Source: Mycobacterium sp. 3519A
Lineage (GTDB): Bacteria > Actinomycetota > Actinomycetes > Mycobacteriales > Mycobacteriaceae
Reading direction: 5' to 3'
Assembly (NCBI RefSeq): GCF_900240945.1
Contig: NZ_OESG01000013.1
Location: 2,503,622-2,567,621, forward strand
Length of the DNA: 64,000 nucleotides
Shown piece by piece: positions 1-64,000 of this stretch. The position numbers and the translations under genes were made by a program. The notes beneath the pieces were generated by a model, which saw only the letters and a list, made by a program, of their open reading frames with translations, was not told the DNA's origin and made no database searches. The first letter of the stretch is position 1. Every line of letters starts with the position of its first letter.

Positions 1-992
1 GGGCGCTGTACCGGGCCGAGTTGGATCTGGTGGAGTCCGCGCGCAAGACCGGAATTCGGTTGCGGCTGTTCCACGGTCGCGGTGGGACGGTTGGTCGTGG
101 TGGCGGGCCGAGTTACGACGCCATCCTGGCCCAACCGCCCGGCGCGGTGAACGGGTCGCTGCGGCTGACCGAACAGGGTGAGGTGATCGCCGCGAAGTAC
201 GCCGAACCGCGGATCGCCCACCGCAACCTCGAGACGCTGTTGGCCGCGACGCTGGAGGCCACCCTGCTCGACGTCGAAGGCCTCGGCGATGCGGCCGGTC
301 CCGCGTACGAAGTGCTGGACGACGTCGCGGCGAGGGCGCAGCGTGCCTACGCCGAACTGGTCCATGAGACACCGGGTTTCGTCGAGTACTTCAAGGCGTC
401 GACGCCGGTCAGCGAGATCGGGTCGCTGAACATCGGCAGCAGGCCGACGTCGCGTAAGCCGACGACGTCGATCTCCGATCTGCGTGCCATCCCCTGGGTG
501 CTGGCGTGGAGCCAGTCGCGGGTGATGCTGCCCGGCTGGTACGGCACCGGCACGGCGTTCGAGACGTGGATCGGCGAGGACGACGGTCGATTGGAAGTGT
601 TGCAGGACCTGTATCGCCGGTGGCCGTTCTTCCGCACCGTGCTGTCGAACATGGCGCAGGTGATGTCCAAGGCCGACATGGGATTGGCGGCGCGCTACTC
701 CGAACTCGTCGACGACGAGGCGCTGCGCAAGAGGGTGTTCGACAAGATCGTCGACGAACACGACCGCACCATCCGCATGCACAAATTGATCACCGGCCAC
801 GACGACCTGCTGGCCGACAACCCGGCGCTGGCCCGGTCGGTGTTCAACCGCTTCCCGTATCTGGAACCGCTGAATCATCTGCAGGTGGAACTGTTGCGGC
901 GGTACCGGTCCGGAGACGACGCAGACTTGGTCAGGCGGGGCATCTTGCTGACCATGAGCGGGTTGGCCACCGCGTTGCGCAACAGCGGCTAA
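1..992 (+). CDS. ppc: Phosphoenolpyruvate carboxylase, C-terminal part (5' end outside window)
   Basis: The frame is open from base 3 to a TAA stop and gives about 329 residues, roughly the last third of a PEPC of about 900 residues. PEPC adds bicarbonate to phosphoenolpyruvate to make oxaloacetate, an anaplerotic step. The glycine-rich loop [14 protein letters not shown] near residues 23-36 of the fragment is the family hallmark. The conserved run LPGWYGTG follows, and the C terminus is hydrophobic as usual, ending ALRNSG. The gene continues upstream, so its start cannot be seen. An amidohydrolase gene begins 11 bases after the stop on the same strand. M. tuberculosis lacks ppc as far as I recall, which argues for a non-tuberculous species. 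Confidence 0.95.
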
Positions 993-1003
993 CCTCGTCA
1001 GGC

Positions 1004-2281
1004 ATGGGTCGGCTACTGATCAAGAATGTCCGGATCTTCGACGGTTTGACCGACCATCTCTTCGCAGGCCATGTCCTGATCGACGGGACGAAGGTCGCCG
1101 CCGTCGAGAGATCACCCATCGCGGAGGACGCGAACACCGTCGTGATCGACGGCGCCGACAGGGTGCTGATGCCTGGCATGAGCGACGCGCACGTGCACCT
1201 GATGGGGATGGCGAACACCATGTTCGACATGATGCTGGCGTCTGAGTCGCAGTTGATCGCAAGCACCCTCGCCCGCGCCAAGGACACCTTGCTGCGTGGT
1301 TTCACCACGGTTCGCGACATGGCCGGTGACACGGCAGGCATCAAGAATGTCATCGACGGCGAACCGGCGCTCGGACCGCGGATCTATCCCAGCCAGGCGG
1401 CGATCTCGCAGACCGCAGGGCACGGTGACTTCGGACTGGTTGACGACAGGCCCACCGCGCTGGGTGGCGGGGAGTCCCGAGCCGAGCAGATCGGCATGAT
1501 GCGTGTCGCGGACGGCGAAACCCGCGTGCTCGCAGCGGTGCGTGAGCAGCTTCGCCGAGGTGCCTCGCAGATCAAACTGATGACGGGTGGCGGCGTGGCC
1601 TCGGCGTACGACCCCCTGTACACCTTGCAGTTCACCCCGCGAGAACTTCGCGCCGCGGTCGACGCCGCAACGGATTACGGCACCTACGTCGCCACCCACG
1701 TGTACACCGTTGCGGGAATCCACCGTGCCGTCGATGCGGGCGTGCAGTCCATCGAGCACGGCCACCTGGCCGACGAACCGACAATCGCGATGCTCGCCGA
1801 GCGCGACGTCTGGCTGTCGACCCAGCCGTTCGCCGAACACGACCACAACTTCCCCAACCCCGAGAACGCCGAGAAGAACCGCGAGATCTGCACCGGCACC
1901 GACCGGCTGTACGCCTGGGCGCGCAAGCACGGCGTCAAGACGGCGTGGGGGACCGACCTGCTCTTCGAGCCCGAACACGCGGGCAGGCAGAGCGAGATGA
2001 TGACCCGGCTCGGCGACTACATGACCAACGTCGAGGCGCTGAAGATGGTGACGTCGGGTAATGCCAGCCTGTTCCGGCTTGCGGGCGAACGCGACCCGTA
2101 CCAAGCGGCCAGGCTCGGCGAGATCAGCGTCGGCGCATGGGCGGACGTCCTGCTCATCGACGGTGATCCGACCACGGATCTCGGGTTGTTGTCGGATCCC
2201 GCGAAGAACATCGCCGTCGTCGTGAAGGACGGCACCGTGGTCAAGAACGTCACAGACCGGTGGACCGGCGCACCCGATTGA
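1004..2281 (+). CDS. Metal-dependent amidohydrolase, imidazolonepropionase-like
   Basis: The 425-residue protein has the amidohydrolase-superfamily layout: a small N-terminal beta domain, then a TIM barrel with the metal-binding pair DAHVH (H63 and H65). Further histidines lie in ATHVYT and EHGHLADE, and the late-barrel aspartate is in WGTDLLF. The C terminus returns to the beta domain (GAWADVLLIDGDP). Such enzymes hydrolyse C-N bonds in cyclic amides, imides or dipeptides. No signal peptide is seen, so it is probably cytoplasmic. The start is the ATG 11 bases after the ppc stop. The frame stays open further upstream, but that part only shadows ppc. The substrate cannot be told from sequence. 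The 3' end overlaps the convergent small gene by 32 bases. Confidence 0.85.
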   Translation: MGRLLIKNVRIFDGLTDHLFAGHVLIDGTKVAAVERSPIAEDANTVVIDGADRVLMPGMSDAHVHLMGMANTMFDMMLASESQLIASTLARAKDTLLRGFTTVRDMAGDTAGIKNVIDGEPALGPRIYPSQAAISQTAGHGDFGLVDDRPTALGGGESRAEQIGMMRVADGETRVLAAVREQLRRGASQIKLMTGGGVASAYDPLYTLQFTPRELRAAVDAATDYGTYVATHVYTVAGIHRAVDAGVQSIEHGHLADEPTIAMLAERDVWLSTQPFAEHDHNFPNPENAEKNREICTGTDRLYAWARKHGVKTAWGTDLLFEPEHAGRQSEMMTRLGDYMTNVEALKMVTSGNASLFRLAGERDPYQAARLGEISVGAWADVLLIDGDPTTDLGLLSDPAKNIAVVVKDGTVVKNVTDRWTGAPD

Positions 2282-2621
2282 CGACGCCGCGCACCGCGGA
2301 TTCGGTCGCGGCGATCGGTGCGACGGCGGCCTCACCGAGATCGACGATGCGCTCGACGCGCGCCACGATGCCTTCCAACCGGTCGACCATCGCGAACAGC
2401 CGAGGCGCGAGTTCGTTGATCTGATTGATCGTCTCGTTGAACCGCTCGAGGGTGGCGTCAAGGGTGGCTGTCGAGTTGTTCAGGTCTACGAGCGTCTCCC
2501 CGAGGCCCTCGAGGATCGTGTCGACCTGCTCCACCGTGACATCGGCGTTGAGCGCCGCCTGGGCGAGCTTGCGGATCCTTTCGGGTCCAGTGCGCACCGG
2601 TTTGCCGCCCTTGTCTGCCAT
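2250..2621 (-). CDS. Small conserved helical protein (Rv1444c-like)
   Basis: This is a protein of about 123 residues with no recognised catalytic motif. Its middle (TVEQVDTILEGLGETL through RLFAMVDRLEGIVARVERIVD) shows heptad-like spacing of hydrophobic residues and is probably a long helical or coiled-coil segment. Position just downstream of pgl on the same strand matches Rv1444c of M. tuberculosis. The chosen ATG gives MADKGGKP. Upstream in-frame starts at 2630 (ATG) and 2639 are possible, and no good ribosome-binding site decides between them. It overlaps the convergent amidohydrolase gene by 32 bases. Its function is unknown to me. Confidence 0.7.
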   Translation of the reverse strand: MADKGGKPVRTGPERIRKLAQAALNADVTVEQVDTILEGLGETLVDLNNSTATLDATLERFNETINQINELAPRLFAMVDRLEGIVARVERIVDLGEAAVAPIAATESAVRGVVNRVRRSTGL

Positions 2622-2716
2622 GAGGGTCATTATGACCACACCGGCGCCGCCCCGCGAGACTACGGTTTGTGACGGAAAACCCGGCGAAATTCGTCATCTT
2701 GCGTAGTCTCGGCGCG

Positions 2717-3457
2717 CTACGAGAGCTTGGAAGCGGCGTCCTCGTCGAGTAGCCACACCGTCTCGTCGCGGCCGACGGCACCGGCCGCGGGCACGTCCAC
2801 CGGGTCGGCGCCGCCGATGGCCGCTGCCACCGCATCGGCCTTGCCTGCACCGGACACCACGAGCCAGACTTCCCGCGACCGCTGAATTGCAGGGAGCGTC
2901 AAGGTGATCCGCTGCGGCGGCGGCTTGGGGGAGTCCGGTACGCCGAGCACCAGTCGGTCGGTCTCCCGCACCGCCGCGGTATCGGGGAACAGCGAGTTGA
3001 TGTGCCCCTCGGGTCCCATCCCGAGCAGGTGCACGTCGAAAACCGGTGCCGGCTCTCCGGCTTCGGCGTTCGCCGCCAGCACCTGGGCGTAGTCGGCTGC
3101 CGCGGCGTCCAGGTCGTCGCCGAACGCGGCACCGCTCGCCGCCATCGGATGCACGTTGGCGGCCGGGATGTCGATGTGGTCGAGCAGCGCCTCGCGGGCC
3201 TGCTTGTAGTTGCGCTCATCGTCGTCTTCCGGCACGAACCGGTCGTCGCCCCAGTAGAAGTGCACTCTGGACCAATCGATCTGATCGCCGTGTTCGGCCA
3301 ACCGCTTCAGCAACCCGATCCCGGTGCCGCCGCCCGTCAAGACGATGGACGCCCGGCCACGGAACTGGATCACCGAGGTGATCTGCTGGGCCAGTCGGTC
3401 GCCCACCGCCGCGACGAGCGCGTCCGTGTCCGGATATCTGTGCACCGACACACTCAT
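2717..3457 (-). CDS. pgl: 6-phosphogluconolactonase
   Basis: The 246-residue protein hydrolyses 6-phosphoglucono-delta-lactone, the second step of the oxidative pentose phosphate pathway. Family signatures are [13 protein letters not shown] near residue 40, [15 protein letters not shown], and the catalytic-region motif [15 protein letters not shown]. The length fits bacterial Pgl/DevB (about 250). The start ATG overlaps the opcA stop (ATGA), which implies translational coupling at the end of the tkt-tal-zwf-opcA-pgl operon. It is cytoplasmic. The upstream extension of the frame only reads through opcA. Confidence 0.95.
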
Positions 3458-4365
3458 ACGTATTGCACTTTCTCGATGCCCTGCAATGCCTCGTGGTAGA
3501 TCTCGTCGGCGTCGAGCCTGCGCAGGTCCTCGGCGAGGCATTCCTTTGCCTCCCTGCGTGCCAACGGAATTCGCGCCTCCGGCCTGCTGGTGCGGGTCAG
3601 GGTTGCGGTGACGCCCGTCTGCGGCCGCCGCAGCGTGATCGTCTCGCTCTTGCGGACCAGTTCCACCTTCAGTTCGCCGACCGCGCGCTGCACCGGACCG
3701 TCGATGCGCTCGGCGAGCCAGCCCGCGAGCACGTCCAGCGAGGGTTCGTCCTTCAGGCCCGACACCAGCGCCGAGGTGATCGGCTCGTGGGGTTCCTGGT
3801 CCACTGCCGACGCCAGCAGCGCTCGCCAGTAGGTGATGCGGGCCCACGCCAGATCGGTGTCGCCCGAGGTGTAGCCCTGCAGACGACTCTTGATGGCGGC
3901 CATCGGGTCGGCGCAGTCGGTGGCATTCGTGATGCGCCGAACTGCTAACCGGCCCAACGGATCTTGAGCGGGCACGTCGGGGCCGCCAGCCGGCCACCAT
4001 GCCACCACGGGGGTGTCGGGCAGCAGGAACGGGAGCACCACGCTGTTGGCGTGGTCGGCCAGTGGGCCGTGCAGGCGCAGCGACACCACCTCACCGGCAC
4101 CCGCGTCCGCACCCACCCGCAATTGCGCGTCGAGTCGCGGTTCGGTGGCGTCCCGGTCACCGGGCACCACCACGATCACCCGGCACGGATGTTCGCGGCT
4201 CGCGAAGTTGGCCGCCTCGATCGAATCCTCGAGGAGGTCGTCGGAGTGCAGCGAGATCACCAGCGTGAGCACCCGGCTCAACGTGATGGCGCCACCCTCT
4301 TCACGCAGGCCGGTGATCTTCTTGTTGATGTCGTTGGTGGTCGTGTCAGGCAGGTCGACAATCAT
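3454..4365 (-). CDS. opcA: Glucose-6-phosphate dehydrogenase assembly protein OpcA
   Basis: The 303-residue protein opens with [17 protein letters not shown] and carries the OpcA run [12 protein letters not shown] and [18 protein letters not shown]. OpcA is an activator/assembly partner of glucose-6-phosphate dehydrogenase in actinobacteria and cyanobacteria, not an enzyme itself. Its gene sits between zwf and pgl. The zwf stop directly abuts its ATG with no gap, and its own stop overlaps the pgl start by ATGA. This tight packing supports co-translation with Zwf. Identification rests on sequence pattern and on the synteny with Rv1446c. Confidence 0.93.
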
Positions 4366-5892
4366 TTAAGGCCGCCTCCATTCCCTGCCCATGCGATGCA
4401 TCATCTCGTCGGCTGACGCGGGGCCCCACGTGCCTGACTCATATGCATCCGGCTTGCCGTTCGACGCCCAGAAGTCGAGCACCGGATCCAATATTTCCCA
4501 GGAGAATTCGACCTCCCGGTTCACCGGGAACAGCGACGGCTCACCGAGTAGCACGTCGAGGATCAACCGCTCGTAGGCCTCGGGGGAGTCCTCGGCGAAC
4601 GCCGAACCGTAGGAGAAGTCCATGTTGACGTCGCGGACCTCCATGGCACTGCCGGGCACCTTGGAGCCGAACCTGGTGGTGATGCCCTCGTCGGGCTGCA
4701 CCCGGATCACCAACGCGTTCTGGCCGAGTTCCTCGGTCATCGTCTTGTCGAACGGCAGGTGCGGTGCCCGCTTGAAGATCAGCGCAATCTCAGTGACCCT
4801 GCGCCCCAAGCGTTTTCCGGTCCGGAGGAAGAACGGCACACCCGCCCAGCGACGGGTGTCGATCTCCAGCGTGATCGCCGCGTACGTCTCGGTGGTCGAG
4901 TCCTTCGAGAACCCGTCCTCCTCGAGCAGCCCCACCACCTTCTCGCTGCCCTGCCAGCCCGCCGAGTACTGGCCGCGCGCGGTGGTCTGATCGAACGGCT
5001 GCATCGGCTGGGTCGCCGACAACACCTTGATCTTCTCGGCCTGCAACTCGTGCGGGCTGAAGCTGACCGGCTCCTCCATTGCAGTCAGCGCCATCAACTG
5101 GATGAGGTGGTTCTGGATGACATCGCGGGCCGCGCCTACGCCGTCGTAATAGCCGCCGCGACCACCAAGGCCGATGTCCTCGGCCATGGTGATCTGCACG
5201 CTGTCGACGTAGTTGTTGTTCCAGATCGGCTCGTACAATTCGTTCGCGAACCGCAACGCCAGGATGTTCTGGACGGTCTCCTTGCCCAGATAGTGGTCGA
5301 TGCGGAACACCGCTTCCTCGGGGAAGACGCTGTTCACCACCTCGTTGAGCTCGCGCGCGCTGGCCAGGTCGTGCCCGAACGGCTTCTCGATGACGACCCG
5401 GCTCCACCGGCCTTGCTGTGGACGTGCCAGACCTGATTGCTGCAGCTGCTCGCACACTTCCTGAAAAGCCTTGGGCGGGATGGACAAATAGAACGCGTGG
5501 TTGCCGCCCGTGCCCCGCTCGGCGTCCAGCTTGTCGAGCTGCTCGGCGAGCTTGCCGAACGACGCGGGGTCGTCGAAGTTACCCTGCACGAACCGGATAC
5601 CCTCCGCCAGGCGATCCCAGACCTCCTGGCGAAACGGCGTACGGGCGTGCTGCTTCACACTTTCCAGCACGACGTCGGCGAAAGCCTCGTGGCTCCAATC
5701 CCTTCTGCCGAACCCGACCAGTGCGAACGTGGCAGGCAGTAGGCCGCGGTTCGCGAGGTCATAGATAGCAGGCATCAGCTTCTTGCGGGCGAGATCGCCT
5801 GTGACGCCGAAGATCACCACGCCGCAGGGACCAGGGATCCGCGGCATCCGCTTGTCGCGTTTGTCGCGAAGCGGATTGTGCCAATCCGTCAT
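4366..5892 (-). CDS. zwf: Glucose-6-phosphate 1-dehydrogenase
   Basis: The 508-residue enzyme oxidises glucose 6-phosphate to 6-phosphogluconolactone while reducing NADP+. The N-terminal Rossmann motif is [17 protein letters not shown]. The active-site motif [13 protein letters not shown] carries the catalytic-region histidine and lysine. The length agrees with Zwf2 of M. tuberculosis (514, from memory). I chose the ATG giving [20 protein letters not shown] because it overlaps the tal stop (ATGA). Seventeen upstream in-frame codons (MARVARGD...) only shadow the end of tal. It acts with OpcA, encoded directly downstream. Confidence 0.96.
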
Positions 5893-7007
5893 TTCTTGGC
5901 GGCGTCGAGCTGATCCTGCGTCGCCTCGAGCAACTCGAGCCACGACTTCTCGAACTTTTCCACGCCCTCGTCCTCGAGCAGCCTGAACACGTCCGGCAGG
6001 TCGATACCGATGCCGGCCAACTCGTCGAACAGCGCCTTGGCCGCACCGGCGGTCCCGGTCACCGTGTCGCCGGTGATGACGCCGTGATCGGCTACCGCGT
6101 CAATTGTCTTCTCCGGCATGGTGTTCACGGTGTTGGGCGCGACCAGTTCGGTCACGTACAGCGTGTCGGAATACTCCGGGTTCTTGACGCCGGTGGACGC
6201 CCACAGTGGCCGCTGCACCCGCGCGCCATCGGCCTTGAGCGCCTCATAGCGCGAGCCGCCGACGAAGACTTCTTGGTAGGCCGCGTACGCCAGTCGCGCG
6301 TTGGCCACGCCGGCCTTGCCGCGCAATGCCAACGCTTCCTCGCTGCCGATCTTCTCCAGCCGCTTGTCGATCTCGGTGTCGACGCGGGAAACGAAGAATG
6401 ACGCCACGGAGTGGATCTTGGACAGGTCGTGGCCCGCTTCCTTCGCCTTTTCCAGGCCGGCCAGGTAGGCGTCCATCACGAGACGGTGCCGCTCGACGGA
6501 GAAGATCAGCGTCACGTTCACCGAAATGCCTTCTGCGATAACGGCGGTGATCGCAGGCAGACCCGCCATCGTGGCCGGGATCTTGATCAGCAGGTTCGGC
6601 CGGTCGACGATCTTCCACAGTTCGATCGCCTGCAGGATCGTCTTGTCGGTGTCGTGCGCCAGCCGCGGATCCACCTCGATGGACACCCGGCCGTCGACGC
6701 CATCGGACTGCTCGTACTGCTTGGCCAGCACGTCACACGCGTTGCGGACGTCGTCGGTGGTGACGGTGCGGATGGTGGCGTCGACGTCGGCGCCGCGCTC
6801 GGCGAGCTCTTTCACCTGGTCGTCGTAGGCGTGGCCCGCCGAAAGCGCGGCCTGGAAGATCGACGGGTTGGTGGTCACGCCGACCACGCACTTGGTGTCG
6901 ATCAACTCCTGCAGGTTGCCGGTCTGCAGGCGGTCGCGGGACAGGTCGTCAAGCCATACCGAGACGCCTGCGGCGGATAGGGCTGCAAGATTGGGATTCT
7001 GAGCCAT
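5889..7007 (-). CDS. tal: Transaldolase
   Basis: The 372-residue transaldolase transfers dihydroxyacetone units between sugar phosphates in the non-oxidative pentose phosphate pathway. The Schiff-base lysine is K142 in [16 protein letters not shown], and [10 protein letters not shown] near residue 43 is the other family motif. The length fits the actinobacterial type (373 in M. tuberculosis, from memory). It lies 15 bases downstream of tkt and overlaps the start of zwf by four bases, so it is part of the same operon. Confidence 0.96.
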
Positions 7008-7022
7008 GATCGGTCCTTTTCT

Positions 7023-9113
7023 CTAGTTGTCCAGTGCTCGTTCCGCGGCGGCCACTACAGCTTCTGGGGTGAAGCCGAACTCGCGGAACAGCGTCTTGTC
7101 GTCGGCAGACTCGCCGTAGTGTTCGATCGAGACGATCTCGCCGGTGTCGCCGACCAGCTTGTACCAGCTCTGCGCCACTGCGGCTTCGACGGCGACGCGT
7201 GCCGACACGGCCGGGGGAAGCACGCTGTCGCGGTATTCCGCCGGCTGCGATTCGAACCATTCGACGCACGGCATCGACACCACGGTTGCGGTGATTCCCT
7301 TGTCCGCCAAGATCTTCTGTGCGGCCACCGCCAACTGCAGCTCGGACCCGGTGCCGATCAGCACCACGTCGGGGTCGTCATCAGGAGTGCCGCCGAGGAC
7401 GTAGCCGCCCTTGGCCACACCGTCAGCGCTGGTGCCCTCCAACACCGGGATGCCCTGTCGGGTCAGGATCAAACCGACCGGACCGCTCTTCGCGCCGCGC
7501 GCCAGGATGGTGCGCCACGCGTAGGCCGTCTCGTTCGGGTCGCCAGGCCGCACCACCGACAGGTTCGGGATGGCCCGCAGTGCCGCCAGGTGTTCGATCG
7601 GCTGGTGGGTGGGGCCGTCCTCGCCGAGCCCGATCGAGTCATGCGTCCAGATGTAGATGGTGTCGATGTTCATCAGCGACGCCAACCGCACCGCGGGCCG
7701 CATGTAGTCGGAGAACTGCAGGAACGTGCCTCCGAACGCGCGGGTCGGTCCGTGCAGCACGATGCCGGACAGGATCGATCCCATCGCGTGCTCGCGGACG
7801 CCGAAGTGCAACACGCGGCCGTACGGATCGGCGGTGAACTCCCTGGTGGAGATCGACGGCGGGCCGAACGACTTCACGCCCTTGATGGTGGTGTTGTTGC
7901 TGCCCGCGAGATCCGCTGAGCCGCCCCACAATTCGGGCAACTTCGGGGCCACGTCGTTGAGCACCTGACCGAATGCGGCGCGGGTGGCCAGCGGTTTGGA
8001 ACCCGGCTCCCAATAGGTCAGGTCGGAATCCCAGCCGTCGGGCAGCTGCTGTGCGGTCAGCCGGTCCAGCAGCGCCTTACGCTCCGGCTCACGCTGCGCC
8101 CACGCGTCGAACTCGCTCTGCCACTTCTCGTGTGCTTCCTTGCCGCGGGCCACCAGCTTGCGCGTGTGCTCGATGACCTCGTCGCTCACCTCGAACGACT
8201 TGTCCGGGTCGAAACCGAGGATCTTCTTGACCGCGGCCACTTCCTCGGCGCCGAGGTCGGCGCCGTGCGCCTTGCCGGTGTTCATCAGATTGGGCGCCGG
8301 GTAGCCGATGATCGTGCGCAGCGAGATGAACGACGGCTTGTCGGTGACGGCCTTGGCCTGCTCAATGGCCTGCTGGATGCCGACGACGTTCTCGCCGCCC
8401 TCGACCTCCTGTACGTGCCAGCCGTAGGCCCGGTAGCGGGCGGCGGTGTCCTCGCTCAGCGCGATGTCGGTGTCGTCCTCGATGGAGATCTCGTTGTGGT
8501 CGTAGAACACGATCAGGTTGCCCAGCTGTTGGGTGCCCGCCAGCGACGACGCCTCGCTGGTGACGCCCTCCTCGATGTCGCCATCCGAGGCGATCACATA
8601 GATGAAGTGGTCGAACGGGCTGGTGCCCGGGGCCGCGTCGGGGTCGAACAGGCCGCGTTCGTAGCGCGACGCCATCGCCATGCCGACCGCCGACGCCAGG
8701 CCCTGGCCCAGCGGTCCGGTGGTGATCTCAACGCCCTTGGTGTGGCGGAACTCCGGATGGCCCGGAGTCTTGCTCTTCCAGGTGCGCAACGACTCGATGT
8801 CGCCCAATTCCAGTCCGAAGCCGCCGAGGTACAGCTGGATGTACAACGTCAGGCTGGAATGTCCGGCGGACAACACGAAGCGGTCGCGGCCCAACCAGTG
8901 CACGTCGCTGGGGTCGTGGCGCATCACCCGCTGGAAGAGGGTGTATGCCAGGGGGGCCAGGCTCATCGCTGTACCGGGGTGACCGTTGCCGACCTTGTGC
9001 ACCGCGTCCGCGGCCAACACTCTGACGGTGTCCACTGCCCGCGAGTCCAGCTCGGTCCAGTCGTCGGGGTGATGCGGCCGGGTCAGGGCAGAGATCTCGT
9101 CGAGAGTGGTCAC
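7023..9113 (-). CDS. tkt: Transketolase
   Basis: The 696-residue thiamine-diphosphate enzyme moves two-carbon units between ketose and aldose phosphates. The cofactor motif is ASDGDIEEGVTSEA followed by FYDHN. GHPGTAMSLAPLAY near the N terminus and the pyrimidine-domain run SIGLGEDGPTHQPIEH are typical. The start is GTG (VTTLDEISALTRPHH), supported by an AAGGAG ribosome-binding site eight bases upstream. The longer open frame upstream has no such support. This is the first gene of the minus-strand tkt-tal-zwf-opcA-pgl operon; the ctaB gene lies divergently. Confidence 0.96.
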   Translation of the reverse strand: MTTLDEISALTRPHHPDDWTELDSRAVDTVRVLAADAVHKVGNGHPGTAMSLAPLAYTLFQRVMRHDPSDVHWLGRDRFVLSAGHSSLTLYIQLYLGGFGLELGDIESLRTWKSKTPGHPEFRHTKGVEITTGPLGQGLASAVGMAMASRYERGLFDPDAAPGTSPFDHFIYVIASDGDIEEGVTSEASSLAGTQQLGNLIVFYDHNEISIEDDTDIALSEDTAARYRAYGWHVQEVEGGENVVGIQQAIEQAKAVTDKPSFISLRTIIGYPAPNLMNTGKAHGADLGAEEVAAVKKILGFDPDKSFEVSDEVIEHTRKLVARGKEAHEKWQSEFDAWAQREPERKALLDRLTAQQLPDGWDSDLTYWEPGSKPLATRAAFGQVLNDVAPKLPELWGGSADLAGSNNTTIKGVKSFGPPSISTREFTADPYGRVLHFGVREHAMGSILSGIVLHGPTRAFGGTFLQFSDYMRPAVRLASLMNIDTIYIWTHDSIGLGEDGPTHQPIEHLAALRAIPNLSVVRPGDPNETAYAWRTILARGAKSGPVGLILTRQGIPVLEGTSADGVAKGGYVLGGTPDDDPDVVLIGTGSELQLAVAAQKILADKGITATVVSMPCVEWFESQPAEYRDSVLPPAVSARVAVEAAVAQSWYKLVGDTGEIVSIEHYGESADDKTLFREFGFTPEAVVAAAERALDN

Positions 9114-9232
9114 GTGGCGAACTCCTTGTCGAGGGTGCGGTTCCGCTAGCTGCTTGTCTAGAAAACACCCTAGTGCGGGAGAGTCATCCGATGCAGCGGC
9201 GTGGGGGACGATTAGGAAGGCGTTTACACGCG

Positions 9233-9255
9233 GTCTACCATCGTCTGTAGTAGAC
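9233..9255. promoter_or_regulatory. Small inverted repeat in the tkt/ctaB divergent spacer
   Basis: The 176-base spacer between the two divergent starts contains GTCTAC at 9233-9238 and its complement GTAGAC at 9250-9255. The repeat lies 35-57 bases before the ctaB GTG. It could be an operator or part of the ctaB promoter. Arms of only six bases make a chance match possible. Confidence 0.3.
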
Positions 9256-9289
9256 GCCGCGTGCGGCGGCGACCCTGAGGAGTATTTGC

Positions 9290-10222
9290 GTGAGAATTCG
9301 CGAAGGCAGCCTTGTCGAAGGGTCGCCGAATCGAATCCGCAACAAGTTCCTCGGCTACCTTGCACTGACCAAGCCCAGGGTGATCGAGCTGCTGCTCGTC
9401 ACCACGATCCCGGCGATGCTGCTGGCCCACCGCGGCTCGGTCGATCCGCTGCTGATCGCCAACACACTGTTCGGCGGGTTGCTGGCGGCCGCGGGCGCCA
9501 ACACGCTGAACTGTGTCGCCGACGCCGACATTGACAAGAAGATGAAGCGGACCTCCCGTCGGCCGCTGGCCAGGGACACCGTGCCGCGCAGTCATGCGCT
9601 GGTCTTCGGGCTCGCGCTGTCGGTGGGGTCGTTCTTCTGGTTGTGGTGGACGACCAACATGCTGTCCGCGCATCTGGCGGGCGCCACCATCGCGTTCTAC
9701 GTGCTGGTCTATACCCTGCTGCTGAAGCGGCGCACGTCGCAGAACGTGGTATGGGGCGGCGCCGCGGGGTGCATGCCGGTGATGATCGGCTGGTCGGCGG
9801 TCACCGGAACCATCCAGTGGCCCGCGCTGGTGATGTTCGCGATCATCTTCTTCTGGACGCCTCCCCACACCTGGGCGCTGGCCATGCGCTACAAGGAGGA
9901 CTACCAGGCGGCCGGCGTGCCGATGCTGCCCGCCGTGGCCACCGAGCGGCAGGTCACCAAGCAGATCCTGGTCTACACCTGGCTGACCGTGCTGGCGACG
10001 CTGGCGCTGGCGTTGGCAACGGGCTGGCTGTACGCGTCGGTGGCCATCCTGGCGGGCGCCTGGTTCCTGGTGATGGCGCATCAGTTGTACGCCGGTGTGC
10101 GGCGCGGTGAGCCGGTGAAGCCGCTGCGGCTGTTCCTGCAATCGAACAACTATCTCGCCGTGGTGTTCCTGGCGCTCGCGGTGGATTCCGCGCTCGACCT
10201 GCCTCGGCTGTTAGGGCACTAA
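9290..10222 (+). CDS. ctaB: Protohaem IX farnesyltransferase (haem O synthase)
   Basis: The 310-residue UbiA-family membrane prenyltransferase attaches farnesyl to haem B to give haem O, needed for the aa3 cytochrome oxidase. The first prenyl-diphosphate motif is [20 protein letters not shown] near residue 75 and the second is [15 protein letters not shown]. The rest is mainly hydrophobic segments, about eight to nine helices. The start is GTG with a GAGGAG ribosome-binding site seven bases upstream. Its last 12 bases overlap the convergent quinone-reductase gene. The partner haem A synthase ctaA lies about 2 kb downstream. Confidence 0.95.
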
Positions 10223-11182
10223 CACCACCGATCCGACGGTCTTTCGGCCCTGCAGATCGCGGTGCGCCTGCTCGGCGTTCTCCAGCTGGTAGTGCTCGCT
10301 GACCATGATGTTGAGGGTGCCCGAGGCGATCGCATCGAGCAGTTCGCCTGCCCGCCAAGCAAATTCATCGGGCGTCCGGGTGTGGTGCACAAGCGTGGGT
10401 CTGGTCAGGAACAGCGAACCGGCGGCGTTGAGCCGCTGCGGGTCGAACGGGGGCACCGGACCGCTGGACGCGCCGAACAGCGCGACCGTGCCGCGGATCC
10501 GGCAACTGGCCAGGCTCGCCTCGAATGTGTCCGCGCCGACACCGTCGTAGACCGCGGCGACACCGCCGTCGGTCAGGTCCTTGATCGTGGCGCCGAACGC
10601 CTCGGGGTCGTCCGGATAACCGAGCACCTCGACGGCGCCCGCCTTGCGCGACAGTTCGCGCTTCTCGGGCGTCGACACCGTGGTGATCACCCGCACGGCG
10701 AGACTGGTGGCCCACTGGGTCAAGATCAGCCCGACGCCGCCTGCGCCCGCGTGTACCAGCACGGCGTCGCGCTCCTGCACCGGATACGTCGACTTGATGA
10801 GATAGTGCGCCGTCATGCCCTTCAGCAGCGACGCGGCGGCCACGTCAGCGGTGACGCCGTCGGGCACGTAAGCGCAGAAATCGGCTGGGGCGACACAATA
10901 TTCGGCATATGCGCCGACGGCCTGCGCGGTGACGACGCGGTCCCCGACGCTCAATGCTGCGACGTCGTCGCCGACCTCCTCGACCGTGCCGCACACCTCG
11001 GTGCCCAGCACGAACGGCAGTTCCCGCGGATACAGCCCCGACCGGAAGTACGTGTCGATGAAGTTCACCCCGATGGCTTCGGCCTTGATCAGCACCTGAC
11101 CCGGCCCGGGCGAGGGCTTGTCGGTGTCGACGTAGTTGAGCACTTCGGGTCCGCCGGTCTCGGCGACTTGGATGGCCTTCAT
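10211..11182 (-). CDS. qor: NADPH:quinone reductase-like oxidoreductase
   Basis: The 323-residue MDR-family protein without zinc cysteines resembles quinone oxidoreductase QOR (Rv1454c position). It has the N-terminal GroES-like fold ([30 protein letters not shown]) and a Rossmann NADPH motif [15 protein letters not shown]. Such enzymes reduce quinones by one electron or act on enones. The ATG was chosen because the homology begins exactly there; the open frame continues about 270 codons upstream over the ATP-grasp gene and is only a shadow. It is divergent from the ATP-grasp gene with an 18-base gap, and its tail overlaps ctaB. Confidence 0.9.
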
Positions 11183-11200
11183 GCTGTCTATCCTGCCAAG

Positions 11201-12139
11201 GTGAAGCTCGCAAAGCCCGACGTGTTCCATCCCCGCATCGTGCTGGCCGCCTGTCCGGCGTTGCCGGAGGGCGACGGCGACGACAACGGGCTGGTGGCGG
11301 CGCTGCGCCAACGCGGGCTGCACGCGCGCTGGCTGTCCTGGGACGATCCGGGCACCCTCGACGCGGATCTGGTGATCCTGCGCGCGGCGTGGGACTACAT
11401 CGACCGGCTCGACGAATTCCTCCGGTGGACGCGGCAGGTGGCCAACCTGCTCAACGCGCCTGAGGTGGTGCGGTGGAACACCGACAAGCGTTACCTCGCC
11501 GACCTGGCCGGCGCAGGCGTGCCGACGGTGCCGAGCCGATTCTTCGCGCCGGGGGAGCAGGTCGCGTTGCCAACGGGCGAAGTGGTGGTCAAGCCGGCGA
11601 TCGGTGCGGGTTCGGTTGGGGCGCTGCGGTTCACCGATCACGACCAGGCGCGCGCGCATGCTGCGGCCCTGCAGGCGGAGGGGCGCGACGTGCTGGTGCA
11701 GCCCTACGACCGCCGGATCAAGCACGGTGAAACGGCGTTGGTGTTCATCGGCGGCGAGCAGTCGCACGCGTTCACCAAGGGCCCGATCCTGCCGCCGCCC
11801 GGCGAGGCCCCGGTGTTCGACGAGTCGGGCACCTACGCGGAGGAGACGCTGACCCCCGCGGATCCCGACTTCGAGTTGTGGGAACTCGGGCACGCGGCGT
11901 TGGCGGCGGCGGCCGATCACCTCGGCATCACAACCGCGGAGTTCCTGTATGCGCGTGTCGATGTGATCGGGGACCGGCGTGACGCGCACGTCCTCGAGGT
12001 CGAGTTGGTCGAGCCGTCGCTGGGCTGGCGCCAGTTGGACGCGGCGACGAGGACGCGACAGCAGCGGCAGTTCGCGCTCGGCGTTGAGTCAGCCCTCGAG
12101 CGGTTGGGGCTTGGACCGCTCTCGCATCGACGCCCATAG
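11201..12139 (+). CDS. ATP-grasp domain protein (Rv1455-like)
   Basis: This 312-residue protein has an ATP-grasp-like arrangement. A pre-ATP-grasp N terminus (LVILRAAWDYIDRLDEF, near residue 60) is followed by WNTDKRYLADLAGAGVPTVPS. Then come VVVKPAIGAGSVGAL for nucleotide binding and EVELVEPSLGW near the C terminus, where acidic residues could hold magnesium. ATP-grasp enzymes join a carboxylate to an amine or thiol through an acylphosphate. No substrate can be assigned. The GTG start is 18 bases from the divergent qor start. Its last 51 bases overlap the convergent ctaA gene. Confidence 0.78.
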   Translation: MKLAKPDVFHPRIVLAACPALPEGDGDDNGLVAALRQRGLHARWLSWDDPGTLDADLVILRAAWDYIDRLDEFLRWTRQVANLLNAPEVVRWNTDKRYLADLAGAGVPTVPSRFFAPGEQVALPTGEVVVKPAIGAGSVGALRFTDHDQARAHAAALQAEGRDVLVQPYDRRIKHGETALVFIGGEQSHAFTKGPILPPPGEAPVFDESGTYAEETLTPADPDFELWELGHAALAAAADHLGITTAEFLYARVDVIGDRRDAHVLEVELVEPSLGWRQLDAATRTRQQRQFALGVESALERLGLGPLSHRRP

Positions 12140-13039
12140 CGCGGCGGTTGCGGCGGTGCAGGCCGCCGCGCCGAGCACGTGCACGGCCACCAGCCCGGCG
12201 GGCACACCGGTGAAGAACTGCACCGTGCCGACGAGCCCCTGTGCGACGACGAGCGCCAGCAGCACGCCCAACCGCTGCATGACGGGACGTGGCGCGTGCA
12301 CGGCGAGCAGGCCGAAGCCGAGGGCGAACAGCAGCGCGAGATAGGCGACGAGCAACGACGAGTGCGCATGCACCAGCGCGGTGATCTCGATGTGCAGCCG
12401 CGGCACCGGCTGGGTGATGCTCTTGTCGCCGGCATGCGGTCCCGCGCCTGTCACCAGTGTGCCGCTGACGAGCTGGGCCGCCAGCACCACTGCGGTCAGA
12501 ACGGTCAACTGCCGCAACGGCTTTGGGACGACCGGCGTCGAGACACCATCGTCGGGCTCACCGATCTTGACGTACAGCAGCACCGACAGCCACACCATCG
12601 TCATCGACGCCAGCAAGTGAATGGCGACGGTCCACCACAGCAGCCCTGTCAACACGGTGATGCCGCCGATCACGGCCTGCACCACCGTCGATGCCGGCAT
12701 CAGCCACGCGTAGATCAGCACCTCGCGGCGACGGCGGGCCCGTGTCACGGCAAGCACCGCCAGCACCGCCGTCAACACCACGAGAAACGTGATCATCCGG
12801 TTGCCGAACTCGACGGCCTGATGGACGACCGCGACCTCGGCGTGCGGGACGGGGACGAAGCTGCCTGGGAAACACTGCGGCCAGGTCGGGCAGCCAAGAC
12901 CCGACGCGGTCACGCGCACGATGGCGCCAGTCACCGCGATGCCGCCCTGGGTCAGGATGACGGCGGCAGCGATGATGCGCTGAACCCGCAGGCTCGGCAT
13001 GGGCAGCAGGTCGACCAGTCGCAGAAATGCGCGTCGCAC
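12089..13039 (-). CDS. ctaA: Haem A synthase
   Basis: This is a polytopic membrane protein of about 316 residues with eight predicted hydrophobic helices in two four-helix halves. It oxidises the C8 methyl of haem O to haem A for cytochrome aa3. Signatures are VTASGLGCPTWPQCFPGS with a cysteine pair on the first outer loop, and conserved helix histidines in VVHQAVEFGNR, VAIHLLAS, ALVHAHSS and VAVHVLGA. The start is uncertain. GTG at 13039 gives VRRAFLRLVDLLPMPSL, while ATG at 13000 gives MPSLRVQR; neither has a strong ribosome-binding site. It overlaps the ATP-grasp gene tail-to-tail by 51 bases. Confidence 0.93.
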   Translation of the reverse strand: MRRAFLRLVDLLPMPSLRVQRIIAAAVILTQGGIAVTGAIVRVTASGLGCPTWPQCFPGSFVPVPHAEVAVVHQAVEFGNRMITFLVVLTAVLAVLAVTRARRRREVLIYAWLMPASTVVQAVIGGITVLTGLLWWTVAIHLLASMTMVWLSVLLYVKIGEPDDGVSTPVVPKPLRQLTVLTAVVLAAQLVSGTLVTGAGPHAGDKSITQPVPRLHIEITALVHAHSSLLVAYLALLFALGFGLLAVHAPRPVMQRLGVLLALVVAQGLVGTVQFFTGVPAGLVAVHVLGAAACTAATAALWASMRERSKPQPLEG

Positions 13040-13093
13040 GCTCCGATGGTAGAGGACCGCAACTACAGCCCGTAGTAGCGGGTTGCTTCGTCG

Positions 13094-13146
13094 AGTGGCC
13101 AGTTGGGACACGCTCCGATGCGATTTGCGTGCGTTAACTGGCCACT
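13094..13146. repeat. Long hairpin between the ABC permease gene and ctaA
   Basis: AGTGGCCAGTT (13094-13104) is matched perfectly by AACTGGCCACT (13136-13146). Inside it CACGC (13109-13113) pairs with GCGTG (13127-13131), separated by a symmetrical four-base internal loop. The two stems give a 53-base hairpin with a 13-base loop. It lies after the permease stop in the direction of transcription and before ctaA. It may be a terminator without a U tract, an RNA-processing site or an operator. Confidence 0.6.
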
Positions 13147-13173
13147 GGGCGACGGCAGCGCTGATGCGCCCGG

Positions 13174-13947
13174 TCAGGTGAAGCGGAACCAGCGCAGCGC
13201 GCATAGCGCCGCGACCGCGCCCCACGCCGCGAGCACCGCGATCCCGAACCAGTCCACAGACAGCGTCATCGCCTGTGACAACGCTTCGGTCAGCGCTCCC
13301 GACGGCGTCAACCGGGCCACCCACTGCACGCCGTGCGGCACCATCCCGCCCTCCAGCGTCAGCGCGCCTAGTCCGGCGAAGACGAACCACAACAGGTTGG
13401 CAATCGCCAGCACGATCTCCGCCTTGAGCGTGCCGCCGAGCAACAGGCCGAGCGCCGCGAAGCCCGCGGTGCCGAGCGCGATGATCACCGCACCGAGCGC
13501 AAGGCCCAGGACGTGTGGCCGCCAACCGAGGGCAAACCCGATGACGCCCAGCAGGATTGACTGCAGAAACACCACGGTGACCACGGCCAGCGACTTGCCC
13601 GCGATGATGCCCCAGACCGGCAGCGCCGTGGCGCCCAGTCGCTTCAGCGCCCCGTAGCGCCGGTCGAACGCCACCGCGATGGCCTGTCCGGTGAACGCCG
13701 TCGAAATCACCGCCAGCGCCATGATCGCAGGCACGAACGTCGCCGCCCGGTTCGGCCCGAACGAGCCCAGCGGCAGCAGCGTCAACCCGACCAGCAGCGT
13801 GATCGGGATGAACATGGTGAGCAGCAACTGTTCGCCGTTGCGCAGCAACAGCTTGAGTTCGAGGCCGAACTGCGCGGCCAACATCTTCTGCACCGTCGCA
13901 GGTCGCGGATCAGGCGAAAACGTCCCCGGCGCAAACAGATTCGTCAT
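13174..13947 (-). CDS. ABC-2 type transporter permease
   Basis: The 257-residue membrane protein has about six hydrophobic segments in the ABC-2 export permease layout. It begins with a cytoplasmic N terminus (MTNLFAPGTFSPDPRPATV) before the first helix near LLTMFIPITLLVGL. The VAFDRRYGALKRLGATALP loop is typical of DrrB-like permeases. Its start overlaps the ATPase stop by ATGA, so the two form one exporter. It corresponds by position to Rv1457c. The substrate is unknown. The operon begins with mptB, so a link to cell-envelope export is an inference only. Confidence 0.88.
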   Translation of the reverse strand: MTNLFAPGTFSPDPRPATVQKMLAAQFGLELKLLLRNGEQLLLTMFIPITLLVGLTLLPLGSFGPNRAATFVPAIMALAVISTAFTGQAIAVAFDRRYGALKRLGATALPVWGIIAGKSLAVVTVVFLQSILLGVIGFALGWRPHVLGLALGAVIIALGTAGFAALGLLLGGTLKAEIVLAIANLLWFVFAGLGALTLEGGMVPHGVQWVARLTPSGALTEALSQAMTLSVDWFGIAVLAAWGAVAALCALRWFRFT

Positions 13948-14909
13948 GAGCGCAGCTCCCTGCCGGTCAGATCGAGGAAAACGTCCTCCAGGCTGCGCTG
14001 CTCGACGCGCATGTCGGTCGCGAGCACGTCGAGGCGTGCGCACCACGCGGTGACCGTGGCAAGCACCTGAGGATCGATGTGGCCCTCGACCAGATATTCG
14101 CCCGGCGAGGTCTCCGTCGCCTGGTAGCTTTCCGGCAGCGCCGAAATCAGCAGCGACAGGTCGAGCATCCGCGGCGCGCGGAACCGCAACTGGTTCTCGG
14201 CGCCGCTGCGCATCAACTCCGCGGGTGTACCCGTGGCCACGGCAACGCCGTGGTCGATGATCACGATCCGGTCGGCCAACTCCTCGGCCTCGGTCAGCTG
14301 ATGCGTGGTCAACACCACGGTGACGCCGTCGCGACGCAGGCCGTTGATCAACTCCCACACCACGATTCGCGCGTGCGCGTCCATGCCCGCTGTCGGCTCG
14401 TCGAGAAACACCAACTCGGGCCTGCCCACCACCGCGCACGCCAGCGCCAGCCGCTGTTGTTGTCCGCCGGAGAGCCGACGGTAGGTGGTGCGGGCCGCCT
14501 CGGTCAGACCGAGGGTGTCCATCAGCCACTGCGGGTCCAGCGGGTTGGCCGCGTACGACGCGACCAGGTTCAGCATTTCGCCCGCCCTTGCCGCGGGATA
14601 TCCGCCGCCGCCCTGCAGCATCACCCCGATGCGCTCACGCACCCGGGCGTTGTCGGCGAACGGGTCAAGTCCGAGGATCTCGATGCTGCCCGCGTCGGGC
14701 TTGAGGAAGCCCTCGCACATCTCCACCGTGGTGGTTTTGCCCGCGCCGTTGGGGCCGAGCAGCGCCAGCACTTCGGCGGCATTGACGTCGAGGTCGAGTT
14801 CGGAGACGGCGGTCGTCGACCCGTACCGCTTGATCACGCCGCGCAGACGCACGGGCACGGCCGACGAGCGCTCGCGCGAGGAGCCAACGGCACTGGACTC
14901 GGAGGTCAC
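13944..14909 (-). CDS. ABC transporter ATP-binding protein (DrrA-like)
   Basis: The 321-residue ATPase has Walker A LLGPNGAGKTTT, the Q-loop region VMLQGGGGYP, signature LSGGQQQRLALA, Walker B LVFLDEPTAGMD and the switch histidine in TTHQLTEAEEL. The C-terminal 90 residues resemble the regulatory tail of daunorubicin-type exporters. The start is GTG overlapping the mptB stop (GTGA), and the stop overlaps the permease start. Position matches Rv1458c, annotated from memory as an antibiotic-type exporter. Its partner is the permease encoded next. Confidence 0.92.
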   Translation of the reverse strand: MTSESSAVGSSRERSSAVPVRLRGVIKRYGSTTAVSELDLDVNAAEVLALLGPNGAGKTTTVEMCEGFLKPDAGSIEILGLDPFADNARVRERIGVMLQGGGGYPAARAGEMLNLVASYAANPLDPQWLMDTLGLTEAARTTYRRLSGGQQQRLALACAVVGRPELVFLDEPTAGMDAHARIVVWELINGLRRDGVTVVLTTHQLTEAEELADRIVIIDHGVAVATGTPAELMRSGAENQLRFRAPRMLDLSLLISALPESYQATETSPGEYLVEGHIDPQVLATVTAWCARLDVLATDMRVEQRSLEDVFLDLTGRELRS

Positions 14910-16618
14910 GGGGATTCAGCGTAAGCGCCCGGCTTGGCAGCCTGCGCTGCCGGTATTACAGGTTCGACGATTTGCGCTGCTGGTTCCGGCGGCCGGGGGC
15001 CCGCATCGGGTAGCTTCCGCCACGGCAGCCGGTAGTAGGTGATGCCGATCAAGATCAGCACGATCAACGTGCTGGCGATCACCGCGAGCAGGATCTGGAA
15101 CAGCGTGAACCGGTCACCGTTGGCGGTCGGGCCGAAGATGCCGACCACGAGGGTGACGACGATCGTCGCGGTGCGGAACGGCGGCCGGGTGGCCCACGCG
15201 GCCAGCGGGATCACCGCCCACAGCACGTACCACGGCTGCACTACCGGGAACAGCAGCACGGTCATCCCCAGCGCAACGCCCAGTCCGCCGACCGGGTGCA
15301 GGCGACCGCGCAGCACCGCGAGCAGCAGGAACGTGACGACGATCGCGATCGTGAACACGCCGATCGCGCGGGTCAGCCCCAGCACCGCGGTGGTGTGGTC
15401 GCCGAGGCCGAGCAGGATGCCGACCTGTCCGGTGCCCAGCGCCAACAACGTCGGCAACGACATCCAACTGCGGACCACGTTGGCGGTGCCGAGAGTGAAC
15501 AGCCAGCCGAAGCCCAGCCCGCTGGCCCAGCCGATCAACGCCATCACGACCACCGAGACCGCGGTCAGCGAACCGCCTGCGATCAGGAACGCTTTGACGG
15601 TGCCGCCCCAGCGGCACGCCAACGCCATCGCGACGAAACCCAGCGCCAGCAGCGACGGCAACTTCACCTGCGACGACAACGTGATCAGCACGATGCCCAG
15701 CAGCAGATTCGCCATCGGCTGCCAGCGCGCCCAGCCGTCGCGGCCATGCGGCCAGGCCAGGGGTTTGGGTAGCAGCGGGTTGACGGCGTCGATGCCGCGC
15801 AGCGCGTATTCCGTGCCTGCCAGCATCAGCCCCAGCATCAGCGCCTCGTTGTGAATGCCGGCGACCAGATGCATGATCAGCAGCGGATTCGCCGCACCCA
15901 GCCACAGCGCGCTTACCTCGGCGACGCCGCAGCGGCGAGCCAGTCGGGGCACGGCCCAGACGATCATGCCGACGCCGATCAGCACCACGATCCGGTGGCA
16001 CAGCACCGCCGCGACGATATTCTCGCCCGTCAACGCCGAGATCCCCTGACCGATCCACAGGAACAGCGGCCCGTACGGCGCCGGGGTATCCCGCCACATA
16101 TTCGGCACGGACAGCGTGAACACATGGTCTAGGCCGAGGCCCGGCGCGGGTCCCACGCGATACGGGTTGAGGCCCTGCAGCGAGATCTCACTCTGCGCCA
16201 GATACGAGTAGACGTCCCTGCTGTACATCGGCGGCGCGATCAACAGCGGCAGCACCCACAACAGCAACGTGCGGTCGAGTTGGCTGCGCGTCATCCGCCG
16301 GTCGCCGAGGGTGAAGCGGCCGAGCATCAGCCAGGCCAACGCCATCATCACCGCACCCGTGGTGGTCATCGTCAGCGACACCGTCTGGATGCGTGACGGC
16401 AGGTTCAGCAGTCGCACGCCGAACGTCGGATCCTGCACCACCGGCCTGGCGCCGACGCCGAGCGCGCCGATGGCCATCAACACCGTGCCGGTGGCCCCGA
16501 ACAGGCGGGTCCGCCGGAACGCGATCAACTCGGCGTCGTTCAGCGGGGAGCCGACAGCGCGTTCGTCGCCGTGCCATCCGGCAATCGACGTGCTGAGGGA
16601 CCGCAGGCGCCACGCCAT
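14906..16618 (-). CDS. mptB: Alpha-(1->6)-mannopyranosyltransferase MptB-like
   Basis: The 570-residue polytopic protein has more than a dozen hydrophobic segments and the GT-C features expected of MptB, which extends the mannan core of lipomannan/lipoarabinomannan from polyprenyl-phosphomannose. After the second helix comes the acidic loop motif PPMYSRDVYSYLAQ, in which the aspartate of RDVYSY is the probable catalytic residue. QPWYVLWAVIPLAAW lies late in the protein. It is syntenic with Rv1459c. The start ATG (MAWRLRSL) is 90 bases from the divergent sufR start. The open frame runs about 210 codons further upstream over sufR and is a shadow. It is first in a three-gene operon with the ABC exporter. 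Confidence 0.88.
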   Translation of the reverse strand: MAWRLRSLSTSIAGWHGDERAVGSPLNDAELIAFRRTRLFGATGTVLMAIGALGVGARPVVQDPTFGVRLLNLPSRIQTVSLTMTTTGAVMMALAWLMLGRFTLGDRRMTRSQLDRTLLLWVLPLLIAPPMYSRDVYSYLAQSEISLQGLNPYRVGPAPGLGLDHVFTLSVPNMWRDTPAPYGPLFLWIGQGISALTGENIVAAVLCHRIVVLIGVGMIVWAVPRLARRCGVAEVSALWLGAANPLLIMHLVAGIHNEALMLGLMLAGTEYALRGIDAVNPLLPKPLAWPHGRDGWARWQPMANLLLGIVLITLSSQVKLPSLLALGFVAMALACRWGGTVKAFLIAGGSLTAVSVVVMALIGWASGLGFGWLFTLGTANVVRSWMSLPTLLALGTGQVGILLGLGDHTTAVLGLTRAIGVFTIAIVVTFLLLAVLRGRLHPVGGLGVALGMTVLLFPVVQPWYVLWAVIPLAAWATRPPFRTATIVVTLVVGIFGPTANGDRFTLFQILLAVIASTLIVLILIGITYYRLPWRKLPDAGPRPPEPAAQIVEPVIPAAQAAKPGAYAESP

Positions 16619-16695
16619 CCCAGCAGCGTAGCCGCCACGGATATGGTTCCCGTCACCGTAAGGGGACCCTTGCTTTACCGGGTTTCGGAATTCCG

Positions 16696-16712
16696 TCACA
16701 ATAGTGTTGTGA
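16696..16712. promoter_or_regulatory. Palindromic operator overlapping the sufR start
   Basis: TCACAA at 16696-16701 and its perfect complement TTGTGA at 16707-16712 flank a five-base spacer. The right arm contains the first bases of the sufR GTG codon. A CACAAT hexamer (16697-16702) in the left arm sits where a -10 box would be for a leaderless transcript starting at the GTG. SufR repressors are known to autoregulate by binding inverted repeats here, so a bound dimer would cover both promoter and start codon. Confidence 0.65.
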
Positions 16713-17458
16713 AATTCAGTCCGGAGGCTGGAGCCGCGAAGGCGGCGACTTCCAGCGCTGATCGCCATACCCGTGGCGCGATCGTCCAGCTGCTGCTGGA
16801 ATCCGGACCCATCACCGCCGGCGAGATCGGCGACCGTCTCGGCATCTCCGCGGCAGGGGTGCGCAGGCACCTGGACGCCTTGATGGAGGCCGGCGACGCG
16901 CAGTCCAGCGCGGCGGCGGCCTGGCAGCATCACGGACGTGGCAGGCCGGCCAAACGGTACCGGCTGACGGCCGAGGGCAGGGCCAAGCTCGAGCACAGCT
17001 ACGACGACCTTGCCGTGGCCGCCATCCGCCAGCTGCGCGAGCTGGGCGGCGACGACGCCGTGCGGACGTTCGCGCGCCGCCGGATCGACAGCATCTTGTC
17101 GGGAGTAACCGACGGCCCCGCCGACGTTGAAGCGAAGGCCGACAGGGTCGCGACGGCGCTGACGAAGGCAGGCTATGTGACGTCGGTGACGCCCGTCGAC
17201 GGGCCGATCCACGGCATCCAGCTGTGCCAGCATCACTGCCCGGTGTCGCACGTCGCGGAGGAGTTTCCCGAGCTATGCGAGACCGAGCGGGAAGCGTTCG
17301 CCGAGATCCTCGGCACGCACGTGCAGCGGCTGGCGACCATCGTCAACGGCGACTGCGCATGCACCACCCACGTCCCGCTGACACCCGAGAAGCCAACACC
17401 GATCCGGCGCACAGCCCGCGTCGGAAAAACCACGAGCAAGCAAGGAGCGTCGACATGA
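16709..17458 (+). CDS. sufR: Fe-S sensing transcriptional regulator SufR
   Basis: The 249-residue regulator has a winged helix-turn-helix at residues 20-65 ([23 protein letters not shown]), then a C-terminal sensor region rich in cysteines: C173 and C177 (LCQHHCP), C190, and C216/C218 (GDCACTTH). These are the probable ligands of an Fe-S cluster. SufR represses the suf operon when cluster-loaded. The GTG start is supported by the homology and lies inside the palindrome at 16696-16712. The stop overlaps the sufB ATG (ATGA). It is the first gene of a seven-gene operon, as in M. tuberculosis Rv1460-Rv1466. Confidence 0.94.
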
Positions 17459-18900
17459 CGACCACCCCCGAGGTCCACAAGGTGGGCGAACCGCTCAGCC
17501 AGGACGAGGCCATCGCCTCGCTGAGCCGGTACGGCTACGGCTGGGTGGACTCCGACGAGGCGGGCGCCAGCGCGCAACGCGGGCTGTCCGAAGCGGTGGT
17601 GCGTGACATCTCGGCCAAGAAGAACGAGCCGGAATGGATGCTCGAGACCCGGCTGCGCGCGCTGCGCACGTTCGACAAGAAGCCCATGCCGCACTGGGGT
17701 TCCAACCTCGAGGGCATCGACTTCGACAACATCAAGTACTTCGTGCGTTCCACCGAAAAGCAGGCCGCGACGTGGGACGACCTGCCGGAGGACATCCGCA
17801 ACACCTACGACAAGCTCGGCATCCCCGAGGCCGAGAAGCAACGCCTGGTGTCCGGCGTCGCCGCGCAGTACGAGTCCGAGGTCGTCTACCACCAGATCCG
17901 CGAGGACCTGGAGGCGCTCGGCGTGATCTTCCTCGACACCGACACCGCGCTGAAGGAACACCCGGAGATCTTCAAGCAGTACTTCGGCACCGTGATCCCG
18001 GCGGGCGACAACAAGTTCTCCGCGCTGAACACCGCGGTGTGGTCGGGTGGTTCGTTCATCTACGTGCCAAAGGGCGTGCACGTCGACATCCCGCTGCAGG
18101 CCTACTTCCGGATCAACACCGAGAACATGGGCCAGTTCGAGCGCACCCTGATCATCGTCGACGAGGACGCCTATGTGCACTACGTCGAGGGCTGCACCGC
18201 GCCGATTTACAAGAGCGACTCGCTGCACTCCGCGGTGGTCGAGATCATCGTCAAGCCCGGCGGCCGGTGCCGCTACACGACCATCCAGAACTGGTCGAAC
18301 AACGTCTACAACCTCGTCACCAAGCGGGCCCGGGCCGAGGCCGGCGCCACCATGGAGTGGGTCGACGGCAACATCGGCTCCAAGGTGACCATGAAGTACC
18401 CGGCCGTGTGGATGACCGGCGAGCATGCCAAGGGCGAGGTGCTCTCGGTGGCGTTCGCCGGTGAGGGCCAGCACCAGGACACCGGCGCCAAGATGCTGCA
18501 CCTTGCGCCGAACACGTCGAGCAACATCGTGTCCAAGTCGGTGGCCCGCGCGGGCGGCCGCGCGTCCTACCGCGGCCTGGTTCAGGTCAACAAGGGGGCG
18601 CACGGTTCGAAGTCCAGCGTGAAATGCGATGCGCTGCTGGTGGATACGATCAGCCGCAGCGACACCTATCCGTACGTCGATATTCGCGAGGACGACGTCA
18701 CGATGGGCCACGAGGCCACCGTGTCGAAGGTCAGCGAGGATCAGCTGTTCTATCTGATGAGCCGCGGCATGACCGAGGACGAGGCGATGGCGATGGTGGT
18801 GCGCGGCTTCGTCGAGCCGATCGCCAAGGAGCTTCCGATGGAGTACGCGCTTGAGCTCAACCGGCTGATCGAGCTGCAGATGGAAGGCGCGGTCGGCTGA
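17455..18900 (+). CDS. sufB: Fe-S cluster scaffold protein SufB (no intein)
   Basis: The 481-residue protein is the core scaffold subunit of the SufBCD complex, on which Fe-S clusters are built. Recognisable runs are [37 protein letters not shown] and [15 protein letters not shown]-terminal features are [15 protein letters not shown] and [18 protein letters not shown]. tuberculosis SufB is interrupted by an intein; here the cysteine-containing stretch [13 protein letters not shown], which I recall as the insertion site, is continuous and the length is the plain one. The start is ATG with AAGGAG upstream and an ATGA overlap with sufR. Confidence 0.97.
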
Positions 18901-18915
18901 TGGGGCGTGGGGGCA

Positions 18916-18938
18916 CCTCCCGCGCGAAGCGCAGGGGG
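18916..18938 (+). repeat. GC-rich hairpin between sufB and sufD
   Basis: CCTCC-CGCGC pairs with GCGC-A-GGGGG around a GAA triloop with a single C/A mismatch. It fills most of the 57-base sufB-sufD gap, the only sizeable gap in the sufR-sufT operon. The sequence also reads in frame into sufD from a GTG at 18907. It may be a processing or stabilising element, or a small dispersed mycobacterial repeat. Confidence 0.5.
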
Positions 18939-18957
18939 ACGATCGACGGGAAAAATA

Positions 18958-20126
18958 GTGGCTGAACTGACTACAGCTGTCGAGGGAATCAACAAGGGAG
19001 AGCTGTTCACGTCGTTCGACGTCGACGCCTTCGAGGTGCCGCACGGCCGCGACGAGATCTGGCGGTTCACCCCACTGCGCAGGCTGCGCGGGCTGCACGA
19101 CGGATCCGCTGTCGCCACCGGCGCCGCGACCATCGATGTGCAGACACCCGACGGCGTCCGGGTCGACACGACCACCCGCGACGACTCCCGGCTGGGCCAA
19201 GCCGGCGTACCAGCCGACCGCGTTGCGGCACAGGCGTATTCGTCGTTCGAGTCCGCGACGCTGATCGAGATCCCCAAGGACACCGTGATCCGCGACGAGA
19301 TCCAGGTGACGGTCACCGGGCCGGGCGAGGACAAGGTCGCCTACGGACATCTGCAGATCCGGGTCGGCGAACTGGCCGAAGCGGTGGTCGTCGTCGACCA
19401 GCGCGGCAGCGGAACCTACGCGGACAACGTCGAATTCGTCGTCGGCGACGCCGCCCGGTTGACGGTCGTCTCGATCGCCGACTGGGCGGACGACGCGGTG
19501 TACGTCAGCACTCATCACGCCTCGCTCGGCAAGGATGCCGTGCTGCGCCACGTCGCGGTCACCCTCGGCGGTGACGTGGTCCGGTTGACGGCGCGGACGC
19601 GGTTCTGCGCGCCCGGCGGAGACGCCGAGATGCTCGGCCTGTACTTCGCCGACGACGGCCAGCACTTCGAATCGCGACTGCTGGTCGACCACGCCCAGCC
19701 GAACTGTCGCTCCCACGTCACGTACAAGGGTGCGCTGCAAGGTGATCCGGCATCGAAGAAGCCCGACGCGCACACGGTGTGGATCGGCGACGTGCTGATC
19801 CGGGCCGAGGCCACCGGGACCGACACCTTCGAGACCAACCGCAATCTCGTGCTGACCGACGGCGCGCGCGCCGACTCGGTGCCCAACCTGGAGATCGAGA
19901 CCGGCGAGATCGTCGGCGCCGGACACGCCAGTGCCACCGGGCGCTTCGACGACGAGCAACTGTTCTACTTGCAGGCCCGCGGCATCCCGGAAGATCAGGC
20001 CCGCCGCCTGGTCGTGCGCGGCTTCTTCGGCGAGATCATCGCCAAGATCGCCGTGCCCGCGGTGCGCGAACGCCTCACCGAGGCAATCGAACACGAACTT
20101 GAGCTAACCGAAGGAAACACTGCGAA

Positions 20127-20130
<4 letters not shown>
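18958..20130 (+). CDS. sufD: Fe-S cluster assembly protein SufD
   Basis: The 390-residue protein is the second scaffold subunit, paralogous to SufB. Its N terminus reads [20 protein letters not shown], then [16 protein letters not shown]. The beta-helix core includes FEVNR-like [20 protein letters not shown]. The C terminus, [20 protein letters not shown], matches SufB's end. I chose the GTG at 18958 because similarity starts there. An in-frame GTG at 18907 would add 17 residues translated from the hairpin region, which looks non-coding. It works with SufB and the ATPase SufC, whose start overlaps its stop (ATGA). Confidence 0.93.
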
Positions 20131-22583
<2,453 letters not shown>

Positions 22584-22587
<4 letters not shown>

Positions 22588-22931
22588 GCGACACCGCAGT
22601 GCCCAACGACGAACTGCTCGCCGACCTCGAGGAGGCGATGCGCGATGTCGTCGACCCGGAACTCGGCATCAACGTCGTCGATCTGGGCCTCGTGTACGAC
22701 CTGAACGTCGAGAAGGGCGAGCAGGGCAACGTCGCGTTGATCGACATGACGCTGACGTCGGCAGCCTGTCCGCTGACGGATGTCATCGAGGATCAGTCGC
22801 GGACGGCGCTCGTGGGCGCCGGACTCGTTGACGAGATCCGGATCAACTGGGTGTGGAATCCGCCGTGGGGGCCGGACAAGATCACCGAGGACGGCCGCGA
22901 ACAGTTGCGGGCGTTGGGATTCACCGTCTAG
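22584..22931 (+). CDS. sufT: Fe-S assembly protein SufT (MIP18 family)
   Basis: The 115-residue DUF59/MIP18-type protein has EAMRDVVDPELGINVVDLGL and TLTSAACPLTD with C62 as the conserved cysteine. This family helps in cluster maturation or carriage. An AGGAGG ribosome-binding site lies at 22574-22579 and the ATG overlaps the sufU stop. It ends the suf operon, matching Rv1466. Confidence 0.93.
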
Positions 22932-22959
22932 CAACCGCCGCGTGGGTCACAATCGACCC

Positions 22960-23538
22960 ATGGTCACGGTGCCCGCGTTCGTCTGGCGAGGCGGTTTCGC
23001 ACGCCGCGCGGTGATCCTCGGCGGTGGCACCGGCATCGTGTTGGCGGTCCTCGCGTGGCTCGACTCGGGAATGCTGTTGTCCGCGGCCATCGTGCTGGTC
23101 GTCATCGGGCTGCTCTACGGCGTCTGGCTGCCCCGCCGAATGGCACGGTATTGGCCTGGAGCACAACAACTTTCCGGTGACGACCGGGTGCGGGTAGCGC
23201 GTACCGTCCGCAGTGGCGACCAGATCGACGACCCCCGGCTGGCGCAGCCGGTCATCGACTACAACGCGGGAATGCACAACGCGGCAGAGCAACTGCGGCC
23301 GTTCCGCTGGGTGGTACCATTCGTTCTCGTGGTCGGGGTGGCGACCACGGCCTGGGATGCCGTCTACGGTTCGTGGGGCAACCTGATCGCGTCGGTCATT
23401 TACCTGGTGGCGCTGTTGTTCGAGTGCTTCTGGTGGCCCAAGCGCCGCGACCAATTGCTCGCCAACGGCGACCGGGCCTCAGCGGCCGCCGAGGTCATCC
23501 TCGCGAACCAGGGCACGAACCCTTCAGCGCAGGCCTGA
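22960..23538 (+). CDS. Small membrane protein of unknown function
   Basis: The 192-residue protein has two hydrophobic segments near the N terminus (RRAVILGGGTGIVLAVLAWL and LLSAAIVLVVIGLLYGVWL). A polar middle part follows (WPGAQQLSGDDRVRVARTVR), then two more hydrophobic segments (WVVPFVLVVGVATTAW and LIASVIYLVALLFECFWW). It lies 28 bases after sufT on the same strand and could be co-transcribed. The ATG was chosen because it starts the hydrophobic architecture. Its last 44 bases overlap the convergent lipoprotein gene. I do not recognise its function. Confidence 0.7.
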   Translation: MVTVPAFVWRGGFARRAVILGGGTGIVLAVLAWLDSGMLLSAAIVLVVIGLLYGVWLPRRMARYWPGAQQLSGDDRVRVARTVRSGDQIDDPRLAQPVIDYNAGMHNAAEQLRPFRWVVPFVLVVGVATTAWDAVYGSWGNLIASVIYLVALLFECFWWPKRRDQLLANGDRASAAAEVILANQGTNPSAQA

Positions 23539-24157
23539 CCGCGATCCACGCTGCCTGCAGCGCCCCGCCGGCGTCCTTCGTGCCCGTGGCGGACAGGCAC
23601 TCACCCTGGCTGATCGCCTGTGCATCGGCGGCAAGCCGCCTGCCGTATCGGGTCTTGTCGGTGAGCGACACCGACGTCTGCGCCGCGGTACCGCTCGCCG
23701 CGATCGTGAACATGTTGGGGTTGACAGTGCCCACCGCGCCCGCGATCTGCCGATCGCCGCGCGGGCCCGGGCACTGGCCGTTCGACGACGGAACGATCTG
23801 CACCGCCGCAGCGGTCACCGTTCCGCTACCGGCGTTGCTGTCGCGGGACGGGCGGACGATGACACACGTGCCGGCGGCGACGTCGGACAACTGTGCGCGG
23901 GCGAACGACCAGATCTTGGTGGAGCTGGTGAAATCGACTGTCGCGCTTCCATTTTTCTGGGTGAGCGCGATGGTGTTGCCGGACAACGACGCAACCAGAC
24001 CCGCGACGTGATCTCTGGCCTTCGGCGGCGCGGCCGAGGTGGGGGTCGACGCGGACGACGAGGTGCCGGAGGCCGCCGGTGTCCCGGTTGTCGACGAACC
24101 GCAGGCGGCAACGGACAACGCCACGGCGGCGGCGAGGGCGCAGAGGGGTAATCGCAT
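23495..24157 (-). CDS. Putative lipoprotein with DUF5666-like repeats
   Basis: The protein of about 220 residues has a lipoprotein signal: charged start (MRLPL), hydrophobic core, and lipobox SVAAC followed by a serine/threonine/alanine-rich linker. Two similar beta-rich segments follow. One is HVAGLVASLSGNTIALTQKNG with AGTCVIVRPSRD; the other is QIAGAVGTVNPNMFTIAASG with GECLSATGTKD. They resemble the DUF5666 pattern of T.i.......G..v.v. It should be anchored to the outer face of the membrane. An in-frame GTG at 24166 is an alternative start. It is divergent from the MarR-GNAT gene. Confidence 0.75.
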   Translation of the reverse strand: MRLPLCALAAAVALSVAACGSSTTGTPAASGTSSSASTPTSAAPPKARDHVAGLVASLSGNTIALTQKNGSATVDFTSSTKIWSFARAQLSDVAAGTCVIVRPSRDSNAGSGTVTAAAVQIVPSSNGQCPGPRGDRQIAGAVGTVNPNMFTIAASGTAAQTSVSLTDKTRYGRRLAADAQAISQGECLSATGTKDAGGALQAAWIAVRPALKGSCPGSRG

Positions 24158-24194
24158 GGTTGACACGATTGACGGCCCGTCTGGTGCCGACCTC

Positions 24195-24235
24195 GGCGGC
24201 GGATGGGAAAAGCCTGTGGGCGGCGGGTGGGAAAA
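24195..24235. repeat. Pair of 17-base direct repeats in a divergent promoter region
   Basis: GGCGGCGGATGGGAAAA at 24195-24211 recurs at 24219-24235 with a single change (A to G). The offset is 24 bases. The repeats lie in the 119-base spacer between the lipoprotein and MarR-GNAT starts and could be binding sites or slippage products. Confidence 0.6.
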
Positions 24236-24255
24236 ATTCGTGGTCATCAGCCTGA

Positions 24256-24275
24256 TCTCTGACTAAAGTCAGAGA
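24256..24275. promoter_or_regulatory. Perfect palindrome, likely MarR operator
   Basis: TCTCTGACT (24256-24264) and AGTCAGAGA (24267-24275) form a perfect nine-base inverted repeat around AA. It ends two bases before the GTG of the MarR-GNAT gene. MarR proteins bind palindromes of this size as dimers and often autoregulate, so this is the natural operator candidate. Confidence 0.7.
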
Positions 24276-24276
24276 A

Positions 24277-25155
24277 GTGACGGCGGACATGGTCGCGCAA
24301 GTGAGGCGGTTCAATCGCACCGTCACCCAGCGGGTCGGGGTGCTCAACGAGAACTTCCTGGCCAGTGATCGGTCGTTGGGTCAGAACCGGCTGTTGTGGG
24401 AAATCGGCGTCGACGGGTGTGACGTCCGATCGCTGCGGGGACGCCTCGACCTCGACTCCGGCTACGTCAGCAGACTGCTGCGCGCGTTGGAGACGGCGGG
24501 CCACGTCGTCGTCGAGCCCAGCCCGTCCGACGGCCGCGTCCGGATCGCCCGACTCACCGAAGCCGGGCACCGCGAACTGGCCGCGCTGGACCGGCGCTCC
24601 GACGACGCGGCGGCAGCCATCCTGCAACCGCTCAACGACCGGCAACGCGCCAAACTCGTCTCGGCCATGGCGGAAGTCGAGCGTCTGCTGATCGCCTCCA
24701 CGGTCGAGGTGTGCGAATGCGACCCACGCCACCGCGACGCGCGGCACTGCCTGCAGACTTACTACGGCGAGCTCGCCGTCCGGTTCACCGACGGGTACGA
24801 CCCGGCCGTCAGCCCGGTTGCCGATACCGAAATGACCCCGCCCGCAGGGCTTTTGCTCGTTGCCTCGTTGCACGGTGAGCCCGTCGGCTGCGGCGCGCTG
24901 ATCTTTCACCCCGACGCCGTGGGCATGGTGAAGCGGATGTGGGTGGCCCCCGCCGTCCGCGGACTCGGACTGGGCCGCAGGCTTCTCCACGAGCTGGAGA
25001 ACCGGGCACGCGCCGCGGGTGTCCGGTTGATGCGTCTGGAGACCCGTGACGAGCTGCCCGAAGCCATCCAGATGTACGAGACATCCGGGTACCGGGAGGT
25101 CGAGCCGTTCAACGACGAACCGTACGCGCATCACTGGTTCGAGAAGCCGGTGTAA
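24277..25155 (+). CDS. MarR regulator fused to GNAT acetyltransferase
   Basis: The 292-residue protein has two domains. Residues about 1-145 are a MarR-type winged helix: DVRSLRGRLDLDSGYVSRLLRALETAG is the recognition helix region and PSDGRVRIARLTEAG the wing. Residues about 160-292 are a GNAT fold with the acetyl-CoA loop VRGLGLGRRLLHELE after the beta strand VGMVKRMWVAPA, and the late motif ETSGYREV. A compact linker with three cysteines (VCECDP, HCL) joins them. It may sense or modify a small molecule and control its own promoter. The start GTG follows directly after the palindrome at 24256-24275. Confidence 0.88.
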   Translation: MTADMVAQVRRFNRTVTQRVGVLNENFLASDRSLGQNRLLWEIGVDGCDVRSLRGRLDLDSGYVSRLLRALETAGHVVVEPSPSDGRVRIARLTEAGHRELAALDRRSDDAAAAILQPLNDRQRAKLVSAMAEVERLLIASTVEVCECDPRHRDARHCLQTYYGELAVRFTDGYDPAVSPVADTEMTPPAGLLLVASLHGEPVGCGALIFHPDAVGMVKRMWVAPAVRGLGLGRRLLHELENRARAAGVRLMRLETRDELPEAIQMYETSGYREVEPFNDEPYAHHWFEKPV

Positions 25156-25185
25156 CGCTCGCCGGATTCTGGTAACTCAGTTCAT

Positions 25186-25812
25186 GTGAACTCTGCCGAG
25201 GTCTACGTGGGCACCCGCCGCCAATTGCGTGGCGTGGCCGAGAGCCTGATCGCGGGACCTCAATACCGCGCCGCGGGCACCATCCGGCTGGCGGTGCGTC
25301 CCGACGGCTTTGCGGGGGTTGCTGTGCCGCTGTCCGTGCGCGGCACCCAGCTCGTCTGGCCCAACGGTGCGGCCAACCTCACCGGCCGCGTCGATGAGTT
25401 GGCCAAGGCCGCCGATGTCACCGCCGGACCACCGGAGGGCGCGTACGAGATTGTCGACCCGCTGCCCGCCGACACCCTGCTCGACATCGACGCCGCGGCG
25501 GCCGACTGGGTCTACCGGAGTCACTACGCGGGCGGGCACGCGATCAAGAACGTGTTGCCAGAGGCGCATCCGGTGCTGTGGCCCGAGCACTTCGACGTCG
25601 CCGCCACCGACGACGAGGTGAACTACGGCGTGTCCGCGGGTGACGATTACCACCGCACCCCCTACGCGTACGTCGGGCCGTGGACGCAGCGCAGCGGTGC
25701 GTTCTGGAACGCGCCGTTCGGGGCCGTCCTCCCGCTCGATCCCGCGCACGACGTCGACACGCTCGCATCGGCCATCGCCGCCTTCTTCCGCCGCGGCCAA
25801 GAGCACTTGTGA
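25186..25812 (+). CDS. Conserved hypothetical protein
   Basis: This is a soluble-looking protein of 208 residues with no signal peptide or membrane segment. It contains LVWPNGAANLTGRVDELAKAA and a histidine- and aromatic-rich C-terminal part (YRSHYAGGHAIKNVLPEAHP, DDYHRTPYAYVGPW). I do not recognise the family. The start GTG was chosen because it begins the compact protein; the gene lies 30 bases after the MarR-GNAT gene and its stop is seven bases before the sigma factor ATG, so it may belong to the same transcript. Confidence 0.65.
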   Translation: MNSAEVYVGTRRQLRGVAESLIAGPQYRAAGTIRLAVRPDGFAGVAVPLSVRGTQLVWPNGAANLTGRVDELAKAADVTAGPPEGAYEIVDPLPADTLLDIDAAAADWVYRSHYAGGHAIKNVLPEAHPVLWPEHFDVAATDDEVNYGVSAGDDYHRTPYAYVGPWTQRSGAFWNAPFGAVLPLDPAHDVDTLASAIAAFFRRGQEHL

Positions 25813-25819
25813 CGCGACC

Positions 25820-26452
25820 ATGAGCTCAGCCGTCGACGAGACCACCCTGATCACCGCGCTGCGGGCCGGCGACGAGACCGCGTTCGTGCGGCTGGTGGAC
25901 CAGCACACGCCTGCCTTGTTGCGGGTCGCCCGCGGATATGTGCCCAGCCGGGAGATCGCCGAAGAGGTGGTCCAGGAGACGTGGATCGCGCTACTGAAGG
26001 GGATCGACAACTTCGAAGGCCGATCCTCCTTGCGCACGTGGCTTTTCACGGTGTTGATCAACATCGCCAAGGCGCGCGGGGTGCGGGAGCGCCGCGATGC
26101 CGATGCGGCGGTGGCCGCATTCAGCGGCGGCACGGTCGACCCGGCCCGCTTCCGCGACGCCGACGATGCCTACCCCGGGCACTGGAAACAGGGCCGTGAG
26201 CCTGCGCCGTTCCCGGAGACGCCGGAAGGCTCCCTGCTCGGCAACGAACTCGTCGACGTGGCACGGCGTGAACTCGACAAGCTGCCGGACCGGCAGAGGA
26301 TCGTGGTGACCTTGCGCGACATGCTCGGATTGGACTCCGGCGAGGTGTGTGAACTGCTCGACATCAGCATGGCCAACCAACGGGTGCTGCTGCACCGCGG
26401 CAGGGCCGCGGTCAGACAGGTGCTCGAGGACTATTTGAAGGACGCCTCATGA
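25820..26452 (+). CDS. ECF-type RNA polymerase sigma factor
   Basis: The 210-residue protein has sigma region 2 (RAGDETAFVRLVDQHTPALL through EVVQETWIALLKGIDNFEG, SSLRTWLFTVLINIAK) and region 4 (LDKLPDRQRIVVTLRDMLGL, ELLDISMANQRVLLHRGR) joined by a long linker. It lacks other sigma regions. Its stop overlaps the start of an anti-sigma gene (ATGA). The ATG was chosen because the upstream extension shadows the preceding gene. A GGAAC/CGTT-type promoter 273 bases downstream, before thioredoxin, is a plausible target. An equivalent gene is missing from this place in M. tuberculosis as I recall. Confidence 0.9.
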   Translation: MSSAVDETTLITALRAGDETAFVRLVDQHTPALLRVARGYVPSREIAEEVVQETWIALLKGIDNFEGRSSLRTWLFTVLINIAKARGVRERRDADAAVAAFSGGTVDPARFRDADDAYPGHWKQGREPAPFPETPEGSLLGNELVDVARRELDKLPDRQRIVVTLRDMLGLDSGEVCELLDISMANQRVLLHRGRAAVRQVLEDYLKDAS

Positions 26453-26691
26453 CAGGCCGCGACGCAATGGATTGCAACGAACTGGTCGAGTTGGTCACTG
26501 CCTACCTCGACGGATCTCTCGACCCGGAGACCCGCGCGCGATTCGACATGCATCTGCACGACTGCGATGGCTGCGACAACTATCTTCAGCAGTTTCGCGA
26601 AACCGTACGCACCGTCGGCAGGATCTCCGACGACCAGCTCGACCCGGCCTTTCGCAGCCGGCTGCTCGATGCGTTCAAGGACTTCCGCTGA
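26449..26691 (+). CDS. Zinc-binding anti-sigma factor
   Basis: The 80-residue protein has the ZAS signature H-x3-C-x2-C (H35, C39, C42) and a short C-terminal helix. Anti-sigma proteins of this kind (RsrA/RshA type) bind their sigma factor and release it when the cysteines are oxidised. It has no membrane segment and is therefore a soluble type. The ATG overlaps the stop of the sigma gene, which means they are co-translated. Confidence 0.85.
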   Translation: MTGRDAMDCNELVELVTAYLDGSLDPETRARFDMHLHDCDGCDNYLQQFRETVRTVGRISDDQLDPAFRSRLLDAFKDFR

Positions 26692-26724
26692 TCGGTGCCG
26701 AGCGGTTTCTGCCGCCCATATCGT

Positions 26725-26751
26725 GGGAACATCCTGATTTACCCCAGCGTT
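26725..26751 (+). promoter_or_regulatory. ECF (SigH-like) promoter of the thioredoxin gene
   Basis: GGGAAC at 26725-26730 and CGTT at 26748-26751 are separated by 17 bases, the pattern known for SigH/SigE-type promoters in mycobacteria. Transcription would start about ten bases downstream, at or just before the GTG start codon at 26761, giving a leaderless mRNA. The neighbouring ECF sigma gene is an obvious candidate to read it. Confidence 0.6.
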
Positions 26752-26760
26752 AGGAACATC

Positions 26761-27126
26761 GTGGCTACGCGAGACATCACCGCCGAACAGTTCAACGACA
26801 CCATCAACGACAACGAAATCGTGCTGGTGGATTTCTGGGCATCGTGGTGTGGCCCATGTCGGGCGTTCGCGCCGACCTTCGCGGCGTCGTCGGAGGACCA
26901 CCCCGACGTCGTGTATGCGAAGGTGGACACCGAGGCCGAGCAGCAGTTGGCTGCCGCCGCCGACATCCGTTCCATCCCGACGCTGATGGCGTTCAAGAAG
27001 GGCAAGCTGGTGTTCAACCAGCCCGGCGCGCTTCCGCCCGCCGCGCTCGAGGAATTGGTGCAGCGGGTCAAGGAGTTCGACATTGACGCCGCGATCGCGG
27101 CGCAGGACAACGGCGAAGCAAAGTAG
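26761..27126 (+). CDS. trxA: Thioredoxin
   Basis: The 121-residue thioredoxin has the redox motif WASWCGPCR (C30, C33) after the strand IVLVDF and the cis-proline region SIPTLMAF. It reduces protein disulfides in the cytoplasm with electrons from thioredoxin reductase, whose gene is not in the window. The start GTG (VATRDITAEQF) was chosen because the fold begins there and because the ECF-type promoter would deliver a leaderless transcript to it. An open frame of 22 more codons upstream reads through that promoter. It matches Rv1470. Confidence 0.93.
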   Translation: MATRDITAEQFNDTINDNEIVLVDFWASWCGPCRAFAPTFAASSEDHPDVVYAKVDTEAEQQLAAAADIRSIPTLMAFKKGKLVFNQPGALPPAALEELVQRVKEFDIDAAIAAQDNGEAK

Positions 27127-27129
27127 CTG

Positions 27130-27151
27130 CGTGCACGCGATAGCGTGCACG
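27130..27151 (+). promoter_or_regulatory. Perfect hairpin directly before the echA start
   Basis: CGTGCACGC (27130-27138) and GCGTGCACG (27143-27151) form a perfect nine-base stem around a GATA loop. It ends one base before the GTG at 27153, leaving no room for a ribosome-binding site. It could be the trxA terminator, a translational control element or an operator. Confidence 0.55.
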
Positions 27152-27152
27152 G

Positions 27153-27962
27153 GTGAACTTTGTCCTAGTAGATAAGCCGCGGCCGCACGTCGCGCTGGTG
27201 ACGCTGAACCGGCCAGAGCGAATGAACTCGATGGCGTTCGACGTCATGGTTCCGCTCAGGAAAGTGCTCGACGAGCTGACCTACGACAACGACACGCGGG
27301 TGATTGTGCTCACAGGAGCGGGCCGCGGGTTCTCGTCCGGTGCTGACCACAAGTCGGCCGGAGCCGTACCGCACATCGACGGGTTGACCCGGCCGACGTT
27401 CGCGCTGCGGTCGATGGAGGTCCTCGACGAGGTGATCCTGGCGCTGCGCAAGATGCACCAACCGGTCATCGCGGCGGTCAACGGCGCGGCGATCGGCGGC
27501 GGGCTGTGCCTGGCGCTCGCCTGCGATATCCGAATCGCAGCTTCCGGGGCATATTTCCGTGCCGCGGGCATCAACAACGGCCTGACTGCGAGCGAACTCG
27601 GGCTGTCGTATCTGCTGCCGCGGGCGATCGGGACGTCGAGGGCGTTCGAGTTGATGTTGACCGGACGTGACGTCGACGCCGAGGAGGCCGAGCGCATCGG
27701 GCTGGTGTCTAGGACGGTTCCTGACGACGAACTGCTCGACGTTTGCTACGAATTCGGCGAGCGGATCGCGGGGTTCTCGCGGCCGGGAATCGAGTTGACC
27801 AAGCGCACACTATGGAGTGGACTGGACGCCGCTAGCCTGGAAGGGCACATGCAGGCCGAAGGCCTGGGACAGCTCTTCGTCCGTTTGCTCACCGGCAACT
27901 TCGAAGAAGCGGTCGCCGCGCGCGCCGAGAACCGCGCGCCCATCTTCACCGACGACAAGTAA
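27153..27962 (+). CDS. echA12: Enoyl-CoA hydratase/isomerase family protein
   Basis: The 269-residue crotonase-fold protein has the CoA-binding and oxyanion-hole segments VLTGAGRGFSSGADHKSAG and VNGAAIGGGLCLALACDIR. The second conserved part is LGLSYLLPRAIGTSRAFELML. In this family a glutamate after the second oxyanion loop (TASELGLS here) and another upstream act as the catalytic acid/base. The specific substrate is unknown; fatty-acid beta-oxidation is the usual role. The symbol is from synteny with Rv1472. Its GTG follows a perfect hairpin. Confidence 0.88.
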   Translation: MNFVLVDKPRPHVALVTLNRPERMNSMAFDVMVPLRKVLDELTYDNDTRVIVLTGAGRGFSSGADHKSAGAVPHIDGLTRPTFALRSMEVLDEVILALRKMHQPVIAAVNGAAIGGGLCLALACDIRIAASGAYFRAAGINNGLTASELGLSYLLPRAIGTSRAFELMLTGRDVDAEEAERIGLVSRTVPDDELLDVCYEFGERIAGFSRPGIELTKRTLWSGLDAASLEGHMQAEGLGQLFVRLLTGNFEEAVAARAENRAPIFTDDK

Positions 27963-27995
27963 GTAGGGGAGTAGCAGTAGCGTGGAGCGGCGCCG

Positions 27996-28052
27996 ATGAT
28001 CCGCGCCGGCGACGATGCATCGCGAAGCGATGAGGAGGAGTGGCGCCGATGA
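27996..28052 (+). CDS. MIRU mini-ORF 1, 18 codons
   Basis: The frame reads MIRAGDDASRSDEEEWRR and stops with a TGA that overlaps the ATG of the next copy (ATGA). A GGAG motif lies eight bases upstream. It is acidic in the middle and is identical to the second mini-ORF. Translation is plausible but not shown; its role may be to pass ribosomes on to the ABC-F gene. Confidence 0.45.
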   Translation: MIRAGDDASRSDEEEWRR

Positions 28053-28105
28053 TCCGCGCCGGCGACGATGCATCGCGAAGCGATGAGGAGGAGTGGCGCC
28101 GATGA
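28049..28105 (+). CDS. MIRU mini-ORF 2, 18 codons, coupled to the ABC-F gene
   Basis: This is the second copy of the 18-residue frame MIRAGDDASRSDEEEWRR. Its ATG overlaps the stop of mini-ORF 1 and its TGA overlaps the ATG of the ABC-F gene at 28102, so the three frames form a chain of ATGA junctions. A GGAGGAG motif precedes it by eight bases. Confidence 0.45.
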   Translation: MIRAGDDASRSDEEEWRR

Positions 28106-29730
28106 TCACCGCAACGGACCTCGAGGTCCGCGCAGGCGCGCGCACGCTGCTGTCCACCGAGGGCACGGCGCTGCGGGTGCAGCCCGGTGACCGGATCGGA
28201 CTTGTCGGGCGCAACGGCGCAGGCAAGACCACGACCATGCGCATCCTCGCGGGCGAAGGCGAACCGTATGCGGGCACGATCGCCCGCAGCGGGGAAATCG
28301 GCTACCTGCCACAGGATCCCAAAGAGGGCAACCTCGAGGTGTTGGCCCGGGACCGGGTGCTTTCGGCGCGCGGCCTGGACACCTTGCTGGCCGATCTGGA
28401 AAAGCAGCAGGCGCTGATGGCCGAGGTTGCCGACGACGCCACCCGGGACCGGGCGGTGCGCCGCTACGGCCAACTGGAGGAACGGTTCGCGGCACTCGGC
28501 GGCTACGCCGCCGAAAGCGAGGCGGGCCGCATCTGCGCGAGTCTCGGTCTGCCGGAACGTGTTCTGACTCAACCGCTTCGCACCCTCTCGGGTGGTCAGC
28601 GCCGTCGGGTCGAACTGTCCCGCATCCTGTTCGCGGCCAGCGACACAGGTGCGGGCTCGGCCACCACACTGTTGCTCGACGAGCCGACCAACCACCTCGA
28701 CGCCGACTCGCTGGGCTGGCTGCGCGACTTCCTGCGTGGGCACACCGGCGGCCTCGTGGTGATCAGCCACAACGTCGAACTGCTCGCCGACGTCGTCAAC
28801 CGGGTGTGGTTCCTCGACGCCGTCCGCGGCGAGGTCGACGTCTACAACATGGGCTGGCAGAAGTACCTCGACGCGCGGGCCACCGACGAACAACGCCGCC
28901 GCCGCGAACGCGCCAACGCCGAACGCAAAGCCTCAGCGCTGCGGGCCCAGGCCGCCAAGATGGGCGCAAAGGCTACCAAAGCCGTTGCCGCACAGAACAT
29001 GCTGCGTCGCGCCGACCGGATGATGGCCGCCCTTGACGAGGAACGGGTGGCCGACAAAGTGGCCAGGATCAAGTTCCCGACCCCGGCGCCGTGTGGCCGC
29101 ACGCCGTTGGTGGCGAAGGGTCTGACGAAGAACTACGGCTCGCTCGAGGTGTTCACCGGTGTCGACCTCGCGATCGACCGTGGTTCGCGCGTCGTGGTGC
29201 TCGGGCTCAACGGCGCGGGCAAAACCACGCTGTTGCGGTTGCTGGCGGGCGTCGAGACACCGGACTCCGGCGCGTTGGAACCCGGCCATGGAATGAAGAT
29301 CGGCTACTTCGCGCAGGAGCACGACACGCTCGACAACATGGCGACGGTGTGGGAGAACATCCGCCATGCCGCGCCCGACACCGGTGAGCAGGATCTGCGG
29401 GGTCTGTTGGGCGCGTTCATGTTCAGCGGCGCGCAACTCGATCAACCCGCTGGCACGCTGTCCGGTGGTGAGAAGACACGGCTGGCACTTGCGGGCCTCG
29501 TCGCGTCGACCGCGAATGTGCTGCTGCTCGACGAACCGACCAACAACCTCGACCCGGCGTCGCGCGAGCAAGTGCTCGATGCGCTGCGCAGCTACGCGGG
29601 CGCGGTCGTGTTGGTGACGCACGATCCCGGCGCCGCCGAAGCGCTCGACCCGCAACGCGTTGTGTTGCTGCCGGACGGCACAGAGGACTTCTGGTCTGAC
29701 GAATATCGGGATCTCATCGAACTGGCCTGA
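28102..29730 (+). CDS. ABC-F family ATPase
   Basis: The 542-residue protein has two ABC domains and no membrane segments. Domain 1 shows Walker A GRNGAGKTTTM, signature LSGGQRRRVELS and Walker B LLLDEPTNHLD. A charged linker follows at about residues 250-320 (DEQRRRRERANAERKA). Domain 2 shows Walker A GLNGAGKTTLL, signature LSGGEKTRLAL and Walker B LLLDEPTNNLD. ABC-F proteins act on ribosomes, either in translation control or in antibiotic protection. Length equals Rv1473 (542, from memory). The ATG giving MITATDLEV sits inside the third MIRU copy and overlaps the stop of mini-ORF 2; an in-frame upstream GTG would add three residues. Confidence 0.92.
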   Translation: MITATDLEVRAGARTLLSTEGTALRVQPGDRIGLVGRNGAGKTTTMRILAGEGEPYAGTIARSGEIGYLPQDPKEGNLEVLARDRVLSARGLDTLLADLEKQQALMAEVADDATRDRAVRRYGQLEERFAALGGYAAESEAGRICASLGLPERVLTQPLRTLSGGQRRRVELSRILFAASDTGAGSATTLLLDEPTNHLDADSLGWLRDFLRGHTGGLVVISHNVELLADVVNRVWFLDAVRGEVDVYNMGWQKYLDARATDEQRRRRERANAERKASALRAQAAKMGAKATKAVAAQNMLRRADRMMAALDEERVADKVARIKFPTPAPCGRTPLVAKGLTKNYGSLEVFTGVDLAIDRGSRVVVLGLNGAGKTTLLRLLAGVETPDSGALEPGHGMKIGYFAQEHDTLDNMATVWENIRHAAPDTGEQDLRGLLGAFMFSGAQLDQPAGTLSGGEKTRLALAGLVASTANVLLLDEPTNNLDPASREQVLDALRSYAGAVVLVTHDPGAAEALDPQRVVLLPDGTEDFWSDEYRDLIELA

Positions 29731-29836
29731 GCGCGCCGCTGGTCGAATTGCGAACCGTTTCACCAATTTCGCCCGATGTGTGTGAAGCCTTTCTACGCTG
29801 GGTATGCGTCGGGGCATCCACAGCGGGGAGATGTCG

Positions 29837-30031
29837 ATGAAGAAAATGAACCAGTCCCGGGACGAAGTGCTGAACGAGTTGCGCAGCGCCTACGAGGGGG
29901 GTGCAAGCATTCGTTCGTTGGTGGCGACCACCGGCCGCTCGTACGGGTCGATCCACAGCATGTTGCGTGAGTCGGGCACCACGATGCGCAGTCGTGGGGG
30001 CCCCAACCATCGCAGCCGCAAGGCGAGTTAG
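29837..30031 (+). CDS. Small helix-turn-helix protein (Rv1473A-like)
   Basis: The protein of about 64 residues begins MKKMNQSRDEVLNELRSAY and has a helix-turn-helix at residues 20-50 (GGASIRSLVATTGRSYGSIH). A basic tail ends RSRGGPNHRSRKAS. The ATG at 29837 has GGGGAG six bases upstream; an ATG at 29831 would add two residues. It overlaps the convergent acnR by four bases. It is probably a DNA-binding protein, with target unknown. Confidence 0.75.
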   Translation: MKKMNQSRDEVLNELRSAYEGGASIRSLVATTGRSYGSIHSMLRESGTTMRSRGGPNHRSRKAS

Positions 30032-30594
30032 GACGGCTGTCTTACTGACGCCTCGACGAGGTCCAGTACGGCGCTGAGCTTTTCGGGGTCGTCGCCGGAA
30101 GCGAGTCGCGCCACCAGCCCGTCCAGTACCAGGTCCAGGTACGTCTGCAGCACCGCGCTCGGCACGTCGTCGCGTAGGCGTCCCGCCTGTTTCTGTCTGC
30201 GCAGTCGCGCGTTGGTGGCGGCCGACAATTCGGCCGACCGCTCCGACCAGCCGCGGTTGAACGCCGGGTCGTTGCGCAACTTCCGCGCGATCTCCAACCG
30301 GGTGGCCAGCCAGTCGAACTGTTCGGGCGCGGCCAGCATGTCGCGCATCACCTGAATCAAACCCTCGCGGGACGCGACGTCGGCCATCCGCTCCGCGTCC
30401 TCGCGGGCCAACTCGAAGAAAAGCGTGTCCTTGTCGCGGAAGTGGTGGAAGATGGCGCCGCGCGACAGCCCGATCGTCTGCTCGAGCCGCCGCACGGTCG
30501 CCTTGTCGTAGCCGTATTCCGCGAAGCACCGCCTGGCGCCGTCGAGGATCTGGCGTCGACGCGCCGCCAGATGGTCATCGGTCACCCGGGGCAT
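30028..30594 (-). CDS. acnR: TetR-family repressor of aconitase
   Basis: The 188-residue regulator has an N-terminal TetR helix-turn-helix (ARRRQILDGARRCFAEYGYD, then IGLSRGAIFHHFRDKDTLFF) and a helical C-terminal ligand domain. It starts eight bases after the acn stop on the same strand, an arrangement conserved in mycobacteria and corynebacteria, where AcnR represses acn. The ATG gives MPRVTDDHL. The stop overlaps the small HTH gene by four bases. Confidence 0.9.
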   Translation of the reverse strand: MPRVTDDHLAARRRQILDGARRCFAEYGYDKATVRRLEQTIGLSRGAIFHHFRDKDTLFFELAREDAERMADVASREGLIQVMRDMLAAPEQFDWLATRLEIARKLRNDPAFNRGWSERSAELSAATNARLRRQKQAGRLRDDVPSAVLQTYLDLVLDGLVARLASGDDPEKLSAVLDLVEASVRQPS

Positions 30595-30602
30595 GGAAGT
30601 TC

Positions 30603-33422
30603 TTACGACTTCAACATGTTGCGCAGCACGTACTGCAGGATGCCGCCGTTGCGGTAGTAATCCGCCTCACCTGGCGTGTCGATGCGGACCACCGCGTCGA
30701 ACTCGACCTTCGAACCGTCTTCCTTGGTGGCGGTGACGTGCACAGTCTTCGGCGTCTTGCCCTCATTGAGCGCCTCGATGCCGGTGATGTCGAACGTCTC
30801 GGTGCCGTCCAGCTTCAGCGACGCCGCCGACTCACCCTCGGGGAACTGCAACGGTATGACGCCCATGCCGATCAGGTTCGAGCGGTGGATGCGCTCGAAC
30901 GACTCGGTGATGACCGCACGCACGCCCAGCAGGCTGGTGCCCTTGGCCGCCCAGTCGCGCGACGAACCGGACCCGTATTCCTTGCCGCCCAGCACCACCA
31001 GCGGAATGTCCTGCGCCGCATAGTTTTGCGCCGCGTCGTAGATGAACGCCTGCTCGCCGCCGTTGGTGAAGTCGCGGGTATAGCCGCCGGACACGTCGTC
31101 GAGCAGTTGGTTGCGCAACCTGATGTTGGCGAACGTGCCGCGGATCATCACCTCGTGGTTGCCGCGCCGCGAGCCGTAGGAGTTGTAGTCCTTCTTGTCA
31201 ACGCCGTGCTCGTCGAGGTACTGAGCAGCCGGTGTGCCCGGCTTGATGCTGCCCGCCGGGGAGATGTGGTCGGTGGTCACCGAATCGCCCAGCAGCGCAA
31301 GCACCCTGGCGCCGGTGATGTCGGTCACCGGCTGCGGCTCGGCGGGCATCCCGTCGAAGTACGGAGGCTTGCGCACGTACGTCGAATCCGCTGCCCACTC
31401 GAACGTGTTGCCGCTCGGGGTCGGCAGGTTGCGCCACCGCTCGTCGCCCTTGAACACGTCGGCGTAGTTCTTGACGAACATCTCGGTATTGATTGCCGAG
31501 GCGATGGTGGCGTCGATGTCCTTCTGTGACGGCCAGATGTCCTTCAGGAACACCTCGTTGCCGTCGGTGTCTTTGCCGAGCGGCTCGGATTCGAAGTCGA
31601 AATCCATGGTGCCCGCCAGCGCGTAGGCGATCACCAGCGGAGGCGACGCGAGATAGTTCATCTTCACGTCCGGGTTGATGCGGCCCTCGAAGTTGCGGTT
31701 ACCCGACAGCACCGCCGTCACCGACAGGTCCGCATCGTTGATCGCCTTGCTGATGTCCTCTGGCAGGGGGCCGGAGTTGCCGATGCAGGTTGTGCAGCCG
31801 TAGCCGACGAGGTAGAAGCCGAGCTTCTCCAGATACGGCCACAGGCCGGCCTTCTCGTAGTAGTCCGTGACGACCTGCGACCCCGGCGCCATCGTGGTCT
31901 TCACCCACGGCTTTGACGTCAGCCCCTTCTCGACTGCATTTTTAGCCAGCAGGGCGGCGCCCAGCATCACCTCGGGGTTGGAGGTGTTGGTGCACGACGT
32001 GATCGCCGCGATCACCACCGCGCCGTGATCGATGATGCAGTCGCCCCGCTCGGAGTTCTTGATCTCGACCGGCTTGCTCGGCCTGCCGTTCGAGTTGACC
32101 GCCGCGGACGGGATGACGGCGTCCTCGTCGGCGAAGGACAGCGACACGGGATCGCTGGCCGGGAAGGATTCCTCGACGGCTTCGTCGACCTTGGTGTGCT
32201 CGACGGGCAGGTTCTCCTCGACGTAATTGTGAATGTCCTTGCGGAACGCGGTCTTCGCGTCGGACAGCGCGATACGGTCCTGCGGCCGTTTCGGCCCGGC
32301 GATCGATGCCACCACGTCACCGAGATCGAGCTCGATGTACTCGGAGAACTTCGGCTCGCGCTTCGGGTCGTGCCACAGGCCCTGTTCCTTGGCGTACGCC
32401 TCCACCAACGCCAGCTGCTCGTCGCTGCGCCCGGTCATCTTCAGGTAGTCGATCGTGACCTCGTCGATCGGGAAAATCGCTGCGGTGGAGCCGAATTCGG
32501 GGCTCATGTTGCCCAGCGTGGCGCGGTTGGCCAACGGCACCTCGGCGACGCCCTCACCGTAGAACTCGACGAACTTGCCGACCACGCCGTGCTTGCGCAG
32601 CATCTCGGTGACGGTGAGTACCACGTCGGTGGCGGTGACACCGGGCCGCCGCTCGCCGGTCAGCTTGAAGCCGACGACGCGGGGGATGAGCATCGACACC
32701 GGCTGGCCGAGCATCGCGGCCTCGGCCTCGATACCGCCGACGCCCCAGCCCAGGACCCCCAGACCGTTCTCCATCGTGGTGTGGCTGTCGGTGCCGACGC
32801 AGGTGTCGGGGTAGGCGGTGATATTTCCTTGCGCGTCACCGCGTGCCATCACCACGCTGGCCAGGTATTCGATGTTGACCTGGTGCACGATGCCGGTGCC
32901 GGGAGGCACCACCTTGAAGTCGTTGAACGCGCCCTGCCCCCAGCGCAGGAACTGGTAGCGCTCACCGTTGCGCTCGTACTCGATCTCGACGTTGCGCTCG
33001 AACGCGTCGGCGCGGCCGAAGAGGTCGGCGATCACGGAGTGGTCGATCACCAGGTCCGCAGGCGCAAGCGGGTTGACCTTCTCGGGGTCGCCGCCCAACT
33101 CGCCGACGGCCTCACGCATGGTGGCCAGGTCGACGATGCATGGCACGCCGGTGAAGTCCTGCATGATCACCCGCGCGGGCGTGAACTGGATCTCGACGCT
33201 CGGGTCGGCCGACGGATCCCAATTGGCGATGGCCTCGATGTGGTCCTTGGTGATGTTGGCGCCGTCCTCGGTGCGCAGCAGATTCTCAGCGAGCACCTTG
33301 AGGCTGTAAGGAAGTTTCTCGGCACCGGGAACCGCGTCGAGGCGGTAGATCTGATAGCTCTTGTCCCCGACCTTCAATGTGTCGCGGGCCCCGAATGAAT
33401 TAACCGAATCTTTGCTGCTCAC
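30603..33422 (-). CDS. acn: Aconitate hydratase A
   Basis: The 939-residue aconitase interconverts citrate and isocitrate in the TCA cycle through a [4Fe-4S] cluster. The cluster cysteines are in SCTNTSNPE and [33 protein letters not shown] and the late motif [15 protein letters not shown] bind substrate. The N-terminal part includes FQD-type [16 protein letters not shown]. The length agrees with the actinobacterial AcnA (943 in M. tuberculosis, from memory). The GTG start ([11 protein letters not shown]) has GGGAG five bases upstream; the frame remains open for 26 more codons without support. acnR follows. Confidence 0.96.
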
Positions 33423-33582
33423 ATCAACTCCCGGCTCGATACCGCCGCGACGGGCTGTGTCGTCGGCGCTCACAACTCTAACAGTACGCTTGTCCTGCAA
33501 CGCACCCGAGGGGTCCTCTCAGTCTCGTCCCCGAGAGCGCGTGCTGTCACCCGCATACCCACTCATCGCGTACCGTGCCCGT

Positions 33583-34143
33583 GTGACCGGACCGCACGTG
33601 ATTCCGTTCCCGCCGACGTACATCCCGCCGCAGGTGTGCGCGACCGTGGGGAAGGACGCCTCGACGCCACCGGACGCCTGCATGGACCTCGTGCTTGCCG
33701 ACGTTCGCGATGACGGTGTGAGCGCGTCGGCGACCCAGGACAAGGCCGGACTCAGCGCCGTCGTCGCCGATGCCAAACAGAAGGGCATCGACCTCAAGAT
33801 CGTGGTGCTCGATCAGAGTCCGCCGATCGACACCCCGTTGCGCGATATCGCGACCGAGGTGGGCAAGGTATATCCGGGTTCGACCGTGTTGGTGATCAGC
33901 CCGGGGTGGGCGGGCACCTACAGCCCGACCTACGACCGGGTCACGCTCGAGGCGGGTCAGGACGTCGCGAAGACCCCGGATGCCGTGCAGTCGTCGAAGA
34001 ATTTCGTCAGCGAGTTGACGACGCCACATTTCCCATGGACGCCATTCACCATTGTCGTCGTGCTTGCGGTGATTGCTGCGGTTGTCGGCACCCGCGCGCT
34101 GCAGGTCAAAGCGAAGCGCGCCGCTACCCGCGAGCAGGCCTGA
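33583..34143 (+). CDS. Conserved membrane-anchored protein (Rv1476-like)
   Basis: The 186-residue protein has a large soluble domain and one hydrophobic segment near the C terminus (FTIVVVLAVIAAVVGTRAL) followed by a basic tail, so it is likely tail-anchored. In the soluble part, TVLVISPGWAGTYSPTYDRVTLEAGQD is the most characteristic stretch; it resembles TPM/YgcG-like domains by general layout, though I cannot confirm this. Length equals Rv1476 (186, from memory). The GTG giving VTGPHVIPFPP was chosen over upstream codons that shadow the acn promoter. ripA follows in the same direction after 233 bases. Confidence 0.75.
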   Translation: MTGPHVIPFPPTYIPPQVCATVGKDASTPPDACMDLVLADVRDDGVSASATQDKAGLSAVVADAKQKGIDLKIVVLDQSPPIDTPLRDIATEVGKVYPGSTVLVISPGWAGTYSPTYDRVTLEAGQDVAKTPDAVQSSKNFVSELTTPHFPWTPFTIVVVLAVIAAVVGTRALQVKAKRAATREQA

Positions 34144-34212
34144 ACCCGCACATTTGTGCGATTTTTCGTCCGCCGGCAAATACAAATGTCACGGCGGGAT
34201 AACGCTTAATTC

Positions 34213-34230
34213 AATTACAAACTTGTAATT
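34213..34230. promoter_or_regulatory. AT-rich palindrome upstream of ripA
   Basis: AATTACAA (34213-34220) and TTGTAATT (34223-34230) form a perfect eight-base inverted repeat around AC. It sits in an unusually AT-rich patch of the 233-base ripA leader, with TGTTAC directly downstream. ripA is reported to be under MtrA control in M. tuberculosis; whether this is the site is not shown by the sequence. Confidence 0.5.
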
Positions 34231-34301
34231 TGTTACTAAAGTTTCCTTAGCGTCAGATGTGACGTAGCGTGCATTTGGTGGCCGATGTTGCAGTTGTGAA
34301 T

Positions 34302-34317
34302 TGTGTGACTGCACACA
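34302..34317. promoter_or_regulatory. CRP-like palindrome upstream of ripA
   Basis: TGTGTG (34302-34307) and CACACA (34312-34317) flank ACTG. The 16-base palindrome differs from the CRP consensus TGTGA-N6-TCACA at one symmetric position in each half. It lies 60-75 bases upstream of the ripA ATG. Confidence 0.4.
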
Positions 34318-34376
34318 GCTGCCCGCACAAGATGTGCCGACACGTTCGCGTGTGAGCCATAGGAGACACGAGCCGA

Positions 34377-35762
34377 ATGAGACGCACCCCTCGGGTCAGC
34401 GCGGTGACGCTTGCCATCGGCATGCTGCTCACGACCCCCGGTCTCGCCGTTGCGCAACCGGGTAGTCCCGACTCCCTCGGTGCGCTCGTCGCGGCGGTCG
34501 CCAACGCCAACCAGAAGCTGCAGGAGCTCGGCGCAGCCATTCAGGCGCAACAGGAGAGCGTCAACAAGGCAATCGTCGACGTGCAGACGGCGAGGGACAA
34601 CGCCGCGGCCGCCCAGCAGGAAGTCGACGCCAGCGCGCGGCGGGTTGCCGACGCCAACACCGCGATCGCGGCGGCGCAGCAGCGCTTCGACACCTTCGCT
34701 GCCGCAACGTATGTCAACGGACCGTCGAACTCATACCTGACCGCAGCCGATCCGGCGGACATGCTCAACACGGCCGCCGCAGGCCAGACCTTGTCGGCCA
34801 GCGCACAGCAGGTGATGACGAACCTGCAGCGGGCGCGCACCGAGCAGGTGAACAAGGAGTCGGCGGCGCGACTGGCCAAGCAGAACGCGGACAAGGCCGT
34901 CGCCGACGCCGAGGCCAGGCAACAGGACGCGGTGACAGCGCTGACCAATGCGCAGCAGACGTTCAAGAGTCAGCAGACGGATCTGGATCGGTTGACGGCC
35001 GAACGTGCCGCAGCCCAGGCCAAACTCGACGAGGCGCGCAACTGGTCGGCGCAGGCCGCCGGTAAACCGCCCGCCGCACCCGCCGCGGCGGCCGTCGGTG
35101 ACGCGAACGCCAACTGGGATCGCGCGCCAGGCGCCCGTGCCGGCGCAGGCAACTGGGACTCGCTGTGGGATCCGACGCTGCCTGCGATTCCGAGCGCATT
35201 CGTCAGCGGCGACCCGATCGCGATCATCAACACGATCCTCGGCTACATGTCCACCTCGGCGCAGGTGACCCAGCAGATGGGGCGCAACTTCCTGCAGTCG
35301 ATCGGCCTGCTGCCGACCCCGAGCGGCTACACCAACGGCGCGATCCCGCGGGTGTACGGCAGGCAGGCAACCGAATACGTGATCAACCGCGGCCTCGCGG
35401 TGCGCGGCACGCCGTACTCGTGGGGTGGCGGCAACGCCGCGGGAGCCAGCCGCGGTATCGACTCCGGCGCCAACACAGTCGGTTTCGACTGTTCCGGGTT
35501 GATGCTCTACATGTTCGCCGGTGTCGGCATCAAGCTCGACCACTACTCGGGCTCCCAATACAACGCGGGCCGTAAGGTGCCGTCCTCGCAGATGCGCCGG
35601 GGCGACATGATTTTCTACGGCCCCAACGCCAGCCAGCACGTCGCGATGTACCTGGGCGACGGCCAGATGCTCGAGGCTCCGTACACGGGGTCCGTGGTGA
35701 AGGTCTCGCCCGTGCGCACCAGCGGTATGACGCCATACGTGACCCGAATGATCGAATGGTGA
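34377..35762 (+). CDS. ripA: Peptidoglycan endopeptidase RipA
   Basis: The 461-residue exported enzyme cleaves D-glutamyl-meso-DAP bonds and is needed for daughter-cell separation. An N-terminal signal peptide (MRRTPRVSAVTLAIGMLLTT, cut near AVAQP) is followed by a coiled coil at about residues 35-225, rich in alanine and glutamine, that blocks the active site in the M. tuberculosis enzyme. The NlpC/P60 domain fills the last 120 residues, with catalytic C372 (GFDCSGL), H421 (SQHVAMY) and E433 (MLEAP), matching C383/H432/E444 there. It ends with the start of ripB overlapping its stop by seven bases. Confidence 0.96.
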   Translation: MRRTPRVSAVTLAIGMLLTTPGLAVAQPGSPDSLGALVAAVANANQKLQELGAAIQAQQESVNKAIVDVQTARDNAAAAQQEVDASARRVADANTAIAAAQQRFDTFAAATYVNGPSNSYLTAADPADMLNTAAAGQTLSASAQQVMTNLQRARTEQVNKESAARLAKQNADKAVADAEARQQDAVTALTNAQQTFKSQQTDLDRLTAERAAAQAKLDEARNWSAQAAGKPPAAPAAAAVGDANANWDRAPGARAGAGNWDSLWDPTLPAIPSAFVSGDPIAIINTILGYMSTSAQVTQQMGRNFLQSIGLLPTPSGYTNGAIPRVYGRQATEYVINRGLAVRGTPYSWGGGNAAGASRGIDSGANTVGFDCSGLMLYMFAGVGIKLDHYSGSQYNAGRKVPSSQMRRGDMIFYGPNASQHVAMYLGDGQMLEAPYTGSVVKVSPVRTSGMTPYVTRMIEW

Positions 35763-36454
35763 TTCTCCTGCGCCGCTTAACAATTGGACTATTGGTTTCC
35801 GTCGCGCTGCTGCTCGGCCTTGCGATACCCGCAGTGGCGGCCCCAGACGACGGGCAATGGGACCCGACCCTGCCGAAGATCATCAGCTCGGGTGCGCCCG
35901 GCGATCCGGTGGCGGCGGCGAACGCCGCATTCTCGGTGAGCCAGTTGGCCATTCAGACCACGCAGAACCTCGGCCAGCAGTTCCTGGCCAGCATCGGCCT
36001 CGGCGGAAGCCCCGCCACCGCGGCCATGCCTTCCGGTGGACGCGTGCGCGGCCCGCAGGCGATCGAGTACGTGATTCGCCGCGCCGGTTCGCAGATCGGT
36101 GTGCCCTACTCGTGGGGCGGCGGATCGTTGACCGGCCCCAGCGAAGGCGTGGACCAGGACGCGGGCAAGGTCGGCTACGACTGTTCGGGGCTGACCCGGT
36201 TCGCCTTCGCGGGTGTCGGCGTGCAGATCCCGAAGTATTCGGGCGACCAGTACAACACCGGCCGCCCCATCCAGCCGTCCCAGGCCAAGCGCGGCGACCT
36301 GATCTTCTACGGGCCGGGCGGCAGCCAGCACGTCGCGATCTTCCTGGGCGGCGGCAAGATGCTCGAAGCGTCCAGTGCGGCAGGCCACGTCACGATCAGC
36401 CCGGTACGCACCGCGGGTATGTCGCCCCATCTGTCCCGCATGATCGATTCCTGA
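35756..36454 (+). CDS. ripB: Peptidoglycan endopeptidase RipB
   Basis: The 232-residue exported NlpC/P60 enzyme lacks the coiled coil of RipA. A signal peptide (MVILLRRLTIGLLVSVALLL, cut near AVAAP) is followed by a short linker similar to the RipA linker (WDPTLPKIISSG). The catalytic domain has YDCSGLTRF, SQHVAIF and KMLEAS as the Cys/His/Glu set. Its ATG overlaps the ripA stop; a GTG at the next codon is an equal alternative. It matches Rv1478. Confidence 0.95.
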   Translation: MVILLRRLTIGLLVSVALLLGLAIPAVAAPDDGQWDPTLPKIISSGAPGDPVAAANAAFSVSQLAIQTTQNLGQQFLASIGLGGSPATAAMPSGGRVRGPQAIEYVIRRAGSQIGVPYSWGGGSLTGPSEGVDQDAGKVGYDCSGLTRFAFAGVGVQIPKYSGDQYNTGRPIQPSQAKRGDLIFYGPGGSQHVAIFLGGGKMLEASSAAGHVTISPVRTAGMSPHLSRMIDS

Positions 36455-36477
36455 GCGTGGCCTGAGTTAAACCTGAG
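36450..36477. promoter_or_regulatory. Three CCTGAG repeats with 11-base phase
   Basis: CCTGAG occurs at 36450, 36461 and 36472, an exact 11-base period. The first copy covers the ripB stop codon. Direct repeats of this phase are the typical binding pattern of OmpR/PhoB-family response regulators. They lie about 150-180 bases upstream of the moxR1 ATG. Confidence 0.45.
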
Positions 36478-36628
36478 CACTCGTGATGAATGCTTCGCGG
36501 GGCGCCGACACTTCGTCGGGCAACGTCGACGGATTCCGGACTGCCTGGAATAGTTGACGACGAGCGTGTGGCCAACTCCGGCCGACGCCGCTGCGACCAG
36601 CGTCTTAATTGATGTGGAAGGACCGTTG

Positions 36629-37777
36629 ATGACGTCACCGAGTGGGCCACCGCAGGGCGCTGGGGGTTATTCCGGACAGGCGCCGACCCAGGCCTACAAC
36701 CCCGGGACCCCCGGCACGCATGCCGCGCCGCCGACCAACGGAGGCCTGCAACAAGAGGTCCACACCCTCGAGCGCGCCATCTTCGAGGTCAAGCGGATCA
36801 TCGTCGGCCAGGACCAGTTGGTCGAGCGAATGCTGGTCGGTCTGCTCGCCAAGGGGCACGTGCTGCTCGAAGGTGTGCCCGGCGTGGCGAAGACGCTGGC
36901 CGTCGAGACGTTCGCCAAGGTGGTCGGCGGCACCTTCGCCCGCATCCAGTTCACCCCGGACCTGGTGCCCACCGACATCATCGGTACCCGCATCTACCGG
37001 CAGGGCAAAGAGGAGTTCGACATCGAACTCGGTCCTGTGGTGGTCAACTTCCTGCTCGCCGACGAGATCAACCGCGCACCCGCCAAGGTGCAGTCGGCAC
37101 TGCTCGAGGTGATGGCCGAGCGCAAGATCTCGATCGGCGGCAAGACCTTCCCGCTGCCCGCCCCGTTCCTGGTGATGGCCACGCAGAACCCCATCGAGCA
37201 GGAGGGTGTCTACGCGCTGCCCGAGGCCCAGCGGGACCGCTTCCTGTTCAAGCTCAACATCGACTACCCGTCGCCTGAAGAGGAGCGCGAGATCGTCTAC
37301 CGGATGGGCGTCAAGCCGCCGGAGCCCAAGCAGATCCTCGCCCCCGGCGACCTGCTGCGCCTGCAGGACGTGGCGGCCAACACCTTCGTGCATCACGCGC
37401 TCGTCGACTACGTGGTGCGCATCGTCACCGCGACCCGCTCGCCGGAGAAGTTCGGCATGCCCGACGCCAAGGCGTGGATCGCCTACGGCGCCTCACCGCG
37501 TGCATCGCTCGGCATCATCGCGGCGGCCCGCGCGCTGGCGTTGGTGCGGGGCCGCGACTACGTGATCCCGCAGGACGTCGTCGAGGTCATTCCCGACGTG
37601 CTGCGCCACCGGCTCGTACTGACCTATGACGCGCTGGCTGACGAGATCTCGGCCGAGACCGTGATCAACCGGATCCTGCAGACCGTCGCGCTGCCTCAGG
37701 TGAATGCCATTCCGCAGCAAGGACATTCGGTGCCGCCGGTGATGCCCACCGCGGCGGCCGCCGCCGGTAATCGGTGA
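36629..37777 (+). CDS. moxR1: MoxR-family AAA+ ATPase
   Basis: The 382-residue AAA+ protein has a flexible glycine/proline-rich N terminus (about 45 residues). The ATPase core follows: Walker A LEGVPGVAKTLA, Walker B NFLLADEINRAP, sensor 1 MATQNPIEQEG and the arginine-finger region ALPEAQRDRF. MoxR proteins act as chaperones with VWA-domain partners; here the DUF58 and VWA genes follow directly. The ATG has GGAAGGA six bases upstream. The frame extends 25 codons upstream without support. The stop overlaps the next GTG. Confidence 0.93.
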   Translation: MTSPSGPPQGAGGYSGQAPTQAYNPGTPGTHAAPPTNGGLQQEVHTLERAIFEVKRIIVGQDQLVERMLVGLLAKGHVLLEGVPGVAKTLAVETFAKVVGGTFARIQFTPDLVPTDIIGTRIYRQGKEEFDIELGPVVVNFLLADEINRAPAKVQSALLEVMAERKISIGGKTFPLPAPFLVMATQNPIEQEGVYALPEAQRDRFLFKLNIDYPSPEEEREIVYRMGVKPPEPKQILAPGDLLRLQDVAANTFVHHALVDYVVRIVTATRSPEKFGMPDAKAWIAYGASPRASLGIIAAARALALVRGRDYVIPQDVVEVIPDVLRHRLVLTYDALADEISAETVINRILQTVALPQVNAIPQQGHSVPPVMPTAAAAAGNR

Positions 37778-38721
37778 CTACCTCGAGGCGAGGGGTCGAT
37801 CTTCCGTCGCTCAAGCGCGGGGAGATCCGTGATCCCGCGCTGACGGCAGCTCTGCGCAAACTGGAGCTGACCGTGCGCCGCAAACTCGACGGGGTGCTAC
37901 ACGGCGACCACCTCGGGCTGCTGCCGGGGCCGGGCTCGGAGCCGGGGGAGTCGCGGCTGTATCAGCCCGGCGACGACGTCCGGCGGATGGACTGGTCGGT
38001 GACCGCCCGCACGACGCACCCGCACGTGCGTCAGATGATCGCGGACCGTGAGCTCGAGACATGGCTGGTGGTCGACATGTCCGCCAGCCTGGACTTCGGC
38101 ACCACCGGCTGCGAGAAGCGGGATCTAGCCGTTGCGGCGGCGGCCGCGATCACGTTCCTCAACAGCGGGGGCGGCAACCGGATCGGCGCGATCATCGCCA
38201 ACGGCGACTCGGTGCGCCGGGTGCCCGCGTTGTCGGGGCGCATACACGAGCAGGAACTGCTGCGCACGATCGCCACGATGCCCAAGGCGCCGCCCGGAGT
38301 GCGTGGCGACCTGGCTGCGGCCATCGACGCGCTGCGCAGGCCCGAGCGCCGCCGCGGTATGGCGGTGATCATCAGCGACTTCCTCGGCCCGATCAACTGG
38401 ATGCGCCCGCTGCGGGCGATCGCCGGCAGGCACGAGGTGCTCGGCATCGAGGTCCTCGACCCGCGCGACGTCGAACTGCCGCCCGTCGGCGACGTCATCC
38501 TGCAGGACACCGAAACCGGGGTCACCCGCGAGTTCACCATCGACGAGCAACTGCGCGACGACTTCGAGAAGGCCGCGGCGGCGCATCGTGCCGAGGTCGC
38601 CCGCACACTGCGGCGCTGTGACGCGCCGCTGCTGTCGCTGCGCACCGACAGGGACTGGATCGCCGACGTCGTCCGGTTCGTGGCCAACCGCCGCCGCGGA
38701 GCGCTTGCCGGTCTGGGTTAA
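37774..38721 (+). CDS. DUF58-domain protein (Rv1480-like)
   Basis: The 315-residue soluble protein carries the DUF58 motif [18 protein letters not shown], followed by a VWA-like fold with [15 protein letters not shown] as its metal-binding site. It lacks membrane segments, unlike many DUF58 proteins. The start is GTG overlapping the moxR1 stop (GTGA), so it is translationally coupled to the ATPase. Its likely role is as partner or adaptor of MoxR1. Confidence 0.88.
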
Positions 38722-38744
38722 ACCAACGAAATGACAACTGGCGC

Positions 38745-39752
38745 ATGACATTACCGTTGCTCGGTCCGATGACGCTGTCGGGTTTCGAACACGCCTGGTT
38801 TTTCCTGTTCCTGATCGCCGTCGCCGCCATCGTCGTGTTGTACGTGCTGGTGCAGGTGGCCCGGCACCGGCGAATGCTGCGGTTTGCGAACATGGAGTTG
38901 CTGGAAAGCGTTGCGCCCAAACGGCCTTCGCGCTGGCGGCATCTGCCTGCGATCCTGTTGGTGGCCGCACTGCTGATGTTCACCGTTGCGATGGCGGGGC
39001 CGACGCACGACGTCCGGATTCCGCGCAACCGCGCGGTGGTGATGTTGGTGATCGACGTGTCGCAGTCGATGCGGGCCACCGACGTGTCCCCGAACCGGCT
39101 CGCCGCGGCGCAGGAGGCCGCCAAGCAATTCGCCGATCAACTCACGCCAGGCATCAATCTGGGGTTGATTGCGTATGCGGGCACGGCGACCGTGCTGGTG
39201 TCGCCGACAACGAACCGGGAGGCGTCGAAGGCCGCGATCGACAAGCTGCAACTGGCCGACCGCACCGCGACGGGGGAGGGCATCTTCACCGCTCTGCAGG
39301 CCATCGCCACCGTCGGCGCGGTGATCGGCGGCGGTGACGAACCGCCGCCCGCCCGCATCGTGCTGATGTCGGACGGTAAGGAGACGGTGCCGTCGAATCC
39401 GGACAACCCCAAGGGCGCCTACACCGCCGCGCGCACCGCCAAGGACCAGGGGGTGCCGATCTCGACGGTGTCGTTCGGCACGCCGTACGGCTACGTCGAG
39501 ATCAACGATCAGCGCCAGCCGGTGCCGGTCGACGACGAGATGCTCAAGAAGATCGCCGAACTGTCCGGTGGCGAGGCCTACACCGCGTCGAGCCTGGAGC
39601 AACTCAAGGAGGTCTTCACCAACCTGCAGGAGCAGATCGGCTACGAAACCCGCAAGGGTGACGCGAGCGCGGGCTGGCTGCGGCTGGGCGCGCTGGTGCT
39701 GGCGCTGTCGGCGCTGGCGGCCATGCTGATCAACCGCCGACTACCCAACTGA
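38745..39752 (+). CDS. VWA-domain membrane protein, copy 1 (Rv1481-like)
   Basis: The 335-residue protein has two hydrophobic segments at about 16-38 and 66-84, a VWA domain with the metal site DVSQS (D104, S106, S108) and LMSDGKE, and a C-terminal hydrophobic segment ([18 protein letters not shown]). This is the batA/BatB-type layout of MoxR-linked proteins. The ATG gives [15 protein letters not shown] near-identical copy follows five bases after its stop. Confidence 0.9.
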
Positions 39753-39757
39753 GGCCC

Positions 39758-40765
39758 ATGACACTTCCATTGCTCGGACCGATGACGCTGACGGGCTTCG
39801 ACCACGTCTGGTACTTCCTGTTCCTGTTCGTGGTGGCCGGACTCGTCGTGCTGTACCTCGCCATGCAGCGGTCGCGGCGCAAACGGCTGCAGCAGTTCGC
39901 CAACACCGAGTTGCTGGAAAGCGTTGCACCCAAACGGCCTTCGCGCTGGCGCCATCTGGCGACGGTGCTGTTGATCGTGTCCCTGGTGTCGTTCACCATC
40001 GCGATGGCCGGGCCGACACACGACGTCAAGATTCCGCGCAACCGCGCCGTGGTGATGTTGGTGATCGACGTGTCGCAGTCGATGCGGGCCACCGACATCG
40101 AGCCGAGTCGGATGGCCGCCGCTCAGGAGGCGGCCAAGCAGTTCGTCGACCAGATGACGCCGGGCATCAACCTGGGGCTCATCTCGTATGCGGGCACGGC
40201 GACCGTGCTGGTGTCGCCGACCACCAACCGCGACGCGTCCAAGAACGCGATCGACAAGCTGCAGGTGGCCGACCGGACCGCGACCGGCGAGGCGATCTTC
40301 ACCGCACTGCAGGCCATCAACACCGTCGGCGCGGTGATCGGCGGCGGTGACACGCCGCCGCCCGCTCGCATCGTGCTGATGTCCGACGGCAAGGAGACGG
40401 TGCCGTCGAACCCGGACAACCCCAAGGGCGCCTACACCGCCGCGCGGACCGCGAAGGACCAGGGCGTGGGGATCTCCACTGTCGCGTTCGGCACCCCGTA
40501 CGGCTACGTCGAGATGAACGATCAGCGCACGCCCGTGCCGGTGGACGACGAGATGCTCAAGAAGATCGCCCAGCTGTCGAACGGCCAGTCCTACACCGCG
40601 GACAGCCTCGAACAGCTCAAAGAGGTCTTCACCAACCTGCAGGAGCAGATCGGCTACGAGACTCGCAAGGGCGATGCCAGCGCCGGCTGGCTGCGACTGG
40701 GCGCGTTGGTGTTGGCGCTGGCGGCGGTCGCGGCGTTGCTGATCAACCGCAGGTTGCCCAACTGA
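39758..40765 (+). CDS. VWA-domain membrane protein, copy 2 (tandem paralogue)
   Basis: This protein also has 335 residues and shares most residues with copy 1 throughout, without gaps. The metal site (DVSQS, LMSDGKE) is intact. Most changes lie in the N-terminal membrane segments and next to them, for example [15 protein letters not shown] against [15 protein letters not shown]. Both copies appear functional. Gene conversion or selection for similar VWA faces is possible. Only one such gene is known to me at this place in M. tuberculosis. Confidence 0.9.
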
Positions 40766-40775
40766 CTAAGGCGAT

Positions 40776-41529
<754 letters not shown>

Positions 41530-41544
41530 AAAGGAAACCAGAAC

Positions 41545-42354
41545 ATGGCAGGACTTCTTGAAGGCAAGCGCATCCTCGTCACGGGGATCATCACCGACTC
41601 GTCGATCGCCTTCCACATCGCCAAGGTGGCGCAGGAGGCGGGCGCCGAATTGGTGCTCACCGGTTTCGACCGGATGAAGCTCATCCAACGCATCGCCGAC
41701 CGGTTGCCGCAGAAGGCGCCGCTGCTGGAACTCGACGTGCAGAACGAGGAGCACCTCAATTCGCTCGCCGACCGGGTGCTCGAGGTGATCGGGCAGGACA
41801 ACAAGCTCGACGGCGTGGTGCACTCGATCGGCTACATGCCGCAGACCGGGATGGGCATCAACCCGTTCTTCGATGCGCCGTATGCGGACGTCGCCAAGGG
41901 CATCCACATCTCCGCGTACTCCTACGCCTCACTTGCGAAAGCGCTGCTGCCCATCATGAATCCCGGCGGCGGCATCGTCGGGATGGACTTCGACCCGACC
42001 CGCGCGATGCCCGCCTACAACTGGATGACGGTGGCCAAGAGCGCGCTGGAGTCGGTGAACCGATTCGTCGCCCGGGAAGCCGGTAAGTACGGTGTGCGGT
42101 CGAATCTCGTTGCGGCCGGGCCGATCCGGACCCTGGCGATGAGCGCGATCGTCGGTGGGGCGCTCGGCGAGGAAGCCGGTGCCCAGATGCAGCTGCTCGA
42201 AGAGGGCTGGGATCAGCGCGCCCCGATCGGCTGGAACATGAAGGATCCGACGCCGGTCGCCAAGACGGTGTGCGCACTGCTGTCCGACTGGCTGCCCGCC
42301 ACCACCGGCACCGTCGTCTACGCCGACGGCGGCGCCAGCACGCAGTTGCTCTAA
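41545..42354 (+). CDS. inhA: Enoyl-ACP reductase InhA
   Basis: The 269-residue NADH-dependent reductase completes the FAS-II elongation cycle and is the target of isoniazid-NAD and ethionamide adducts. Length equals that of M. tuberculosis. S94 (VHSIGYMPQ), I16, I21, I47 and I95 are the common wild-type residues. The catalytic pair Y158 and K165 is in [10 protein letters not shown], and F149 is present. A GAAAGGAAACC ribosome-binding site lies upstream in the 15-base gap after mabA. Its TAA abuts the ATG of hemH. Confidence 0.97.
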
Positions 42355-43347
42355 ATGGAATTCGATGCGCTTCTGCTCCTGTCCTTCGGCGGGCCGGAGG
42401 CGCCCGAACACGTGATGCCGTTCCTGGAGAACGTCACCCGCGGCCGTGGCATCCCCCGCGAACGGCTGCAATCGGTCGCCGAGCACTACCTGCACTTCGG
42501 TGGTGTATCGCCGATCAACGGCATCAACCGCGAACTGATCGCGGCGATCGAGGCCGAGATCGACCTGCCGGTGTACTTCGGCAACCGGAACTGGGAGCCC
42601 TACGTCGAGGACACGGTTGTTGCCATGCGCGACAACGGGGTTCGCCGCGCCGCCGTGTTCGCGACCTCGGCGTGGGGTGGCTACTCCAGTTGCACGCAGT
42701 ACGTCGAGGACATCGCCCGAGCCAGGGCCGCGGCGGGCGACGGGGCGCCGCAACTGGTGAAGCTGCGCCAGTACTTCGACCATCCGTTGTTCGTGGAGAT
42801 GTTCGCCGCGGCCATCGCGACGGCGAAGCAGACGGTGCCCGACGACGCCCGACTGGTGTTCACCGCGCATTCCATTCCGCTGGCGGCCCGAAACCGTTGT
42901 GGCGCAGACCTGTACAGCCGCCAGGTGGGCTATTCGTCGCATCTGGTGGCCACCGCTGCCGGCTACGACGACTATGACCAGGTGTGGCAGTCGCGCTCGG
43001 GCCCGCCGTCGGTGCCGTGGCTCGAACCCGACATCGGTGATCATTTGTCGGCACTGGCGGAAAGCGGCACCACGGCGGTGATCGTCTGTCCGATCGGTTT
43101 CGTCTCCGACCACATCGAGGTGGTGTGGGACCTGGACAACGAGTTGGCGCAGCAGGCCGCCGACCTCGGCATCGAGTTCGCGAGGGCGGCAACCCCGAAC
43201 GCCGATCCGCGCTTCGCCCGGCTGGTCGCCGACTTGGTCGACGAGGTGGCCGCGGGCCGCGAGCCGTCGAGGGTGCCGGGGCCGGATGCGCCACCGCTAC
43301 AGGGCTTTTCGGTCGACGGCGTGGTGTGCACGCCGAACTGCAGCTAG
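42355..43347 (+). CDS. hemH: Ferrochelatase (coproporphyrin III type)
   Basis: The 330-residue enzyme inserts ferrous iron into the porphyrin. In actinobacteria the substrate is coproporphyrin III (CpfC type). Motifs are [29 protein letters not shown] and FTAHSIP with the catalytic histidine. C182 (RNRCGAD) and the C-terminal VVCTPNC (C325, C329) are probably part of the [2Fe-2S] ligand set of actinobacterial ferrochelatases. It starts directly after the inhA stop. This ties haem synthesis to mycolate genes, as in M. tuberculosis (Rv1485). Confidence 0.95.
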
Positions 43348-43708
43348 CAAATTTCAGGTAGGGCGACGGGGCGGAGCAATCGAGCGGCCGTTGCGCGCAG
43401 GCCACCGGCGATCGTAGCCACCCAGCACCGTCATCGTTTGCCAGTTTCTTGCGACGACAACAAAATCCCTCTACTTCGCTTCCTCGGCCAGCCGAGCACG
43501 ATTGCGCGATGAGCGTGTCGCGTATCCGTGCTCTCGTATTTCGTGACTGGGATAGCCGAAAACAGCTAATTATTCTGCGCGTCAATTACTTGACTACGCA
43601 ATTATCGATGTACACCACGCCCGGGATTGCGGCATATTTCGCCGTTCCACAGGAGGTTTTCAGCTACCTTCTGGCAGATCATCAGTTAACTTCTGCCCGG
43701 GGGTCATC
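43348..43708. other. 361-base intergenic region, AT-rich in its second half
   Basis: No convincing gene is present. From about 43540 to 43690 the sequence is clearly richer in A and T than its surroundings. It contains a TTGACT hexamer at 43591-43596 that could be a -35 box, and a strong AGGAGG at 43651-43656. The AGGAGG has no start codon at a suitable distance; the next gene begins 52 bases further on. A regulated promoter or leader for the following exported protein is likely. Confidence 0.5.
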
Positions 43709-45070
43709 ATGCAACTCAGCCTCAAGCCCTACGTCACGAATGGCATCGTCATCGCTGGTGCAGCCGCCCTGGTCGCCGCACCCATCACCATTTCGCCGCC
43801 TGATATCAGCCAGCCCATTGCCGTCGCCGAGCGAACGATAGCTGTCGAGCAGAAGGCGTTGGTCAACGATTTACTCGACGCGTTCGCGCTCGTGGCAGAC
43901 GCCACCGGCGAAACCATCAGCAACGCCATTTTCTTTGTCGGGGTTGAACCGAACTTCGAGGCCCGCTGGGTGCAGGCGCTGATTCATAACCCGGGATTGG
44001 CGGCCAGCATCGCGAGTGGCGTCGTCACGCTGGAACTGCTCGATCTCTTGGACATACCGTCTCCGCTGATCGGTGCACTCACGTATTTGCTGCCGGCGCA
44101 GTTGGGTCAACCCATCGCCGATGCGTACGCAGCGTTGTTCGAATTCATCGATCCGGGTCGACTGGGCGGCCTGCTGCCTGATCCGACAGCAGGCATCAAC
44201 GCCATCAACTCGGCGCTGCTTTCCCCGCTCGTCGACAACTTGACCAACGGAATCGCCACTGCGTTCGACAGCGTCGGCGTATCCATATGGGGCGGCTTGG
44301 GGTTCTTGGGCGCGGCGCCGAACGCGGTGCTGAGTGTCGCGCAGTCCGCCATTGCCAACCCCGGGGATATCCCTGGACTGGCCAGCTTCCTCGCGTACAG
44401 CTTGATAAATCCGTTCTCGAACCCCGTGCCGATCGACTCGCTGTATTCGCTAGGGATCGAGCCGGTCATCGACGGCGTGATCAAGACCGCCGTGCCGCCC
44501 ATCGGGAGTCTTGTCGCTGCCGTCAAGAACGGGCTCGACGGCGCGTTGACGGCCGTGCTGAACGCACTGCCTGCGCCCGTTGCCCCGTCGCCATTCGTCT
44601 CGCCATTGCGAGTGCCGGCGAATGACGTGTCGAGCACTGAGGTGGTCGACCCGGCGGACAACGCTCGCCTGGTCAACGTCACGGTCGCCGACTCCGATGC
44701 GGAGCCCGGCCTCAAGGATTCAGGCGTCAAGGATTCGGGCGACAGCGGTGATGGTGCGAAAGGCGCGGCCGCGCAACAGGACCCGTCGGAGGCAGATGAT
44801 CCGGGCACCACGGTGAAGAAGGCGCCCGCTACGCGTGCCAACGGGCATGTGCGGCTCAACGTGAAAAAGGTCAACCCGCTGGTCGGCAAGCGCGACAACA
44901 CGAAGGCCGTCAGTGCGGATCCGTCGAATCAAGCGGACTCCAACACGACCGACAGCGTGACCCCGGTGAAAGCGGATGCCGGCAGCCCCGACGCCGCAGG
45001 CACACCGGACAACAGCCCCGCCGGCGAGAACACCAACGAAAACGGTGACACCGGCCAGGACGCCAAATAG
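43709..45070 (+). CDS. Exported porin-like protein with disordered C-terminal tail
   Basis: The 453-residue protein opens MQLSLKPYVTNGIVIAGAAA, a probable signal peptide or anchor. Residues about 40-290 are rich in alanine, leucine and glycine with amphipathic helix-like stretches (IGALTYLLPAQLGQPIADAY). The last 150 residues are polar and apparently disordered (DSGVKDSGDSGDG, PATRANGHVRLNV, ENTNENGDTGQDAK). Proteins of this kind in mycobacteria are sometimes labelled outer-membrane porin GjpA, from memory; the true function is open. It is not in the same place in M. tuberculosis. The start ATG is 52 bases after an unused AGGAGG. Confidence 0.7.
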   Translation: MQLSLKPYVTNGIVIAGAAALVAAPITISPPDISQPIAVAERTIAVEQKALVNDLLDAFALVADATGETISNAIFFVGVEPNFEARWVQALIHNPGLAASIASGVVTLELLDLLDIPSPLIGALTYLLPAQLGQPIADAYAALFEFIDPGRLGGLLPDPTAGINAINSALLSPLVDNLTNGIATAFDSVGVSIWGGLGFLGAAPNAVLSVAQSAIANPGDIPGLASFLAYSLINPFSNPVPIDSLYSLGIEPVIDGVIKTAVPPIGSLVAAVKNGLDGALTAVLNALPAPVAPSPFVSPLRVPANDVSSTEVVDPADNARLVNVTVADSDAEPGLKDSGVKDSGDSGDGAKGAAAQQDPSEADDPGTTVKKAPATRANGHVRLNVKKVNPLVGKRDNTKAVSADPSNQADSNTTDSVTPVKADAGSPDAAGTPDNSPAGENTNENGDTGQDAK

Positions 45071-45072
45071 CG

Positions 45073-45915
45073 CTACTGCCAGGCTGAGTACAGGATCGCG
45101 GTGACCGCTGCCATCCGCGCCTCGCGCACCACCGAGGACAGCGGACGCAGCGCGTCGCTGGCGATCTGAACCTCCGACGACGTCTGCAACCCGATCGGGA
45201 TCAGCCCGGAACTCACGGTGATGATTGCGTCGATGTGGGCGGCGTTCTCGAGCACACGCACCGCCCGCGACGGCGCATGATCGGGCACCCGATGGCCCCG
45301 ATTGCTTTCGAGTACCTGCTCGACGAGACCGCGGGGATCGGCCACGTCGCTGCCCGCGGCGCGGATGGCCCCGAGCGCATCGGCGGCTGACCGCACGGCA
45401 TTTCGCAGCGTGAGTTCGGCGTCACCGAGGTCGTGGTATTCGTCGGGCACTCCCGCGGACACGGAGTACACCGTCCACGACAACGACGTCGGTTCCGGTT
45501 CGTAGTCGGACTCGTCGTCGAGTTCGTCGTACTCGAATTCCGGCACCAGACCCACCGCGGTCGACGCGTCCCGCCCGATGATGACGGCCTCACCCGCTGT
45601 CACCGCATCGCGTTGGAATTGGGTGCCAGCAGGCAGTCCGCGCACGTCGCCGGGCACCGGCAACGCCACGCCGATGGCGGGTGCCGACAATCCCGTTCCC
45701 GCACTGGTGCGCACCGTCTGCAGCAGCGAAACCGCGCCAGCGTCGTTCAGATCGGGCCATGGCAAACCGGTGCGGCCTGCCGCAACGGAGTCGTAGGCCG
45801 TTACCGAATGCCTTGGTGCCCATTGCGATAACGCATCGAGCACATCGTCAGGCGCGGCTGCGCCTGCGAGCCAGGCGTTGGCCCACACAGAGAGGGAGAC
45901 ACTGGGGCACCACAT
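45073..45915 (-). CDS. Conserved hypothetical protein (Rv1486c-like)
   Basis: The 280-residue protein begins [18 protein letters not shown] and contains an acidic stretch ([17 protein letters not shown]) in the middle. It is soluble by appearance and has no motif I can name. Its gene position and strand match Rv1486c. It ends two bases from the stop of the convergent porin-like gene and is divergent from nfeD with a 59-base gap. Confidence 0.75.
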
Positions 45916-45974
45916 GATGCTCGCAGTGTAGTTGTTAACCGCTCATTGAGTCGGCTACGCGCTAGGCTGACGGC

Positions 45975-46406
45975 ATGCCCGTCCCGCTGATCTGGCTAAT
46001 CGCCGCACTGGGTCTTGCCGGGGCCGAAGCGCTGACCGGCGACCTGTTTCTGCTCATGCTCGGCGGCGGTGCGCTGGCCGCGGCCGGGTCCAGTCTGATC
46101 TTCGACGACCTGTGGGTGCACGGCGCCGTTTTCCTCGTTGTCTCAGTGCTTCTGCTGGTGCTGGTGCGGCCCGCGCTGAAGCGACACTTCATGTCGGGCA
46201 AGGGGCTGCCCGAACCGGTGAAGGCACTCGAGGGCAAGAGCGCTCTCGTGCTCGACCGGGTGGCGCGCCATGAGGGCCAGGTGAAACTCGACGGCGAAAT
46301 CTGGACGGCGCGCCCGTACAACCAGGACGATGTCTACGAACCCGGCGACCACGTCACCGTCGTGCACATCGACGGCGCCACCGCGGTCGTCCAAAAGGTC
46401 CTCTAG
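45975..46406 (+). CDS. nfeD: NfeD-like membrane protein
   Basis: The 143-residue protein has two or three N-terminal hydrophobic segments (PLIWLIAALGLAGAEAL, LLMLGGGALAAAGSSL, AVFLVVSVLLLVLV) and a C-terminal OB-fold domain (ALEGKSALVLDRVARHEGQV, PGDHVTVVHIDGATAVV). NfeD-type proteins work with SPFH/stomatin partners, and such a gene follows 33 bases downstream. It corresponds to Rv1487. Confidence 0.92.
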   Translation: MPVPLIWLIAALGLAGAEALTGDLFLLMLGGGALAAAGSSLIFDDLWVHGAVFLVVSVLLLVLVRPALKRHFMSGKGLPEPVKALEGKSALVLDRVARHEGQVKLDGEIWTARPYNQDDVYEPGDHVTVVHIDGATAVVQKVL

Positions 46407-46439
46407 AGAACATCGGGCAAACGAGGGGAAGGAACCCGC

Positions 46440-47645
46440 ATGGAAGGTGCCGTCGCCGGCCTCATTCTGGTCGGGGTGTTGGTGGTGTTCGCCGCCATCA
46501 TCGTCGCCAAATCGATAGCGCTGATCCCGCAGGCCGAAGCCGCGGTGATCGAACGGCTGGGCCGCTACAGCAAGACCGTGTCGGGCCAACTGACACTGCT
46601 GCTGCCGTTCATCGACAAGATCCGTGCCAGGGTGGATCTGCGTGAGCGGGTGGTGTCCTTCCCGCCGCAGCCGGTGATCACCGAGGACAACCTGACGGTC
46701 AACATCGACACGGTGGTCTACTTCCAGGTCACCAACCCGCAGGCCGCGGTGTACCAGATCAGCAACTACATCGTCGGCGTCGAGCAGTTGACCACCACCA
46801 CGCTGCGCAACGTGGTGGGCGGTATGACGTTGGAGCAGACGCTGACCTCACGCGACCAGATCAACGCTCAGTTGCGCGGCGTGCTCGACGAGGCAACCGG
46901 CCGTTGGGGTTTGCGTGTCGCGCGCGTCGAACTGCGCAGCATCGATCCACCCCCGTCGATCCAGGACTCGATGGAAAAGCAGATGCGCGCCGACCGCGAG
47001 AAGCGCGCGATGATCCTGACCGCCGAGGGCACCCGGGAGGCGTCGATCAAACAGGCGGAAGGCCAGAAGCAGTCGCAGATCCTCGCGGCCGAGGGCGCCA
47101 AACAAGCGGCGATCCTGGCCGCCGAGGCTGACCGCCAGTCCCGGATCCTGCGCGCCCAAGGCGAGCGCGCCGCCCAGTACCTGCAGGCGCAGGGCCAGGC
47201 CAAGGCCATCGAGAAGACGTTCGCCGCGATCAAGGCGGGCAGGCCGACGCCGGAGATGCTGGCCTATCAGTATCTGCAGACGCTGCCCCAGATGGCCAAG
47301 GGCGAGGCCAACAAGGTCTGGGTGGTGCCGAGCGACTTCGGTTCGGCGCTACAGGGTTTCACCAAGTTGCTCGGCGCGCCGGGCGAAGACGGCGTGTTCC
47401 GCTACACGCCGTCACCGATCGAGGAGAACCTGCCGAAGCCCGAGGACGATTCCGAAGAGGTGGCCGACTGGTTCTCGACGCAGACTGATCCGGCGATCGC
47501 CCAGGCCGTCGCCAAGGCCGAGGCCGAAGCGCGCACGCCCGTGGCGGGCCCTGCCTACTCGCCGTCGCCGTCGTTGAACCCGCCGCCTCCCGGCGCCACC
47601 GCGCCCGTCATCCGTGACGGCGGTGGCGGCGCGCACTCGCGGTAG
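46440..47645 (+). CDS. SPFH/stomatin-like membrane scaffold protein
   Basis: The 401-residue protein has one N-terminal membrane segment (AVAGLILVGVLVVFAAIIVA). The SPFH domain spans about residues 30-190 (AEAAVIERLGRYSKTVSG, VNIDTVVYFQVTNP). A coiled coil follows at about 190-260 (EGTREASIKQAEGQKQSQIL, AAEGAKQAAILAAEADRQ). The C-terminal tail is proline-rich. Such proteins form oligomeric rings at the membrane and are paired with NfeD. GGGGAAGGA precedes the ATG. Its last 91 bases overlap the convergent TVP38-type gene. It matches Rv1488. Confidence 0.93.
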   Translation: MEGAVAGLILVGVLVVFAAIIVAKSIALIPQAEAAVIERLGRYSKTVSGQLTLLLPFIDKIRARVDLRERVVSFPPQPVITEDNLTVNIDTVVYFQVTNPQAAVYQISNYIVGVEQLTTTTLRNVVGGMTLEQTLTSRDQINAQLRGVLDEATGRWGLRVARVELRSIDPPPSIQDSMEKQMRADREKRAMILTAEGTREASIKQAEGQKQSQILAAEGAKQAAILAAEADRQSRILRAQGERAAQYLQAQGQAKAIEKTFAAIKAGRPTPEMLAYQYLQTLPQMAKGEANKVWVVPSDFGSALQGFTKLLGAPGEDGVFRYTPSPIEENLPKPEDDSEEVADWFSTQTDPAIAQAVAKAEAEARTPVAGPAYSPSPSLNPPPPGATAPVIRDGGGGAHSR

Positions 47646-48364
47646 TCGGCGAGGCGCTGCCGGTGGTGACGCCGGTGGGTGCGGATCTCGTAGATCAGGC
47701 CTGCGATGCCGATGCTGGCCGTGCACAGCGAAACGACGAACAGCAGCGGACTGACATTGCCGGTGAGCGCGTCGCCGAGGATGACCACCGCGGCCGTCCC
47801 CGGCAGCAGACCGACCAGGGTGGCCAGCGTGTACGGCAGCACCCGCACCGCCGACGCACCGCATGCGTAGTTGACGACCGAGAACGGCATCGCGGGGATC
47901 ATCCGCATCGAGATCACAGTGGGCCAGCCACGCTCGCGAAGGCGTGCGTCGACGGATTCCACCCGGTCGTGTTTGACCAGTCGGCTCAACTGCCAACCCG
48001 CGGCGCGCACCAACAGCAAGGCGATCACCGCACTGACGGTGCTTGCCAGCACCGCCAACGGAACGCCGAGGTAGGGCCCGAAAAGCAGGCCTGCGGTCAG
48101 GGTGAACACCGTGCGCGGAAACGGAAACACCGTCACCAGGATGTGGGCGGCGAGGAAGGCCAGCGGGAACCACGGGCCGACCGACTTCGCCCAATCCCGC
48201 ATCTGAAGGGCCGTCGGCAACGGAATCAGCACCGCAACTGCGATCAGAATCACAATTGCTGTGAGGATCGCGATGAACCGGCGGGGCGACACCGACGACG
48301 CCGTCGAGATCACCGCGGCACGCAGCGCGCGAAGGGTGTTGACGACGGGTTTCACGCCTTCCAA
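47555..48364 (-). CDS. TVP38/TMEM64 family membrane protein
   Basis: The protein of about 269 residues has five or six hydrophobic segments and the family motif TVFPFPRTVFTLTAGLLFG, followed by RMIPAMPFSVVNYACGAS. TVP38/TMEM64 (SNARE-associated, DedA-like) proteins are thought to move lipids across membranes. The start is unclear: TTG at 48364, or GTG at 48355 (VKPVVNTL). Its 3' end lies inside the SPFH gene, with 91 bases shared in opposite directions. It corresponds to Rv1491c. Confidence 0.82.
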   Translation of the reverse strand: MEGVKPVVNTLRALRAAVISTASSVSPRRFIAILTAIVILIAVAVLIPLPTALQMRDWAKSVGPWFPLAFLAAHILVTVFPFPRTVFTLTAGLLFGPYLGVPLAVLASTVSAVIALLLVRAAGWQLSRLVKHDRVESVDARLRERGWPTVISMRMIPAMPFSVVNYACGASAVRVLPYTLATLVGLLPGTAAVVILGDALTGNVSPLLFVVSLCTASIGIAGLIYEIRTHRRHHRQRLADYRECAPPPPSRMTGAVAPGGGGFNDGDGE

Positions 48365-48455
48365 GACTACGGGCAGCGCGGCGCCGACACGCTCTCAGCG
48401 CCAGTGTGAGTTGGCCGACCAGCAGGCGATCCTGTGAGCGCGATCAATTAGCCTG

Positions 48456-50252
48456 ATGGCCGTGCAGAAACGCGGCGTTGCGGATTCCGATATCGCGAGC
48501 TGGCGCACGGCGGTCGCCGGTGTGCTGGCCAAGAGCACCAGGCGCGACCCGGCGGATTTGCCCGCCGAGCCCGAGCGGCTGCTCGATTCGCCGACCTACG
48601 AAGGGTTTCCCGTCCGCCCGCTGTACACCTCGCTCGACGCGTTGCCGGAAGCCGCGCTGCCGGGGCAGTGGCCGTTCGTCAGGGGCGGTGACGCGCTGCG
48701 CGACGTCAAGTCCGGATGGCGGGTCGCCGAGGCGTTTCCCGCGAACGGGTCGGCCGCCGCTGACGCCAACGGCGCGGTGCTGCTGGCGCTGACCGAGGGC
48801 GTCAGCGCGCTGGTGCTACGCGTCGAGGGTGCGGCGACGCACCTCGACCGGTTGCTCGACGGGGTCTTCCTGGACCTCGTCCCTGTCGTCCTCGACGCCG
48901 GTGCCGACTACGCGGCCGCGTCGGATGCGTTGCTCGCGCTGTTGACCGACCTCGACAACGACCAGCGGTCGCGGCTGTCGGTGGATCTCGGCGCGGACCC
49001 GCTGATCGCGCCGTTGAGTGGGCGACCGGCACCCGGCGTCGCCGACGTCGTCGCGGTGGCGGGCAAGGTGACCGACTACGACGGCGGCGTGCGTGCCATC
49101 ACCGTCGACGGCCCCGCGTTCCACAATCTCGGCGCAAGCGCATCGTGGGAACTCGCCGCGGCCGTCGCCGCCGCCGTCAGCTATCTGCGCCTGCTCGTCG
49201 ACGGCGGGCTGGCGGCGCGAGATGCGCTGCGGCAGATCAGTTTCCGTTTCGCCGCAGACGACGACCAGTTCATGACAATCGCCAAACTGCGTGCGGCGCG
49301 GCAACTCTGGGCGCGGGTGGCCGAGGTGGTGGGGGAGTCCGACGCGGGCGCAGCGCGTCTGCATGCGGTCACGTCGCTGCCGATGATGGCGCAAAGGGAT
49401 CCGTGGGTGAACATGCTGCGCACCACGGTGGCGGCGTTCTCCGCAGGCGCAGGCGGTGCGGACACCGTGCTGGTCCATCCGTTCGACGTGGCGATACCCG
49501 GCGGTTTTCCCGGCACCGCGCCGAGTTTCGCGCGGCGCATCGCCCGCAACACCCAACTACTGCTGCTCGAGGAGTCGCACATCGGCCGCGTGCTCGACCC
49601 CGCAGGCGGATCGTGGTTCGTCGAAGACCTCACCGAAAGCCTGGCCGAACAGGCGTGGAAACACTTCCAGGACATCGAGTCCCGCGGCGGCTTCGAGGCG
49701 GCCCGCGACTACGTCGTCGATCAGATCAAAGAAGTCGCCGACCGCCGCGCCGACGACATCGCCCACCGGCGCACATCGCTCACCGGCGTCAACGAATATC
49801 CGAATCTCGCGGAACCGCCACTCCCGCAAGGTGATGCCCTCGAAACAGTGGTGCGCTACGCCGCCGGGTTCGAGGCGCTGCGCAACCGGTCGGACGCCTT
49901 CCTGGAGAAGACCGGTTCACGGCCGAAGGTGTTGCTGCTGCCACTCGGCCCGCTGGCCGAGCACAACGTCCGCACCACGTTCGCGACGAACCTACTGGCG
50001 TCCGGTGGCATCGAGGCGGTCACCGAAGACACCACCGCCCAGATCGCGGTGATCTGCGGCACCGACGCCCGCTACGCGGCCGAGGCGTCCGCCGCAGTCG
50101 ACGCGGCACGCAAAGCGGGGATCTCACACGTTCTGCTGGCAGGCCCGGAAAAGGCTGTGGCCGAAGCGGATTCGAAACCCGATGGCTACCTGACCGCCAA
50201 GATCGACGCGGTCAAGACGCTCTCGGACCTGCTCAGCCGATTGGGGGCATGA
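48456..50252 (+). CDS. mutA: Methylmalonyl-CoA mutase small subunit
   Basis: The 598-residue subunit has the mutase TIM barrel ([46 protein letters not shown]) but its C-terminal flavodoxin-like domain lacks the DxHxxG motif, so it cannot bind cobalamin. It is the structural partner of MutB. The ATG gives [15 protein letters not shown] two codons later is an alternative. It is separated by one base from mutB. Confidence 0.95.
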
Positions 50253-50253
50253 C

Positions 50254-52512
<2,259 letters not shown>

Positions 52513-53508
52513 ATGGCCAGCTCGGTCGAGGACCTGGCGGCCGCCGTCCGCGCCGGCGACCGTGCCGCGCTGCCGAAGGCCATCACGCTGGTCGAGTCGA
52601 CCCGGGCCGATCACCGGGCGCAGGCCCAGCAGCTGCTGCTCGAGTTGACGGGTGACGCCGACTCCGCCGAGTCCATGCATGTCGGCATCACCGGGGTGCC
52701 CGGCGTCGGCAAGTCGACCACCATCGAGGCGCTCGGCATGCATCTGATCGAGCAGGGCCATCGCGTGGCCGTGCTGGCCGTCGACCCGTCGTCGACCCGC
52801 ACCGGCGGGGCGATACTCGGCGACAAGACGCGGATGGCCAAACTCGCGGTGCACCCGGACGCCTACATCCGGCCGTCGCCGACCTCCGGGACGCTCGGCG
52901 GAGTGGCCAGAGCCACCCGCGAGACGATCGTGTTACTGGAGGCCGCCGGCTTCGACGTCATCCTGGTCGAGACCGTCGGCGTCGGACAGTCCGAGGTGAC
53001 GGTCGCGAACATGGTCGACACGTTCGTCTTTCTGACCCTGGCGCGCACCGGCGACCAGCTGCAGGGCATCAAGAAAGGCGTGCTCGAACTCGCCGACATC
53101 GTGGTGGTCAACAAGGCCGACGGCGAGCATGCGGCCGAAGCCAAGAAGGCGGCCCGCGAACTCGCCGGCGCCATCCGTCTCATCTATCCGCGCGAAACCC
53201 TTTGGCGTCCACCGGTCTTGACGATGAGCGCGGTGGAGGGCCGCGGTTTGACGGAGCTGTGGGACACCGTGCTCAAACATCGGCAGGTGCTCACCGAGGC
53301 GGGGGAGTTCGAGGCGCGCAGGCGTGCGCAGCGGGTGGAGTGGACCTGGTCGATGGTCCGCGACGCGGTGCTGGACCGGGTGCTGTCTCATCCCGGTGTC
53401 CGCGAGATTCGCGCCGAGGTGGAACGCAAAGTACGCGACGGCGAACTGACCCCCGCGCTTGCTGCACAACAGCTGCTCGACGCCGCTGACGTGCCGGGAT
53501 CTAACTAA
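52513..53508 (+). CDS. meaB: Methylmalonyl-CoA mutase-associated GTPase MeaB
   Basis: The 331-residue G3E-type GTPase (also called ArgK) protects and reloads methylmalonyl-CoA mutase. It has Walker A GVPGVGKSTTIEALG, the switch motif LVETVGVGQSE and the base-recognition motif VVNKADGE. The C terminus forms the dimerisation arm. Its ATG follows the mutB stop without a gap. In M. tuberculosis mazEF4 separates these genes, as I recall; here there is nothing between. Confidence 0.95.
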   Translation: MASSVEDLAAAVRAGDRAALPKAITLVESTRADHRAQAQQLLLELTGDADSAESMHVGITGVPGVGKSTTIEALGMHLIEQGHRVAVLAVDPSSTRTGGAILGDKTRMAKLAVHPDAYIRPSPTSGTLGGVARATRETIVLLEAAGFDVILVETVGVGQSEVTVANMVDTFVFLTLARTGDQLQGIKKGVLELADIVVVNKADGEHAAEAKKAARELAGAIRLIYPRETLWRPPVLTMSAVEGRGLTELWDTVLKHRQVLTEAGEFEARRRAQRVEWTWSMVRDAVLDRVLSHPGVREIRAEVERKVRDGELTPALAAQQLLDAADVPGSN

Positions 53509-53558
53509 TTGGTAACACTTCGTTTATTTGCCGGGGTTGCAGGTAAATTCAATACATT

Positions 53559-54830
53559 GTGACGGGTGTCAAGAACGGGGAGCGCAGCGCGGCGCTTCCG
53601 CACGGCGTACAGGGCGCGGCCGACTCGAGCTTCGCCTGCACGGTCCGCGCGTTTCGTCAGCTTTTTCCGGGTAAGCGGTTCGGTGGCGGCGCGCTGGCGG
53701 TGTACCTGCACGGTGAGCCCGTCGTCGACGTCTGGACCGGATACGCGGACCGGCGCGGCACGCAGTACTGGACCGCCGACACCGGCGCGATGGTGTGGTC
53801 GGTGACCAAGGGTCTGGCCTCGACGGTCATCCACCGGCTGGCCGACCGCGGCCTGATCGACTACGACACCCCTGTCGCCGAGTACTGGCCGGAGTTCGCC
53901 GCCAACGGCAAGAGCCACATCACCGTTCGCGACGTGATGCGCCACCGGGCCGGGCTGTCTCAGCTCAACGGCGTGAGCAAGACCGAGTTGATGGACCATC
54001 TCGCGATGGAGGCCCGCCTCGCGGCCGCGTCGGTGAACAAGGTGCTCTACGGCAAGCCCGCGTACCACGCGCTGACCTACGGCTGGCTGATGTCGGGACT
54101 TGCCCGCGCCGTCACAGGCAAGGGCATGCGGGTGCTGATCCGGGAGGAATTGGCCGAGCCGCTGAACACCGATGGGCTGCACCTGGGCCGGCCGCCCGCC
54201 GAGTCGCCGACGCGGGCTGCGCAGATCCTGGCGCCCCAGGGCACGTTCAGCAATCCGCTGTTCAACTTCGTCGCACCCCGGGTCGCCGCGCTGCAGTACT
54301 CCGGCGGCTTCGGCTCGATGTACTTCCCCGGAATGAAGGCGGTCGTGCAGGGTGACACGCCGTTCCTGGACTCCGAGATTCCCGCGGCAAACGGGGTGGC
54401 CACCGCCCGCAGCCTGGCCAAGGTGTACGGGGCGCTTGCCAACGGTGGCCGCATCGACGGCACCCACTTCCTGTCCGAGGAGCTGGCCGCCGGGTTGACC
54501 GGCAAGCCCAGTTTGCTGCCCGACCGGAACATCCTGATGCCGTTGAGCTTCCACCTCGGCTACCACTCGCTGCCGATCCCGCCGGGGCTGATGCCCGGCT
54601 TCGGACACGCCGGCCTGGCAGGCTCTGTCGGCTGGGCTGATCCGTCGTCCGGGCTGTCCTTCGGGTTCGTGCACAACCGCCTGCTCACCCGAATGGTGCT
54701 GGACCAGGCGGTGTTCGCCGGCCTGCACGCCCTGATTCGCCGCGACGCCGCACAAGCCCGCAAGCGGGGCTACCAGACCACGCCCGCGTTCGGCGCACCG
54801 TACGAGATGCCGAAGCCCGTCGCGGGTTAG
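53559..54830 (+). CDS. lipL: Beta-lactamase-fold esterase/lipase LipL-like
   Basis: The 423-residue serine hydrolase has the class-C-type motif S-x-x-K in VWSVTKGLAST (nucleophile and lysine), a Y-x-x motif ALTYGWLMSG and the third-strand motif GHAGLAGSVGW in place of KTG. It has no signal peptide. Its family cleaves short-chain esters and sometimes beta-lactams. The GTG start (VTGVKNGERSA) could be served by a leaderless transcript from TAAATT at 53544-53549. The stop overlaps the convergent seven-helix gene by four bases. Synteny gives the name (Rv1497). Confidence 0.88.
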   Translation: MTGVKNGERSAALPHGVQGAADSSFACTVRAFRQLFPGKRFGGGALAVYLHGEPVVDVWTGYADRRGTQYWTADTGAMVWSVTKGLASTVIHRLADRGLIDYDTPVAEYWPEFAANGKSHITVRDVMRHRAGLSQLNGVSKTELMDHLAMEARLAAASVNKVLYGKPAYHALTYGWLMSGLARAVTGKGMRVLIREELAEPLNTDGLHLGRPPAESPTRAAQILAPQGTFSNPLFNFVAPRVAALQYSGGFGSMYFPGMKAVVQGDTPFLDSEIPAANGVATARSLAKVYGALANGGRIDGTHFLSEELAAGLTGKPSLLPDRNILMPLSFHLGYHSLPIPPGLMPGFGHAGLAGSVGWADPSSGLSFGFVHNRLLTRMVLDQAVFAGLHALIRRDAAQARKRGYQTTPAFGAPYEMPKPVAG

Positions 54831-55561
54831 TTACTGGCGCGGGTGAACCACTTGGTCTTGATCCGCCAGGACTGCGCCGACGTCAGCGCGAATCCGGCGC
54901 CGCAACCGCAGGCGAAGATCCACACCAGCGTGCCGCCCTCGATGGTCTGCAGCGGCGGCACGTAGGCGGTGACGATGCGCACGGCGCAGGCGAGGATGCC
55001 GCTGGCGGAGGCGATCAGATAGATGTTCGCGATCTTCCGCGACCGCGGGTCCTGGCGCAGGATCAGCAGTGCGCGCGCCCCGTAGGTCAGCAGATAGATC
55101 AGCATGCCGCAGAGCAACAGCCAGTACGTGTTGAGCCAGAAGTCGGTGGGGACCTCGAAGAAGTCGGGCCGGTACACGGAGGCGCCGTTGCCGAGTGAGA
55201 ACGTCACCAGCAACAGCGGAATGCACAGCGTGGCGGGACGCTCGACGTACTGCTTGAACGACGTCTGCATGGCATGGTCGTCGGCGAGGCGCCCGAGCGC
55301 GTTGTAGACGACTGCGGACGCGGCGACGATGTAGGCGTCGTGGCCGATGTAGTCCTCGAGGTTCCACATGCCGGTCAGGGCGTACAACCAGTGACCGAGG
55401 GTTTCCGAGGCCAGCGGTGACATCAGGATCACCGCGATGCCTTGCAGGGCGATGTTGAGGGTCGCGGCGACTTCCCACCGGCACGACCATGTGACGCGAC
55501 GGATCCACAGACTCCACGCGATACACCCGAGGGTGATCGCTATGAGTGTTGCCAGAGCCAT
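54827..55561 (-). CDS. Seven-helix membrane protein of unknown role
   Basis: The 244-residue protein has about seven hydrophobic segments, for example LATLIAITLGCIAWSLWI, AATLNIALQGIAVILMS and LVWIFACGCGAGFALTSA. The loops are short and the tail is basic (RIKTKWFTRASN). I recall that proteins of this kind are filed under the family name MAB_1171c putative transporter, often beside a small HTH gene, as here. The HTH gene lies 51 bases upstream on the same strand. Function is unknown. Confidence 0.75.
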   Translation of the reverse strand: MALATLIAITLGCIAWSLWIRRVTWSCRWEVAATLNIALQGIAVILMSPLASETLGHWLYALTGMWNLEDYIGHDAYIVAASAVVYNALGRLADDHAMQTSFKQYVERPATLCIPLLLVTFSLGNGASVYRPDFFEVPTDFWLNTYWLLLCGMLIYLLTYGARALLILRQDPRSRKIANIYLIASASGILACAVRIVTAYVPPLQTIEGGTLVWIFACGCGAGFALTSAQSWRIKTKWFTRASN

Positions 55562-55612
55562 GAGAGTTGCCTTCGTACTGAACCTGTCAGCAAAGTGTAC
55601 GGCCTGTCCGTC

Positions 55613-55978
55613 CTAAAGAGGAGGAGCGTCCGCCCTCGGCTTCATCTCGGACAGTTTCGGCGGCCGCGTGGTCTGCTTGGTTTCCACCGCGTCCTGCACG
55701 GCCGTCATCGTGAACGGGGCCGACTCGATATAGCTCCACACCTCTTGGCGGCTCATCAAGCCGAACTGGATTTGCAGGTCGGGATAGCTGAGCGCGAACC
55801 TGTCGGCTACTCGACGCAGCTCCTCGGCATTGGGATAGTCGGCTTCTTTGATTCGCCGGTAATAGGTGCTACTGGAGATGCCGAGGGCGTCATAAATGTC
55901 TTTGGCATCGATCTCGCCGTCGAGGAGATAGTCGAGCAACGCCTTGAGCTGTCTGCCGTTCTCATCGGTCCGGGGCAT
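55613..55978 (-). CDS. Small helix-turn-helix regulator, phage-repressor-like
   Basis: The 121-residue protein has an N-terminal helix-turn-helix (residues about 22-47, DAKDIYDALGISSSTYYRRI) and a second helical region (NAEELRRVADRFALSYPDLQ). The C terminus is proline- and charge-rich. It resembles small immunity-repressor-like proteins found in mycobacterial chromosomes and phages, but no phage genes are near. It is divergent from the condensation C-lobe gene with a 136-base spacer that has repeats. It probably regulates itself and its neighbours. Confidence 0.72.
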   Translation of the reverse strand: MPRTDENGRQLKALLDYLLDGEIDAKDIYDALGISSSTYYRRIKEADYPNAEELRRVADRFALSYPDLQIQFGLMSRQEVWSYIESAPFTMTAVQDAVETKQTTRPPKLSEMKPRADAPPL

Positions 55979-56065
55979 TCATACACCATAAAGCGTGCAT
56001 CCCGGGTTTGGGTAGCGACGTTCGCAAATCGGAGGGATTAGCCGTTATTGACACTGGCGTCACAG

Positions 56066-56093
56066 TTTTGGGAGGAGTCTCCCATTTTTGGGA
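56066..56093. promoter_or_regulatory. Operator-like repeats in the HTH/condensation-lobe spacer
   Basis: TTTTGGGA occurs at 56066-56073 and again at 56086-56093, exactly 20 bases apart (about two helical turns). In between, TGGGAG (56069-56074) and CTCCCA (56079-56084) form a perfect six-base inverted repeat around GAGT. The block lies 22-49 bases before the ATG at 56115. A dimeric repressor encoded by the divergent HTH gene is the likely ligand. Confidence 0.6.
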
Positions 56094-56114
56094 AACGGGT
56101 GTACGGTTAGCTAC

Positions 56115-56759
56115 ATGGTTGCTCCGTATGTAGCTGATCACACCCGTGACTTGACGTATCCGGTCGACACCACGGCCTCGCCCACGTTGCGGGTCGCCGA
56201 CCATGACATTGCCGAAGGGACCGCTCCGGTCCTGGACAAACTGTCCATCGCCCCGTCCGACGAGGTGACCGCGGAAGTTGACGGAGCAACCGAATGGCTG
56301 GGGGTTGCCGCCGACGAGATCTTGCTTGCCGCGCTCGGGCGGACGATTGCTCGCACCATCGGTGAGGGTGTCGTCGCCATCGACGTCACCGGCGAACGGC
56401 GTTGGCTGCTGCACGCGATCCCGCTGCTGTGCGCGTCCAACCGGCAGGCGAGCCCGACGGACATGCTGCGCGAGGTGCACCGCACGCTCAATGCGTCGCC
56501 CGCCCCGTCGGCGCAGCTGTCGTCGGAGCTCTTCCTCAACTACATCGGCGTGCTGGCCGACGGCACCGACCCGTCGTACGAGACGCCGCCCGGCCTGGGC
56601 TATGCGCTCGAATTGCGGGTCTACCGCGTCGACGGGCTGCTGCACCTGGACTGGTGGTACGACACCACCCGGTTCGACCGCTACACCATCGAAGAGCTCA
56701 CCGAGCAGTTCCCGCTGGCGCTCTTCGAGATGACGTCAGACGCCGCCGCTCCGGTGTGA
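56115..56759 (+). CDS. Stand-alone condensation-domain C-lobe protein
   Basis: The 214-residue protein resembles only the C-terminal half of non-ribosomal peptide condensation/epimerisation domains. The stretch from GVAADEILLAALGRTIARTI to SSELFLNYIGVLADG matches the lobe that ends in the NYLG motif. It continues through LELRVYRVDGLLHLDWWYD to the C terminus. The HHxxxDG catalytic motif is absent, and there is no carrier or adenylation domain nearby. It may bind an acyl or peptidyl chain or act as a partner protein. The ATG gives MVAPYVADHTRD; frames further upstream cross the repeats. Confidence 0.7.
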   Translation: MVAPYVADHTRDLTYPVDTTASPTLRVADHDIAEGTAPVLDKLSIAPSDEVTAEVDGATEWLGVAADEILLAALGRTIARTIGEGVVAIDVTGERRWLLHAIPLLCASNRQASPTDMLREVHRTLNASPAPSAQLSSELFLNYIGVLADGTDPSYETPPGLGYALELRVYRVDGLLHLDWWYDTTRFDRYTIEELTEQFPLALFEMTSDAAAPV

Positions 56760-56764
56760 GGTCA

Positions 56765-56977
56765 TCAGGCGTCTTCGAGGCGGAAGCCGACTTTCAGCGT
56801 GACCTGAAAATGCCCGATGGCGCCGTCTTCGAGATGGCCGCGTACTGACTGGACCTCGAACCAGTCCAGGCCGCGCATCGTCTCCGAGGCGCGGGATATC
56901 CCGTTGCGGATCGCCGCGTCGATACCGTCGGGCGAGCTGCCGACGATCTCGATGATTCGGTACGTGTGATCGCTCAT
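56765..56977 (-). CDS. Dodecin
   Basis: The 70-residue protein reads [20 protein letters not shown] and has the dodecin tryptophan in [13 protein letters not shown]. Dodecins form 12-mers that store flavins or CoA. It is the counterpart of Rv1498A. It lies six bases from the convergent condensation-lobe stop and 31 bases from the divergent dehydrogenase. Confidence 0.9.
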
Positions 56978-57008
56978 GTCGCGACGCTACGCGGTTTAGG
57001 GTGCGGCT

Positions 57009-58112
57009 ATGCCGAAGTCGGCGAGCGCGCGCGCCCTGGTGTTGGAGCGGCCGCACCGCCTGGTGCTTCGCGAACTGCCGCTACCCGATATCGGCGACGA
57101 GGACGCGCTGGTTCGGGTTCAGGCCTGCGGGCTGTGCGGCACCGACCACGAGGAGTACACCGGCCAGCTCGCGGGCGGCTTCGCGTTCGTCCCCGGCCAC
57201 GAGACCGTCGGCATCATCGACACGATCGGGCCGCGCGCAGCGCAACGCTGGGGCGTGGCCGAGGGGGACCGGGTGGCGGTCGAGGTCTTTCAGTCGTGTC
57301 GTGACTGCAAGGCGTGCGTCGACGGACAGTATCGCCGCTGCGAACGCCACGGGCTAGCTGATATGTACGGGTTCATCCCCGTCGACCGGGCACCCGGGCT
57401 GTGGGGCGGTTACGCCGACTATCAGTACCTTGCCCCGGATTCGATGGTGCTGCCGGTCCCCGCTGGCCTCGATCCGGCGCTCGCGACCGTGTTCAACCCG
57501 CTAGGCGCTGGAATCCGTTGGGGCGCAACGATACCCGCTACGGGACCCGGCGACGTGGTCGCCGTGCTCGGGCCCGGTATCCGCGGGCTGTGCGCCGCCG
57601 CGGCGGCCAAGGAGGCGGGCGCCGAGTTCGTGATGGTGACCGGACTCGGGTCCCGGGACGCCGACCGGTTGGCGTTGGCGCCGCAGTTCGGTGCCGATCT
57701 GGTCGTCGATGTCGGCGCGAGGAATCCGGTGGCGGCTTTGCGCGCTGCGGCAGGTCGACTCGCCGACGTCGTCGTCGACGTCACCGCCAAAGCGCCCGCG
57801 GCATTCGCGCAGGCAATCGAACTCGCGCGCCCTGCGGGCACCGTCGTCGTGGCGGGAACCCGCGGATTCGACGGCGGCGCACCGGGATTCAGACCCGACA
57901 TGGTGGTGCTGAAGGAGCTTCGTGTCATCGGCGCTCTCGGCGTCGACACGACCGCGTACCGGGCCGCGCTGGAACTGTTGGCGTCGGGCCGGTATCCGTT
58001 CGCACAGCTGCCGCGACGCTGCGTCGGGCTGGATGAGGCGGAAGACCTGTTGGCCACGATGGCGGGGGAGCGTGACGGTGTCCCGCCCGTACACGGGGTG
58101 GTGGTGCCTTGA
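57009..58112 (+). CDS. Zinc-dependent alcohol dehydrogenase
   Basis: The 367-residue MDR enzyme has the catalytic zinc cysteine in QACGLCGTDHEEY and the histidine in PGHETVG. The structural zinc cysteines follow the CxxCxxCx7C pattern in SCRDCKACVDGQYRRC. The Rossmann motif is VLGPGIRGLCAAAAA, with alanine and isoleucine in place of some glycines (usually GxGxxG). The substrate is unknown. It begins a run of small metabolic genes with a TTGA overlap into the next gene. Confidence 0.9.
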   Translation: MPKSASARALVLERPHRLVLRELPLPDIGDEDALVRVQACGLCGTDHEEYTGQLAGGFAFVPGHETVGIIDTIGPRAAQRWGVAEGDRVAVEVFQSCRDCKACVDGQYRRCERHGLADMYGFIPVDRAPGLWGGYADYQYLAPDSMVLPVPAGLDPALATVFNPLGAGIRWGATIPATGPGDVVAVLGPGIRGLCAAAAAKEAGAEFVMVTGLGSRDADRLALAPQFGADLVVDVGARNPVAALRAAAGRLADVVVDVTAKAPAAFAQAIELARPAGTVVVAGTRGFDGGAPGFRPDMVVLKELRVIGALGVDTTAYRAALELLASGRYPFAQLPRRCVGLDEAEDLLATMAGERDGVPPVHGVVVP

Positions 58113-58678
58113 CCGAGGCTCGTGTTCCGCGATTGCCGATCGACGAGGCCAAGGCCGCCGCCGATGAGGCGGGCGTGCCCGACTACATGGCCGAATTGTC
58201 GATCTTCCAAGTGCTTTTGAACCATCCGACGCTCGCGCGTGCCATCAACGACCTGCTCGCGACGATGCTGTGGCACGGCAGGCTCGCGCCGCGGCTGCGG
58301 GAGTTGGTGATCATGCGGATCGGCTGGCTGACCGCCTGCGACTACGAATGGACGCAACACTGGCGGGTGGCGTGCGGGCTCGGCGTTCCCGCCGACGACC
58401 TGCTCGGCGTCCGGAATCCCGCGACGCACGCCGGCTTCGGTGCCGCCGAGCGCGCGGTGCTGGCCGCCACCGACGACGTGATCCGCGACGGCGCGGTCAG
58501 CGCGCAGACGTGGGAGGTGTGCGAGCAGGAACTCGGTGCGGATCCGGCGGTGCTGATCGAGTTGGTGACCGCGATCGGGGCATGGCGGATGATCGCCTCG
58601 GTGCTGCACAGCCTCGAGGTGCCACTGGAGGACGGGGTCGCCAGCTGGCCGCCGGACGGTCAGCCGCCGAGCCGATAG
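58109..58678 (+). CDS. Carboxymuconolactone decarboxylase (AhpD-like) family protein
   Basis: The 189-residue protein has the AhpD/CMD helical core with LRELVIMRIGWLTACDYEW and a histidine two residues on (TQH). Only one cysteine is present in the C-x2-C position, so the disulfide reductase motif of AhpD is incomplete. The start TTG overlaps the dehydrogenase stop. Function is probably metabolic rather than peroxide reduction. The 3' end overlaps the convergent thioesterase gene by 19 bases. Confidence 0.8.
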   Translation: MTEARVPRLPIDEAKAAADEAGVPDYMAELSIFQVLLNHPTLARAINDLLATMLWHGRLAPRLRELVIMRIGWLTACDYEWTQHWRVACGLGVPADDLLGVRNPATHAGFGAAERAVLAATDDVIRDGAVSAQTWEVCEQELGADPAVLIELVTAIGAWRMIASVLHSLEVPLEDGVASWPPDGQPPSR

Positions 58679-59097
58679 GTCTGCACGGCGTGCGCGACGA
58701 CGTGGCCGTCGGCGTCGGTCGCGGTGATCTCGGTGAACGTGAGTTCCTTGGCCCGACGCACGGTGCGGCCGTGGCAGATCAGATCTGAGCGTTTCGCGGC
58801 GCCGACGTAGTTGACCGTCATCGAGATCGTGGAGGCGCGCGTGCCCTTCTCGAAGTCGTGGTTGGACCACGCCGCGGCCGCGCCGGTGGTATCGAGCGCC
58901 GCGGCGATCACCCCGCCGTGGTAGTACGTCCCGTCGTTGGTGAGGTCCTCGCGAAACGGCAGGCGGACGGTGACGTCGTCGGGTTCGTAGCGTTCGAACG
59001 CGATGCCGAGCCAACTCATGTACGGCGTTGACGGCATCAGTTCGACGATCGCCTGCCTGCGCCGTTGCTGCTGCTCCTCAGTCAATGACTCGCCCAT
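58660..59097 (-). CDS. PaaI-family thioesterase
   Basis: The 145-residue hotdog-fold protein has YYHGGVIAAALDTTGAAAAW with the HGG motif and the aspartate of the PaaI active site. RASTISMTVNYVGAA follows. It hydrolyses acyl-CoA thioesters. The ATG giving MGESLTEEQQQRRR was chosen because homology begins there; the frame continues 74 codons upstream over the GXWXG gene. It overlaps the AhpD-like gene tail-to-tail. Confidence 0.85.
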   Translation of the reverse strand: MGESLTEEQQQRRRQAIVELMPSTPYMSWLGIAFERYEPDDVTVRLPFREDLTNDGTYYHGGVIAAALDTTGAAAAWSNHDFEKGTRASTISMTVNYVGAAKRSDLICHGRTVRRAKELTFTEITATDADGHVVAHAVQTYRLGG

Positions 59098-59161
59098 GAC
59101 CGAGCACGTTACTGGTAGGGTCCGAGTTTCCGAACCATTTGGTTTGGGAAAGGGGACGGGA

Positions 59162-59626
59162 GTGGACATCGACAAGGCGCGGACACGCTTCGCCGAACTG
59201 CGCACGCAGCAGCACGTGAGCACCGCCGAGTTGGACGAGATCTGGGCGGCACTCGACACGGTCCGGTCCGCCGACATCGTCGGCAGCTGGAAGGGCGACG
59301 AATTCCACACCGGACACAAGATGAATGGTCAGCTGGCCGCCGCCCGTTGGTACGGCAAGAACTTCAACTCGGTCGACGACGTCGAGCCCATCGTCTGCTA
59401 CGACGACAACGGAAACCTGTTCTCCAACAACGAGTTGAGCCGCGGCGGGGCCAGCCTGTGGGACGTCGAGTTCCGCGGCGAGGTCACCGCGACGATGGTG
59501 TACGACGGCCAGCCCGTCCTCGATCACTTCAAGAAGGTCGACGACGACACGCTGATGGGCATCATGAACGGCAAGCGGCAGCGCGCCAGCGGCAACTTCC
59601 TGTACTTCCTCCTCGAACGCGCCTGA
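59162..59626 (+). CDS. GXWXG/DUF4334 domain protein
   Basis: The 154-residue protein has the GXWXG motif in IVGSWKGDEFHTGHKM near residue 40 and the DUF4334 tail MGIMNGKRQRASGNFLYFLL. The fold is small and soluble. The GTG start (VDIDKARTRFAEL) follows a purine-rich ribosome-binding site (AAAGGGGACGGGA). Its stop overlaps the start of the next dehydrogenase (TGATG). The role is unknown; members often sit beside oxidoreductases. Confidence 0.85.
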   Translation: MDIDKARTRFAELRTQQHVSTAELDEIWAALDTVRSADIVGSWKGDEFHTGHKMNGQLAAARWYGKNFNSVDDVEPIVCYDDNGNLFSNNELSRGGASLWDVEFRGEVTATMVYDGQPVLDHFKKVDDDTLMGIMNGKRQRASGNFLYFLLERA

Positions 59627-60693
59627 TGCGGATCACGGCCGCGGTGAGTCGGTCGCCGGATTCGCCGTTCACGGTCGAAACGGTCGATCTGGACGCGCCG
59701 CGGGCAGACGAGGTACTGGTCCGGATACGCGCGACCGGGGTGTGTCACACCGACCTGTCGTCAAAGGCCAGGATCCCGGTTCCGGCCGTGCTCGGGCACG
59801 AGGGCGCCGGGGTGGTCGAGGTGGTCGGCGCCGCGGTGGCCGGACTGGCGCCCGGTGACCATGTCGTGCTCAGTTACCGCAGTTGCGGCGAATGCGGCCA
59901 ATGCCGCGCAGGGCATCGGCCGTACTGTGTCCGCAGCCAGCAGCTGAATTCGTCGGGCCGCCGCGTCGACGGCTCGGCGACGTTGTCGCAGAACGGAACT
60001 GCGCTCTTCGGCGCGTTCTTCGGGCAGTCGAGTTTCGCCCAGTATGCGCTGGCGTCACCGGACAACGTCGTCGTGGTCGACCCGTCGGTCGACCTGACGC
60101 TCGCGGCTCCGCTCGGCTGCGGTTTCCAGACGGGTGCCGGCGCGGTGCTGAATGTCCTGACGCCAGAACCGGATTCCCGGCTAGTGGTGTTCGGCGCCGG
60201 CGGTGTGGGGTTGGCCGCGGTGATGGCGGCCAAGGCGATCGGCGTCGAGACCGTCGTTGCGGTCGACCCCGTCGCGTCGCGCCGCGCCAAGGCCGCCGAA
60301 CTGGGCGCGAGCGGAACCGTCGACCCGGCGACCGAGGACGTGGCGGCGACGGTCCGTGGCGCCACGCACGCGCTGGACACCACTGCGCTACCGGATGTCG
60401 TCGCGACGGCGCTCAGTGTGCTGCAGGCGCGCGGAGTGCTCGCGGTGGTAGGCCTTGGCGCCCGGCACGCGAACGTCGACATGATCGATCTGATGTTGCA
60501 GGGCAAGACGATTCGCGGGTGCGTCGAGGGCGACGCGAATCCGTCGACGTTCATCCCGCGACTGCTCGACCTGCACGCCGACGGCAGATTCCCGATGCAG
60601 GCGATCGTGCGTCGCTACGACGCGCACGACATCGAGACGGCTGTCGCCGATGCGCGGTCCGGCGACGCGATCAAACCCGTCCTGGTCTGGTGA
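59626..60693 (+). CDS. Zinc-dependent alcohol dehydrogenase, aryl/benzyl type
   Basis: The 355-residue MDR enzyme has GVCHTDLSS for the catalytic zinc, GHEGAGVVEVVG, and the structural zinc motif SCGECGQCRAGHRPYC. The Rossmann motif is VFGAGGVGLAAVMAAKAIG, and GCGFQTGAGAVLNV is typical of aryl-alcohol dehydrogenases. The ATG overlaps the stop of the GXWXG gene and the stop overlaps the TetR GTG, so all three are one operon. Confidence 0.92.
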   Translation: MRITAAVSRSPDSPFTVETVDLDAPRADEVLVRIRATGVCHTDLSSKARIPVPAVLGHEGAGVVEVVGAAVAGLAPGDHVVLSYRSCGECGQCRAGHRPYCVRSQQLNSSGRRVDGSATLSQNGTALFGAFFGQSSFAQYALASPDNVVVVDPSVDLTLAAPLGCGFQTGAGAVLNVLTPEPDSRLVVFGAGGVGLAAVMAAKAIGVETVVAVDPVASRRAKAAELGASGTVDPATEDVAATVRGATHALDTTALPDVVATALSVLQARGVLAVVGLGARHANVDMIDLMLQGKTIRGCVEGDANPSTFIPRLLDLHADGRFPMQAIVRRYDAHDIETAVADARSGDAIKPVLVW

Positions 60694-61304
60694 GCGCCAT
60701 GAGGGCCGCCGGGCACGCGACGCGGGAGCGCATCCTGGCTGCGGCCAAAGCCGAGTTCACCCAGTACGGTTTCGCGGGCGCCCGGCTGAACCGGATCGCG
60801 TCGAACGCGCGCGCAAGCAAGGAACGGCTGTACAGCTACTTCACCAGCAAGGAACATCTGTTCGAGGCCGTCGTGGCGCAGTGGATCGAGGATGCGCCCT
60901 ACCGGGTGCCGCTGACGGCCGAGGACGTAGCGGGCTACGTCGAGGCGCTGTTCGACAACTTCGTCGCCGACCCGCGAGGGGCCCGGCTGCAGCGCTGGAT
61001 AGAACTCGAAGCCCCGTCGGCGTTGTCCGACGACCACCCGCTTCGGCGGCTGTTCCGGGCCAAGCTGGCCGAGGTGCGTCGCGGGCAGCGGGAAGGCCTG
61101 ATCGACCCCGGCTGGCATCCGATGGACCTGTTGACGCTGCTGACCGAGATCGTGCAGTCGATGGCGGCGGGCGAGACCGTCGTCGGCGGCATCGTCGGAA
61201 CAGCCAGGGCCGGCGACACGCTGGACGAACGCCGCGCCGCGACCGTGGAGGCGGCGCGGCGCCTGGTCAGCCCGGATTTGCGGCGCCCACTAGAATCGGG
61301 CTAG
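60690..61304 (+). CDS. TetR-family regulator
   Basis: The protein of about 204 residues has the TetR helix-turn-helix (TRERILAAAKAEFTQYGFAG through ASKERLYSYFTSKEHLFEAV) and a helical ligand-binding part. The GTG overlaps the dehydrogenase stop (GTGA); an ATG three codons later is an alternative. It probably controls the dehydrogenase/GXWXG operon. Its 3' end also contains the -10 box of the ileS leader. Confidence 0.9.
   Translation: MSAMRAAGHATRERILAAAKAEFTQYGFAGARLNRIASNARASKERLYSYFTSKEHLFEAVVAQWIEDAPYRVPLTAEDVAGYVEALFDNFVADPRGARLQRWIELEAPSALSDDHPLRRLFRAKLAEVRRGQREGLIDPGWHPMDLLTLLTEIVQSMAAGETVVGGIVGTARAGDTLDERRAATVEAARRLVSPDLRRPLESG
61291..61296 (+). promoter_or_regulatory. Probable -10 box of ileS
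   Basis: TAGAAT matches the TANNNT mycobacterial -10 pattern and lies six to thirteen bases before the start of the T-box leader. No clear -35 box is seen. It lies inside the last codons of the TetR gene. Confidence 0.5.
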
Positions 61305-61535
61305 CGGCGTCGATCCGGCCATCACCGGGGAGCCTTCGGAAGAACAGCTGAACCAGCCAAGTAGACCCGAACGGGTGGGCCCGTCATCGCCCGCAGTTGA
61401 GCGGCGCACAGCCTTGTGCGCAAGCGGGGTGGTACCGCGGCGCTCGCGCACCGGCGCGACGTCGTCCCCGTGCCTAGGACATTTGGGCTTCCGAGGCCGG
61501 AGGCCGCCGATTGGGCATGGAGACTACGCACCACA
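61305..61535 (+). promoter_or_regulatory. ileS T-box riboswitch (translational type)
   Basis: The leader has the T-box core GGGGTGGTACCGCGG at 61426-61440, in which TGGT pairs with the ACCA end of uncharged tRNA-Ile. A short stem I near 61311-61345 presents the isoleucine specifier ATC at 61321-61323, and the sequence matches the known actinobacterial ultra-short ileS stem I. A further hairpin lies at 61486-61505 (GGCTTCCG/CGGAGGCC), followed by the GGAG ribosome-binding site at 61519-61522. There is no terminator, so uncharged tRNA is expected to expose the ribosome-binding site. Confidence 0.93.
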
Positions 61536-64000
61536 GTGACCGCATATCCGAAGCCGACATCCGGAGCTCCGAAGTTCCCGGATCTCGAACTCGACGTTCT
61601 CGACTACTGGGAGTCCGACGACACCTTCCGCGCCAGCGTCGCGCGGCGTGAGGGCGCGCCGGAATACGTCTTCTACGACGGCCCGCCGTTCGCCAACGGC
61701 CTGCCGCACTACGGGCATCTGCTGACCGGTTATGTGAAGGACATCGTGCCGCGCTATCGCACGATGCGCGGATACAAGGTGGAGCGCCGGTTCGGGTGGG
61801 ACACCCACGGCCTGCCCGCCGAACTCGAGGTGCAGCGCCAACTCGGCATCGCCGACAAAGCGCAGATCGAAGAGATGGGCATCGAGAAGTTCAACGAAGC
61901 CTGCCGCGAGTCGGTGCTCAAATACACCAACGAGTGGCGCGCCTACGTCACCCGCCAGGCCCGCTGGGTCGACTTCGACAACGACTACAAGACACTGGAT
62001 CTCGGCTTCATGGAGTCGGTGATCTGGGCGTTCAAGCAGCTGTGGGACAAAGGCCTTGCCTACGAAGGCAATCGGGTGCTGCCGTACTGCTGGAACGACG
62101 AGACGCCGCTGTCCAACCACGAACTGCGGATGGACGACGACGTCTACCAGAGTCGTCAGGACCCGGCGATCACGGTCGGTTTCAAGGTCAGCGAGGGCCC
62201 ACTCGAGGGCGCCTACCTGCTGATCTGGACGACGACGCCGTGGACGCTGCCGTCGAACCAGGCCGTCGCGGTGGGACCCGACGTCACCTACGTGTTGGTG
62301 GCGGGCCCCGACGACCGGCGTTACGTGCTGGCGCAGGCACGGCTTGCGGCCTATGCCCGCGAACTGGGCGAGGAACCGGAAGTGCTGGCCACCTACACCG
62401 GTCGTGATCTGCTGGAAACCCGGTACCTGCCGCCGTTCCCGTACTTCATGGACGCGCCGAACTCGTTCCGGGTGTTGGCCGCCGATTTCGTCAGCACCGA
62501 GGACGGCACCGGGATCGTGCACATGTCGCCGGCGTACGGCGAGGACGACATGGCGACCACCCAGCCCGCGGGCATCACCGCGGTCACGCCGGTCGACGCC
62601 AAGGGCCGCTTCGACAAGACCGTCCCGGACTACGCGGGCCAACACGTGTTCGACGCGAACCCGCAGATCATCCGGGACCTGAAGAACCAGGGTCGGGCGG
62701 CGGCGGCCAACGGCGCGGTGCTGTTGCGCCACGAAACCTACGAACACTCCTACCCGCACTGCTGGCGGTGCCGAAACCCGTTGATCTATCGGGCGGTGTC
62801 GTCGTGGTTCATCAAGGTCAGCGACTTCAAGGACCGGATGGTCGAACTGAACCAGGACATCACCTGGTATCCCGAGCACGTCAAGGACGGCCAGTTCGGT
62901 AAGTGGCTGTCCAATGCGCGGGACTGGTCGATCTCGCGAAACCGCTACTGGGGCAGCCCGATTCCGGTGTGGAAGTCCGACAACCCGGACTACCCGCGGA
63001 TCGACGTCTACGGCAGCCTCGACGAACTGGAGCGCGACTTCGGGGTGCGGCCCGACAACCTGCACCGGCCGTACATCGATGAGCTGACCCGCCCGAATCC
63101 CGATGATCCGACCGGTCGCTCGACGATGCGGCGCATCGAGGACGTCTTCGACGTGTGGTTCGACTCGGGGTCCATGCCGTACGGGCAGGTGCACTACCCG
63201 TTCGAGAACCAGGACTGGTTCGACACGCACTTCCCCGGCGACTTCATCGTCGAGTACATCGGCCAGACCCGCGGCTGGTTCTACACACTGCACGTGCTCG
63301 CGACGGCGCTGTTCGACCGGCCCGCATTCAAAACCTGTGTGGCACACGGCATCGTGCTGGGCAACGACGGCCAGAAGATGAGCAAGTCGCTGCGCAACTA
63401 CCCCGACGTGACCGAGGTGTTCGACCGCGACGGCTCCGACGCGATGCGGTGGTTCTTGATGGCCTCGCCAATCCTGCGCGGCGGCAACCTGATCGTCACC
63501 GAGCAGGGCATCCGCGAGGGTGTGCGGCAGGTGCTGCTGCCGTTGTGGAACGCGTACACGTTCCTGGCGCTGTATGCGCCGAAGAAGGGCACCTGGCGCA
63601 CCGACTCGCCGCACGTGCTGGACCGCTACATCCTGGCCAAGCTCGCCGAGTTGCGCGACGACCTGACCGCGTCGCTGGACGTGTGCGACATCTTCGGCGC
63701 ATGCGATCAGTTGCGGCAGTTCACCGAGGCGTTGACGAATTGGTATGTGCGACGGTCGCGTCAGCGGTTCTGGGAGGAGGACGCCGACGCGATCGACACG
63801 CTGCACACGGTGCTCGAGGTGACCGGCAGGCTGGCGGCGCCGCTGCTGCCGCTGATCACCGAGGTGATCTGGCGCGGCGTCACCGGTGAGCGGTCGGTGC
63901 ACCTGACCGACTGGCCGGAGCCCGGTGTGGTGCCCGCCGACCCTGATCTGGTGGCCGATATGGACCTGGTCCGCGAGGTCGCGTCGGCGGCGTCGTCGCT
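61536..64000 (+). CDS. ileS: Isoleucyl-tRNA synthetase, N-terminal part (3' end outside window)
   Basis: The frame runs from GTG ([20 protein letters not shown]) to the window edge, about 821 residues. The HIGH-type motif is [12 protein letters not shown] and the KMSKS loop is [12 protein letters not shown], both intact. The editing-domain stretch [13 protein letters not shown] and the zinc-type [11 protein letters not shown] are present. HYGH and other features suit the eukaryote-like (type 2) IleRS of mycobacteria, which is usually mupirocin-resistant. The T-box lies directly upstream. About 200 residues are missing at the end. Confidence 0.96.

What the first reader, a model, noticed from the sequence alone, without database searches (positions are those of the whole stretch)
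27984..28107. MIRU tandem repeat builds a chain of coupled mini-ORFs into an ABC-F gene
Two full 53-base units and the start of a third each present GGAG, eight bases and an ATG. Each unit encodes the 18-residue frame MIRAGDDASRSDEEEWRR, whose TGA overlaps the next ATG. The last stop overlaps the ABC-F start. MIRU elements with overlapping small frames are known in mycobacteria; the inference here is that copy number sets the number of re-initiation steps before a ribosome-acting ABC-F protein. That could tune its level or make it respond to ribosome stress.
Basis: partly seen in the sequence, partly recalled or inferred. Interest (0 to 1): 0.72.

Follow-up and report, generated by a model that had tools for sequence, protein, structure and literature searches.

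The report
Mobile repeat hijacks ABC-F start codon
A short mycobacterial repeat sits in two copies exactly at the start codon of a predicted ribosome-protecting ABC-F gene, where its tiny overlapping reading frames would likely pass ribosomes along to the gene; it likely entered this same start codon separately in other lineages, so it looks like a mobile start-codon cassette rather than a dedicated stress switch.

Summary
In detail: two identical 53-base units plus a partial one at 27984-28107, each with GGAG, eight bases, ATG and an 18-codon frame whose TGA overlaps the next start. The array is a lineage-specific insertion: 0 of 80 named orthologues has a unit at this start; the closest has a 14-base remnant. 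Five other genomes, on three other branches of the gene tree, carry one in-frame unit at this same start codon. In a core-chosen sample, 51 of 75 unambiguous arrays have the frame-keeping length. The conserved part is a hairpin fused to the Shine-Dalgarno sequence, with compensatory changes, not a peptide. Tuning by copy number or ribosome stress is untested and not favoured. MIRU insertion at start codons with coupling is already published; this is a new member.

The parts
27153..27962 (+). upstream gene, enoyl-CoA hydratase (EchA-like)
   Evidence: NCBIfam NF004519.0, 547 bits against a cut-off of 337
27966..27971 (+). native Shine-Dalgarno-like GGGGAG
   Evidence: sequence; shared with the closest relative L016
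27982..27999 (+). native GTG start, now a 5-codon frame whose TGA overlaps the first unit's ATG
   Evidence: translation; position of the start in orthologues
27985..27998 (+). 14-base partial unit (3' end of a MIRU); the only MIRU part left in sister genome L016
   Evidence: comparison with L016/L126
27984..28107 (+). MIRU array, period 53, 2.3 copies
27996..28052 (+). unit 1 mini-ORF, 18 codons
28018..28032 (+). unit 1 hairpin CATCGC-GAA-GCGATG (predicted)
   Evidence: fold of the 22-mer -7.3 kcal/mol; compensatory changes across MIRU cores
28033..28040 (+). unit 1 Shine-Dalgarno AGGAGGAG, 8 bases before ATG 28049
   Evidence: sequence
28049..28105 (+). unit 2 mini-ORF, 18 codons; its TGA overlaps the ABC-F ATG
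28071..28085 (+). unit 2 hairpin (predicted)
   Evidence: as unit 1
28086..28093 (+). unit 2 Shine-Dalgarno AGGAGGAG, now serving the ABC-F start
   Evidence: sequence
28102..29730 (+). ABC-F gene, 542 aa, predicted OcrA (Rv1473)/MAB_2736c orthologue
   Evidence: its first seven codons encode the same residues as those of the MAB_2736c primer printed in PMC13041422

Best explanation
Two 53-base MIRU-class units occupy the start codon of an ABC-F gene, where they likely arrived by insertion, and each unit would likely hand ribosomes from a tiny frame to the next start through an ATGA overlap and its own Shine-Dalgarno sequence, predicted to leave ABC-F translation about as strong as before. Shown from sequence: the units and frames, the empty site in relatives, in-frame single units at the same start codon on three other branches of the gene tree, and the same layout before many unrelated genes. 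Inferred: a MIRU entered the GTGATC start of an ancestor; a 14-base fragment plus two tandem units remain here, and only the fragment in the sister genome; MIRUs persist at start codons because hairpin + Shine-Dalgarno + ATGA rebuilds a working start. Predicted, untested: ribosomes start at the native GTG, stop after five codons, restart and pass through two 18-codon frames into ABC-F, with fresh initiation possible at every Shine-Dalgarno sequence, so unit number would matter little.
For: Coupled frames here. Empty sites: 0 of 80 named orthologues has a unit at the start (L056 has a MIRU-like core ending 30 nt upstream of it); the sister L016 (about 94-95% DNA identity) has 14 bases only. One in-frame unit at the same codon in L127, L128, L129 (53 nt) and L155, L156 (62 nt); at least 4 changes on a 117-row ABC-F tree, one-clade AU p=0.0152. 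Same unit before regX3, frr and many others; 96 of 112 core-chosen arrays lead into an open frame of >=60 aa or one running off the stretch. Frame-keeping length in 51 of 75 arrays with one unambiguous DTGA entry, all 51 coupled, 1.5e-9 against 1/3. Start opening energy of the window 10.3/6.6 kcal/mol against medians 11.25/7.0 of 118 others. Published: MIRUs insert at start codons with -4 spacing (PMC12548453, passages).
Against: No expression or ribosome data. 24 of 75 arrays are not in the frame-keeping length, and 53 may simply be a ~46-nt core plus ~7 nt of target repeat, so the frame excess need not be selection on coupling. The tree is a quick one, on 900 nt, and the AU p is modest. L129 and the sister L016 have costlier starts in the short fold (10.5 and 10.2 against a third quartile of 8.6). 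How MIRUs move is unknown, and no other MIRU was found in the own genome to act as a source.
Confidence: 0.75

Rival explanations
1. One reading: unit number sets the number of re-initiation steps and so tunes ABC-F level or makes it respond to ribosome stress.
For: End-to-end coupling; 0, 1 or 2 units at this start in different species; the gene is a predicted ribosome-protection ABC-F; PMC4128351 (passages) says VNTR copy number can alter promoter activity of neighbouring genes.
Against: Not specific to ABC-F; each unit has its own Shine-Dalgarno sequence; 86 of 112 arrays have one unit; predicted start opening about unchanged; loss of re-initiation under translation inhibitors would lower output, the opposite of useful induction (inference).
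Confidence: 0.1
2. The array acts mainly at the transcription or DNA level: internal promoter, RNA stability or recombination hot spot; the mini-ORFs are incidental.
For: PMC4213456 (passages) says the MIRU-bearing senX3-regX3 intergenic region drives regX3 independently; PMC4128351 (passages) reports a 77-nt 5' UTR made of a MIRU before ParA in M. bovis while the M. marinum gene is leaderless.
Against: No TANNNT inside the units; the only one near lies at 27978, upstream. Frame-keeping lengths are in excess.
Confidence: 0.12
3. The 18-residue peptide itself is a functional product.
For: Open frame in both units and in the ABC-F units of other lineages.
Against: Column entropy is equal at codon positions 1, 2, 3 (0.43, 0.44, 0.43 bits) in 151 distinct cores; the per-site non-synonymous to synonymous ratio in this frame (0.69) is close to that of another frame (0.77; third frame 1.19); 24 of 75 arrays lack the frame-keeping length.
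Confidence: 0.03

Closest known systems
MIRU of the senX3-regX3 locus, M. tuberculosis complex (53- and 77-bp units; Supply 1997, cited in PMC12548453, not read)
   Different: Target gene is an ABC-F gene; the native start is kept as an extra 5-codon frame; the stem is fully Watson-Crick (CATCGC/GCGATG), not the usual CAGAGC/GCGATG
uORF-coupled genes (review PMC12548453, passages)
   Same: Short upstream frame would deliver ribosomes to the next start at -4 spacing
   Different: Here the uORF arrived as a repeat and exists in two tandem copies plus a remnant
whiB7-type leader uORF attenuation of mycobacteria (PMC4128351, passages)
   Same: uORF upstream of an intrinsic-resistance gene
   Different: No terminator was examined here and no sensing was shown; same element before unrelated genes

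Membership tests
MIRU | 53-bp (or 77/101-bp; the 101 recalled) tandem unit | tested here: met
   period 53; a 53-bp MIRU is named in PMC4213456
MIRU | same repeat family as the units before regX3 | tested here: met
   L109 array found by homology to the window units; its downstream protein hits RegX3 2oqr, E=5.7e-141. No named M. tuberculosis MIRU was aligned
MIRU | small frame overlapping the neighbouring start at -4 | tested here: met
MIRU | insertion at a DTGA site / start codon (DTGA recalled from Supply 1997) | tested here: met
   native GTGATC in relatives, DTGATC on both sides of the unit in carriers
MIRU | dispersed in many copies in the genome | tested here: not met
   one locus only in the own genome; dispersed in other genomes of the genus. 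Copy number per genome ranges from none upwards across the genus, so this does not define membership
MIRU | mobility | tested here: inconclusive
   empty sites and several insertions at one codon; no transposition enzyme sought or shown
OcrA (Rv1473) ribosome-protection ABC-F | ABC-F sequence with tandem ATPase domains | tested here: met
   YbiT, PoxtA, EttA hits in PDB over nearly the whole length; NCBIfam ribo_prot_ABC_F 337 bits, below its curated cut-off of 380
OcrA (Rv1473) ribosome-protection ABC-F | orthology to Rv1473/MAB_2736c | tested here: inconclusive
   N-terminal MITATDL as in the MAB_2736c primer; gene order recalled only; no direct alignment to Rv1473
OcrA (Rv1473) ribosome-protection ABC-F | protects ribosomes from 50S drugs | not testable with these tools
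   reported for OcrA and MAB_2736c (PMC9159947, PMC13041422, passages)

The most novel reading that the evidence does not exclude
MIRU is a mobile start-codon cassette: a compensating hairpin welded to a Shine-Dalgarno sequence that lands on DTGA start codons and rebuilds them. It hit the ABC-F (OcrA-type) start at least four times, and in this genome it has turned the native start into the head of a three-frame relay before a ribosome-protection protein, where drug-stalled ribosomes in the relay could change how much of the protein is made.
Probability: 0.15. Interest if true: 0.65.

Novelty: new member of a known kind. Interest (0 to 1): 0.38.

Why it matters
MIRUs are used mainly as typing markers. 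This locus gives a natural series (empty, remnant, one unit, two units) at one start codon in related species, and so makes the old idea that MIRUs are translation-neutral insertions directly testable. The hairpin-plus-Shine-Dalgarno core suggests what the element needs to keep. If unit number did change ABC-F output, it would link repeat variation to a ribosome-protection gene.

Tried and rejected
Rejected: chance or low-complexity repeat. Peptide function. Terminal inverted repeats (GCGCCG/CGGCGC) as a paired structure: 35 double-change pairs exceed shuffles, but a slid control gives 31, so this is not supported. First frame count (64 of 91) picked the entry start nearest to the expected offset, which favours length 53, and held the window itself; recounted without both as 51 of 75, or 56 of 80 with the nearest DTGA. 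The two-unit query favours 53-nt units, so its 111 arrays (113 loci given, 2 without a hit) were not used for that count. GCGNAGC as an exceptionally stable DNA mini-hairpin is recalled (one search gave listings only); the loop base N is also the third base of a CGN Arg codon, so its variability cannot decide between the two. Paper searches without a direct study of MIRU mini-ORF translation, MIRU at ocrA, or the hairpin in their listings: (0 papers); subscription papers are not held, Supply 1997 among them.

Full report
What is there. The window carries an EchA-like gene (27153-27962), a short gap, the array (27984-28107) and an ABC-F gene (28102-29730). The two 53-nt units are identical; each encodes MIRAGDDASRSDEEEWRR* and ends with TGA inside the next ATGA. 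The GTG at 27982, 10 nt after GGGGAG, lines up with the start codon of the orthologues, most of which read ..GTGATCACC; here it opens a 5-codon frame ending on the first unit's ATG. The chain is therefore 5 + 18 + 18 codons and then ABC-F.

What it is. Among 111 arrays read from a two-unit homology search (113 loci given), the downstream genes include RegX3 (L109; PDB 2oqr, E=5.7e-141) and ribosome recycling factor (L097; PDB 1wqf, E=3.4e-111). 184 of 248 genomes have a hit at E<=0.01, some of them weak; 57 of 118 have an exact match to a degenerate core pattern. With a joint repeat-plus-ABC-F query none of 40 genomes of other families of the order matched at E<=1e-15. Position and overlap agree with the published description of MIRUs inserting at start codons with -4 spacing (PMC12548453, passages); a 53-bp MIRU is named in PMC4213456 (passages).

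Age and recurrence at ABC-F. Of 80 named orthologues (the best 80 of 498 stretches found), none has a unit at the start (read by eye; fuzzy search of 300 nt upstream). L056 has a MIRU-like core ending 30 nt upstream of the start; two other fuzzy hits (L081, L090) look like native sequence; L049 has a shorter relic seen by eye only. The closest relative, L016 (Mycobacterium sp. ACS1612; about 94-95% DNA identity around the locus), has GTG-GAGTGGCGGCC-ATGATC: no unit, but a 14-base remnant that also makes a 5-codon frame ending on the ABC-F ATG. In 396 genomes of the genus I found intact units at this start in six: the own genome, G018, G194, G253, G130 and G150. This is a floor, since the table was capped and the patterns are exact. 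All five others carry one unit, of 53, 53, 53, 62 and 62 nt, in frame, with a 4-base overlap. On an ABC-F tree of 117 rows, first 900 nt, quick method, the trait needs at least 4 changes, with or without remnants; holding the eight carriers and remnants together is rejected with p-AU 0.0152. I read this as at least four insertions into one codon, with moderate support.

Frame. To avoid the length bias of the two-unit query I took the arrays listed (a capped list from 24 genomes; all but two listed arrays fetched, plus those already held). Of 110 arrays without the window, 12 have no start codon just after the core, 4 lead into a frame under 60 aa and 4 have no entry start. Of the 75 with exactly one DTGA entry, 51 have length 2 mod 3 (18 are 1, 6 are 0; binomial 1.5e-9 against 1/3; 46 of 70 after merging equal downstream N-termini), and all 51 are coupled. 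Related loci are not independent, and a ~46-nt core plus a ~7-nt target repeat gives 53 without any selection. One unit is the rule: 86 of 112.

What is conserved. In 151 distinct cores the block GACGATGCAGAGCGNAGCGATGAGGAGGAG varies little, except for N; entropies at codon positions 1, 2 and 3 are equal. The block holds a six-pair stem with a GNA loop that ends directly on the Shine-Dalgarno sequence. In the common form the two central pairs are G-A oppositions (174 of 203 distinct cores), and the predicted stability is low (-1.6 kcal/mol RNA, 0 DNA), which speaks against a strong stem there. Seven of 203 cores pair all six positions, the window's among them (-7.3 kcal/mol). Compensatory changes: 11 double changes against a shuffle mean of 0.56 (0 of 2000 shuffles reach it) and 0-2 in slid controls; with one row per locus (209 rows) 9 against 0.3, slid controls 0-2. 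They come from roughly six separate genes. The window's own pairing arises by changes on one side only. The outer inverted repeat failed its slid control (35 against 31).

How it likely works. The last unit supplies AGGAGGAG and an 8-base gap to the ABC-F ATG. Predicted opening energies of natural starts: window 10.3 and 6.6 kcal/mol (long and short fold), other carriers 9.4-13.6 and 7.1-10.5, 118 others with medians 11.25 and 7.0, quartiles 9.1-13.9 and 6.0-8.6. Most carriers lie inside the spread; L129 and the remnant-bearing L016 are worse in the short fold. I therefore expect a roughly neutral insertion with both coupled and fresh initiation, and little effect of unit number. None of this is measured.

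Gene context. OcrA/Rv1473 and MAB_2736c are reported as ribosome-protection ABC-F proteins (PMC9159947, PMC13041422, passages). The window protein is an ABC-F by PDB hits (YbiT E=1.9e-70, PoxtA 1.1e-68, EttA) and shares its first seven residues with MAB_2736c; orthology is predicted, not aligned. A ribosome-protection gene behind a translated relay is suggestive of drug sensing, but the same layout before regX3 and frr argues for a general element.

Verdict. A real, well-preserved MIRU insertion, a new member of a known kind, with three additions: the captured native start, the repeated targeting of one start codon, and the hairpin-Shine-Dalgarno core.

Noticed in passing
L097, L122, L123, L171, L176, L212, L264: MIRU units precede the ribosome recycling factor gene (frr) in several genomes, some with 50-nt or 52-nt units; L097 was checked against PDB, the others by their N-terminus.
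   Followed up: partly
Species of these genomes are unknown.
   Followed up: partly
L040, L047, L048, L078, L079, L141: A second short tandem palindromic repeat (around GAGCGCTAGCGCGAGGAG) sits at the 3' end of the EchA-like gene in several orthologous loci.
   Followed up: no
L100, L119, L162, L177, L194, L196: 52-nt MIRU arrays: frames skip from unit to unit (for example 35-codon frames over two units, or 12+6 codon steps), so coupling takes another form or is lost.
   Followed up: partly
L226: MIRU array with 76-nt and 52-nt spacings side by side in one locus.
   Followed up: no
window 24195-24243: Two-copy 24-base tandem repeat (score 63) near another gene start.
   Followed up: no
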